43,895 bases of DNA, from positions 1-43,895 of the forward strand of contig CALHLE010000033.1 of the NCBI GenBank assembly GCA_938034415.1, given 5' to 3'. Both the position numbers and the translations under genes were made by a program. Within the stretch, counting starts at the first letter, position 1. The number at the start of each line of letters is the position of its first letter. This DNA comes from an uncultured Anaerolineae bacterium. Lineage in GTDB: Bacteria; Chloroflexota; Anaerolineae; J036; Brachytrichaceae. This document shows, in pieces, positions 1 to 43,895 of this stretch. The notes under the pieces are model-generated. The model had not been told where the DNA came from and did no database searches. It saw only the letters and a list, made by a program, of their open reading frames with translations.

Positions 1-1062
1 TCGGTCCTGAGTGTGGTCGCGGTGGTCGGGGTCCTGACCGCCTTCTTCGCCGGGACCGCGGCCCTCGGCCAGAACGACCTGAAGAAGGTCCTGGCCTACT
101 CCACCGTCAGCCAGCTCGGCTATATGGTCGCGGCGTGCGGCCTGGGGGCGTTCATCGCGGCCGACTTCCACCTGCTCACGCACGCCTTCTTCAAGGCGGC
201 GCTATTCCTCGCCGCCGGCAGCGTGATTCACGGCATGGAGCACGGCATGCATGCTGCCCACGGCGCGCATGTGGATCCGCAGGACATGCGCCACATGGGC
301 GGGCTGGCGCGCAAGATGCCGGTCACGTTCGTCGCGTTCTTGTTGGGCGGCTTAGCGCTGGCCGGCGTGCCGCCGCTGTCCGGCTTCTTCTCCAAGGATG
401 AGATTTTGCTGGACGCCCTCAAGCACAACCTGCCGGTGTTTGCCTTGTTGGCAATCAGCTCGGTCGTCACGGCGTTTTACGTCGGCCGGCAGTTGACGCT
501 GGTGTTCGCCGGGCAACCGCGCAGCGAAGCTGCCGCCCACGCTGCCGAGTCGAACTGGTTGATGACTGCGCCGCTAATCGCGTTGACGATCGGCACGGTA
601 CTCGCCGGACTGTTCAACTTTCCCGGCGCACATCCGCTCACCGACTGGCTCGCGCCGGTTGTGCAGCATGGCGAAGCGCCGAAGTTCGACGCCCTGATGG
701 CAGCCGTGTTCAGCGCGCTGGCGGTCGGCGCGCTCGCCGGCGCGTGGCTTGTGTATCGCAACCCCGATCGCGCTCAGACGGAGACCGAAACTAGGATGGG
801 GCGCTTCCTAGCGCAGGCGTGGTATTTCGACAGCGCCTACAAGTCGGCGATCGTCAAGCCCTTCTACGTCGTCAGCACGGTGTGCGCGCAGGTTATTGAC
901 GTTGGCGTGATTGACGCCGCAGTGAACGGCATCGGGCACTTATTCCGCAACCTCGGCGGTTCGCTGCGCAGCTTGCAGACCGGCTTTGTGCGCAACTACG
1001 GCCTGGTCATGCTTGTCGGCGTCGTCTTAGTTGTGGCATATTTCGTGCTGAACGCGAGGTGA
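1..1062 (+). CDS. nuoL: NADH-quinone oxidoreductase subunit L (NuoL), 3' part
   Basis: The reading frame is open from base 1, so this is the C-terminal part (about 353 residues) of the proton-pumping antiporter-like subunit L of complex I, an inner-membrane protein. The segment FFAGTAALGQNDLKKVLAYS followed by SQLGYM and the HAFFKAALFL motif are the conserved discontinuous-helix region of NuoL, with the channel lysines and histidine present. Further hydrophobic helices follow, including a last one near the end (GLVMLVGVVLVVAYFVL), as expected for the NuoL anchor. It ends with TGA at 1060-1062. nuoM follows at 1850 but a hydrolase gene lies between them, which is not usual for nuo operons. The family call is certain; the start lies outside the window. 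Confidence 0.95.
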   Translation, partial: SVLSVVAVVGVLTAFFAGTAALGQNDLKKVLAYSTVSQLGYMVAACGLGAFIAADFHLLTHAFFKAALFLAAGSVIHGMEHGMHAAHGAHVDPQDMRHMGGLARKMPVTFVAFLLGGLALAGVPPLSGFFSKDEILLDALKHNLPVFALLAISSVVTAFYVGRQLTLVFAGQPRSEAAAHAAESNWLMTAPLIALTIGTVLAGLFNFPGAHPLTDWLAPVVQHGEAPKFDALMAAVFSALAVGALAGAWLVYRNPDRAQTETETRMGRFLAQAWYFDSAYKSAIVKPFYVVSTVCAQVIDVGVIDAAVNGIGHLFRNLGGSLRSLQTGFVRNYGLVMLVGVVLVVAYFVLNAR

Positions 1063-1150
1063 TCCCCGACCTCCGACTCCCGACCGCTCGGGGATAAGCC
1101 AGACGGGAGCAGCCGCCGGGGAATCAGGAGACAGGAGAAAGGAGGTTGTC

Positions 1151-1846
1151 ATGATCGTTCAAGCTTCGACAGTTCATACCGATCCGAACAATCCCGCGCC
1201 GCAGGGGTATCTGGTGCGGCCGGACGACGAGAAGCCCTATCCCGGCATCGTGCTCATCCAGGAGTGGTGGGGCATCGAGCCGCACATTCGTGAGCTGGCG
1301 CAACGCCTGGCCACATCCGGCTTTGTAGTACTCGTGCCCGACCTGTATCACGGCAAAATTGCGACCGAGCCGGACGAGGCGCAGAAGATGCTGATGGCGA
1401 CCGTGCAGAACATGGACAAGGCCATCCATGAGATCACGTTAGCGCTGGACTATCTGCGCAACGATCCGGGCGTTCAACCGAAGAAGATTGGTCTGATGGG
1501 CTTTTGCATGGGCGGCCTGCTCACCTACAAGACCGCCGAGCGCTACCCGCACCTGGGCGCGATCTCGCCCTGGTATGGCGGCGGCTACGACCCGACGCCG
1601 GAGGATGTCGCCCGGGTGAACGCGCCGGTGTTAGCCATCTACGGCGAGAAGGACGACGCCATCCCGGTTGCGCAGGTGCAGAAAATCGAGAAGCTCTACA
1701 AAGACGCCGGCAAGGACATCGAGGTGCGCATTTACCCGAACGCCGGCCACGCTTTCAACAACCCCGATCACGGCATGTATGTAGCCGAGGCTGCGAAGGA
1801 TGCTTGGGCGCGCGCGGTGGCCTTCTTCAAGAAGCACTTAGCCTAA
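1151..1846 (+). CDS. Dienelactone hydrolase family protein
   Basis: A 231-residue alpha/beta hydrolase of the dienelactone hydrolase family, probably cytoplasmic (no signal peptide). The family's catalytic layout is visible: Glu38 in QEWWG, nucleophile Cys119 in GFCMGG, Asp168/169 in GEKDDAIP and His200 in GHAF. Length matches the family (about 230). The start is fixed by a very strong ribosome binding site, AAAGGAGGT at 1138-1146, five bases before ATG. The gene sits between nuoL and nuoM and its stop is only three bases before the nuoM start, so it is co-transcribed with complex I genes. The true substrate is unknown; family members cleave lactones and esters in aromatic degradation, but no other catabolic gene is next to it. 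Confidence 0.93.
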   Translation: MIVQASTVHTDPNNPAPQGYLVRPDDEKPYPGIVLIQEWWGIEPHIRELAQRLATSGFVVLVPDLYHGKIATEPDEAQKMLMATVQNMDKAIHEITLALDYLRNDPGVQPKKIGLMGFCMGGLLTYKTAERYPHLGAISPWYGGGYDPTPEDVARVNAPVLAIYGEKDDAIPVAQVQKIEKLYKDAGKDIEVRIYPNAGHAFNNPDHGMYVAEAAKDAWARAVAFFKKHLA

Positions 1847-1849
1847 AGG

Positions 1850-3301
1850 ATGCTCTCACTGATCACATTCGTCCCCCTGGCCGGCGCGGCGATTGTCGCC
1901 TTTGCGCCGCAACGCTTGGCGCGGGTCATCGCGCTCGGTGCCTCGCTGGTCGCGTTCGCCCTCTCGCTGGCGTTGCTGGCCGGCTTCGACGCGGCGCAGG
2001 CCGGCTACCAGTTCGTCGAGTCCGCGCCCTGGATCCCTCAGTTCGGCATCGGCTACAAGATGGGCGTGGACGGCATCAGCGTTTGGCTGATATTGCTGAC
2101 TACGTTCATCTTCCCGATCGCGCTGTGGTTCTCCGGCGAATCCATCCGCGAGCGTGAGCGCGCCTATTACGCGCTGATGCTGCTGATGGAGACGGCGACG
2201 CTGGGCGTGTTCCTCGCCCTGGACATGTTCCTGTTCTACGTGTTCTGGGAGTTCGCGCTGGTGCCGATGTATTTCATCATCGGCCTATGGGGGGGCGAGC
2301 GACGCGCGTATGCGTCGGTCAAGTTCTTCATCTACACCATGGCCGGCAGCGTGCTGATGTTGATCGCCATCCTGGCGTTGGGGATCAGCGCCGGCACGTT
2401 CGACCTCGAAGCTATCGCGCGGGACAACGGCGCCTTCGCCGCCAACACGCTGCTCTTCCTGGCCTTCGCCATCGCGTTCGCGATCAAGGTGCCGGTCTTT
2501 CCCTTCCATACCTGGCTGCCGGATGCGCACGTCGAGGCGCCGACGGCCGGTTCGGTGATCCTGGCCTCGGTGCTGCTCAAGATGGGCAGCTACGGCCTGA
2601 TTCGCTTTAACCTGCAGCTCTTCCCCGAGGCCAGCGCAGCCTTCGCCCCGCTGATGATCGCGCTGGCGGTCATCGGCATCTTGTATGGCGCGGCGGTCGC
2701 GTTCGCGCAGAGCGACGCGAAGAAGTTAGTCGCCTACTCGTCGGTGAGCCACATGGGTTACATCTTGCTGGGCATCTTCGCCCTCAACCAGATCGGGATC
2801 CAAGGCGCGATTCTGCAAATGGTCAACCACGGCCTGAGCACCGGCGGCCTGTTCCTGATCATCGGCTTTATCTACGAGCGTCGCCACACGCGCGAGATGA
2901 ACCGCTTTGGCGGCCTGTGGGCCAAGATGCCGCTTTACGGCGCGCTGGCGCTGATCTTGGCGCTCAGCTCGGCTGGCCTGCCGGCCCTCAACGGCTTCGT
3001 CGGCGAGTTCGTCATCCTTCAAGGCGCGTTCGCTGAAAACCCGCTTGCGACCGCCTTCGCTGCCTTCGGCATGGTGCTCAGCGCAGCCTATCTGCTCACC
3101 ATGTTCCAGAAAATCTTCCTCGGCGAGAGCCGCGACCCGGCCAACGATGCGCTGCGCGACTTGAATTGGCGCGAGGTGGTCTCGGTCGCGCCGTTGATCG
3201 TCATGTGCTTCGTGATCGGCCTGTACGCTGCGCCCTTCTTCAACCTGATGAGCAGCAGCGTGACCGGTCTATTGACCGGCGCCGGCCTGGCGATGAAGTA
3301 A
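1850..3301 (+). CDS. nuoM: NADH-quinone oxidoreductase subunit M (NuoM)
   Basis: A 483-residue antiporter-like subunit of complex I, close to the usual 490-510 residues. The hallmark segment FWEFALVPMYF holds the conserved membrane glutamate, and KVPVFPFHTWLPDAHVEAPT with the following LKMGSYGLIRF gives the conserved lysine helix and proton channel. SDAKKLVAYSSVSHMGYI is the second broken-helix region. The protein is made of about 14 hydrophobic segments. It starts three bases after the hydrolase stop and is followed 20 bases later by lgt, so the usual partner nuoN does not follow here. The role is proton translocation coupled to quinone reduction in the cytoplasmic membrane. Confidence 0.96.
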   Translation: MLSLITFVPLAGAAIVAFAPQRLARVIALGASLVAFALSLALLAGFDAAQAGYQFVESAPWIPQFGIGYKMGVDGISVWLILLTTFIFPIALWFSGESIRERERAYYALMLLMETATLGVFLALDMFLFYVFWEFALVPMYFIIGLWGGERRAYASVKFFIYTMAGSVLMLIAILALGISAGTFDLEAIARDNGAFAANTLLFLAFAIAFAIKVPVFPFHTWLPDAHVEAPTAGSVILASVLLKMGSYGLIRFNLQLFPEASAAFAPLMIALAVIGILYGAAVAFAQSDAKKLVAYSSVSHMGYILLGIFALNQIGIQGAILQMVNHGLSTGGLFLIIGFIYERRHTREMNRFGGLWAKMPLYGALALILALSSAGLPALNGFVGEFVILQGAFAENPLATAFAAFGMVLSAAYLLTMFQKIFLGESRDPANDALRDLNWREVVSVAPLIVMCFVIGLYAAPFFNLMSSSVTGLLTGAGLAMK

Positions 3302-3321
3302 CGCCCAGAGAAGCAAGCGCC

Positions 3322-4182
3322 ATGGATCCGCGAATCGCGTTCGAGCTTGGCCCGCTGCGCGTGCATTGGTATGGCGTCATCGTCACGACCGGCATGATCG
3401 CAGCCACCTACATCGCCGCGTTGGAGATGAAACGCCGAGGCGAGGATCCCGGCGTAGTCTGGGATGGCGCGCTGTGGGTGATTGTGCTGGGCATCATCGG
3501 CGCGCGGCTGTACCATGTCTTCTCTTCACCCAACGACGGCAGCAACGGCGGCTGGGCCTATTACCGCCAAAACCCGCTTCAAATCCTCGCCATCTGGAAC
3601 GGTGGGCTGGGCATCTACGGCGGCTTGATCGGCGGCATCATTGGCGCCTGGCTCGTCAGCATCAAGCGCGGTGTCCCCTTCCGCCGGCTGGCCGACAGCG
3701 TGGCGCCCGGCCTGCTACTCGCGCAGTCCATTGGCCGCTGGGGCAACTATTTCAACCAGGAGCTATACGGCGGGCCAACCGGCTCCACTTGGTGGGGCAT
3801 CACCATAGACCCGGCCTTCCGCATCCGCACGCCGAGCGCGGATTTCACCGACCTGCAACGCTATCCGCCGGAGACGCGCTTCCACCCCACCTTCTTCTAC
3901 GAATCGGCTTGGAACTTCATCGGGTTCATCGGGCTGATGTGGGCCGCGCGGCGCTTCCGGCATCGCCTGCGCGACGGCGACATGATGGGGATGTACTTCA
4001 TCTGGTATGGAGTGGGCCGGTCGTGGGTAGAGTTGCTCTTCCGGCCCGACGCCTGGACGCTTGGCGCGCTGCCGACCGCCGTGTGGATCTCCCTCGCCGG
4101 CATCGCCCTGGGCGTCGCGCTGCTGCTCGCCAATCACATTGTTCGCCCGCCCACTGCGCCGCGACCCGCGACTTCGGCGTAA
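3322..4182 (+). CDS. lgt: Prolipoprotein diacylglyceryl transferase, copy 1
   Basis: A 286-residue integral membrane enzyme that moves diacylglycerol from phosphatidylglycerol to the lipobox cysteine of prolipoproteins. Visible family features are HWYGVIV near residue 15, NGGLGIYGGLIGG around residue 95 and the Lgt signature GRWGNYFNQELYGG around residue 137, followed by RFHPTFFYES and a late membrane segment with WVELLFRPD. ATG at 3322 (MDPRIAFELGPLRVHWYG) is the natural start, because the frame upstream of it lies inside nuoM. The next gene begins four bases after its stop. A second, clearly different lgt lies at 25716-26561, so this genome has at least two. Which one is the main enzyme cannot be told from sequence. 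Confidence 0.95.
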   Translation: MDPRIAFELGPLRVHWYGVIVTTGMIAATYIAALEMKRRGEDPGVVWDGALWVIVLGIIGARLYHVFSSPNDGSNGGWAYYRQNPLQILAIWNGGLGIYGGLIGGIIGAWLVSIKRGVPFRRLADSVAPGLLLAQSIGRWGNYFNQELYGGPTGSTWWGITIDPAFRIRTPSADFTDLQRYPPETRFHPTFFYESAWNFIGFIGLMWAARRFRHRLRDGDMMGMYFIWYGVGRSWVELLFRPDAWTLGALPTAVWISLAGIALGVALLLANHIVRPPTAPRPATSA

Positions 4183-4186
4183 CGCT

Positions 4187-5047
4187 ATGCCGCACTATCG
4201 CATCACCGATCCGTATGAGTTGCCCGACGACGATACGGATGAGGAAACCTACGAAGTCGCGATCTATCGTCGCCGGCGTCGGTCGCCCGCCGGCGCGTTC
4301 GCTGCGCTCGGCGTGCTGATCGCGGTCGGTGTAGGCGCGGCGAGCGCGTTCACCGTCGCCGAGCGGCAGGAGCGCGATGCGTTTTGCTTGTCATGCCACA
4401 CCGCCCAGCACCGCGCCTACGTGGAGCGCGCTCAATCCGCCATCGCCGGTGCGCTTGCGCCCGACTTATCCAGCTATCATTACCAAAGCATCCACGGCAA
4501 AGGCGGCGAACTGCGCTGCATTGACTGTCATCGCGGCGACGGCGGCGTGCGCCACCGCGCGGAAACGCTGATCCTCAGCGCCGAAATGGCCGCGCTGTGG
4601 TTGGCCGGCCAGGATGACCAGCGCTTGGAGAAGACCGCCATCACGACGACGGTGCTCAATGGAATCACGCAGACGGTGGCGCAGACTACGCTAGGCTTGC
4701 GCCGGCCGCACCTGACAAACGCCGGCTGCGTGAGCTGTCACGAAGCGCAGTTGCTCGTCGCAGGCGCGGCCAACCACATGCACAACATGCTGCCGGCCGC
4801 GTATGAAGCGTGGAAGCGCGGCGCGCCGTTGACCGCGCCAAAGGATGAACCAGACCCGCAAGCCGTCATCGCGATGGGGCTAGTGCGCTATGAGACAACC
4901 GTGCAGTGTGCCAATTGTCACCAGGCACATCGCGCATTGGACACGGCGCGCTTCCTCGATCTTCAAGGCGTGGTCAAACCCGCCTGCGAGCAGTGTCACC
5001 GTGAGACCGGTCGGGGGCCGGCCGAGGTGACGGTTGGCGAAGAATAG
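4187..5047 (+). CDS. Membrane-anchored pentahaem cytochrome c
   Basis: A 286-residue protein with five CxxCH haem c sites at residues 67-71, 111-115, 181-185, 241-245 and 267-271. An acidic cytoplasmic N-terminus with an Arg run (residues 28-32) is followed by one hydrophobic anchor (about 36-56), giving an N-in, exported C-terminal domain. This resembles the NapC/NirT/NrfH type of quinol-oxidising multihaem anchor proteins, but the domain between sites 2 and 3 is not familiar and the family is not certain. The start ATG at 4187 follows the lgt stop by four bases. Its place behind nuoL-nuoM suggests a role in respiratory electron transfer. A ccdA homologue needed for cytochrome c maturation lies at 13454-14254. 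Confidence 0.85.
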   Translation: MPHYRITDPYELPDDDTDEETYEVAIYRRRRRSPAGAFAALGVLIAVGVGAASAFTVAERQERDAFCLSCHTAQHRAYVERAQSAIAGALAPDLSSYHYQSIHGKGGELRCIDCHRGDGGVRHRAETLILSAEMAALWLAGQDDQRLEKTAITTTVLNGITQTVAQTTLGLRRPHLTNAGCVSCHEAQLLVAGAANHMHNMLPAAYEAWKRGAPLTAPKDEPDPQAVIAMGLVRYETTVQCANCHQAHRALDTARFLDLQGVVKPACEQCHRETGRGPAEVTVGEE

Positions 5048-5079
5048 GCCGACATGACCACGTATCTTTGGCACTGGGC

Positions 5080-5910
5080 CTACTCTTCGATGAACTCGAC
5101 TCGCTCGTAGCCGGCGTTCAGTAAGATGCGCTCGATGGCGATTTGCGCATTGCGGCGGGCGTCGTCCAGCAAGCCGCTCTCCATCGCCGTCGTCCGGATC
5201 GCCTCCAGCGCCTTCTCTCGCGCTTGGGCTTCTAATTCTTTGCTCTCTGGGAGGAGCAACAGGTTCGTGCGGTCATACACGCGCGTCGTGCATGGCTGCG
5301 TCGAGTCATCAATCAGATACGCATCGAGCAACTGAGCGCGCGGCAGCTTCACGCGCACCGTCCTGCCGTCGTCGGACACTTCCACGTCGCTGTCCCTGAT
5401 CTGCGTGAGCGCGACGCCGGCCTTCACCCGGCCGCATGCGATGAGCACCAGCTTCTCGTAGAGCACATTGCCCACGCGCGCCTGCTGAACTTCGACGATG
5501 GTCGAAAGCAGCGATTGCGCAGTGGCCAATTCGCTGATGGCGCGCACCTGCAGCACGGCCGGCGGCCGCACCACGACCGTGGGCGTGGGCAGCGGGATCA
5601 CCGTCTGGATGATGCTGGCCGGGTTGGCGCGCTCTACCGTCTCCGCCACGCGCCGAGTGGACTCACGCACGGCAAACGCGACCAGCGCGCCGGCAATCAG
5701 CAGCGCAAGCGCAATGATGCCGGCGCCGATCAAGCAGCCGAGCGTGATTTGCGACATGCCGCCCGCCGACGCCCGAATCGTTACCGGCGCGGGCGCCGCT
5801 GTCACCTGCGCATCCGGATGCTGCGCCGGGCGCTGCACATCCGATGCCGACGCCTCCTCTGAGGACTCGCTGCGAGCTGTGATGCGCCCGCGCGCGTTCG
5901 GGTCAGACAT
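5080..5910 (-). CDS. DUF4230 family membrane-anchored protein
   Basis: A 276-residue protein with a charged, low-complexity N-terminus, one hydrophobic segment at about residues 57-80 (CLIGAGIIALALLIAGALVA) and a C-terminal domain outside the membrane. The C-terminal domain has the DUF4230 pattern: a hydrophobic strand LVLIACGRVKAGVALTQI, then VKLPRAQLLDAYLID, then a charged helix EAQAREKALEAIRTTAMESGLL and a final Tyr-Glu-containing strand. The function of this family is not known. The start overlaps the end of the upstream glutaredoxin-like gene by eight bases (5903-5910), so the two are translationally linked. It runs convergently towards the cytochrome gene with a 32-base gap. Confidence 0.82.
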   Translation of the reverse strand: MSDPNARGRITARSESSEEASASDVQRPAQHPDAQVTAAPAPVTIRASAGGMSQITLGCLIGAGIIALALLIAGALVAFAVRESTRRVAETVERANPASIIQTVIPLPTPTVVVRPPAVLQVRAISELATAQSLLSTIVEVQQARVGNVLYEKLVLIACGRVKAGVALTQIRDSDVEVSDDGRTVRVKLPRAQLLDAYLIDDSTQPCTTRVYDRTNLLLLPESKELEAQAREKALEAIRTTAMESGLLDDARRNAQIAIERILLNAGYERVEFIEE

Positions 5911-6196
5911 CAGCGGATTGCTCAGGCGCGGCGGGGATCAAGCCAAGCTTGCGCGCGTGCTCTTCCAGCTTGCGCACACTCGGCTCGGTCAGCCGTGAGC
6001 CATCGGCAAAGACGATTGTCGGAATGCTGCGGAAACCGTTGTTGACCGACTTGACAAATTCCTCGGCCTCTTTGTCCTTGTCCACGTCTATCCACTCGTA
6101 CGGGATTTTATTATTGTCAAACCACGCGCGCGCGCGGCGCGTATCGCCGCACCACATCGCGCCATAGAATTTGACAGGCAACTGAGTATCGGACAT
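5903..6196 (-). CDS. Monothiol glutaredoxin-like protein
   Basis: A 97-residue thioredoxin-fold protein of the glutaredoxin/mycoredoxin type. It has the beta-alpha-beta start VKFYGAMWC, an active-site motif CGDT with only the first cysteine (Cys16), the cis-proline strand RSIPTIVFADGS and a final helix. It contains no other cysteine, so it can act only by a monothiol (glutathionylation or mycothiol-type) mechanism or as a non-redox adaptor. A GGAGG run lies 15 bases upstream of the start, rather far, with AAAGGGA nearer. A TATAAT box lies at 6246-6251. It is the first gene of a two-gene unit with the DUF4230 protein. The natural thiol partner is not known. Confidence 0.85.
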   Translation of the reverse strand: MSDTQLPVKFYGAMWCGDTRRARAWFDNNKIPYEWIDVDKDKEAEEFVKSVNNGFRSIPTIVFADGSRLTEPSVRKLEEHARKLGLIPAAPEQSADV

Positions 6197-6245
6197 CGTC
6201 CCTTTCGCTTTCCTCCAATCGCTCGAGTTTCAGAACCCTGTTCTG

Positions 6246-6251
6246 ATTATA
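6246..6251 (-). promoter_or_regulatory. Candidate -10 box for the glutaredoxin-DUF4230 unit
   Basis: On the minus strand TATAAT lies at 6246-6251, about 50 bases upstream of the start at 6196. No good -35 box is seen; the nearest candidates are TTCCCT (14-base gap) and GGCTTC (18-base gap). The call rests on the perfect -10 hexamer alone. Confidence 0.4.
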
Positions 6252-6315
6252 AGATGCGGGGGCGCAGGGAAGCCGGCGAATAGCCAATAACCTAGCACTC
6301 CGGTAGGCGCGTCAG

Positions 6316-6430
6316 GGGGCATTTCTGGCAAGGGGCAGGCGTGACATACGCAGATAGGCGCAGGCATTGCCTGGGCGTACCGCCATGTTTGCCCCTGCGG
6401 ACATGTTTGCCCTGCAGAGAAATGCGCCCC
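6316..6430. repeat. Imperfect palindromic element (MITE/REP-like) downstream of the chelatase gene
   Basis: The ends are inverted copies of each other: GGGGCATTTCT at 6316-6326 and AGAAATGCGCCCC at 6418-6430 (one extra base). Inside are inverted pieces GGGGCA/TGCCCC and the palindrome CAGGCATTGCCTG. It fills most of the gap between the glutaredoxin start and the chelatase stop and could serve as a terminator for the latter. A related motif (GGCAGGCG ... AGGCATTGCC) occurs at 10992-11042 in the opposite orientation, which suggests a dispersed family. No gene is seen in it. Confidence 0.45.
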
Positions 6431-6438
6431 GCACATCA

Positions 6439-7377
6439 CTACAGTTCTCTCCGCACCGCTTCGTAGAGCGCCTCGGCGCGCAGTTCGCGCAGGGAGAGAC
6501 AACTCGCGTTAAGCTGCTCAGCCAGCTTGCGCGCCAGGCCCTGGTCAAAGGCAGCGTGTTCCATGTTGATCACCACGGCGCGAATGCGCTCGTCGCGAAT
6601 CTGGTTTGCGATGCGATGCGCTTCGACCTGCGGCGGCAGGTTGCTCATGCTGACGTTGCCGGCGCCGTCGGTGAGCACGATCAGCAACGGCATGACCTCG
6701 GGGTGCAGGCGTTTCTCGCGCAGAGTCACTTGAAGCGAAAGGGTGAGGCCGGCGCTCAACGGCGTTTTGCCGCCAACCGGGATGTCGCGCAGCGCCTTCT
6801 GAGCCAGCTCCACCGACGAGGTGGGCGGCAACACCAGCGTGGCGCTGTTCTTCTGGAAGACGATCAAACCGACCCGGTCACGGCGCTGATAGGCATCTGT
6901 CAGCAGCGACATGATCGCGCCCTTCGTGGCGGCCATCCGCTCGGCCACGGCCATGCTCCACGATGCATCCACGACAAACAAGATAAGGTTGGCGGCGCGT
7001 CGCACGCGCACTTTCCGGTGAATGTCTGAGCGGCGAACGTATAAGGCCGGCTGAGCTGCGGGCGCGGCTTGCGAGTCGCTAACGGCGCGCAGTTGTTCGT
7101 CGGCTTGCTGGCGACGCGCTCGCTGGTGCACAGCGGCGGCGCGCAACGTTGCGTCGAAAGCGACATCTTCGACGCGCCCTTTAGACGGCAGGGCTTTGAT
7201 GTAACGCCCGCGCTTGCGCTTGGTGCGGGTGGTGCTGCGTTTGCCGGCGCTGTTGCGCGTGATCTTATCGAGCGGCGTGTTCAACTTGCGCGCGCGAAAC
7301 GCCTCGCCGAGGGCTACCTTCTGGCCGCCCTGCCAGTCCTGCGCCTGCTGCGGCGTCGTAGGAACGGTCTGCGGCAT
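6439..7377 (-). CDS. chlD: ChlD/BchD-type von Willebrand A domain of Mg/Co chelatase, read by -1 frameshift from the ATPase frame
   Basis: This frame (312 residues from the first ATG) encodes the C-terminal half of a chelatase medium subunit. It has a basic linker, then a von Willebrand A domain with the metal-ion-dependent adhesion motif DASWSM, the family segment RMAATKGAIMSLL with DAYQRRDRVGLIVF, then LPPTSSVELA, GKTPLSAGL and a late TDG. Known ChlD proteins have an N-terminal AAA+ domain, an acidic proline-rich linker and this domain. Here the AAA+ part is the adjoining upstream frame (7416-8522), and the ATG at 7377 has no ribosome binding site. A -1 shift at 7431-7437 would read 18 linker residues (including an acidic stretch) and then continue in frame, giving a 694-residue protein. 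So this is most likely the second half of one gene rather than a separate gene. Confidence 0.85.
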   Translation of the reverse strand: MPQTVPTTPQQAQDWQGGQKVALGEAFRARKLNTPLDKITRNSAGKRSTTRTKRKRGRYIKALPSKGRVEDVAFDATLRAAAVHQRARRQQADEQLRAVSDSQAAPAAQPALYVRRSDIHRKVRVRRAANLILFVVDASWSMAVAERMAATKGAIMSLLTDAYQRRDRVGLIVFQKNSATLVLPPTSSVELAQKALRDIPVGGKTPLSAGLTLSLQVTLREKRLHPEVMPLLIVLTDGAGNVSMSNLPPQVEAHRIANQIRDERIRAVVINMEHAAFDQGLARKLAEQLNASCLSLRELRAEALYEAVRREL

Positions 7378-7385
7378 GGGCTGCG

Positions 7386-7437
7386 CGGGGCTTTCCGAGC
7401 TGTCTATGTCCTCGTTCAGCCCCGACTCACTTTTTTT
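7386..7437 (-). promoter_or_regulatory. Programmed -1 frameshift site: A7 slippery heptamer plus stem-loop
   Basis: On the minus strand the ATPase frame reads GCA AAA AAA GTG, giving the slippery heptamer A AAA AAA at 7437-7431. After a six-base spacer a perfect 7-bp stem CGGGGCT/AGCCCCG (7424-7418 with 7392-7386, 25-base loop) follows. The zero-frame stop TGA is at 7418-7416, inside the structure. A slip of one base back enters the open frame of the von Willebrand A domain with no stop between. Slippery run, spacer length and stem are what known bacterial -1 frameshift sites show. No Shine-Dalgarno-like stimulator is seen upstream. Confidence 0.8.
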
Positions 7438-8522
7438 GCCGTTGCATCCGGCCGGGGCGGCGGTTGCGAATCGGCGGCGGCTTGCGCTTCAGCCTGTTGC
7501 TCAATTTGTTGCAACTTCTCGCTCAGCGCGGCCATCGCTTGCTCGGTATCCTGGAAGGGATGGCGCTTCAGGCGGTGCGGCAGGGCCAGCTCCGCCGCCA
7601 ACAGAATGTCCTGCTCGGTGATCGCGTCGCGGCCCATAAACGCAGCGTGCGCGCGCGCCGTTTTGAGGATGACCAGGTCGGCGCGGTGGCCATCTACGCC
7701 GAGGCTGGCGACCAAATTGGCGATCGTCGCCAGGTCGCGCTGCGTGTGTTTGACAGAAGGCAACCGCTCACGCGCCTCGGCGATCTCCAGCGTGAGCGCC
7801 TTCTCGTAGGGCTCCCATTCCTTTGCAAATGCCGCCGGGTCGTTTTCGAAAGCCAGATTGCGTTCGAGGATGGTCATGCGGGCGCGCGGGTCGCGGATGC
7901 CCGTGATGTCCACGCACAACGCGAAGCGGTCGAGCAACTGCGGACGCAGGTCGCCCTCTTCCGGGTTCATCGAACCGATTAACACGAAGCGCGCCGGGTG
8001 GCTGAAGCTGATGCCTTCGCGCTCCACCACGTTGACCCCCATCGCGGCCACATCGAGCAACAAATCCACAACGTGGTCGTCGAGCAGATTCACCTCATCC
8101 ACATAGAGCACGCCTCGGTTGGCTGCGGCCAACACCCCCGGCTCGAAGTGCTTCTCGCCTTTCTGGATCGCCTTTTCGATGTCAAGCGTGCCAACCACGC
8201 GGTCTTCGGTCGCGCTCACCGGCAGATTCACAAAGCGCGTTTTGCGTCGCACGATCTTGAACACCTCGCCGGCCGCGGCGCGCCGCTTCAGATCTTCGGT
8301 GAACGAGGCCGGATTGGCCGGATCGCACGAGAACGGATCGTCCTCGATCACGTCTATCTCGGGCAAAATGGCTGCCAGCGCGCGCGCGGCGGTGCTTTTG
8401 GCCGTCCCGCGTTCGCCGCGAATCAACACGCCGCCGATTTGCGGGTAAATCGCATTCAGGATCAGCGCGCGCTTCATGCGATCCTGTCCGACGATCGCAG
8501 TGAAAGGGAAGATGATGGCCAT
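7416..8522 (-). CDS. chlI: ChlI/BchI-type AAA+ ATPase subunit of Mg/Co chelatase (zero-frame product)
   Basis: A 368-residue AAA+ ATPase of the magnesium/cobalt chelatase family. Family features are FPFTAIVGQDRMKRALILNA at the start, Walker A GERGTAKST at about residue 36, GTLDIEKAIQKGEKHFEPG, Walker B GVLYVDEVNLLDDHVVDLLLD, the sensor segment GSMNPEEGDLRPQLLDRFAL and the late arginine region RADLVILKTARAHAA. The last 40 residues are a Gln- and Pro-rich linker ending DATAKKVSRG. The protein would drive ATP-dependent insertion of Mg or Co into a tetrapyrrole together with the von Willebrand A subunit and a large BchH/CobN subunit, which is not in the window. The metal and pathway therefore cannot be assigned. 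No strong ribosome binding site precedes ATG at 8522. Confidence 0.92.
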   Translation of the reverse strand: MAIIFPFTAIVGQDRMKRALILNAIYPQIGGVLIRGERGTAKSTAARALAAILPEIDVIEDDPFSCDPANPASFTEDLKRRAAAGEVFKIVRRKTRFVNLPVSATEDRVVGTLDIEKAIQKGEKHFEPGVLAAANRGVLYVDEVNLLDDHVVDLLLDVAAMGVNVVEREGISFSHPARFVLIGSMNPEEGDLRPQLLDRFALCVDITGIRDPRARMTILERNLAFENDPAAFAKEWEPYEKALTLEIAEARERLPSVKHTQRDLATIANLVASLGVDGHRADLVILKTARAHAAFMGRDAITEQDILLAAELALPHRLKRHPFQDTEQAMAALSEKLQQIEQQAEAQAAADSQPPPRPDATAKKVSRG

Positions 8523-8612
8523 ACGAATTCAATGCTATCACACAGGTGATGCGCCAACGCGCGGCGCGATTGCGCTTCCGCCACGCGGTGACACAATTCC
8601 GGTGATCGTCGG

Positions 8613-9758
8613 ATGATCCGCATCGTCGAGGTAGATACAGCCAACCGGACGCAGACGCGCCAATTCTTGGGCCTCCCGTTTCGCATCTATCGCGACATTC
8701 CGCAATGGGTGCCGCCCTTGGCCGGCGATGCGGCGCGCCAACTCGACCGCAAGCGCCATCCGTTCTTCCGGCACTCGGATGCCGCCTTCTTCCTGGCCTA
8801 TCGCGACGGCGACGTTTGCGGGCGCGTCTGCGTGCTGGACAATCGTCGCTACAACGAGTTCAACGCCGGCCGGACGGCCCATTTCTTCTTGTTCGAGTGC
8901 GAGGACGACTTCGGCACGTCGCGCCGCCTGTTTGACGCGGCGTGTCAATGGGCGCGCCGGCGCGGCCTGGACTCTATCGAAGGTCCAAAGGGCATGACTG
9001 CGCTGGACGGCCTGGGTCTGCTGGTCGAGGGGTTTGCCCACCGTCCGGCGCTGGGCATCCCCTACAACCGCGACTATTACCCAGAGCTGCTGGCGGACGC
9101 CGGATTCGTCGGCGCAGGCGACATCGTCTCCGGCTACCTCAGCCCGCGCGCGCTGAACGAGGCGGCGTTTGAGCAGATCGACCGCGTGGCCGAGCGGGTG
9201 AGAGCGCGGCGGGGGTTGCGCGTGGCGCGCTTCACCTCGCGGCGCGCCCTGCGCCGCGCCGTGCCAACGCTGCTCGACCTATACAACGGCGCGCTGGGAC
9301 GCGCAGGGGGCAACGTGCCGTTCACGCCGGACGAAGCCCGGACCATGGCCAACCAGATCATCTGGTTCGCCGACCCACGGCTGATTAAGCTGGTGTACAA
9401 GGCGAACGAGCCGGTCGGATTTCTACTGGCCTACCCCGACATCTCCGAAGCGATTCAGCGGGTGCGAGGCCGCTTGTGGCCGCTGGGATGGCTGGTGCTG
9501 TGGCGCGCGCTGAAATCTACCCGCTGGGTCAACGTCAATGGCATGGGCATCGCAGAAGCCCATCGCGGCGGCGGAGGCACAGCCGTGTTGTTCAGTGAGA
9601 TGCGCCGGAGCGTCGTCGAGGGTGGCTATGAGCACGCCGACCTAGTGCAGATCGGCGTCGAGAACTTGCCGATGCAGCGCGAGATGCGTGACCTCGGCGT
9701 CACGTTTTACAAGACGCACCGCATGTATGCGCGAGCGCTGGCATCAACAGCCGCTTGA
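8613..9758 (+). CDS. GNAT-like acyltransferase family protein (YghO-type)
   Basis: A 381-residue cytoplasmic protein that looks like an N-acetyltransferase-fold protein of the YghO type. It opens with a strand and a proline-rich region (FRIYRDIPQWVPPL), then HPFFRHSDAAFFLAYRDGDVCGRV, typical of a GNAT N-terminal half. The C-terminal half has KLVYKANEPVGFLLAYPDISEA and a late HRGGGGTAVLFSEMRRS segment that resembles an acyl-CoA binding loop and helix. The substrate is unknown. It is divergent from the chelatase gene, separated by 90 bases. ATG at 8613 is the first in-frame start and has no clear ribosome binding site. Confidence 0.7.
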   Translation: MIRIVEVDTANRTQTRQFLGLPFRIYRDIPQWVPPLAGDAARQLDRKRHPFFRHSDAAFFLAYRDGDVCGRVCVLDNRRYNEFNAGRTAHFFLFECEDDFGTSRRLFDAACQWARRRGLDSIEGPKGMTALDGLGLLVEGFAHRPALGIPYNRDYYPELLADAGFVGAGDIVSGYLSPRALNEAAFEQIDRVAERVRARRGLRVARFTSRRALRRAVPTLLDLYNGALGRAGGNVPFTPDEARTMANQIIWFADPRLIKLVYKANEPVGFLLAYPDISEAIQRVRGRLWPLGWLVLWRALKSTRWVNVNGMGIAEAHRGGGGTAVLFSEMRRSVVEGGYEHADLVQIGVENLPMQREMRDLGVTFYKTHRMYARALASTAA

Positions 9759-9880
9759 CGCCGGACGCGCGATGCCCCACGGGCGCGCCTTGCGCTCAAA
9801 CCGCATAGATAATCAAGCAGCCTTAAACATCCGGCATTAACATTGGGTTGATGCATGTTCGGTTCGGTAAGCGTTTGAGA

Positions 9881-9970
9881 GCCTATTCGGTGACACTCAA
9901 CGGGCAGGCGAAGGCGCTGCCCTCGCCCGCCTGATGCGCCTGCTGCGCGCTGCGCATCCTCCGAATAGGC
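9881..9970 (+). promoter_or_regulatory. Strongly folded 90-base element in the pfkA leader
   Basis: Perfect inverted arms GCCTATTCGG (9881-9890) and CCGAATAGGC (9961-9970) enclose two further perfect stems: GGGCAG/CTGCCC (9902-9907 with 9917-9922) and GATGCGC/GCGCATC (9933-9939 with 9952-9958). Together they form a three-way-junction shape that ends 25 bases before the pfkA start. It could be a leader RNA or a mobile palindromic repeat; I do not recognise it as a known riboswitch. The preceding 9759-9880 holds no gene I can support. Confidence 0.55.
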
Positions 9971-9995
9971 TTCGTGACAACAACTCTCAAGAGCA

Positions 9996-10970
9996 ATGAA
10001 GCGAATAGCAGTAGTCACTTCTGGCGGCGACGTCCCCGGACTCAACGCCGCCATCCGCGCCGTCACGCGCTCGGCGTTGGCTTACGGCGTCCAGGTGATC
10101 GGCGTCCATCGCGGATACGAGGGGTTGATCGCCGGCGAATTCACCGAAATGACCTCCCGCGACGTGGGCGGCATCTTGCGCAAAGGCGGCACGATTCTCG
10201 GCACCTCGCGCAGCGAACGCTTCATGACCGAAGAAGGCCGTCGCGCAGCCAAAGAGCGGCTGGAGCAGGCCGGCATCGAGGGCCTGGTCGTGATCGGCGG
10301 CAACGGGACGTTGGCCGGCGCATACCAGCTTTACAAGCTGGGCGTGCCGCTGGTCGGCGTGCCCAAGACAATTGACAACGACCAATACGGCACCGACACG
10401 GCCATCGGCGTGGATACGGCGCTCAACACCATCGCCGAGGCGGTGGGGCGCGTCAAAGACACGGCCTCATCGCACCGGCGCGCCTTCCTGATCGAAGTGA
10501 TGGGGCGGCGGTGCGGCTACCTGGCGTTGGCCAGCGGCATCATCTGCGGCGCGGAGATGGTGCTCATCCCCGAACGGCCGGCCTCACCGGACGACGTGGC
10601 GCGCCGCATCATCGAGGTCAGCCACATTGGCAAAGCGCACTGCATCATCATCGTCGCCGAGGGATGGCCGCCTGGCCTACAGGCGCTGAAGGCGCACCTG
10701 CTCACCAATCACGTGGACGAAGGGTTTGACGTGCGCGAAGTGGTGTTGGGACACGTGCAGCGCGGCGGCACGCCGACAGCGTTCGACCGGTTGCTGGCCA
10801 CGCGCATGGGCGTGCGCGCCGTCGAGTCGCTTCTGGACGGCAGCGGCATCGGCCACATGGTCGGTTTGCACGGCGGCCAGCTTAACCTCGTGCCGCTCGA
10901 AGTCGCCACGTCACAGCAAAAGCCGCTCTCGGCCGAGATGCTGCGCATCGCCGACATGCTGTGCCACTAA
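9996..10970 (+). CDS. pfkA: 6-phosphofructokinase
   Basis: A 324-residue phosphofructokinase phosphorylating fructose 6-phosphate in glycolysis. It has the phosphoryl-donor loop TSGGDVPGLNAAIR, GGTILGTSRS, the catalytic PKTIDND (Asp127) and MGRRCGYLAL. Numbering fits the E. coli enzyme exactly at the donor site: residue 103 is Asn (not Asp), 104 is Gly and 124 is Lys. In this family Gly104 generally goes with ATP use and Lys124 marks the clade that includes both ATP and pyrophosphate enzymes, so ATP is the better guess but pyrophosphate use cannot be excluded. The gene stands alone and is preceded by the folded element at 9881-9970. No strong ribosome binding site is seen. Confidence 0.93.
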   Translation: MKRIAVVTSGGDVPGLNAAIRAVTRSALAYGVQVIGVHRGYEGLIAGEFTEMTSRDVGGILRKGGTILGTSRSERFMTEEGRRAAKERLEQAGIEGLVVIGGNGTLAGAYQLYKLGVPLVGVPKTIDNDQYGTDTAIGVDTALNTIAEAVGRVKDTASSHRRAFLIEVMGRRCGYLALASGIICGAEMVLIPERPASPDDVARRIIEVSHIGKAHCIIIVAEGWPPGLQALKAHLLTNHVDEGFDVREVVLGHVQRGGTPTAFDRLLATRMGVRAVESLLDGSGIGHMVGLHGGQLNLVPLEVATSQQKPLSAEMLRIADMLCH

Positions 10971-10991
10971 CCCTGGCCAGCGGCCTTCTCA

Positions 10992-11042
10992 GGGGTAGGC
11001 ACCGGCAATGCCTACGCGCCTGCCCGTCTTTGCCCCTGGATG
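10992..11042. repeat. Short dispersed GC-rich repeat
   Basis: Between the pfkA stop and the pseudogene lies a sequence whose complement reads GGGGCAAAG, then GGGCAGGCG and AGGCATTGCC, followed by a partial palindrome with GGCA/TGCC arms. Similar words occur in the same order in 6316-6430. It may also act as a terminator for pfkA. Confidence 0.35.
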
Positions 11043-11049
11043 CGCGTGA

Positions 11050-12300
11050 TCACACCGGCCCGGCCTGCGCGCGGGTGAACAGGCCTGCCCACGCCGGTGA
11101 GCCATCGTCCAGAGGCGTCGCCCTGCGCACGCCGCGCACTCGCGCAGGGACGTTACCACGCTGCGCGTCTTCCCAGACCTGCCGGATGTCGGCATAAAAC
11201 GGCGATGATTATCCGGCCAGATCACCTCTAACAGCAGGCACGGCTTAGGCAGCGCATAAGTCGGATCCATGCGATGCTTCATCAACGCGGATTCGTCCAC
11301 GGGAATGCCCAGGACGGGTGCTTCGGGCCACGCGGGCGCAGCCGCCGACGATCTCGATCGGCTGCGCGAGCAAGTCATCGGCGTAGTTGTTCAAGCAATT
11401 GACCGCCGGCCACTGAGCGAAGGGCAACACGGCGCCGAGGTGCAGCGACATCAGCGTAGTCAGCCCAGTGCCGACGAGTTGCACCCAGAACGGCTTGTTG
11501 AACGCTGCGGCCTGGGCGGCTTCGCGCAACACGCCCCTGCTGATGACGAAGCCATCGCAAACTCGATCGCGCGCGGCGACGGGGAAAGGTGAATCGCCGA
11601 AGTGCAGCGCGATCGGTCGGCTGGTCTTGCTGCGTAGCTGACGCAAGCCTTCGACATCGCGCTGCATGATGAGCGATTCGTAGATTGCCACGCGTGGCTC
11701 ACGATCCAGTTCGGCCAGCACCGGCGCAGCATTGCCGGCGTTGATGAGCATTTGGTTCCAGTCCAGGCCCAGCCGGAAGTGCGGCGGCGTGACCTGGACG
11801 ATAGCCTCGACCCGAGCAAACACGTCCCACCACGGCCGGGCCTTGATCCTATACGACGTGTAGCCCGCGCGCGACCGCCGCCTGGGCTTCGGCGGCGTTG
11901 TCCTCCGGCGAGGCGTCAATGTTCCACGTTCCACCAGGAGATCGGACACCAATCGCGCACTTTGGGCAAGTTGAACAGGCGATGGACCGGGACGTCCGGC
12001 GCCTGGCCCACGACGTCGTAGAGCGCCATCTGCGGGCCGGCGCCTAACGCGTCGTCGCCGAGAAAGTCGGCAGGGTTGCCGCCTTTGACGCGCGCAATTG
12101 CCTCATCGCTCACGCGGCCCCCAGGTGTAGTGTGGCAACATTTCGCTATAGCCGACGATGCCGGCTTCGGTCACCACGCGCGTGATCTCGCTGACGCGCC
12201 AGTTCCAGACCTCACGCGCGTTGAGCCGCTCGCAGCGTTCGGTGAAAGGAACGTTCAAGGTGATGCGTTCGACCTCGATGATTCTGAGCTTCGCAGTCAT
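11050..12300 (-). pseudogene. Decayed mandelate racemase/muconate lactonising enzyme family gene (enolase superfamily)
   Basis: A full-length enolase-superfamily gene (about 415 codons from ATG at 12300 to TGA at 11050-11052) can be pieced together across frames. Its pieces read MTAKLRIIEVERITLNVPF and YTWG; then VSDEAIARV, GAGPQMALYDVVGQA and WCPISWW; then GYTSYRIKARPWWDVF, RLGLDWNQML and WPAVNCLNNY; then PVLGIPVDES; and finally DIRQVWEDAQRGNVPAR. Apparent lesions are an extra base in the C run at 12118-12122, a 7-bp tandem duplication (GTTCCAC twice, 11921-11934), an extra base near 11864-11866, one near 11325-11329 and a lost base in the A run at 11196-11199. Neighbouring genes are intact, so general sequencing error is unlikely. 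Intact family members act on acid sugars or related acids; this copy cannot make a protein. Confidence 0.85.
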
Positions 12301-12327
12301 AGCATGTTCAAGTGAACCAGAGTCGCC

Positions 12328-12333
12328 TATACT
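12328..12333 (+). promoter_or_regulatory. Candidate -10 box for xdhC
   Basis: TATACT lies 39 bases before the xdhC start. The hexamer at the proper -35 distance, TGTTCA (12305-12310, 17-base gap), matches the consensus poorly. It lies just upstream of the divergent pseudogene start. Confidence 0.35.
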
Positions 12334-12372
12334 TTCGTCGCGAAGGGTGATTGCGCAAGAAGATGTCGTGCG

Positions 12373-13440
12373 ATGCGAGAGATTATCGAGGCGATTGGCC
12401 GGTGGAGCGAACAGGACGAGCCGATTGCAGTGGCGACGGTGATCGAGACGTGGGGATCGGCGCCGCGCGGGGTGGGCGCCAAGATGGCGTTCACGCCCAG
12501 CCATCGCATCGCCGGCTCGGTGAGCGGCGGCTGCGTCGAAGGTGCTGTGTTCGAGGCCGGCATCGAAACGCTGGAATCGGGGCGCCCGCAATTGCTGCGC
12601 TTCGGCGTCGCCGACGAAACGGCTTTCGAGACGGTCGGCCTGGCCTGCGGCGGTAGCATCGAGGTCTTCGTCGAGCCGCTCGCGCCAGCGCTGCGCGCAT
12701 TTTGGCAGCGCATCTATGAGCGGGATATTCCAGCAGCTACGGCAACCATCGTGCAAGGCCCGGAAGCGTGGCTGGGCTACAAGCTGATGCTCGACGCGGA
12801 AGGCGCAATCGCGCAGATCACCAAAGCCGCCGAGGCATCTGAGACCTACACCGCGCTGCTCCATGCGGCGCAGGAGGCGCTTCGGGAAGGCGCATCGCGA
12901 CGGGTCGCGCTGCATACCGTCGGCAGCGCGCCGGTCGTCGCCTTCGTCGAAGCCCTGTTGCCCAGGCCGACGCTCATTATCGTCGGCGGCGTGCACATCG
13001 CCATCGCCCTCACGACCCTGGCAAAGGCGATGGGCTACTGCGTCATCGTCGTGGACCCGCGCAGCGCTTTCGGAAATAGCCAACGTTTCCCACACGCTGA
13101 CCGCATCATCAACGAGCACCCGCGCAAGGCATTCGAGTCGTTGACGATCACGCGCTCGACCGCCATCGTCACGCTGACGCACGACGCGAAGTTCGACGAC
13201 CCAGCCTTGCACGTTGCGCTGGCCAGCCCAGCGTTCTACGTGGGCGCGCTGGGCGGAAGGAAGACGCGCGAGGCGCGCCGCAGGCGACTGGCAGACGCCG
13301 GCCTGGACGAGGCGCAGTTGAGCCGGCTGCATTCGCCCATCGGCATAGACATCGGCGCGCGCTCGCCTGAGGAGATTGCGCTGGCGACGATGGTGCAGAT
13401 CGTGGCGGCCAGGAACGCCGGCCGCGCGCGCGCGACGTGA
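12373..13440 (+). CDS. xdhC: XdhC/CoxI family molybdenum hydroxylase maturation factor
   Basis: A 355-residue cytoplasmic protein of the XdhC/CoxI family, which binds molybdenum cofactor and helps its sulfuration and insertion into xanthine dehydrogenase-like enzymes. The N-terminal domain has the family pattern ATVIETWGSAPRGVGAKMAF and the motif SGGCVE at residues 51-56. The C-terminal half is a Rossmann-type domain with TLIIVGGVHIAIALTTLAKAMGY and DPRSAFGNSQRFPHAD, ending with GIDIGARSPEEIALATMVQI. The length fits the two-domain form. A likely client, a solitary molybdopterin-binding large subunit, lies at 33403-35652, about 20 kb away. Next door is a dead enolase-family gene, not a hydroxylase. 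Confidence 0.92.
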   Translation: MREIIEAIGRWSEQDEPIAVATVIETWGSAPRGVGAKMAFTPSHRIAGSVSGGCVEGAVFEAGIETLESGRPQLLRFGVADETAFETVGLACGGSIEVFVEPLAPALRAFWQRIYERDIPAATATIVQGPEAWLGYKLMLDAEGAIAQITKAAEASETYTALLHAAQEALREGASRRVALHTVGSAPVVAFVEALLPRPTLIIVGGVHIAIALTTLAKAMGYCVIVVDPRSAFGNSQRFPHADRIINEHPRKAFESLTITRSTAIVTLTHDAKFDDPALHVALASPAFYVGALGGRKTREARRRRLADAGLDEAQLSRLHSPIGIDIGARSPEEIALATMVQIVAARNAGRARAT

Positions 13441-13453
13441 CGCGCGGGCGAAT

Positions 13454-14254
13454 CTACGCGCGCTGTTGCCGCGTTGCGTCGTTCACCGCGACGCCGCCGA
13501 TAAAGCCGATATAGGCCGGCACAAGCGGCAGCACGCACGGCGAGAGGAAGGAGAGCACACCGGCGGCGGCGGCCACGGGGACGTTCAACGTCGCGCTCCC
13601 CAGCACCTGCGATTCCAGCTCGAACGGCAAACCGGCCAACGAGGCGCTGAGCTGAGAGATTTGGCCGAATAGGAGCGCCAGGCCTATGGCGATCAAGAGG
13701 ATGCCGCTGATGACCTCAACGGCGCGCATGTGTTTCTGGGCGCGCCGCAAGGCGGGCACCATGCGGTCGGCCAGCGCGGCAACCAGCAGGAAGGGGATGC
13801 CAAGGCCGAGCGTGTAGGCGACGAGCAGCGCGATGCGGACGCCGAGTTCGCTGGTGACGCTGAGCGTCAGGATCGCGCCGAGGAACGGGCCGATGCAGGG
13901 CGTCCAGCCGGCGGCGAAGGCCATGCCGGTCAAATAGGAGCGGGCCGCGCCGGCGCTTTGGCCAATCGTCCCCAAATCGCGGCGGGTGTCGCTGTAGAGG
14001 AACGGCAGATGCACGACGCGCAACGTGAATAGGCCGAAGACGATCAGGGCGATCCCCCCCACCGCGCGCACGCCGTCGCGCAGGTCGTAGAACACATCGC
14101 CGAGCAACGTTCCGACGAAGCCGAACACGCCGACGACGAAGGTGGCGAAGCCGGCCACGAAGATCACTCCTTGCCAAAATGTGCGCCAGCGCTGAGCGCG
14201 GGTGAGCGACATTGCGCCAGCGCGCGCGGGTGGCGGGATGATTTGCTCGGCCAT
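13454..14254 (-). CDS. ccdA: CcdA-like cytochrome c biogenesis/disulfide relay membrane protein with permuted helix order
   Basis: A 266-residue membrane protein carrying both cysteine motifs of CcdA/DsbD-beta, GWTPCIGP (Cys120) and SPCVLPLVPAY (Cys240). CcdA passes electrons from cytoplasmic thioredoxin across the membrane to apocytochrome thiols. In ordinary CcdA the SPCVLPLVPAY helix is the first and GWTPCIGP the fourth; here the order is reversed, so the usual TM1 has become the last helix, joined by a linker at about residues 198-224. Because CcdA is N-out and C-out, the moved helix would keep its direction. I chose ATG at 14254 (MAEQIIPP); the frame extends to 14317 but that part overlaps rpmE and a hairpin. 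Client cytochrome: the pentahaem protein at 4187-5047. Confidence 0.8.
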   Translation of the reverse strand: MAEQIIPPPARAGAMSLTRAQRWRTFWQGVIFVAGFATFVVGVFGFVGTLLGDVFYDLRDGVRAVGGIALIVFGLFTLRVVHLPFLYSDTRRDLGTIGQSAGAARSYLTGMAFAAGWTPCIGPFLGAILTLSVTSELGVRIALLVAYTLGLGIPFLLVAALADRMVPALRRAQKHMRAVEVISGILLIAIGLALLFGQISQLSASLAGLPFELESQVLGSATLNVPVAAAAGVLSFLSPCVLPLVPAYIGFIGGVAVNDATRQQRA

Positions 14255-14283
14255 TGGTTCAGTATTTGAGCACTTGAATAATG

Positions 14284-14317
14284 ATGATGACCGATGAGTC
14301 ATCTCATCGGCCATCAT
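14284..14317 (-). terminator. 15-bp hairpin at the end of the rplU-rpmA-rpmE operon
   Basis: Arms 14284-14298 and 14303-14317 (loop TCAT) pair at 14 of 15 positions. The odd position is a G-U wobble in minus-strand RNA but an A-C mismatch in plus-strand RNA, so the structure suits the minus-strand transcript. It overlaps the rpmE stop. No clean T run follows, so it may slow polymerase or protect the 3' end rather than be a classical terminator. Confidence 0.45.
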
Positions 14318-14640
14318 TCATTGCCCTTGGGTTCGCCAGATTCCACCTCGGCGGGCACTTCCTCGTCCACGATCTCGGCAATCGCGCGCTTGCTGCGCCG
14401 TCGCCGCGCCTTCTCAGCCTTGTCTATTCGCTCGCTGACCTTTCGCTCTAGCCGCTTCTGGAAGCGGTCCACTTGGCCTTCAGTGTCAAGGATGCGCTGC
14501 TGGCCGGTGTAGAAGGGATGCGTGCCGCTCCACACGTCGAGGTGAAGCTCAGGGCGAGTTGAACCAATCGTGCCGATGAATTCGCCGCCGACGTAAACTT
14601 TTGCCTCGTCGTAATATTTCGGGTGAATGTCCTTTTTCAT
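14314..14640 (-). CDS. rpmE: Large ribosomal subunit protein bL31, long form without zinc cysteines
   Basis: A 108-residue bL31. The core [19 protein letters not shown], then [20 protein letters not shown], then [12 protein letters not shown] is the family pattern. The four cysteines of zinc-binding bL31 are all replaced, making this the C-minus type. After about residue 65 comes a basic and then acidic tail ending [10 protein letters not shown], a C-terminal extension of roughly 40 residues. Its ATG overlaps the rpmA stop by four bases (ATGA, 14637-14640), which indicates translational coupling. It is the last gene of the rplU-rpmA-rpmE unit. Confidence 0.95.
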
Positions 14641-14921
14641 CGCGCGCCCTCCTCAACGACCGATACAGCTACCGGCTGAACGCTGACGCGCTTGCGCCCG
14701 TTGGGCAGCGTGTCGAACACGACGATGCCGTTCGCTGTGGCAAACAATGTGTGATCTTTACCCACGCCGACATGCGCGCCCGGTTTGAACTTTGTGCCGC
14801 GCTGGCGCACCAGAATGTTGCCGGCCAGCACGAATTGGCCGCCAAAGCGCTTGACGCCGAGCCGTTTCGACTCGCTATCACGACCGTTCGTCGTGGAGCT
14901 GCCGCCTTTCTTGTGTGCCAT
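14637..14921 (-). CDS. rpmA: Large ribosomal subunit protein bL27
   Basis: A 94-residue bL27, located near the peptidyl-transferase centre in other bacteria. It begins [20 protein letters not shown] and continues with [22 protein letters not shown] and [14 protein letters not shown], the near-invariant family pattern. There is no N-terminal cleavage extension of the kind found in Firmicutes. It follows rplU after 77 bases and overlaps rpmE by four bases. Confidence 0.97.
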
Positions 14922-14998
14922 CTTTAACTCCTATTAGCGACGACCGACGCCGGGCCGCTTGTGGCATCCCAGCATGACATCCATCGGTCGTTTCGTCA

Positions 14999-15298
14999 TC
15001 AACCCATGATCTTCAACTTGGTATACGTCTGGCGATGGCCGGTCTTCTTGCGATAGCGCTTCTTGGGCTTGTACTTGAAGACGACCAATTTCTCGCCCTT
15101 CTCTTGTCCCAGGACTTGCGCCGAGATCTCCCGGCCGTTGACGCGCGGTTTGCCGACCTGCACGCCATTGTCATCTGATATTAACAGAACCGGCAGCTTC
15201 AGCTCACTGCCGACTTCCGCTTCGAGCTTCTCGACGTAGATTTCGTCGCCGGGCGACACGCGGTATTGTCGCCCGCTCACTTCGACCACTGCGTACAT
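14999..15298 (-). CDS. rplU: Large ribosomal subunit protein bL21
   Basis: A 99-residue bL21, at the usual length. It has [20 protein letters not shown] at the start and [18 protein letters not shown] near the end, the rRNA-binding signature. An AAGGGG ribosome binding site (15302-15307) precedes ATG. A near-perfect promoter lies at 15406-15433, leaving a leader of about 100 bases with a 7-bp hairpin GCCGGTC/GACCGGC (15374-15391), which could take part in autogenous control as known for rplU leaders in some bacteria. First gene of rplU-rpmA-rpmE. Confidence 0.97.
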
Positions 15299-15405
15299 GA
15301 TCCCCTTCTTGCTAACTCGTTGGCAGCGCGTTCACACGAGAGAACTGCGCGCGCGAGTGAGAGTAATTCAACGGCCGGTCGTTTGACCGGCGCTCGAGCC
15401 TTGCA

Positions 15406-15433
15406 ATTATATGTGACTAGCAAGGCGTGTCAA
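15406..15433 (-). promoter_or_regulatory. Near-consensus sigma-70 promoter of the rplU operon
   Basis: On the minus strand TTGACA (15433-15428), a 16-base spacer and TATAAT (15411-15406) match both consensus hexamers perfectly. It points at rplU, whose start is about 108 bases downstream of the -10 box. This is the best promoter in the window and fits a highly expressed ribosomal operon. Confidence 0.85.
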
Positions 15434-15514
15434 TGACGGCGCCATCGGGCTGCCGGTTGCCGTCCGGCGGTGTCTGCGCCGGCGCCAGGCGCGCAGTTGT
15501 CCCACGCATGGGTA

Positions 15515-17125
15515 TCACACGGCTGCCTCGACCCGCGGGCCAGCCGCGACGACGGCCGGACTCACCTGAGCCGCGAACTGCGCGAAATTCTCAACGAACT
15601 TCGCGGCCAGCTCACGCGCCTTAGCATCATAGGCGTCCTTATCCGCCCATGTGTTGCGCGGTTGTAACACGTCGCTGGGCACGCCGGGGCAATACTCCGG
15701 AACATAGATGCCGAACACCGGATCGGGGCGTGTCGGCACAGCGGCCAGCGTGCCATCCAGCGCGGCTGTCACCATGGCGCGGGTGTGCGCGATCTTCATG
15801 CGATGCCCCACGCCGTATGGCCCGCCGCTCCAGCCGGTGTTGACCAGCCACACTGTGCACTTGTGCTGGTTGATCCGCTCGGCCAGCATCTCGGCGTAGC
15901 GCGTCGGGAAGTGAACCATGAACGGCGCGCCGAAACAGGTGCTGAACGTGGCCTGAGGTTCGGTCACCCCGCGTTCGGTGCCAGCCAGCTTTGCCGTGTA
16001 ACCGGAGAGGAAGAAATACACCGCCTGCTCTGGCGTTAACTTGCTGATGGGCGGCAGCACGCCGAACGCGTCCGCAGTGAGGAAGAGGATGTTGCGCGGA
16101 TGGCCGGCGGTGCCGGTCGCCACGAAATTCGGGATGAAATGGATCGGATATGCGGCGCGGGTGTTCTCGGTGATCGCCTCGCTGTCTAGATCGAGTTGGT
16201 GCGTGTCCGGGTCCATCACCACGTTCTCCAGCACCGTGCCAAACTGGCTGAGCGTGGCGTAGATCTCCGGCTCGGCCTCCTTAGACAAGCGGATCACTTT
16301 CGCATAGCAGCCGCCCTCGAAGTTGAATACGCCGGCGGCGCTCCAGCCATGCTCATCGTCGCCGATGAGGGCGCGATTGTGGTCGGCGGAGAGCGTGGTT
16401 TTGCCGGTGCCGCTCAGCCCGAAGAACAGCGCCGTGTCGCCCGCTGGGCCGACGTTGGCCGCGCAGTGCATGGGAAACACCCCTTGCAGCGGCAGCAAGT
16501 AGTTCATCGCCGTGAAGATGCTCTTCTTGATCTCGCCGGCATAGCGCGTGCCGGCGATGATCACCAGGCGCTGCGCGAAGTTCAGGGCGATGACCGCCGT
16601 CGGGCCGCTGGCCGGTTTGCGCGTGCCGTGCCGCTGCGGATCGGGATGAAACTCCGGCGCATGCAGGATGGTGAAACTCGGCTCGAAGTCGGCCAGGTCA
16701 GCCGGATACGGCCGGATGAACTGGTTGTATGCGAACAAGGTATGCCAGGCGCTCTCCGAGATCAAGCGCACGTTCAGGCGGTAGGCGGGATCGGCGCCGG
16801 CATACACATCACGGATGAACAGCTCCTTTGTGTTCAGGTATGCCTTCACATCTTGCGCGAGCACTTCAAAATTGGCCGGATCGAGAGGGCGATTCACTTT
16901 GCCCCACCAAATCTTGTCCTCGCTGGATGGTTCCTGGACGATGAACTTGTCATTGGGCGAGCGGCCGGTGAACGGGCTGGTGACCGCAAGGAAGGCGCCG
17001 CCAGCCGTCAGATGACCTTCCCCGCGACAAATCGCGATCTCGATCGTGCGCGCCGGTGAGGGGTTCCACGTCTGCCGAATGCCGGTCAGGCCGATCGCTT
17101 GGATGCCGTTTTTGCTGTTGATCAT
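15515..17125 (-). CDS. pckA: Phosphoenolpyruvate carboxykinase (ATP)
   Basis: A 536-residue ATP-type PEP carboxykinase, converting oxaloacetate and ATP to phosphoenolpyruvate, the entry step of gluconeogenesis. Visible features are the substrate-binding RSPNDKF near residue 55, the family segment NYLLPLQGVFPMHCAANVG, the P-loop GLSGTGKTTLS at residues 236-246, the metal-binding IGDDEHGW, FNFEGGCYAK and the adenine-binding NTGWSGGPYGVGHRMKI. Length fits the ATP family (about 530) and not the GTP family (about 600). It is divergent from dnaN, with 291 bases between the starts. Together with pfkA it shows that the genome encodes both directions of central sugar metabolism. Confidence 0.97.
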   Translation of the reverse strand: MINSKNGIQAIGLTGIRQTWNPSPARTIEIAICRGEGHLTAGGAFLAVTSPFTGRSPNDKFIVQEPSSEDKIWWGKVNRPLDPANFEVLAQDVKAYLNTKELFIRDVYAGADPAYRLNVRLISESAWHTLFAYNQFIRPYPADLADFEPSFTILHAPEFHPDPQRHGTRKPASGPTAVIALNFAQRLVIIAGTRYAGEIKKSIFTAMNYLLPLQGVFPMHCAANVGPAGDTALFFGLSGTGKTTLSADHNRALIGDDEHGWSAAGVFNFEGGCYAKVIRLSKEAEPEIYATLSQFGTVLENVVMDPDTHQLDLDSEAITENTRAAYPIHFIPNFVATGTAGHPRNILFLTADAFGVLPPISKLTPEQAVYFFLSGYTAKLAGTERGVTEPQATFSTCFGAPFMVHFPTRYAEMLAERINQHKCTVWLVNTGWSGGPYGVGHRMKIAHTRAMVTAALDGTLAAVPTRPDPVFGIYVPEYCPGVPSDVLQPRNTWADKDAYDAKARELAAKFVENFAQFAAQVSPAVVAAGPRVEAAV

Positions 17126-17275
17126 GGCTATCGGTTCAGATTTTGAGGTGCGCGGTGGGTTCGGCTATGCTTTTGCTTACCCAAACGCGCCTCAAGCTGC
17201 GCGTTTTCAGATTGAAACTTAAACGCGGTGAGGCTTTCTTTGAAGATCGCGCCCCCCAACGAGGGGCAGCGCAGC

Positions 17276-17350
17276 CAAAGCATCATACAACAGGCTGTGA
17301 GATGCTCGCCCGTCTCTTAAACCTGAAGCGCTGAGGCGACTGATGCTTTG
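17276..17350. repeat. 10-bp inverted repeat upstream of dnaN
   Basis: CAAAGCATCA (17276-17285) and TGATGCTTTG (17341-17350) are perfect inverted copies 55 bases apart in the pckA-dnaN intergenic region. The right arm ends two bases before the place where the dnaN -35 box would lie. It may be an operator or simply a long hairpin. No DnaA boxes were recognised in this gap, and no gene is seen in 17126-17416. Confidence 0.3.
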
Positions 17351-17375
17351 AGGCTTTGTGCCTCTTGCGCTGTTC

Positions 17376-17381
17376 TATAAT
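17376..17381 (+). promoter_or_regulatory. -10 box of the dnaN promoter
   Basis: TATAAT lies 36 bases before the dnaN ATG. Upstream, TTTGTG (17355-17360, 15-base gap) is the nearest candidate for a weak -35 box. The perfect -10 and its position support the call. Confidence 0.55.
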
Positions 17382-17416
17382 CTCGAAATTGCACCTTTAC
17401 GCTTGAGCATCCTAAC

Positions 17417-18556
17417 ATGAGACTCTCGTGCCTGCAGGAAAACCTCGCGCGCGGATTAAGCATCGTCAGCCGCGCCGTTGCCCCACGAACAGCAACGTTG
17501 CCTGTGCTCACGCACATCTTGCTCGCCACTGACCATGGCCGTTTGAAGATCGCCGCCACTAACCTTGAGCTGGGGATTAGCTGTTGGGTCGGTGCGAAAG
17601 TGGAAGATGAAGGGGCGATCACCGTGCCGGCGCGCACGTTCACCGACCTGGTTGCCCTGCTGCCCGCCGATCGCGTGGACCTTGAGCTGAACATCCGCAC
17701 ACAGACGCTGCGCGTACGCAGCGGCCGCACCGACGCCAACATCAAGGGGATTGACGCCCAGGAATTCCCAATCATCCCAACCTTTCAGGATGCTGCCACG
17801 GCGCGCATTGACCCAACCGTGCTCAAGAAGATGATTACCCAGGTGGTGTTTGCGGCTGCTACCGATGAGAGCCGCCCAACGCTGACCGGCGTGCTCACCA
17901 AGCTGGAAGGCGACACCATCACAATGGCGGCGACAGACGGCTTTCGTCTGAGCGTGCGATCGGACCGACTGAAGGAGCCGGTAAGCGAACCGCGCACGAT
18001 CCTGATCCCGGCCAAAGCGCTGGTCGAAGTCGGGCGCGTCATGGGCGACCAGGAAGAGCCGGTGGCGATTGGCATCACCCCCTCGCACGGCCAGGTGCTC
18101 TTTCACATGAAGGACGTGGACGTGGTCGCACAATTGATAGACCAGAAGTTCCCCGACTATGAGCCGATCATCCCCAAGCGCCACGACACGCGCACGATTG
18201 TCAACACCGCCGAGATGCTGAAGGCGTGCCGGCAAGCCAGCATCTTTGCCCGCGATTCGCTGGATACCGTGCGTGTGTTGGTCAAGCCGGGTGAAGAACT
18301 CGAACCGGGCAAAGTGACTGTGGTCGCCCGCGCCGACGAGACCGGCGATAATCAGAGCGAGCTAGAGGCGACCGTCGTCGGCAACGAAATTGAAATCGGT
18401 TTCAACGTCAAGTATCTGATTGAAGCTTTCTCTGCGGTGGACACGCCGCAGGCCGCGATTGAGACTACGCAGCCGCGCAGCCCGGCCGTCATCCGCGCCC
18501 TCGGCGATGACCACTTCTTTCATCTGGTGATGCCGATGCACCTGCCGAAGGGATGA
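17417..18556 (+). CDS. dnaN: DNA polymerase III sliding clamp (beta subunit)
   Basis: A 379-residue sliding clamp, the processivity factor of the replicase. It starts MRLSCLQENLARGLSIVSRAV, contains the strand pattern TLPVLTHILLATDHGRLKIAATNLELG, the middle-domain hallmark ATDGFRLSV and a C-terminal domain with VKYLIEAFSAV, ending HLVMPMHLPKG, close to the canonical MPM-R/L C-terminus. Length is normal. It is not beside dnaA here: pckA lies upstream and a PreP-type protease downstream, convergent. So the usual dnaA-dnaN origin arrangement is not kept at this locus. Confidence 0.97.
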   Translation: MRLSCLQENLARGLSIVSRAVAPRTATLPVLTHILLATDHGRLKIAATNLELGISCWVGAKVEDEGAITVPARTFTDLVALLPADRVDLELNIRTQTLRVRSGRTDANIKGIDAQEFPIIPTFQDAATARIDPTVLKKMITQVVFAAATDESRPTLTGVLTKLEGDTITMAATDGFRLSVRSDRLKEPVSEPRTILIPAKALVEVGRVMGDQEEPVAIGITPSHGQVLFHMKDVDVVAQLIDQKFPDYEPIIPKRHDTRTIVNTAEMLKACRQASIFARDSLDTVRVLVKPGEELEPGKVTVVARADETGDNQSELEATVVGNEIEIGFNVKYLIEAFSAVDTPQAAIETTQPRSPAVIRALGDDHFFHLVMPMHLPKG

Positions 18557-18582
18557 GCCGCGAGCCGGCGGCCGCGCCTTAA

Positions 18583-18624
18583 GCCGAGCCGACAAAAGAA
18601 AGCAAAAGAAAGATTGTGCTCGGC
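18583..18624. terminator. Stem-loop between the convergent dnaN and protease genes
   Basis: GCCGAGC (18583-18589) and GCTCGGC (18618-18624) form a perfect 7-bp stem around an A/G-rich 28-base loop in the 83-base convergent gap. On the minus strand the loop reads as T-rich sequence following the palindrome near 18628-18637. It probably ends transcription of one or both genes. Confidence 0.4.
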
Positions 18625-18639
18625 GCGTCACGCGTGAGC

Positions 18640-21561
18640 CTACAGCACCCTGCTTACGCTCAGCCAGCCATCGCCCATCTCGGCGTTGGCGCCTTCGATG
18701 TTCTGCGGCGCGCCCATCACCACGACGCGGCCATGCGTGCTCACATCATCTAGGATGTCTGCGAAGCGCACGAAATCCCGTGGCGTGGTGCCGAGCACCT
18801 CATCGCGGATGCGTTGGCGCGCTTCCTCGGCCTCGCCGGCTAAATAGCGCACCATCGAGGTGAAGCCTTTGGCGTCGGGCAGCATGTAGTCGTCTATATC
18901 GCCGATCACGCCAATAATGGTGCGCGTCACCTCTTCTTCGCTGGGTGGGTGCTGGCGCAGGAAGGCGGCAGCGCCGTCGTAGTTGCGAATCGTGCCGAGC
19001 AGGTTGGGGTCGCGGTACGAGAGGAAGGTAAATGCGCCGCTGCGCACGTCGAAGGTGCAGAAGCCGCCATAGGCGCCGCCCTGCATGCGCACGCGCTCCC
19101 ACAGGTAGCCAGTGCGCAAGTAGTTCTGCACCGGCAGCCACGTCCCGCTCAGTTGGTGGCCGAGCGCATAGAGGTCTGCGCCCTTGCCCACATAGTTGAC
19201 CTGCGCCGGGATGGTCAACCCCTCATTGCCGGCTTCGCCGCCGTCGGGCCAGTCGGACGGCGGATGATGGATGATCGGGAGTTGTGTGATGAAGTCGCGC
19301 AGCTTCGGCTCCAGTGCATCCCAGTTCTTTGCGTCGAGCGTGACGTTTGCGACCATGCCCTGGCGCGTGATCAGTCGGTCGCGCACCCGAAGCAGCCGGG
19401 CCAGCACACCGTCCCAGTCGCGCTCCACTTGTTCGGCCAGACGGCGCAGGAAGAAGAGCTGGCTCACGCCGCCGATCTGCTCGGCAGCCCAGTCGGACTG
19501 GCCGAAAGCCGACCGCAGGCGAACGTTGACGAACGTATGGCCGCTGGGGACGAGGCTGCTCTCCATGCCGGCCTTGTTCTCCAACACGATCTGTTTGAAG
19601 CGTTCGCGGTTATCGAGTTGAGCGTTCAGCAGCACGTCGCGCAGGATGTCGAGCAGGTCGTCGAATTGGGCGACGGTGCTCTTGGCGCGCAGGAAGAAGC
19701 GCCCGACGGCTTGGCGGCTCTCGCGTGAGACGGTGTTCAACGTGCTGGGGCTAATGCCGCCGGTTTTTCGCCCGATCCGCTGCAGTAGCTTGACGAAATC
19801 CTCTTTGTCCGTGCCCATCTGCAGCAGGACGCGGCCCATCAGCGCGGCATACGGCACATCTTCAGGCGGCAGGGTACGCAGGTCGAAGCCAAGATCGATG
19901 TAGACGATGCCGTTGGTAAACAGGTCGTGATACAGAATCGTCGCGCCGCCCGGCCCATCGAGGACTTCAATGGGAATTACTTTGTTATGGCGGTCAAGGT
20001 CGCTCAGCTTGAGCGAAGGGATAGTGGCCAGCGCCTCGGGCGGGTCGGGCGTGAGCTGCATCTCCCTAAGCGTCTGAGTTTCGGCGAGGATGCGCTGAAT
20101 GTCGGCGTCGCTCATTTGCGCGCGCGCTGCATCCAGCCGGGCGCGCTCTTTCGCAGCCAGCTCCTGGCGCACCGTTGCGTCGGGAGTTAGGATCACCGTC
20201 GTGCGGTGCGGGTTGTCGAGGAAGTATTTTTGGATCAGGTCGGTGAAGACCGATTCACCGCGCCCTAGACGATCCTTAATGGACTGTAGCGGCCGCTCGA
20301 AGGCCAGCGGCGCAAACGGGTCGCCGCCGTAGAGCCAGGTTTGCAGCGCCCTGGTCATGAAGACGATGCCGCGTGGGAAGCTGCCGAAGTTGCTCTCGCG
20401 CAGACGGAACTCGATGGTGTTGACCGAGGCCTCAACCTGCTCCGGCTCGAACCCGTCGCGGGCCAGTTTCGCCAAGGTGTCCAGCACTAGTTGCTCCAGC
20501 TTATCGGCGTCGGCGGGATGCATGCCCTTCAATCCAACGGAGAACGTGGACTGGCGCAGCTCGTCATCGTAGCCGCTGCTGGTCAAGTTCTCGCCAAGCC
20601 CGCTGTCGATCAGCGCCTTGCGCAAGGGCGAGGCCGGCGTGCCCACCAGCATGTGCGACAGAATGTTGAGGGCCAGCGCCGTCTCCGGGTCGCTTTCATC
20701 GGTCAGCAGCCAGTTGATCGAGACCATGCCGCGCTTGGTCTGCGGCTCATCGCCGGCATCGTAGCGCTCAACGATGCGCCGCGGCGCCTGCCAGCGCGGT
20801 TGTAGGCCGATCGCCGGCTTCACCTCGATGCGATCAAACGCGCTCAACCAGGCATCTAGGTAGCGCAGCCGCTCTTCCGGGTCGTCGTTGCCGTAGAAGA
20901 AAATGCGCGCGTTGGAGGGGTGATAGTACGTCTCGTGGAACTTTTTGAACTGCGCGTAGGTCAGGTCAGGGATGACGGCTGGGTCGCCGCCGGAGTCGAA
21001 CCCATAGATGGTGTCGGGGAAGAGCGTATGCTGAATCGTGCGAGCGAGCACATTGTCGGGCGATGAGTAGGCGCCCTTCATCTCGTTGAAAACAACGCCC
21101 TTGAACTGCAACGGCTGGTCAGGGGCTTCCAGCTCATAATGCCAACCTTCCTGCATGAGCGTCCACGGCGTGATGCGCGGGTAGAACACCGCGTCGAGAT
21201 ACACGTCTATCAGGTTGTAGAGGTCTTTGACGTTCTGGCTGGCGACCGGGTAAATGGTGCGATCGGGATACGTCATCGCGTTCAAGAAGGTGTTCAGCGA
21301 CCCTTTGGCCAGCTCGATGAACGGCTCCTTGACCGGATATTTGCGCGAGCCGCACAGCACGCTGTGTTCGAGGATGTGGGGGAGGCCGGTCGAATCCTGC
21401 GGCGGCGTGACGAACGCGATGCCGAAGACTTTGTTCTCGTCGTCGTTGATCAGCGAAAGCAATTCTGCGCCGGTCTTGACGTGGCGGTAAAGCTGCGCCG
21501 TCGAGTTGATCTCAGGGATGATCTCTTCGCGAACCAGCTCGAAGCCGTGGATGACACTCAT
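18640..21561 (-). CDS. M16C metalloprotease, presequence protease (PreP/Cym1) type
   Basis: A large zinc peptidase of 973 residues, the usual size of the M16C family (about 970). The inverted zinc motif HxxEH appears as HILEH in TPPQDSTGLPHILEHSVLCGSRKYP near residue 60, followed by the family block PFIELAKGSLNTFLNAMTYPD. The C-terminal half has the Arg/Tyr-containing block LRTGYLWERVRMQGGAYGGF used for substrate clamping. Family members degrade short unstructured peptides inside a closed chamber. I prefer ATG at 21561 (MSVIHGFELV) over the GTG six codons upstream. There is no signal peptide, so it acts in the cytoplasm. It is divergent from rel with about 100 bases between. Confidence 0.93.
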   Translation of the reverse strand: MSVIHGFELVREEIIPEINSTAQLYRHVKTGAELLSLINDDENKVFGIAFVTPPQDSTGLPHILEHSVLCGSRKYPVKEPFIELAKGSLNTFLNAMTYPDRTIYPVASQNVKDLYNLIDVYLDAVFYPRITPWTLMQEGWHYELEAPDQPLQFKGVVFNEMKGAYSSPDNVLARTIQHTLFPDTIYGFDSGGDPAVIPDLTYAQFKKFHETYYHPSNARIFFYGNDDPEERLRYLDAWLSAFDRIEVKPAIGLQPRWQAPRRIVERYDAGDEPQTKRGMVSINWLLTDESDPETALALNILSHMLVGTPASPLRKALIDSGLGENLTSSGYDDELRQSTFSVGLKGMHPADADKLEQLVLDTLAKLARDGFEPEQVEASVNTIEFRLRESNFGSFPRGIVFMTRALQTWLYGGDPFAPLAFERPLQSIKDRLGRGESVFTDLIQKYFLDNPHRTTVILTPDATVRQELAAKERARLDAARAQMSDADIQRILAETQTLREMQLTPDPPEALATIPSLKLSDLDRHNKVIPIEVLDGPGGATILYHDLFTNGIVYIDLGFDLRTLPPEDVPYAALMGRVLLQMGTDKEDFVKLLQRIGRKTGGISPSTLNTVSRESRQAVGRFFLRAKSTVAQFDDLLDILRDVLLNAQLDNRERFKQIVLENKAGMESSLVPSGHTFVNVRLRSAFGQSDWAAEQIGGVSQLFFLRRLAEQVERDWDGVLARLLRVRDRLITRQGMVANVTLDAKNWDALEPKLRDFITQLPIIHHPPSDWPDGGEAGNEGLTIPAQVNYVGKGADLYALGHQLSGTWLPVQNYLRTGYLWERVRMQGGAYGGFCTFDVRSGAFTFLSYRDPNLLGTIRNYDGAAAFLRQHPPSEEEVTRTIIGVIGDIDDYMLPDAKGFTSMVRYLAGEAEEARQRIRDEVLGTTPRDFVRFADILDDVSTHGRVVVMGAPQNIEGANAEMGDGWLSVSRVL

Positions 21562-21660
21562 GGGAAGAGAGGATACCACCGGTGGTTAAGAAAGCCTGTG
21601 GAGGTAGCTTTTCGTGGTTAAAATAAAGGGGGTAAAGGGCAGGCGAGGCGCCTAAGCGGG

Positions 21661-24114
21661 ATGGAGGAGCACCGTGCGGTCAAGTCCCTTGATGAGCTGC
21701 TCAGCCTGATGGCGCCACGGAGCAGCAGCGCAGACCTTGCGCTGATCGAGCGTGCCTATCGCTTGGCCGAAGCGGCGCACATTGACCAGAAACGCTCGAC
21801 CGGCGAGCCGTATATCACGCACCCGCTGGCCGTGGCGGGCATCCTCGCCCAGACCAAGCTTGATCCCCCGACCATCGCGGCGGCGTTATTGCACGACGTG
21901 GCCGAAGATACGCCGGTCACGGTGGATGACATCCGCGCCCAGTTCGGCGATGAGATTGCCAAGCTCGTGGATGCCGTGACGAAGCTCAGCAAGCGCGAAG
22001 GCATCAAGCGCGAGTTCACCGCCGGCGAAGGTGCATCGGACGAAGCGCCGCAGACGTTCAACTACCGCACCGAGCGCGACGCCGAGAGTTTGCGCAAGAT
22101 GATGCTCGGCCTGGCCGAGGATGTGCGCGTGGTGCTGATCAAGCTGGCCGACCGGCTGCACAACATGCGCACGTTGGATGCGCTGCCGCCGGAGAAGCAG
22201 CGCCGCATCGCGCGCGAGACGCTGGACATCTACGCGCCGCTGGCTAATCGGCTGGGCATCTGGGAATGGAAGATACAGCTCGAAGACTTGGGCTTTCGCT
22301 ATGCGGATCCCGACCAATATGCCTTCCTCTCGCGCATGGTGGAGGCCGGCGCGGAGGAGCGTGAACGGCGCGTGCGCCGTTACATCCTGGCGCTGCGCGA
22401 CGCCCTGGCCGAGGCCGGCATCTATCACGTCGAAATCACCGGCCGCGCTAAACAAATTTACAGCATCTGGCGCAAGATGCAGCGCAAGAACGCCTCGTTT
22501 GACCAGATCAGAGACACGCAGGCCATCCGCGTCATCATCGAAGACGGCAGCGACGAAGCGCCCGAAGCCCCTCCCTCGCCTGACCTGCCGGCGGACGACG
22601 AAGGGGGCGAGGTGAACGTGGACGCGATCGTGGACGAGCTGCAACGAGAGGCCCAGCAGGATCGCGCCGCCAAGAACCGCGAACGCCGGCTGGCCCAGCA
22701 GGCGCAATTGATGGCACAGCCGGCTGTGCAGACCTGCTACATCGTGCTCGGCATCGTGCATCGGCTGTGGAAGCCCATCCCCGGCGAGTTCGATGACTAC
22801 ATCGCTACGCCAAAGGACAACCGCTATCAGAGCCTGCACACGGCGGTCATCACCGAAGATGGCAAAACGCTGGAGGTGCAAATCCGCACACGGGCGATGC
22901 ACCGGGCCGCCGAATATGGCGTCGCCGCACACTGGCTCTACAAAGACGACGCGCAGCTCAGCAGCGCCTATCAAAAGCACATCGAGCAATTGCGCGAGGC
23001 CATCAAGTCCATCGGCAGCGAAGCCGAGGACGCTACATCGTTCGTAGATGCGCTGAAGACCGACCAGTTCAAGGACACCGTCTTCTGCTTCACCCCCAAG
23101 GGCAAGTTGATCGAGCTACCCGCCGGCTCAACCATCCTCGACTTTGCCTATCGCATCCATACCGAGATCGGCGACCACTGTCGGGGCGGCAAGGTGAACG
23201 GGCGCATGGAGCCGCTAACCTACAAACTGAGGAACGGCGACCAAGTTGAAGTGATCACCCGGCCGAACGCCCAACCCAGCCGCGACTGGTTGCACGATCC
23301 GTCTTATATCGCGACTTCGGCGGCGCGAAATAAGGTGCGCCAGTGGTTCCGCAGACAAGACCGCGCGCAAAACATCGCCGCCGGCCGCGAGATGATCGAG
23401 CGCGAACTCAAGCGCATGGGCGTGTCGGATTGGATGAAGTTGACCGACGTTTATCGCCTGTTCAAGGTAGAGCCGGGCAAAGAGGAAGACTTCCTAGAGA
23501 AGGTGGGCTACGGCACCATCACGCTGATGAGCGTGTCGTCGCGCGTGCTGGAAGAGGAGCGCCGACGGCAGAAGCAGCGCGAGGAACGGCCGACCGGCCT
23601 GGCCGGCTTGACCAGCCTGATCCGACCCAAGCGCAACGGCGGCGCGCCGGCGAAGGGCGGCCAGTTCATCGTCGCCGGCGTGCACGGTATGTACTGCACG
23701 CCGGCGCAGTGCTGCAACCCGCTGCCCGGCGATCCGGTGATCGGCTATGTCACGCGCGGCCAAGGCGTTAAGGTGCACCGGCGCGACTGCAAGAACATCC
23801 TCAACGCGGAGCAGGAGCGCCTGATCGAAGTGGTCTACGTCGGCAGTCCCAGCGAGACATACCCCGCGCAGTTCATGATCACCGCTGCCGAGCGCACCGG
23901 CCTGCTGGCCGAGCTGACCCAGGTGCTGGCGGAGAACAAGATCAACATCACCGATGTGAGCATCGCTAAACGCGACTTGCAGCACGGCGAAGTGCAGGTG
24001 TGGCTCAAGGCCGAGCTGGCGAACGCCGATCAGGTTGCGCCAGTGATGAACAAACTCAAGCAGGTCAGGAACGTCTTTGAAGTCAACCGCGTGTTCGGCG
24101 GGCGCGGCCGGTGA
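21661..24114 (+). CDS. rel: Bifunctional (p)ppGpp synthetase/hydrolase (RelA/SpoT family) with insertions
   Basis: An 817-residue stringent-response enzyme. The hydrolase HD domain has ITHP (His53-54 area), HDVAED (His78, Asp79, Glu82, Asp83) and LADRLHNMRTL, so hydrolysis should work. The synthetase has GRAKQIYSIWRKM, RDTQAIRV and LEVQIRT. A TGS domain (about 465-530, DTVFCFTPKGKLIELPAGST) and a C-terminal ACT domain (from about 735) follow. Two insertions are unusual: about 20 residues in the HD domain (115-137) and about 60 residues (296-357) between RVIIED and TCYIVLGIVH, acidic and Pro-rich then a charged coil. Most Rel proteins are 720-760 residues. A possible -10 box TAAAAT lies at 21619-21624. 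Confidence 0.95.
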   Translation: MEEHRAVKSLDELLSLMAPRSSSADLALIERAYRLAEAAHIDQKRSTGEPYITHPLAVAGILAQTKLDPPTIAAALLHDVAEDTPVTVDDIRAQFGDEIAKLVDAVTKLSKREGIKREFTAGEGASDEAPQTFNYRTERDAESLRKMMLGLAEDVRVVLIKLADRLHNMRTLDALPPEKQRRIARETLDIYAPLANRLGIWEWKIQLEDLGFRYADPDQYAFLSRMVEAGAEERERRVRRYILALRDALAEAGIYHVEITGRAKQIYSIWRKMQRKNASFDQIRDTQAIRVIIEDGSDEAPEAPPSPDLPADDEGGEVNVDAIVDELQREAQQDRAAKNRERRLAQQAQLMAQPAVQTCYIVLGIVHRLWKPIPGEFDDYIATPKDNRYQSLHTAVITEDGKTLEVQIRTRAMHRAAEYGVAAHWLYKDDAQLSSAYQKHIEQLREAIKSIGSEAEDATSFVDALKTDQFKDTVFCFTPKGKLIELPAGSTILDFAYRIHTEIGDHCRGGKVNGRMEPLTYKLRNGDQVEVITRPNAQPSRDWLHDPSYIATSAARNKVRQWFRRQDRAQNIAAGREMIERELKRMGVSDWMKLTDVYRLFKVEPGKEEDFLEKVGYGTITLMSVSSRVLEEERRRQKQREERPTGLAGLTSLIRPKRNGGAPAKGGQFIVAGVHGMYCTPAQCCNPLPGDPVIGYVTRGQGVKVHRRDCKNILNAEQERLIEVVYVGSPSETYPAQFMITAAERTGLLAELTQVLAENKINITDVSIAKRDLQHGEVQVWLKAELANADQVAPVMNKLKQVRNVFEVNRVFGGRGR

Positions 24115-24153
24115 GGTCGCTTTGGAAGTTAAGTCCGCTTAATACGAAACGCC

Positions 24154-24159
24154 TATACT
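24154..24159 (+). promoter_or_regulatory. -10 box implying a leaderless mRNA for the sulfatase-like gene
   Basis: TATACT lies at 24154-24159 with the ATG only ten bases further on (24169). Transcription from this box would begin at about 24166-24168, leaving almost no leader, and there is no ribosome binding site before the ATG. No good -35 box is seen. Confidence 0.4.
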
Positions 24160-24168
24160 CTCCACGGC

Positions 24169-25710
24169 ATGTCCCATCGCCGACCCGACATCGTGCTGCT
24201 CGTGCTCGACACGCGCCGGGTAGATCGCTTTGCCTGCTTTGATTACCCCACGCGGACTTCGCCGAATCTGGATGCATTCGCGCGCGAATGCCGGCGCTTC
24301 CAGTGGGCCATCGCGCCGGCGCAATGGAGCATCCCGGCGCATGCCTCGCTCTTCACCGGCGAATATCCGTCCGTCCACGGCATGTTCCAAACGACCAGCG
24401 TGCTCCCCAGCGCGCTGCCCACGCTGGCCGAGCGCCTGCGGGACGGCGGCTACTTCACCGCGGCCTTCTGCAACAATCCGCTCATCGGCGTGGTGAACAA
24501 CGGCCTACGGCGCGGCTTTCAAAGCTTCCTCAACTACGTCGGCCTGATTACGACCCACCCGAACCAGGCCAGCGTGAAATCCGGCTTGCTGGACAAGTAC
24601 CGACAGTGGTTTAAGCGCAAGTTCGCCGAGTTCGTCTCCGGCGTGCAAGGCATCGTTGCGAACTCGGAGCGGCTGACCGAGCTGTCGTTTACGCCCTTGT
24701 TCTTTCCGATTTGGCAGGCGGCGCTGAGCTTAAAGGGCAATTCGGCGCGTTCACTCAGCGACGCCGCCCGATTGCTCATTCGGCGCGAGGGTTTGACGGC
24801 GAACCAGCCGGTCTTTTGCTTCATCAACCTGATGGACACGCACATGCCGTATCATGCGCCGCGCCGGCTGGTGGAACGCTTCGCGCCGGAGTTCCTGCGC
24901 GATCGTGAATTGCAGCGCTATCTGCGCCGTTTCAACAGTGACGCCTTCGGATGGCTGGCGCCGCTGGAGGATGAGATTTTGCCGGCCTATAAAGCGCTGT
25001 TGGACAACATGTATGACGCGCAAGCGGCCTGGCAGGATGAAATGGTCGGGGCGTTCCTCGACCGGCTGCGCGCGAGCGGCGCGCTCGACCGCGCGCTGTT
25101 TATCATCACATCCGACCACGGCGAGCATCTGGGCGAGCGGCAACTGGTCGGCCACACGATCTCGCTGTATAACGAGCTCATCCACGTGCCGCTGTTGGTG
25201 CGCGATCCAAGCGGGGAGTTTGCGCCGGGCACGCGCGAAGATCGTTTCGTGTCGTCGCGGCGGCTCTTCCACACGGTGCTTGCTGCCGCCGACATCGCCT
25301 CGCCGACGGAGCGCGCGCTCTCGCTGGCAAACGCCGGGGCAAATGACCCGGAGCAAGGCGAGGCGTTCGCCGAAGCCGTCCTGCCGGAAAACGTGCAACA
25401 TTTGCTCATGCGCCGCAAGCCAGAGCTGGCCCGACGGCGCGGCGCAGACCAGCGGCGCATTGCCGTGTGCAGCGGGCGCTACAAGCTCATCCAGACCGGC
25501 GCCGATCACTTCGAGCTATATGACCTGGCGCACGACCCCGGCGAGACGGTGAACCTGTGCGATGCGCTGCCGGCGCAGGTCGAGGCGCTGCGAGAGCGGC
25601 TGCGCGCGTTTGCGCTGCGGCAGTCGAGCCGGCAGGCAGCGGAGCAGGCTGCAGTAAGTGACGATCCGCTTGTGTTGAAACGCCTGCGCGACCTGGGTTA
25701 TCTGGAGTAG
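24169..25710 (+). CDS. Sulfatase-like hydrolase of the alkaline phosphatase superfamily
   Basis: A 513-residue enzyme of the alkaline-phosphatase superfamily. The metal-binding start DIVLLVLDTRRVDRF, the nucleophile region AQWSIPAHASLFTGEYPSVHG (residues 51-71), the second metal site TSDHGEHLGERQLVGH near residue 315 and the C-terminal YDLAHDPGETVNL are all typical. At the formylglycine site of true sulfatases (C/S-x-P-x-R) it reads Ser54-Ile-Pro-Ala-His58: no Cys and no Arg. A phosphodiesterase, phosphotransferase or non-formylglycine hydrolase is therefore more likely than a classical sulfatase. No signal peptide is seen. The lgt gene begins five bases after its stop, so both are co-transcribed, which may point to an envelope-lipid substrate. 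Confidence 0.85.
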   Translation: MSHRRPDIVLLVLDTRRVDRFACFDYPTRTSPNLDAFARECRRFQWAIAPAQWSIPAHASLFTGEYPSVHGMFQTTSVLPSALPTLAERLRDGGYFTAAFCNNPLIGVVNNGLRRGFQSFLNYVGLITTHPNQASVKSGLLDKYRQWFKRKFAEFVSGVQGIVANSERLTELSFTPLFFPIWQAALSLKGNSARSLSDAARLLIRREGLTANQPVFCFINLMDTHMPYHAPRRLVERFAPEFLRDRELQRYLRRFNSDAFGWLAPLEDEILPAYKALLDNMYDAQAAWQDEMVGAFLDRLRASGALDRALFIITSDHGEHLGERQLVGHTISLYNELIHVPLLVRDPSGEFAPGTREDRFVSSRRLFHTVLAAADIASPTERALSLANAGANDPEQGEAFAEAVLPENVQHLLMRRKPELARRRGADQRRIAVCSGRYKLIQTGADHFELYDLAHDPGETVNLCDALPAQVEALRERLRAFALRQSSRQAAEQAAVSDDPLVLKRLRDLGYLE

Positions 25711-25715
25711 ATGCC

Positions 25716-26561
25716 ATGTATCCGCCGGTTGGCCCTGTGTTGATCGAAATCGGCCCGCTTGCGCTGCGGTGGTACGGCGTGCTGATGGTGACGGCGTTCA
25801 TCGTCGCAGCCGCAATCGCGGCACGCTACGTAGGGCGCAAAGGTCAGGATGGCAGCAACGTGTGGGATGGATTGCTCTGGGTGCTGATAGGGGCAATCGT
25901 CGGCGCCCGGCTGTATTACGTGTTCATCCAGTCGCCGCGCGGCCCCAGTGGCATCGAGCGCTACCTCGCCAATCCGCTCGAAATCCCGAACGTGATGGGG
26001 GGCGGGCTGCACATCTTCGGCGGCTTCATCGGCGGCGCGATCGCGCTCTGGCTCTTCGCGCGCCGGCGAAACTTGTCGGCAGCGATCTATCTCGACGGCA
26101 CAGCGTTGGGGCTGCCGCTCGGCCAGGCCATTGCTCGGCTAGGCAACTTCATCAATCAAGAACTCTATGGGCCGCCTACAACGCTGCCGTGGGGCTTGCG
26201 CATTGACCCGCCCCATCGCATCCCGCCGTTCGACGATCTTGCGCGTTACCCGGAGAGCACGCGCTTCCACCCGCTGTTCCTCTATGAAGCGATCTGGAAC
26301 CTGGCCGGTTTCGCGCTGCTCAACGCCGTCTCGCGCCGATTCGAGAAACAACTGCGCGACGGTGATTTGATCCTCATGTATGCCATCTGGTATCCGCTGG
26401 GGCGGTTCTGCCTAGAGTTCTTGCGCACCGATTCCTGGTTTTTCCCAGGCACGCCGTTCAACGTGGTGCACGGGCTGTCGTTTTTGGCGGTCTGTGGCGC
26501 AGCGGCGCTGCTAGTGTGGCGGCATCGCGCGCCCGATAGGGCAGCGTCTGCACGAGCATGA
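25716..26561 (+). CDS. lgt: Prolipoprotein diacylglyceryl transferase, copy 2
   Basis: A 281-residue Lgt with the pattern IGPLALRWYGVLMVT near residue 15, GGGLHIFGGFIGGAIALW around residue 92, the signature ARLGNFINQELYGPP around residue 140 and RFHPLFLYEAIWN. The late segment WYPLGRFCLEFLRTDSW carries the conserved Arg-Glu-Arg region. It differs from copy 1 (3322-4182) throughout, so the two are old paralogues rather than a recent duplication. The tight link to the sulfatase-like gene suggests a shared envelope role. ATG at 25716 follows the previous stop by five bases. Confidence 0.94.
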   Translation: MYPPVGPVLIEIGPLALRWYGVLMVTAFIVAAAIAARYVGRKGQDGSNVWDGLLWVLIGAIVGARLYYVFIQSPRGPSGIERYLANPLEIPNVMGGGLHIFGGFIGGAIALWLFARRRNLSAAIYLDGTALGLPLGQAIARLGNFINQELYGPPTTLPWGLRIDPPHRIPPFDDLARYPESTRFHPLFLYEAIWNLAGFALLNAVSRRFEKQLRDGDLILMYAIWYPLGRFCLEFLRTDSWFFPGTPFNVVHGLSFLAVCGAAALLVWRHRAPDRAASARA

Positions 26562-26576
26562 CGCTGTCCCCTTGCG

Positions 26577-26942
26577 TTACTTGGCTGCGGCTGCGCGCGT
26601 CCGACGGGCATCCACAAACGACTTCACACACAGGGCAAAGAACGCGCCGCTGATCACGAACATCGCGACGTTCGACCAGAAGGCGACGCCCAGGTCGCCG
26701 CCGCTCGCCAGGCCGGGGATGATGCGCGACAGCGGCGCTAACGTCCCAATCAGGCCGACGACCGCCGCAATGTGCATGGCTGTCTTCTCACTACCCCGTC
26801 CGGCCCACCAGCCCAAGCCGACCAGCGCCAGGCCGAACAGCGCGGGGATCAGCGCAGTGAAGCTGGATGCGCCGCCCAGCAGGTATCCGCCCAAACCGGC
26901 GATGATCAACGCAACGCCGAAACCGATCGTTGTTCGCGACAC
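26577..26942 (-). CDS. Small four-helix membrane protein of unknown function
   Basis: A 121-residue protein with four hydrophobic segments (about residues 6-22, 28-45, 56-72 and 86-106) and a short basic C-terminus. I do not recognise a family with a known function. It is real rather than a chance frame because it starts with GTG (26940-26942) behind a perfect AGGAGG ribosome binding site (26953-26958, ten-base gap), and its hydrophobic pattern is regular. It runs convergently into the second lgt with a 15-base gap and is divergent from the ABC exporter pair. Confidence 0.75.
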   Translation of the reverse strand: MSRTTIGFGVALIIAGLGGYLLGGASSFTALIPALFGLALVGLGWWAGRGSEKTAMHIAAVVGLIGTLAPLSRIIPGLASGGDLGVAFWSNVAMFVISGAFFALCVKSFVDARRTRAAAAK

Positions 26943-27078
26943 TTCTCAGTCACCTCCTGAATCTCAGCGTGTTTTTGGCTAAGTTCGCCATCCGCACCCG
27001 CAGAAAGCGCTCAACGAGGCAGGATACACAGAAATCTGAACTTCACGTTAACCCCTAGCAGATTTCGCGCATCCTCCC

Positions 27079-27084
27079 TATAAT
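27079..27084 (+). promoter_or_regulatory. -10 box for the ABC exporter pair
   Basis: TATAAT at 27079-27084 lies 28 bases before the first exporter start. The -35 region is weak (TAGCAG at 27056-27061 with a 17-base gap). Confidence 0.45.
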
Positions 27085-27112
27085 CGCCCGCGTTCGAGGT
27101 CGATACACCCGT

Positions 27113-28885
27113 ATGCCCCGGCTGCTCGCCTTCCTGAAACCGCATCGGAAGCTCGTCATCGCCCTGGTTCTTGTCAACTTCTTCCTCTCCGCGATGCTGA
27201 TCGTTGCGCCGCTAGTCATCAAGGCCATCGTGGACGATGTGATCGGCGCGCGGCGACTCGAACTGCTGTTGCCCTACTTAGCCTTGCTGCTGCTCGTCAC
27301 CGGCGCGCGCGCAGCAGCGACCTATTTCTATTCTTACGGCCAGAATGCGCTCGGCCAACTGGTGATGACCGACGTGCGCGCGGCGCTGTATCGCAAGCTG
27401 CTTGTGCTCCCCTACAGCTTCTACGATAAGGAACAGACCGGCCGGCTGATGAGCCGAGTAAGCAGCGACGTGGAGAGCACGCGCATCTTCCTGTCTCAGA
27501 TCTTGGTCGAGTCGCTCAATCATGCAACGACGATCGTGCTGGCGACCATCGCCCTCTTTGAGCAGAGTATCGTCTTGGCGTTGCTTGCCGCAGGGCCAAT
27601 GGTCGCCTCCGGCCTGGCCATGTATTTTGCGCATCGCCGCCTGAGCGAACCCTGGGCGCTTCAGCATCAACTCTTTGCCAAGATGTCGGCGACCTTGCAG
27701 GACAGCCTAGCCGGCGTGAAGGTGGTCAAAGCGTTCGCGCAAGAGGCGCAGGAAGAACGCAAGTTCATGGCGACGGTGGCCGAGGTGCGCGACGGCAGCT
27801 TGCGCATCAATGACCTGTGGAACAGGCGCTGGGCAGTGATCGGCAGCATCGGTCGCTTTATGCAACTCCTGATGATCGGAGTTGGCGGGTATATGGTGAT
27901 GGGAGGCAGCTTGACCCTGGGCGCGCTGGTTGCGGCGATTAGCCTGAGCCTGCTGCTGCTCGGCGCGGTGAATGCGCTCGGCACGCAGCTCAACGCCTTT
28001 AGCCAAACTGCGACGGCGTCGGTGCGCATCTTCGAGCTGCTCGATGAGCCGGTGACGATCCGTAGCCCGGCGCGCCCGCAGCGCCTGGACGGCGAACTGC
28101 GCGGTGAAATCGAATTCGAGCAGGTGAGCTTCAGCTATCCCACCTCGCGGGCGAATACGCTGCAAGATATCAATTTGCGCATCCCGGCCGGATCGTCGCT
28201 GGCCGTGGTGGGCGCGACCGGCAGCGGCAAGAGCACGTTAGTGCACCTAATTGGGCGTTTTTACGACCCGACGGCGGGCCGGGTGCTGGTGGACGGGCGC
28301 GACGTGCGGACGCTCGATCTGGCCGAGCTGCGCCGGCAGATCGGCATGGTGGCGCAGGATGCGCTGCTGTTCTCGGCCACAATCGCAGAGAACATCGCCT
28401 TTGGCCGGCCCGATGCGCCGCGCGAAGCGATTGAGCGCGCTGCGAAACTGGCGCAGGCGCACGATTTCATCGTCAAGTTGCCGGACGGCTACGACACCAA
28501 GATCGGCGAGCGCGGGATTGGGTTATCCGGCGGGCAACGCCAGCGCATCGCTATCGCCCGCGCCATCCTGCTAGACCCGCGCATCTTGATCCTGGACGAC
28601 TCGATGTCGGCGGTGGATGCCGAGACGGAGAAGCTATTGCAGGCCGCCATCCGCACGGTCATGCAGGGCCGGACGACTATCCTCATCGCCCACCGGCTGT
28701 CTACTGTGGAACAAGCCGATCACATCATCGTGCTGCGCGGCGGCCGAATTGTCGAGCAAGGCACGCACGTCGAGCTGGCGCGCAGCAGCGGCTACTATCG
28801 CCACGTGCTGGAAATGCAGCGCATGAGCGCCGCTGAGACCATGAGTGAGGCGCTCCCCATCACCCCACAGGTGGTGGGCGTTTGA
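27113..28885 (+). CDS. Half-ABC exporter, subunit with degenerate Walker B (heterodimer partner 1)
   Basis: A 590-residue exporter half with six membrane helices (residues about 10-290) and a nucleotide-binding domain. Walker A is GATGSGKST (367-375), the Q-loop Gln415, the signature a perfect LSGGQ (471-475) and Walker B ILILDDS, where position 496 is Asp instead of the catalytic Glu. The H-loop IAHRL is present. Asp at this position is typical of the non-hydrolysing site in heterodimeric exporters such as BmrCD, LmrCD and TM287/288. The partner is the next gene, 24 bases downstream. The transported compound (drug, lipid or peptide) cannot be told. Confidence 0.94.
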   Translation: MPRLLAFLKPHRKLVIALVLVNFFLSAMLIVAPLVIKAIVDDVIGARRLELLLPYLALLLLVTGARAAATYFYSYGQNALGQLVMTDVRAALYRKLLVLPYSFYDKEQTGRLMSRVSSDVESTRIFLSQILVESLNHATTIVLATIALFEQSIVLALLAAGPMVASGLAMYFAHRRLSEPWALQHQLFAKMSATLQDSLAGVKVVKAFAQEAQEERKFMATVAEVRDGSLRINDLWNRRWAVIGSIGRFMQLLMIGVGGYMVMGGSLTLGALVAAISLSLLLLGAVNALGTQLNAFSQTATASVRIFELLDEPVTIRSPARPQRLDGELRGEIEFEQVSFSYPTSRANTLQDINLRIPAGSSLAVVGATGSGKSTLVHLIGRFYDPTAGRVLVDGRDVRTLDLAELRRQIGMVAQDALLFSATIAENIAFGRPDAPREAIERAAKLAQAHDFIVKLPDGYDTKIGERGIGLSGGQRQRIAIARAILLDPRILILDDSMSAVDAETEKLLQAAIRTVMQGRTTILIAHRLSTVEQADHIIVLRGGRIVEQGTHVELARSSGYYRHVLEMQRMSAAETMSEALPITPQVVGV

Positions 28886-28909
28886 GCATACGCCAAATCA
28901 CGAATTCCG

Positions 28910-30730
28910 ATGCTCCGCAGCCTAGTCAAACCCCTCGCGCGCGCCGGTCAGGACGAACCGCCCTCTTCGCCGCCGCGTCACACGCTGAGCCGGCTGTTCT
29001 CATACCTGCGACCTTATCGCCTCCGCATGCTGGTCACCTTGGGCATCTACGTCGTGTGCGTCACGCTGGCGCAGCTCTACCCATTCGTTGACCGCAAGTT
29101 GATTGACGAGCACATCGCCGTCGGCAACCCGGATGGCTTTTTGCCGCTGCTGTTCCTGGCTGTGGTGATGCACGCTGTGAACTGGGGCGGGGTGTATGTG
29201 CGGTCGCACCTGATCCAGCGCATCAGCTGGGACATTCTGGTTAACCTGCGCCAGCAGCTCTTTCGCCACGTCGCCGGCCTGTCCTTCAAGTTTCACGAGA
29301 ATGAGCCGGTCGGCAAGACGATGACGCGCTTCATCGGCGACGCCAGCACGCTGAACGACTTCCTCACCAACCAAGTGGCCAACGTGGTCAACGACGTGAT
29401 GTCTGGCCTGATCGTGATCGTTCTGATGTTTGCCATCAACCCGACGCTCACGCTGATTGCGCTGTGCATGTTGCCGGTGCTCACCGTCATCGGGCTGTAT
29501 ATGCGCCCACGACTATACGAGGGGTGGGAGCGCGTGCGCGAGAACATGACGCGCTTCAACATCTTCCTGGCCGAGAACATCGCCGGCATGCGCGTCATTC
29601 AGGCGTTCGTCCGCGAGAACGTCAACCTCGGACAGTTTCAGGCCGCTAACCAACGCGTGGTGACCGAGTGGATGAAGGTGATCGGCTTGCAGTCGTGGTT
29701 CTCGCCGCTGGTGGAGATCACCCGATCCACCGCGCTGGTCATCGTGCTGTTCATCGCGGCCAACCGGCTCGGCGTCGGCGGCGAGGCGCTCACCGTCGGC
29801 ACCTTAGTCGCTTTCACGGCCTACATCAACAACCTGTGGGCGCCGATCAGCACGCTCACCAACATGTACGTGGTGCTGCAGGCCACGCTGGCCTCGGCCG
29901 ACAAAGTGTTCCAGTTGCTGGATACCCAGCCGACAGTCACTGACGCGCCAAATGCCGTCGCCTTGCCGCCTATCAAAGGCGAGATCGTCTTCGACCATGT
30001 GTATTTTGGCTACGACGAATCGCGCAACGCCCTGGAAGATGTCTCGCTGCGCATTGAGCCGGGGCAATTGGTCGCCCTAGTCGGGCAAACCGGCTCCGGC
30101 AAGACGACGCTGGCCAGCCTGGTGTGCCGCTTCTACGACGTGACCGGCGGGCGCATCACGGTGGACGGCTACGACGTGCGCGCCGTCACGCAGCAATCGC
30201 TCCGCTCGCAGATCGGCGTAGTGTTGCAGGAGCCGTTCATCTTCAGCGACACGATCGCCAATAACATCCGCTACGGCCGTCCCGACGCCACAATGGAAGA
30301 AGTGATCGCTGCAGCCAGGCAAGCAAACTGCCATGACTTCATCATGCAACTGAGCGACGGCTACGAGACGGTAGCGCACGAACGCGGCTCGCAGTTCTCC
30401 GTCGGCCAACGCCAGCTCCTCTCGATTGCGCGGGCTATCCTGGCCGACCCGCGCGTGATCGTGCTCGACGAAGCAACCTCCGCAGTGGACACCGAGACCG
30501 AACGGCTGATTCAGGATGCGTTTGAGAAGCTGATGGCGGCCGAAGATTCACCGCACGGCCGGCGGACGGCCATCGTGATTGCGCATCGTCTCTCGACCAT
30601 CCGCAAGGCCGATCAGATCATAGTGCTAAAGCACGGCCGGATCGTCGAAGTGGGCAACCACCAGACGCTGGTGAACAAGCCAGGGGGCTACTACGCCGCG
30701 CTTGTGCGGGCGCAGGCCACCGGTCATTGA
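28910..30730 (+). CDS. Half-ABC exporter, subunit with catalytic Glu and degenerate signature (heterodimer partner 2)
   Basis: A 606-residue exporter half with a 30-residue N-terminal extension, six membrane helices (about 38-330) and a nucleotide-binding domain with Walker A GQTGSGKT (392-399), Q-loop Gln440 and Walker B VIVLDEATSAVD with the catalytic Glu521. Its signature is FSVGQ (496-500) instead of LSGGQ. Combined with partner 1, the intact LSGGQ faces the intact Walker B of this subunit (active site), while FSVGQ faces the Asp-containing Walker B (degenerate site). This is the standard arrangement of heterodimeric exporters. Its end overlaps the next, convergent gene by seven bases. 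Confidence 0.94.
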   Translation: MLRSLVKPLARAGQDEPPSSPPRHTLSRLFSYLRPYRLRMLVTLGIYVVCVTLAQLYPFVDRKLIDEHIAVGNPDGFLPLLFLAVVMHAVNWGGVYVRSHLIQRISWDILVNLRQQLFRHVAGLSFKFHENEPVGKTMTRFIGDASTLNDFLTNQVANVVNDVMSGLIVIVLMFAINPTLTLIALCMLPVLTVIGLYMRPRLYEGWERVRENMTRFNIFLAENIAGMRVIQAFVRENVNLGQFQAANQRVVTEWMKVIGLQSWFSPLVEITRSTALVIVLFIAANRLGVGGEALTVGTLVAFTAYINNLWAPISTLTNMYVVLQATLASADKVFQLLDTQPTVTDAPNAVALPPIKGEIVFDHVYFGYDESRNALEDVSLRIEPGQLVALVGQTGSGKTTLASLVCRFYDVTGGRITVDGYDVRAVTQQSLRSQIGVVLQEPFIFSDTIANNIRYGRPDATMEEVIAAARQANCHDFIMQLSDGYETVAHERGSQFSVGQRQLLSIARAILADPRVIVLDEATSAVDTETERLIQDAFEKLMAAEDSPHGRRTAIVIAHRLSTIRKADQIIVLKHGRIVEVGNHQTLVNKPGGYYAALVRAQATGH

Positions 30731-31263
30731 GCCTTCTCCCCCGCGACCCAGTCGGCTAACTCTGCGCGGCCTACCAGGGCGCAGCCGGTCTCTTGGGCCA
30801 GCTTGCGCGCTTCGACGCGAAAGGTGCTGTTGGTGACCACCATCGCTGCGCTGCAACCATGGCGCGCCCGGCAGCCATTGGCATAGCGGATCGTTCCAGG
30901 CGAGAGTGGCTTGTCGTAGCGCACGGCGCAGACGACGCGCGACGCCCCATCTTTGACGGCGATCAACTCCAGCCCAAAGTCCTGCTCGGCCTCGTTGTGG
31001 CCAGGCGACGGCAGGCGCACGGCGTAGCCCTGCTTTTGCAACAAGCCGGCCACAAACTGGCGAAATTCAGCCTGGGACATACGATCCACGCCGAACGTCG
31101 CCAGCGTCTCCTCGACGTGGGTTTGCTGCTGTCGCGCATCGGCCTGATCCTTGATGAATGCGACGGCCACATAGCCGAGGAAGGCGAACAGCGCCAGGAT
31201 GGGCACGCTCAAGCAGAGCGAGGCCGGGTTCGTCACCAGATCAAAGCTGGGGTTCAGGCTCAT
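30724..31263 (-). CDS. Membrane-anchored Mrr-like (restriction endonuclease fold) protein
   Basis: A 179-residue protein with one N-terminal membrane segment (about residues 17-37, CLSVPILALFAFLGYVAVAF), a short linker and a C-terminal domain that resembles the Mrr catalytic domain: EFRQFVAGLLQKQGYAV, then QDFGLELIAVKDGASRVVCAVRY, KPLSPGTIRYANG and AMVVTNSTFRVEARKLA. The catalytic Q/E-x-K of the PD-(D/E)xK motif appears as A-V-R, so nuclease activity is doubtful. Such membrane-tethered Mrr-fold proteins occur singly in many genomes and their role is unknown. No methylase or other restriction gene is next to it. Confidence 0.75.
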   Translation of the reverse strand: MSLNPSFDLVTNPASLCLSVPILALFAFLGYVAVAFIKDQADARQQQTHVEETLATFGVDRMSQAEFRQFVAGLLQKQGYAVRLPSPGHNEAEQDFGLELIAVKDGASRVVCAVRYDKPLSPGTIRYANGCRARHGCSAAMVVTNSTFRVEARKLAQETGCALVGRAELADWVAGEKAQ

Positions 31264-31337
31264 CGTGAGAAGCAGTGGGCTGTTGTCTGAGCGCAGGCCT
31301 GGGATTTTTGACTTCTAGCCGAGCGTCGGCGCATCGC

Positions 31338-31982
31338 TCAGCAACCGGCAAATTCTGGATTTCGCCTAAACTTTAACGTGTAACACATCAGGTTCGACTC
31401 GCGGGCTTGCAGCACGAAGCCGGCGTGCTCGGCCCATCGCGTCACCGTGCGCCAGCCGACATACTCCGGCTCGATCCACTCCTCGCCGATGACAAGCACG
31501 CCATCGGGTTTGAGCACGCGGCGCACCTCGCGCAGGGCGGCGTCGCGGTCATGCAACATTGGCAGGATGGAGATCATCAGCACAGCATCGAAGGTGTGCG
31601 CATCGTAAGGCAGTTGCGACGCCGGTGCAACCTGCGCAACCACGTTGTCCAGGCGCGCCTGGCGCAGGCGGCGGCGCAGCGCGTCCACCATCGCCGGCTG
31701 CACATCCACCGCGTGTATGCGGCGCACATAGCGCGCGAGCGGCAGCGCAAATGCGCCGTTGCCGCAGCCCAGGTCGAGCATAGTCCAGTTCGGCTTAGGG
31801 TCGAGGAAACGCGCGAGCTGCGACGGCGCGCGGTAGGCCATGCGCAGCGGGCTGAGCAGCAGGGGCGCGAAGGCCGGCGGCGTGATCAGCGCGGCGCGCC
31901 GCGCGATCCAGCGCACGCCCAGCGTTGCGCCGGTGGCCAGGCCGAGCGCGAAAAGCGCCAGACGAACGATGCTCGCGCGCAT
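31338..31982 (-). CDS. Class I SAM-dependent methyltransferase with N-terminal membrane segment
   Basis: A 214-residue protein with a hydrophobic N-terminus (residues 5-24) followed by a class I methyltransferase domain. Motif I is DLGCGNGAF (about 71-79), motif II the acidic HAVDVQPAMVDAL and motif IV FDAVLMISILPML. A UbiE/Methyltransf_11 type domain is the best fit. The substrate is unknown. It follows the amidase by 21 bases and is the last gene of an apparent hydroxylase-amidase-methyltransferase unit. Confidence 0.85.
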   Translation of the reverse strand: MRASIVRLALFALGLATGATLGVRWIARRAALITPPAFAPLLLSPLRMAYRAPSQLARFLDPKPNWTMLDLGCGNGAFALPLARYVRRIHAVDVQPAMVDALRRRLRQARLDNVVAQVAPASQLPYDAHTFDAVLMISILPMLHDRDAALREVRRVLKPDGVLVIGEEWIEPEYVGWRTVTRWAEHAGFVLQARESNLMCYTLKFRRNPEFAGC

Positions 31983-32003
31983 CTTTGATAGCAGGTCTAT
32001 TGG

Positions 32004-33359
32004 CTACCTTTCCAGGATGCGTTCGATCCACGCGCCGACATGCAGCGCCCGTTCATCTTCGCCGAACGGTGTGATCACCTGAACGCCGACCGGCAACCCG
32101 TCGCATTGCGCGAACGGCAGCGACAGCGCCGGCGCGCCGGCGAACGCCGCCGGCGCGGTGAGGCGCAGGATCGCCTGACGCAGGTTCTTTGCGCCGGATT
32201 CTAGGTTGATCTCGACCGTGCCGCGCGGCGGGGCGACGCACGGCGCTGCCGGCATAAGCAGGGCGTCGGCGCCTCGCAGCGCTCGGTGGATCGCCGCGCG
32301 CATCTCCCCCTGACGTTGTTTGGCCTCCAAGTATTGCACCGCGCTGAACGCATAGCCGCGCATCAGCGCTTCGCGCACGGTGGGCGCGAACGCCTCCGGC
32401 TGCGTCTCCAGCGCGCGGCGATGCACCATCACCGACTCCGCGCGCAAAGGCAGAAAAGCCTCGCCCGCGTCGCCGATGTCCAGCGTGACGTCGGCGACCG
32501 ACGCGCCGGCAGCCCGCAGGCGCGCGATGAACGCCTCGAACGCGGCGCGCACCTCGGGCGTCAGCGCGCCCGCCAGGTAGGCGCGCGGGATGACAAAGCG
32601 CGGCGCGCCGCTGCCGAAATCCCCTAGAGAGGACGAAAGGCTGCCGCGATCCGACAAGGCCGCGAACATCGCTGCGGCATCAGCCACCGTGCGAGTGATC
32701 GGCCCGGCATGGTCGCAACTGGAGATGAGCGCCAGCGCGCCTTCGAGCGAGACTGCGCCAAACGATGGCTTAAAGCCCACTATGCCGCAAAACGAGGCCG
32801 GCAAGCGGATCGAGCCGGCGGTGTCGCTGCCCAGCGAGCCATAGCCGATGCCGACCGCCGTCGCAGCCGCCGAGCCGGACGACGAACCGCCTGCTTGTCG
32901 CGCCGGATCGCGCGGATTCTTCACGTCGCCCGTCCATGGATTCTCGCCGTTCAACCCTAGCGCGATCTCCTGCATGTTGGTCTTAGCCAGGATGATCGCC
33001 CCTGCTGCGCGCAGCTTCGCCACAGCTACCGCCTCATCTGGCTCAATGGGCGGCAGCGGCGCGTTTGTGCCGGCTTTCGTCGGCATGCCGCGCACGTTGA
33101 ACAGATCCTTGACCGTGATGGGCACGCCATGTAGCGGACCACGGATGCGCCCATCGCGCGCCTCTCGTTCGAGCGCATGCGCTTCGGCCAAGGCGCGGTC
33201 GGCGTCGAGGAAAGCGATTGTGTTCAAGTCTTGGAAGCGCGCGACGCGCGCGAGGGCGTCTTCGACCAAGGCGACCGGTGAGCAGGCGCCGGCGCGCACA
33301 GCGGCGGCCGCGGCGACGAGCGTCGAGGGGACGATTGGGCTATCGTTTTTGGTCATCAT
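32004..33359 (-). CDS. Amidase signature family enzyme
   Basis: A 451-residue amidase with the full Ser-Ser-Lys triad: Lys84 in GVPITVKDLF, cis-Ser159 in GGSSSGSA and nucleophile Ser183 in GSDTAGSIRLPAS. The spacing of the three residues is exactly that of GatA (75 and 24). It hydrolyses an amide bond of unknown substrate in the cytoplasm. It is not flanked by gatB or gatC, and the length is below that of GatA (about 480), so a stand-alone catabolic amidase is preferred. The gene starts 43 bases after the molybdenum hydroxylase stop, so the two may act on the same nitrogen compound (inference). Confidence 0.92.
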   Translation of the reverse strand: MMTKNDSPIVPSTLVAAAAAVRAGACSPVALVEDALARVARFQDLNTIAFLDADRALAEAHALEREARDGRIRGPLHGVPITVKDLFNVRGMPTKAGTNAPLPPIEPDEAVAVAKLRAAGAIILAKTNMQEIALGLNGENPWTGDVKNPRDPARQAGGSSSGSAAATAVGIGYGSLGSDTAGSIRLPASFCGIVGFKPSFGAVSLEGALALISSCDHAGPITRTVADAAAMFAALSDRGSLSSSLGDFGSGAPRFVIPRAYLAGALTPEVRAAFEAFIARLRAAGASVADVTLDIGDAGEAFLPLRAESVMVHRRALETQPEAFAPTVREALMRGYAFSAVQYLEAKQRQGEMRAAIHRALRGADALLMPAAPCVAPPRGTVEINLESGAKNLRQAILRLTAPAAFAGAPALSLPFAQCDGLPVGVQVITPFGEDERALHVGAWIERILER

Positions 33360-33402
33360 CTGTGGCTGGCGGAGAGAGCGGCGCAGGAGCAGCGTTAGCG
33401 CG

Positions 33403-35652
<2,250 letters not shown>

Positions 35653-35775
35653 AAACCACTTGCGCTTGCTAACGAATGAGGATGATAGCAGAGCACCAGG
35701 CGGCGCGCCGCCCGGCTGCCGAGGCAACAACGGCCACGCCGGGATGCGCAGCCGCGCGCTGAGATGGGGCGACGC

Positions 35776-36444
35776 TTATTCGTAGCGATTCTCGAACCGA
35801 AAGCCGTGGCCGCGCATGGTGACGATGTATTCGTGGTCGGGGTCGTACTCGGCGATGCGCTCGCGCAGGCGTCGCACCAGCGCGTCAATGGCTTGCTCGC
35901 TCACGCCGTAGGCGCTGTCGCCCTCCCAGACCTGCTCAGCGATGTCCTGACGGGAGACCACGCAGCCATTGGCATCCATGAGCAGCTCCAGCAGGCGATA
36001 CTGCTGCGGCGAAAGCGGCGGCTGCAGTTCCTGCTCGGCGATGTAGACGCAGCGGCGACCTTTGTCAACGCGAATGCCACGCGTTGTTGGACGCATAATC
36101 TTGCTGGTCGGGCGGGCGCTGATCGGTGCCGTGGCGTCACTGCCGACGAAGGCGATCCTGACGCACAGCGCGATCTGGATCTCGTCGCCATCCTGGAGCA
36201 GCCTGGGCTCCTTCACCGGTTTGCCGTTCAGGAACGTGCCGTTTTTGCTGTTCAGGTCGGTCAGCACAAATCCCTCCGGTGTGCGTTCGATCTTGGCGTG
36301 GCGACGCGACACCTGGCGCTCGGGCAACATCAAATCGGCGACGCCGACCTCGCGACCGATGATCACCACATCGCTGTCTATGAGCCAGCGCTGGCCGGCC
36401 AACTGGCCGCTTTCAATGATGAGCATCGGCGCATCCTGGTTCAT
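35776..36444 (-). CDS. FHA domain - winged-helix DNA-binding regulator
   Basis: A 222-residue transcription regulator. Residues 8-95 form an FHA phosphothreonine-binding domain with the key motifs GR (30-31), SRRH (46-49) and NSKNGTFLNG (65-74). Residues about 120-220 are an OmpR/PhoB-type winged-helix domain: PLSPQQYRLLELLMDANGCVV, then SEQAIDALVRRLRERI and YIVTMRGHGFRF. There is no receiver domain. It probably couples a Ser/Thr kinase signal to transcription, similar in idea to actinobacterial EmbR but with a different domain order. The kinase and target genes are not in the window; the hydroxylase unit starts 124 bases downstream. Confidence 0.92.
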   Translation of the reverse strand: MNQDAPMLIIESGQLAGQRWLIDSDVVIIGREVGVADLMLPERQVSRRHAKIERTPEGFVLTDLNSKNGTFLNGKPVKEPRLLQDGDEIQIALCVRIAFVGSDATAPISARPTSKIMRPTTRGIRVDKGRRCVYIAEQELQPPLSPQQYRLLELLMDANGCVVSRQDIAEQVWEGDSAYGVSEQAIDALVRRLRERIAEYDPDHEYIVTMRGHGFRFENRYE

Positions 36445-36522
36445 TGCGCGCCGCTAATTCTATCAGCGCCCGCATCGTCCGGCGCATCACCCAGGCGATC
36501 GTTGGAGGCCGCCGCGCCGATT

Positions 36523-37236
36523 TCAAATCTCGTCTGCGTAGTCGCCGGCGGCGCGGATCAAGCGCATGACCTCGTCCAGGTCATCCGTTAGGTGCAGCAG
36601 CGCAAGGTCATCCGGGCCGATCAGCCGGCGCGCCGCCAGCGCGCTGGTGATCCAATCCAGCAGCGGCTGCCAGAATTCGCGGCCGATGAGGATGATCGGC
36701 ACGGCGCCGCTGGCCTTGCCGGTTTGCACCAGGGTGAGGATGGTAAACAGCTCGTCCAGCGTGCCGTAGCCGCCCGGGAAGAACACGTAGGCCAGGGCCG
36801 AGTAGTCCAGCATGAACTTGCGGCTGAAGAAGTATTGGAAGCCCATGCCCTCCTTGACGTAGGGGTTGAGTTTCTGCTCCATGGGCAACTGAATGTTCAA
36901 CCCGACGGAGTGGCCGCCGGCCTCCGTTGCGCCGCGATTGCCGGCTTCCATGATGCCCGGGCCGCCGCCGGTCACGACGGTGTAGTTAGCCCGAGCCAGC
37001 CGCCGGCCTAGCTCGCGCGCCAGCCCATAGTACAAATCTCCCTCTGTTAGGCGCGCCGAGCCGAAGATGGTCACCGTGCGCTCCAAGTTGGAGAGGAACT
37101 CGAACCCTTGCACGAACTCGGCGGTGATGCGCAGCACTTCCCAGGAAAGGCTGGCGTGATGGTCGGCAAAGGTGAGTTGCATGCGCTGAATCGGCGATTG
37201 GCGCTCTTGGCGAGGGACGGATTTGGCGCTGTTCAT
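36523..37236 (-). CDS. LOG family (TIGR00730-type) Rossmann-fold protein
   Basis: A 237-residue LOG-family protein. The two hallmark motifs are GGGPGIMEAGN (residues 90-100) and PGGYGTLDE (about 154-162), with TIFGSARL at the start of the fold. Experimentally studied members release free cytokinin-type bases or ribose 5-phosphate from nucleoside 5'-monophosphates; in bacteria the natural role is often unclear. About 45 residues precede the Rossmann core. It starts 33 bases after the site-2 protease gene, so the two probably share a transcript. Confidence 0.92.
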   Translation of the reverse strand: MNSAKSVPRQERQSPIQRMQLTFADHHASLSWEVLRITAEFVQGFEFLSNLERTVTIFGSARLTEGDLYYGLARELGRRLARANYTVVTGGGPGIMEAGNRGATEAGGHSVGLNIQLPMEQKLNPYVKEGMGFQYFFSRKFMLDYSALAYVFFPGGYGTLDELFTILTLVQTGKASGAVPIILIGREFWQPLLDWITSALAARRLIGPDDLALLHLTDDLDEVMRLIRAAGDYADEI

Positions 37237-37269
37237 GGTTGATGAGAGTCCCCGATGCGGCGCTGTGCT

Positions 37270-38406
37270 TCAAGGCGTCGCGTTGCTCCGCTGGCGCAGC
37301 TCATTTTGGCGGCGAACGAAGGTGAGCACGGTGAACGCCTCGCTAATGTCATCTAGGCTGATCAAGCCCAGGTAGCGCGAGCCGTCGAACACGGCGGCCA
37401 ACTGCGCGCTGCTTTCCATCAGAATTTCGCGCACCTCGTCCAGCGATTTGTGCGCTTCGACGCGCAGGAATTCGCGCTGCATGATCTCGGTCACGTAACG
37501 GTCAGCGCTATCGGTGGCCAGCGTGCGCAGCACGTCGTTGCGGGTGATCACGCCGATGATTTGGTTGCCTTGCATCACGGCAAAATCAGGCTGGTAGCTG
37601 GTGAGGATGTATTCCACAACCGTGCTTACCCGGTCGCCGACTTGCAGGCTCAAGGCGTGTTTGTTGTAGGCGTCCCCGACGCGCAGCGTGTTCAGCACCG
37701 TGCGCGCTTCCGTTAAGCCGCGCTCCTGGCCGGCGCTGAAGAAGATGAACAGCGCGATCAACGTGAGCAAGAGCTGGCCGTTGGCAATGCCGAGGATGCC
37801 GAGGATCACGGCGGAGATTTGGCCAATGGTCGAAGCGATGCGCGTGGCGCGCGCGTTGCCCAGAGCCATGGCCAGCATCGCGCGCAGGATGCGCCCGCCG
37901 TCGAGCGGGAAGGCCGGGATCAGGTTAAACACCACAAGGCTGATGTTGGCGAACAGCAGCCAGATCAACATGGTGGTGAGCGATGGCTCGCGCAGCGTCG
38001 CCAGTAGCGCGTTCACATCCAAGTTGACGCCGATGCCGCCGGTGACGAGGAACAAGAAGGCAGCGATGAATACGTTCACCGCCGGCCCGGCTGCGGCAAT
38101 CAGCAGCTCGTGCCATGGCTTCTCCGGGCTTTTGGCGATGAACGCCACGCCGCCCAGCGGCAGCAGCACAATCTCGCGCACCGGGATACTGAAGAGTTGG
38201 GCGACGATGCTGTGGCCGAGTTCGTGCAGGGTGACGCAGGTGAAGAGCAGAATCATGAGCACCACGCCGAAGAGTGCACCCTCCAGCGGGTTGCCGGGCA
38301 CGCTGCCGGCCCACTGCAGCGCGCCGAAGATTAGGATGAGGAAGAAGGTGGCGTGAACCTTGATGTCAATGCCGCGCACGCGCGCGATTTTGAATGACCA
38401 GCCCAT
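37270..38406 (-). CDS. Site-2 protease family zinc metalloprotease with CBS domains
   Basis: A 378-residue intramembrane protease (M50B). The zinc motif HELGH is at residues 61-65 in a membrane helix and the third ligand motif NLIPAFPLDGGRIL at about 164-177, with five or so further hydrophobic segments. Residues about 245-370 are a pair of CBS domains (ITRNDVLRTLA, LISLDDISEAF). This is the SpoIVFB-like M50B-CBS layout, where CBS domains sense adenine nucleotides and gate the protease in the Bacillus enzyme. The substrate is not known; there is no anti-sigma factor nearby. It lies upstream of the LOG gene in one unit. Confidence 0.94.
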   Translation of the reverse strand: MGWSFKIARVRGIDIKVHATFFLILIFGALQWAGSVPGNPLEGALFGVVLMILLFTCVTLHELGHSIVAQLFSIPVREIVLLPLGGVAFIAKSPEKPWHELLIAAAGPAVNVFIAAFLFLVTGGIGVNLDVNALLATLREPSLTTMLIWLLFANISLVVFNLIPAFPLDGGRILRAMLAMALGNARATRIASTIGQISAVILGILGIANGQLLLTLIALFIFFSAGQERGLTEARTVLNTLRVGDAYNKHALSLQVGDRVSTVVEYILTSYQPDFAVMQGNQIIGVITRNDVLRTLATDSADRYVTEIMQREFLRVEAHKSLDEVREILMESSAQLAAVFDGSRYLGLISLDDISEAFTVLTFVRRQNELRQRSNATP

Positions 38407-38521
38407 AGTTGTTGCTCAGATGTTATCACCGGTTCCTTGAACCGGGCTGAAACGGCGACAGCGTTCGCCACGCGAGCGCGCCGGGCCGATGCCGGGCGAA
38501 TGGGAATGCATCGCAATAAGC

Positions 38522-39871
38522 TCAGTGCGCCGGCCTGCCGGCGGCGTAGGGCATGAACACATCCAGCAATCGGCCGGGGATGCGCCCGCTGAGCACCACG
38601 CTGCGTTCTTCGGGCAGCTCGCTATCCACCGCACCCTCGCGCCGGAAGAGCGCCATCAGGTCGCCGGCCTTGTAGGGCAGCCGCACCCGAATCGGCACCA
38701 GCCGCTCGAACAGCACAGCTTCCACTTCGGCCAGCAGCGCATCCAGGCCTTCTCGGCGCAGCGCGGAGATGAAGATGCCTTCGCCGAGCGCGCCGGTCGC
38801 CAGTCGCCGACGCTGCTCCGGCGAGAGCTGCTCGGCCTTGTTCAGCGCCGTCACGACCGGCTTGGCGCCGGCGCCCAGTTCCCTCAGCGTGTCTATCACC
38901 GTCTGAGCTTGCTCGAGGGCATTGGGGTGGGTGATGTCCACCACGTGCAGCAGCGCATCGGCTTCGGTGATCTCCTCCAGCGTGGCGCGAAAGGCAGCCA
39001 CCAGTTGCGTCGGCAGCTTCTGGATGAAGCCGACGGTGTCGGTAATTAGCGCCAGGTGGCCATGCGGCAACCGCACCCGGCGCGTGGTCGGGTCGAGCGT
39101 GGCGAAGAGTTTGTCCTCGGCCAGCACGTCCGCCTTGGCGATGGCATTGAGCAGCGTGGACTTGCCGGCGTTGGTGTAGCCGACGATGGCGACGACGGGG
39201 ATTTCGGCGCGTTTGCGCTGCGCCCGGTGTTGCGCGCGCTGTTTGCGCACCTCTTCCAATTCACGCTTGAGCCTGGCGATGCGTTCGTCTATCCGGCGAC
39301 GATCAATTTCGAGCTGGGTCTCGCCGGGGCCGCGCAGGCCTACGCCGCCAGTGCCGCTGCGGCCGGCGCCGCCGCCGGCTTGCCGCGCCAGGTGCGTCCA
39401 TTGTCGGGTCAGCCGTGGTTTGCGGTATTCATACTGCGCCAGCTCGACCTGGAGCGCACCTTCGCGCGTGCGGGCATGTTGCGCGAAGATGTCGAGGATC
39501 AAGCCGGTGCGGTCCAACACGATTACATCCTCGCCCAGCGCCTCCTCCAACTCGCGCAGATGGCGCGGCGACAGTTCGTCGTCGAACACCACCACATCGA
39601 AGTCGAGCGCGCTGCGCCAAGCGAGCAGCTCTTCCAGCTTGCCCGGGCCAATGAACGTGTTCGGGTTCGGCGCGTCTAGCGTCTGAGTAGTCTGGCCGAC
39701 GATCTCCAAGCCGGCGGTCTTGCACAGCAGCGCCAGCTCTTCCATCGAAGATTCGAGCGGCAAGCGCGCGCCCTGTCGAGCGCGGTAAGCGGGGTTTTTG
39801 AACTCCACGCCGACGAGAAAGGCTTTTTGAGCTTCAGGCGAGGTCTCGTATTTGATTCGCGATCTAGGCAT
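38522..39871 (-). CDS. hflX: GTPase HflX
   Basis: A 449-residue ribosome-associated GTPase that splits stalled 70S ribosomes. The N-terminal HflX domain has NPNTFIGPGKLEEL and VVVFDDELSPRHLRELE; then a Gly-rich loop QAGGGAGRSGTGGVGLRGPGETQLE, a coiled coil, and the GTPase domain with P-loop GYTNAGKST, switch ATLDPTTRRV, DTVGFI and ALNKAE. I place the start at ATG 39871 (MPRSRIKYETS); the frame extends upstream to a TTG at 39916 but that is less likely. Unlinked to hfq or miaA here. The 116-base gap to the next gene downstream (38407-38521) holds nothing clear. Confidence 0.96.
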   Translation of the reverse strand: MPRSRIKYETSPEAQKAFLVGVEFKNPAYRARQGARLPLESSMEELALLCKTAGLEIVGQTTQTLDAPNPNTFIGPGKLEELLAWRSALDFDVVVFDDELSPRHLRELEEALGEDVIVLDRTGLILDIFAQHARTREGALQVELAQYEYRKPRLTRQWTHLARQAGGGAGRSGTGGVGLRGPGETQLEIDRRRIDERIARLKRELEEVRKQRAQHRAQRKRAEIPVVAIVGYTNAGKSTLLNAIAKADVLAEDKLFATLDPTTRRVRLPHGHLALITDTVGFIQKLPTQLVAAFRATLEEITEADALLHVVDITHPNALEQAQTVIDTLRELGAGAKPVVTALNKAEQLSPEQRRRLATGALGEGIFISALRREGLDALLAEVEAVLFERLVPIRVRLPYKAGDLMALFRREGAVDSELPEERSVVLSGRIPGRLLDVFMPYAAGRPAH

Positions 39872-40010
39872 GTTTCTCTGTGCTGTCGGGCCAGCCCCTG
39901 GGTGCGGTTCCGTCAAACCGGAGCGCTCTCATCGCTAACAGTATACGCCAGCCCGGCATATTTGGCGGAGCAGAGCGGCGATGGCTCGCGCGCCTGGCGC
40001 ACCCCCATGC

Positions 40011-41216
40011 TTACCGTGGCTTAAGCGCCTCCAGGATAATCGCCAACCCGCGTTTGAGCATCTCCGGCTCGATGAGGCAGGAAAGCATGAGATGCGCGCC
40101 GTCCTCGCAGCCGTAGAAGAAGCCGGGGTGGACCAGCACACCGCGCTCGAGCAAATGCAAGACCAATGCCTCTTCGTCGTCCCAGCCCTGCGCGCGCGCG
40201 AAGAGGTAGTACCCCCCGTCGGGGGGCTGGACGCGCAGGGTGGGGCAGCCGGCCAGCATCGCCAGCGCCATATCCAGCGCTTCGCGAATGCGCCGGCGCA
40301 TGGCAGCAGTGAACTCCGCGCCGTTCGCAAAGAGCGCCGGCAGCATCGCCTGGGTGAGCGAGTTCGCGCCCAGGTAGAGATCGTTGAGGATCTCCAGGCG
40401 CGCGCCAAATGCCGCGGCCGCCGGCGCGTTCATGGCGATCCAGCCCAGCTTCAGGTCGGGCAGGGCGAACATCTTGGAGATGCCGTTGAGCATGAAGACC
40501 GGCAGCGTAGGGTGCAGCGTCGCAAATGGCGGCGTATGCGGCGCGCGGTAGGTGAAATCGGCAAACACCTCATCGCAGATCACCGGCAGGCCGAGCCGGT
40601 CGAGCGCAGCGATCGGGCGTTGCGCGATCGCGCCGGTGGGGTTGTGCGGCGAGACGATCAACACGGCGCGGGTGCGCGAGTCGGCTTGCGCCAGCAGCGA
40701 CGCTTCGTCTATCTGCCAGCCGCGCGATTCGTCCAGGCGATAGGCGCGCAGGACGACGTGATGGGCAGCGGCCAGGTGCTCGAAGAGCGGATAGGTCACG
40801 TCGGGCGCCAGCAGGTTATCGCCCGGATCGGCTAGCAGCGTGAACAGTAGGCTGTAGGCTTCGCTGGTGCTGGCGGTGATCACGACTTGGCCCGGCTGCA
40901 GGCGGAGCGGGGGAGTGCGGCCGAGGTAGTAGCGGGTGATCGCTTCGCGCGCGGCGGGGAGGCCGAGGGGGTCGGGATCGTAACGCCGCGTCGCCCAGTA
41001 AGGCTCGGCGGCAGCGCGCAGCACCTGCGCCGGAAAGATCAGGCCGTGGCGCGTGGGGTTGCTGCTGGTCAGGTCAAGGTAACCGGGCGACGCCCGGCGC
41101 GCGCGTTCGATGGCATTGGCGCTGAGGTCGGCGCCGGCCAGAAAGCCGGCTGCGGCAGAGGCTGAGGATGGCGTACTTCGATTCATGCGGTTCAGGGCGC
41201 TGCCTTTCGGCAGCAT
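40011..41216 (-). CDS. Class I/II PLP-dependent aminotransferase
   Basis: A 401-residue fold-type I aminotransferase. The pattern YDPDPLGLPAAREAITRYY, VVITASTSEAYSLL, SPHNPTG, CDEVFADF and the lysine motif LNGISKMFALPDLKLGW are visible, with a late Arg region in the C-terminal domain. The PLP-binding Lys is in SKMF. It is related to aspartate/alanine-type transaminases but the substrate is not clear; the insertion-free layout resembles the family annotated as pyridoxal phosphate-dependent aminotransferase in many genomes. ATG at 41216 is the furthest start; ATG at 41186 is an equally good choice. No ribosome binding site decides between them. Confidence 0.9.
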   Translation of the reverse strand: MLPKGSALNRMNRSTPSSASAAAGFLAGADLSANAIERARRASPGYLDLTSSNPTRHGLIFPAQVLRAAAEPYWATRRYDPDPLGLPAAREAITRYYLGRTPPLRLQPGQVVITASTSEAYSLLFTLLADPGDNLLAPDVTYPLFEHLAAAHHVVLRAYRLDESRGWQIDEASLLAQADSRTRAVLIVSPHNPTGAIAQRPIAALDRLGLPVICDEVFADFTYRAPHTPPFATLHPTLPVFMLNGISKMFALPDLKLGWIAMNAPAAAAFGARLEILNDLYLGANSLTQAMLPALFANGAEFTAAMRRRIREALDMALAMLAGCPTLRVQPPDGGYYLFARAQGWDDEEALVLHLLERGVLVHPGFFYGCEDGAHLMLSCLIEPEMLKRGLAIILEALKPR

Positions 41217-41287
41217 TCTACGCCGCCGAAAGGCGTTTGGCTGAGCCGCTGTGCAACGGCATCAGCGCTAAAGCCTCTGACTTCGGC

Positions 41288-43384
41288 TTATGGCCGACGC
41301 GCGATCGGCGCATAGACCCGCCGGAAGGGCATCTCCACCGCGCCCACGTCGCACGCGCCGTTCTGCGGGCGCAGCATCCCGCGCTGGTCGTCGGCGATGC
41401 AGCGCGCCGGCGGGATGTGGTTCAGCGCCGGGCTGTGCGGCATAGGCAGGTGCGTCAACGTCGCGCCGCCGTTCAGCGCCAGCGGGCGCAGCAGCGGGTT
41501 CACGTTTGTCAAGTCGTTCGGCGCGGTCAGTGTCGCGCACGAGGCGTCGCTGCTCAGGTTGTCGTTCTGGCTGGCCAGCGTGGATGAGAAGTTCTGGCAG
41601 TTGCCCGGCATGTTGCCGGCCAGCAAGGTGGCCCGCACCTGCAAGCTCGCGCCAGAAGACAAATACACGCCGCTGCCCGCCGTGTTGCTGGCGACAGTCG
41701 TGTAGGTCAGATAGCCGCTCCCGCCGGAAAGGCGCAAGCCGCCGCCGTCGTTTGCCAGGTTGGCGCTGAAGGTACTGTTCAGGATGCTGAACGGCGCGTT
41801 GCTCCACAGGCCGCCGCCGCCATTGCCGCCGCTGGCCGTGTTCGAGGTGATGCTGCTGGCCTCGACGCGCAGCGTAGCTCCGGTGTGGAAGACCCCGCCG
41901 CCGCCGTAGGTGGCGCTGTTGTCGCTGACCTGTGCGCGCAGCATGATCAGGCCGGCGCCGAGTTTGTTGGCCGCGCCCCCGCCGCTCTGCGCCGTGTTGT
42001 TGCACAGGATGGAATCCTGCACATACAGGCTTGTCCCACTGCCCGTGTTATTCAGCCCGCCCCCACTGGTTGCCGCAGGGCCGATGGCGCGGTTGTCGCA
42101 AATGACGGCGTTCGCGATGCCGACGTTGCCGGCGTTCGCGTTGCTGATGCCGCCGCCATCCTCTGTGACGCGGTTGAATCGCACCTCGCTGCCGATCAGC
42201 AGCGCGCCGGAGACGGTGTTGTACCAGCCGCCGCCGCGCGTTGCGGTGTTGCTGAGGACGAAACCGCCGTTGATCTCGGCCAGCGCGCCAGCAGTGCGTA
42301 GCCCGCCGCCCGTCCCAAACACGGTAGCCGTCACAGCGTTGTTGGCGACAAAGAGCTGATTGGCGACCAGCGACTGCGCGCTGTAAACTCCGCCCCCCAG
42401 GGCCGACTGACCCGTGAACAGTGCGGATGCGGTGTTGCTCACGATGGACACCTGCGTGAGGGTCGCAGGGCTGCGCGTGGCAATTCCCCCGCCGTGCGCT
42501 TCGCCAGGGTTGGTGTTAATGACTTGCGCCGTGTTGTAGGACACTGCGCCGCCGATCACCTCCAGCGAGCCGCAGTCCACGCTGCAGAAGATGCCGCCGC
42601 CGCCGCGCGCGGTTGCCTCGCTGATGACGGCGGTGTTGCGCAGCACCTGCGATCGGTTGATAAACGCGGGGCCGGCGCTTAAAATGCCGCCGCCATCTCT
42701 GCCCTGGGTCGTGTTGTCCGCCACGATGCTGACCATCATCTCCAGCCGGCCTCCCTGATGACACACCCCGCCACCGGCGCGCGCAGCGTTGCCCTGAATG
42801 ATGACATCGCTGAGGGTCAGCTTGCCGCCGCCGCGATGCCTCACGCCGCCGCCGCCCTGATAGCACACGTCACCGGCGGCGCCGGTCTCGTAGCTCGTGG
42901 CCGGCATTGTCCCGCCCGCAATGCGCAGCCCGGCCAGGGTGACATCTGCGCTGCTCGTCGGCAATACGTCGAACACGCGGTCGCCGATACCTGCCCCGAT
43001 AGTGATGGTCACGCCATTGGCCGGCCCGATGATAGTTAGCGCGCCGGCTAATGGCCCGCCGATGTCCAGGTCGCGGTAGCCGTTGCTGTCGTTGTCGCCG
43101 CCGCCGGTGGTCAGGGTCAGCGTGATAACGGCGATGGTGGGGTCGAATACGATGGTGTCGTCGCCATACGGCCCGACGCCGACGCAGCCGTTGAAGTCGC
43201 TGTTGTTGTTGGCGGCGTTGATCGCGCGGCGCAGCGAGCAGCCGGTCGGCCCAACGGCAAAGTAGTCGTTCTGGGTGGTGACGGTGATCGTCGCCGCCTG
43301 CGCCGGTTGGGCGTTCGCTATCACGACCACGCCGGCCAGCGCGCCGATGAAGCCCGCGATGCGGGCTATTGCTGTAGGATTCAC
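41288..43384 (-). CDS. Secreted right-handed beta-helix protein (CSLREA-type start, choice-of-anchor Q end)
   Basis: A 698-residue exported protein. The start is GTG at 43382-43384, fixed by AAGGAG at 43393-43398 with an eight-base gap; the frame stays open further upstream to 43480, but that part lies in repeat DNA. Residues 1-30 form a signal peptide (PTAIARIAGFIGALAGVVVIANAQPAQA). Next comes CSLRRAINAANNNSD, the CSLREA-like module, then about 500 residues of Gly/Asn/Thr/Val-rich coils with many GGG and NNTA pieces, as in parallel beta-helix (polymorphic outer-membrane-like) proteins. Near the end, CIADDQRG and CDVGAVEM form the choice-of-anchor Q pattern. The last residues RRVYAPIARRP may be a sorting tail. 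Role: surface or extracellular, unknown. Confidence 0.88.
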   Translation of the reverse strand: MNPTAIARIAGFIGALAGVVVIANAQPAQAATITVTTQNDYFAVGPTGCSLRRAINAANNNSDFNGCVGVGPYGDDTIVFDPTIAVITLTLTTGGGDNDSNGYRDLDIGGPLAGALTIIGPANGVTITIGAGIGDRVFDVLPTSSADVTLAGLRIAGGTMPATSYETGAAGDVCYQGGGGVRHRGGGKLTLSDVIIQGNAARAGGGVCHQGGRLEMMVSIVADNTTQGRDGGGILSAGPAFINRSQVLRNTAVISEATARGGGGIFCSVDCGSLEVIGGAVSYNTAQVINTNPGEAHGGGIATRSPATLTQVSIVSNTASALFTGQSALGGGVYSAQSLVANQLFVANNAVTATVFGTGGGLRTAGALAEINGGFVLSNTATRGGGWYNTVSGALLIGSEVRFNRVTEDGGGISNANAGNVGIANAVICDNRAIGPAATSGGGLNNTGSGTSLYVQDSILCNNTAQSGGGAANKLGAGLIMLRAQVSDNSATYGGGGVFHTGATLRVEASSITSNTASGGNGGGGLWSNAPFSILNSTFSANLANDGGGLRLSGGSGYLTYTTVASNTAGSGVYLSSGASLQVRATLLAGNMPGNCQNFSSTLASQNDNLSSDASCATLTAPNDLTNVNPLLRPLALNGGATLTHLPMPHSPALNHIPPARCIADDQRGMLRPQNGACDVGAVEMPFRRVYAPIARRP

Positions 43385-43451
43385 TTTACACGCTCCTTTT
43401 TGTTTTTGAACGTTTGCGTCTTCGCGCCTGCCCTTGAAGTCCGCCCTGCGC

Positions 43452-43895
43452 GGGAATGACGGGGCGTCGGCTTGCGCCATGCGCCGTCGTCTCTGCGCGG
43501 CTTCGCATCGCCATGCCCGCGCAGGCGGGCATCCAGCTCAGCCAGGTCGCGCGCAGAGCTGCGCAGTCGGACCGGATTCCCGCTTACGCGGGAATGACGG
43601 GGCGCCGGCTTGCGCCGTATGCCGTCGTCTCTGCGCGGCTTCGCATCGTCATGCCCGCGCAGGCGGGCATCCAGCTCAGCCAGGTCGCGCGCAGAGCTGC
43701 GCAGTCGGACTGGATTCCCGCTTACGCGGGAATGACGGGGCGCCGGCTTGCGCCATGCGCCATCGTCTCTGCGCGGCTTCGCATCGTCATGCCCGCGCAG
43801 GCGGGCATCCAGCTCAGCCAGGTCGCGCGCAGAGCTGCGCAGGCGGACTGGATTCCCGCTTGCGCGGGAATGACGGGGCGCCGGCCTGCGCCGTA
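43452..43895. repeat. 138-bp tandem repeat array made of nested hairpins
   Basis: Three complete units of exactly 138 bp (43452-43589, 43590-43727, 43728-43865) and the first 30 bases of a fourth run to the window edge. Units differ by only a few bases. Each has two perfect 8-bp hairpins, ATTCCCGC/GCGGGAAT (for example 43576-43595, crossing the unit border) and ATGCCCGC/GCGGGCAT (43513-43532), plus an outer pair CTCTGCGCG/CGCGCAGAG (43491-43499 with 43550-43558). The region 43385-43451 before it holds the ribosome binding site of the beta-helix gene and a degenerate half-unit. No gene is supported in the array. Confidence 0.9.

Follow-up and report, generated by a model that had tools for sequence, protein, structure and literature searches.

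A probable decayed MITE of the IS5 type, built around a REP-like palindrome, before pfkA in an Anaerolineae bacterium

Introduction

Why does a strongly folding non-coding sequence stand directly before pfkA in an uncultured Anaerolineae bacterium? The sequence lies on a contig of genome G000, analysed here over 43,895 nt (the window, whose coordinates are used throughout). The original prediction described three nested perfect stems of 10, 6 and 7 bp and proposed a regulatory RNA in the leader of a glycolytic gene, with a mobile palindromic repeat that landed before pfkA as the alternative. Two well-known classes of sequence, MITEs and REPs, have to be considered under the second heading. IS5-family MITEs are non-autonomous derivatives of IS5-type insertion sequences.

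Results

The fold upstream of pfkA

The pfkA gene (9996..10970, plus strand; PFK family, PF00365, E 3.4e-106) is preceded on the same strand by a gene for a GNAT-type acetyltransferase (8613..9758; PF00583, E 2e-05), and the element predicted to end 25 bases before the start codon does so, the distance running from 9970 to the start codon at 9996. Inspection of the stems gave a perfect outer stem of 11 bp, not 10 (9880-9890 with 9961-9971), and the expected 7-bp stem (9933-9939 with 9952-9958). The 6-bp stem (9902-9907 with 9917-9922) is also present in the sequence, but it lies outside the minimum-energy fold, where it is replaced by a longer hairpin with two mismatches (9902-9915 with 9919-9932). 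The fold proved strong, with a minimum free energy for 9880-9971 of -48.6 kcal/mol compared with -33.87 (sd 3.4) in 200 dinucleotide shuffles (z -4.33), none of which reached an equally good fold. The stems are not nested in the strict sense, as the two hairpins lie side by side within one outer stem. The statement that no known riboswitch class is matched agrees with the Rfam search of the window, in which no family reached its gathering score; three matches at E <= 10 were obtained for 9760-10000, all far under gathering scores. A scan of 9700-10050 for sigma-70-type promoters gave no match, and the same interval held no terminator-like site, that is, no GC-rich hairpin followed by a T run, for which reason an intrinsic terminator was rejected.

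The whole insert (9880..9971, no strand assigned), a probable decayed MITE-like element of ~90 bp, was delimited by its fold, by its presence or absence at orthologous pfkA leaders and by related copies in G003. Its putative left terminal inverted repeat, GAGCCTATTCGG (9879..9890, plus strand), is complementary to the right arm and recurs as a motif 10-14 nt before the palindrome at other sites, and the right one (9961..9971, minus strand) is complementary to the left arm and resembles the right ends of four G003 copies. Between them lie a dispersed 31-bp palindrome, GGGYRGGCGAAGGCRNTGCCTTCGCCYRCCC (9902..9932, no strand assigned), which forms the REP-like core and was defined by genome-wide matches and by pairing that ends at 31 bp in 38 copies, and a right subterminal hairpin (9933..9958, plus strand), defined by its stem, the fold and the pairs counted in four species, 7 of 7 in G000 and G008, 5 in G002 and 3 in G003. 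The three-way junction is, by this model, the predicted single-stranded product of two inverted repeats, a palindrome and a subterminal hairpin.

Occupied and empty pfkA leaders

Nine genomes of the genus (G000-G008) were examined, eight of which, G000 included, have a close pfkA; the PfkA proteins of the seven others are 89-98% identical to that of G000. In the alignment of the leaders the insert occupied the same place in four of the eight (G000, G008, G002 and G003) and was replaced by a gap in three (G001, G004 and G006), these insert-free relatives having a 95%-identical PfkA. The eighth leader, that of G005, carries a different, unrelated long palindrome at the insert place. A regulatory RNA, for which the original prediction required that the element always precede pfkA, does not fit three empty loci and one unrelated palindrome among eight close loci, nor the copies found elsewhere, one of them between convergent genes. 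The eight loci instead display an insertion polymorphism with empty sites. On a nucleotide tree of pfkA the four carriers formed one group with a support of 0.963, and since they group together a single insertion suffices. No target-site duplication could be recognised beside the pfkA insert; a TGA might be counted on either side, but 2-3 bases from where it should stand.

Two further features of these leaders were seen. The G005 palindrome is near-perfect, with arms of ~42 bases as judged by eye, and represents a second, independent palindromic sequence at the same place. The insert in the G003 leader has an enlarged core hairpin, to which partial repeats of the hairpin's own arm have been added (GGGTAGGCAAAGGATAGGCGAAGGGTAGACGAAGG).

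Dispersal of the 31-bp core

The genomes were searched for the core with a 21-base pattern of the palindrome, at up to 3 mismatches, against a backward control pattern. G000 gave 63 forward and 61 reverse matches compared with 1 and 1 for the control. With a stricter pattern the forward matches numbered 36 in G003, 19 in G000, 14 in G004, 11 in G007, 10 in G005, 6 in G008, 3 in G006 and 1 each in G001 and G002, the control being 0 in every genus genome; beyond the genus, 6 of 32 genomes matched, with no more than 5 matches per strand. Among 38 copies from G000, pairing of the arms stops at 31 bp. Position -1 is paired in 29 of these (shuffle maximum 24) and position +4 in 36 (shuffle maximum 33), and both covary above shuffles; joint variation at position -2 did not exceed the shuffle maximum. 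By a codon-usage score, 36 of the 38 copies lie outside coding-like sequence, compared with 37 of 300 random 31-mers from the window. The gene context could be classified for 31 G000 copies and was convergent in 12, tandem in 17 and divergent in 2, where the same crude gene finder gave 6 convergent, 26 tandem and 5 divergent for neighbouring genes of the window. With its many copies, short length and extragenic position, the 31-bp core is a REP-like palindromic repeat dispersed in the genus genomes. G000 further carries scattered copies of a sister palindrome, GGCGCAGGCNNTGCCTGCGCC, in which a change is compensated (C6:43844, C9:156596, C30:36343, C40:5103 and others).

A Y1 tyrosine transposase (RAYT; PF01797) gave no match in G000, which is 98.49% complete, the control search being positive in 5 of 14 named genomes. 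A REP driven by a RAYT was rejected, as G000 is without Y1_Tnp.

Putative terminal inverted repeats and copies elsewhere

If the palindrome alone were mobile, as in a plain REP-type repeat, the complementarity of the outer arms would be due to chance. The end of pairing at 31 bp in the 38 G000 copies, most of which do not share flanks, is what such a repeat would give. However, the left arm is not confined to pfkA. At pfkA, G000 C12:16008 and G003 C4:118802 the palindrome is preceded by AGAGCCTATTCGG at a distance of 10-11 bases; for the left-arm motif the distance to the palindrome is 10-14 nt at G000 C12 and, in G003, at C4, at two places in C2, at C19:106571 and at C27. The G000 C12 and G003 C4 copies look like one site in two species, lying between convergent ORFs, and with these counted once the arm recurs at five other sites. 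Both of these copies have a left end only, with no clear right inverted repeat. In G000, most one-mismatch matches to AGCCTATTCGG have no palindrome after them. A degenerate left end and palindrome do occur together at C47:23160 of this genome.

A covariance model was built from six copies (the four at pfkA, G000 C12 and G003 C4) and searched in the nine genus genomes. It also found G003 C2:51389-51477 (65.9 bits) and C27:24346-24434 (44.1 bits), neither of which was in the model, and the right ends of both mirror their left ends by eye. The same layout was seen at C19:106571 and C2:72883 of G003, so that this genome holds dispersed copies with two ends, as judged by eye, at four places besides pfkA. 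Many sites were returned on both strands, and the weaker matches, among those listed, seem to reflect the core palindrome alone.

An nhmmer profile of the four G003 copies together with G000 C12 and G003 C4 matched the occupied leaders at E 1.6e-9 (G003), 2e-9 (G000), 4.4e-8 (G002) and 4e-6 (G008), values to which the shared palindrome contributes, and had no match at E <= 1 in the other four pfkA leaders. When the palindrome was removed, the left-end profile became weak (E 0.049 for G000, 15-21 for G008, G002 and G003), while the right-end profile gave E 0.001 for G003 and 6.6 for G002 and had no match at the right place in G000 or G008. The weakness of these end-only profiles for G000 again favours a plain REP. 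Against it, the right sides of the carriers were compared pairwise with the four G003 right ends, with 2000 shuffles as reference, and a likeness beyond shuffles was found. Shuffles reached the summed score 14 times in 2000 for G000, 3 times for G008, 2 for G002 and 0 for G003, and the best single score 68, 2, 1 and 0 times, respectively; at the empty sites the score was reached by 113 of 2000 shuffles for G004, 859 for G006 and 129 for G001. With the recurrence of the left arm, this likeness and the lack of a Y1 transposase in G000, a plain REP with no MITE around it is quite unlikely.

Within the window the MITE profile gave one more match, a weak one at 17163-17215 (nhmmer E 2.9e-6 for the full profile and 0.0088 for the right end alone), which is perhaps another degraded copy.

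Relation to IS5-type elements

A one-mismatch search of 60 related genomes for the end motif GAGCCTATYCGRAAA, which the outer stem fits and which the ~90-bp copies of G003 carry, gave matches in 25 of them, in some at the control level only. In one genome of the class, G056, 87 and 83 matches were obtained compared with 1 and 1 for the control; the other 59 genomes together had 85 matches and the control 23, as summed by hand. Inverted pairs of the motif in G056 enclose 67-bp elements, at least 12 such pairs being present among the matches listed (for example, at C1:167600-168200), and by its sequence this genome is a putative carrier of a high-copy MITE family. In G057, from another family of the class, an element of 909 bp lies between inverted copies of the end motif and is flanked by TAA at either end. 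Target-site duplications of this IS5-type group have the form TNA. The two overlapping ORFs of the 909-bp element match DUF4096 and DDE_Tnp_1 of Pfam and also IS5_3 of NCBIfam, one above the cut-off and the other below it on its own. The left arm GAGCCTATTCGG fits a 12-base consensus, GAGCCTATYCGR, and of the first 12 bases of the G000 end, 10 are those of the G057 IS5_3 element, with mismatches at the three that follow.

Within the genus no intact insertion sequence with these ends was found. Of 30 IS5_3 loci retrieved from genus genomes, just one, a decayed locus on G008 C2, has the end motif within 2 mismatches; there, GAGCCTATCCTAAAA begins 114 bases ahead of a stop-containing IS5_3 match whose 44.8 bits fall under the cut-off. 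All IS5_3 matches in G000 were under the cut-off, and an intact IS5_3 element in G005 has ends that are similar in form and differ in letters (AGAGCTTGTTTGGGAAA). Adjoining a GAGCCTATCCTAAAA end is a stretch of 600 bases that is letter-identical in G006 and G008, a comparison of two species; beside it is an ORF, presumably for a family-10 xylanase. A recent transfer or a contamination is offered as a reading of this identity.

Conservation and covariation of the insert

If the pfkA leader of one clade in the genus held a cis-regulatory RNA, either an attenuator or a riboswitch-like element that controlled pfkA through binding of a ligand or protein to the junction, this RNA would be expected to show constraint. 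Apart from the strong fold, some of the data do point that way. The outer stem keeps 8 or 9 of its 9 pairs in all four pfkA copies, which come from four species. For the named three-way structure in six copies, both-side changes were counted at two pairs in the core and one in the right hairpin, and only 8 of 500 column shuffles reached the observed number of paired cells, 10 of 500 that of double-change cells and 14 of 500 the covariation score. The G008 insert is identical to that of G000 at 77/90 positions, above the adjacent intergenic stretch at 88/114 (0.856 vs 0.772). Because outer pairs are kept, the G008 insert is more similar and the pairing exceeds that of most column shuffles, some constraint is possible.

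Other observations go against such an RNA. Compared with G000 the inserts of G002 (70/91) and G003 (62/87, with 20 gapped columns) are level with or below the adjacent intergenic DNA (91/114 and 86/120); the third codon positions of pfkA are identical at 0.836, 0.820 and 0.796 in G008, G002 and G003. The insert is not clearly better conserved, as far as these alignments suggest, than the DNA beside it. The compensatory changes that had been named as the mark of a regulatory RNA were absent from the outer helix, where no pair had changed on both sides in the six copies, and in the right hairpin only 65.8% of cells were paired. The two changed core pairs correspond to -1 and -2 in the numbering of the dispersed repeat, and since -1 also covaries among the dispersed copies, the core double changes need no function in the leader. 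RNAalifold recovered from the six copies only the core hairpin and not the three-way junction. Together with the absence of the insert from three relatives with a 95%-identical PfkA, the copies at other places, the empty Rfam result and the lack of a terminator-like site, this makes a leader RNA very unlikely, and regulatory RNA was set aside on account of the presence/absence pattern, the outer stem without covariation and the scattered copies.

Position of the insert relative to the neighbouring genes

The insert lies ~120 bases past the stop codon of the acetyltransferase gene, and the C-terminal motif of this protein was found upstream of pfkA in 7 genus genomes with occupied or empty sites, all but G005. 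In the leader alignment a block before the insert (9808..9846, plus strand) is recognisable also in the insert-free genomes and is a candidate promoter or operator; its last part, TTAACATTGG, is missing from G008 and G002. Because a recognisable block precedes the insert even where the insert is lacking, the insert is probably transcribed within the pfkA 5' UTR, and the leader alignment favours this location over one in the promoter. The same arrangement bears on another possibility, that the fold is a 3' processing or termination structure of the acetyltransferase transcript. Of the 31 classified palindrome places in G000, 29 do have a gene whose 3' side faces the palindrome; however, the distance from the stop codon, the block in between, the lack of a terminator-like site and the absence of the insert from three relatives with the same gene order make this explanation very improbable.

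Discussion

The inverted arms, the dispersed core, the copies elsewhere, the pfkA leaders with and without the insert and the lack of covariation in the outer stem support the MITE reading. By the features of its sequence the element is probably a decayed MITE of the IS5 type. We consider it likely that it is the remnant of a small non-coding transposon, with IS5-type ends and a REP-like core, which was inserted in the ancestor of the four carriers. The alternative raised at the outset, a mobile palindromic repeat that landed before pfkA, is supported, and its repeat and inverted-repeat ends could both be described. A dedicated regulatory RNA is most likely not what the element is, even if transcription probably runs through it. 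In the proposed course of events, an IS5-type transposase acting in trans would have moved the element into the pfkA leader in the common ancestor of G000, G008, G002 and G003. The insert would then have decayed, and what is left of it in the pfkA 5' UTR may now be a hairpin that is inert or has a mild modulating effect. MITEs within transcripts, according to passages of PMC10969869, can carry promoters or be cut by RNase III, and for this reason a mild effect on pfkA is possible.

With IS5-family MITEs the element shares its short, non-coding and intergenic nature, ends that resemble IS5_3 terminal inverted repeats and folding as a stem; unlike them it is decayed, has no clear target duplication at pfkA and has a dispersed palindrome as its core. 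That core, of 31 bp, multicopy, extragenic and mostly between convergent or tandem genes, resembles the REP sequences of the GTAG and CGTC families in these respects, as outlined in part of PMC3733652, where GTAG repeats are also reported from Chloroflexi. Core copies with A-T at position -1 (12 of 38) can read GTAG at one end, but the palindrome is symmetric and any GTAG faces CTAC. It further differs from REPs in sitting inside a MITE-like element and in the lack of a Y1/RAYT-type transposase in G000, the genome searched for it. A further system for comparison is QMITE2 of Coxiella burnetii, described in sections of PMC10969869 as a MITE family whose truncated copies are REP-like; likewise a MITE family with REP-like shortened forms, it differs in its full length of ~190 bp, direct repeats of 7-9 bp and inverted repeats of 23-29 bp. 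No MITE or REP family of Roseilinea is named in the literature titles and abstract openings that were surveyed. What is new here is a probable IS5-type MITE of Roseilinea with a REP-like core, the MITE and REP classes being already known.

The interpretation as a decayed MITE removes a false riboswitch candidate from before a glycolytic gene and adds, for a Chloroflexota lineage that has been little studied, the description of an IS5-type MITE built on a REP-like core. The pattern of presence and absence at pfkA offers a natural comparison between leaders that have a long hairpin and leaders that do not. The nested structure also bears on the origin of repetitive extragenic palindromes that have no transposase of their own. 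It may be, though we regard this as doubtful, that the genus, taken here as Candidatus Roseilinea, has a REP-like family, lacking a detectable RAYT, that is spread by DDE transposition, with the 31-bp palindrome as core of an IS5-type MITE and the many bare palindromes as cores of MITEs whose ends were eroded or lost. If this is true, short extragenic palindromes without a dedicated transposase could arise as MITE cores.
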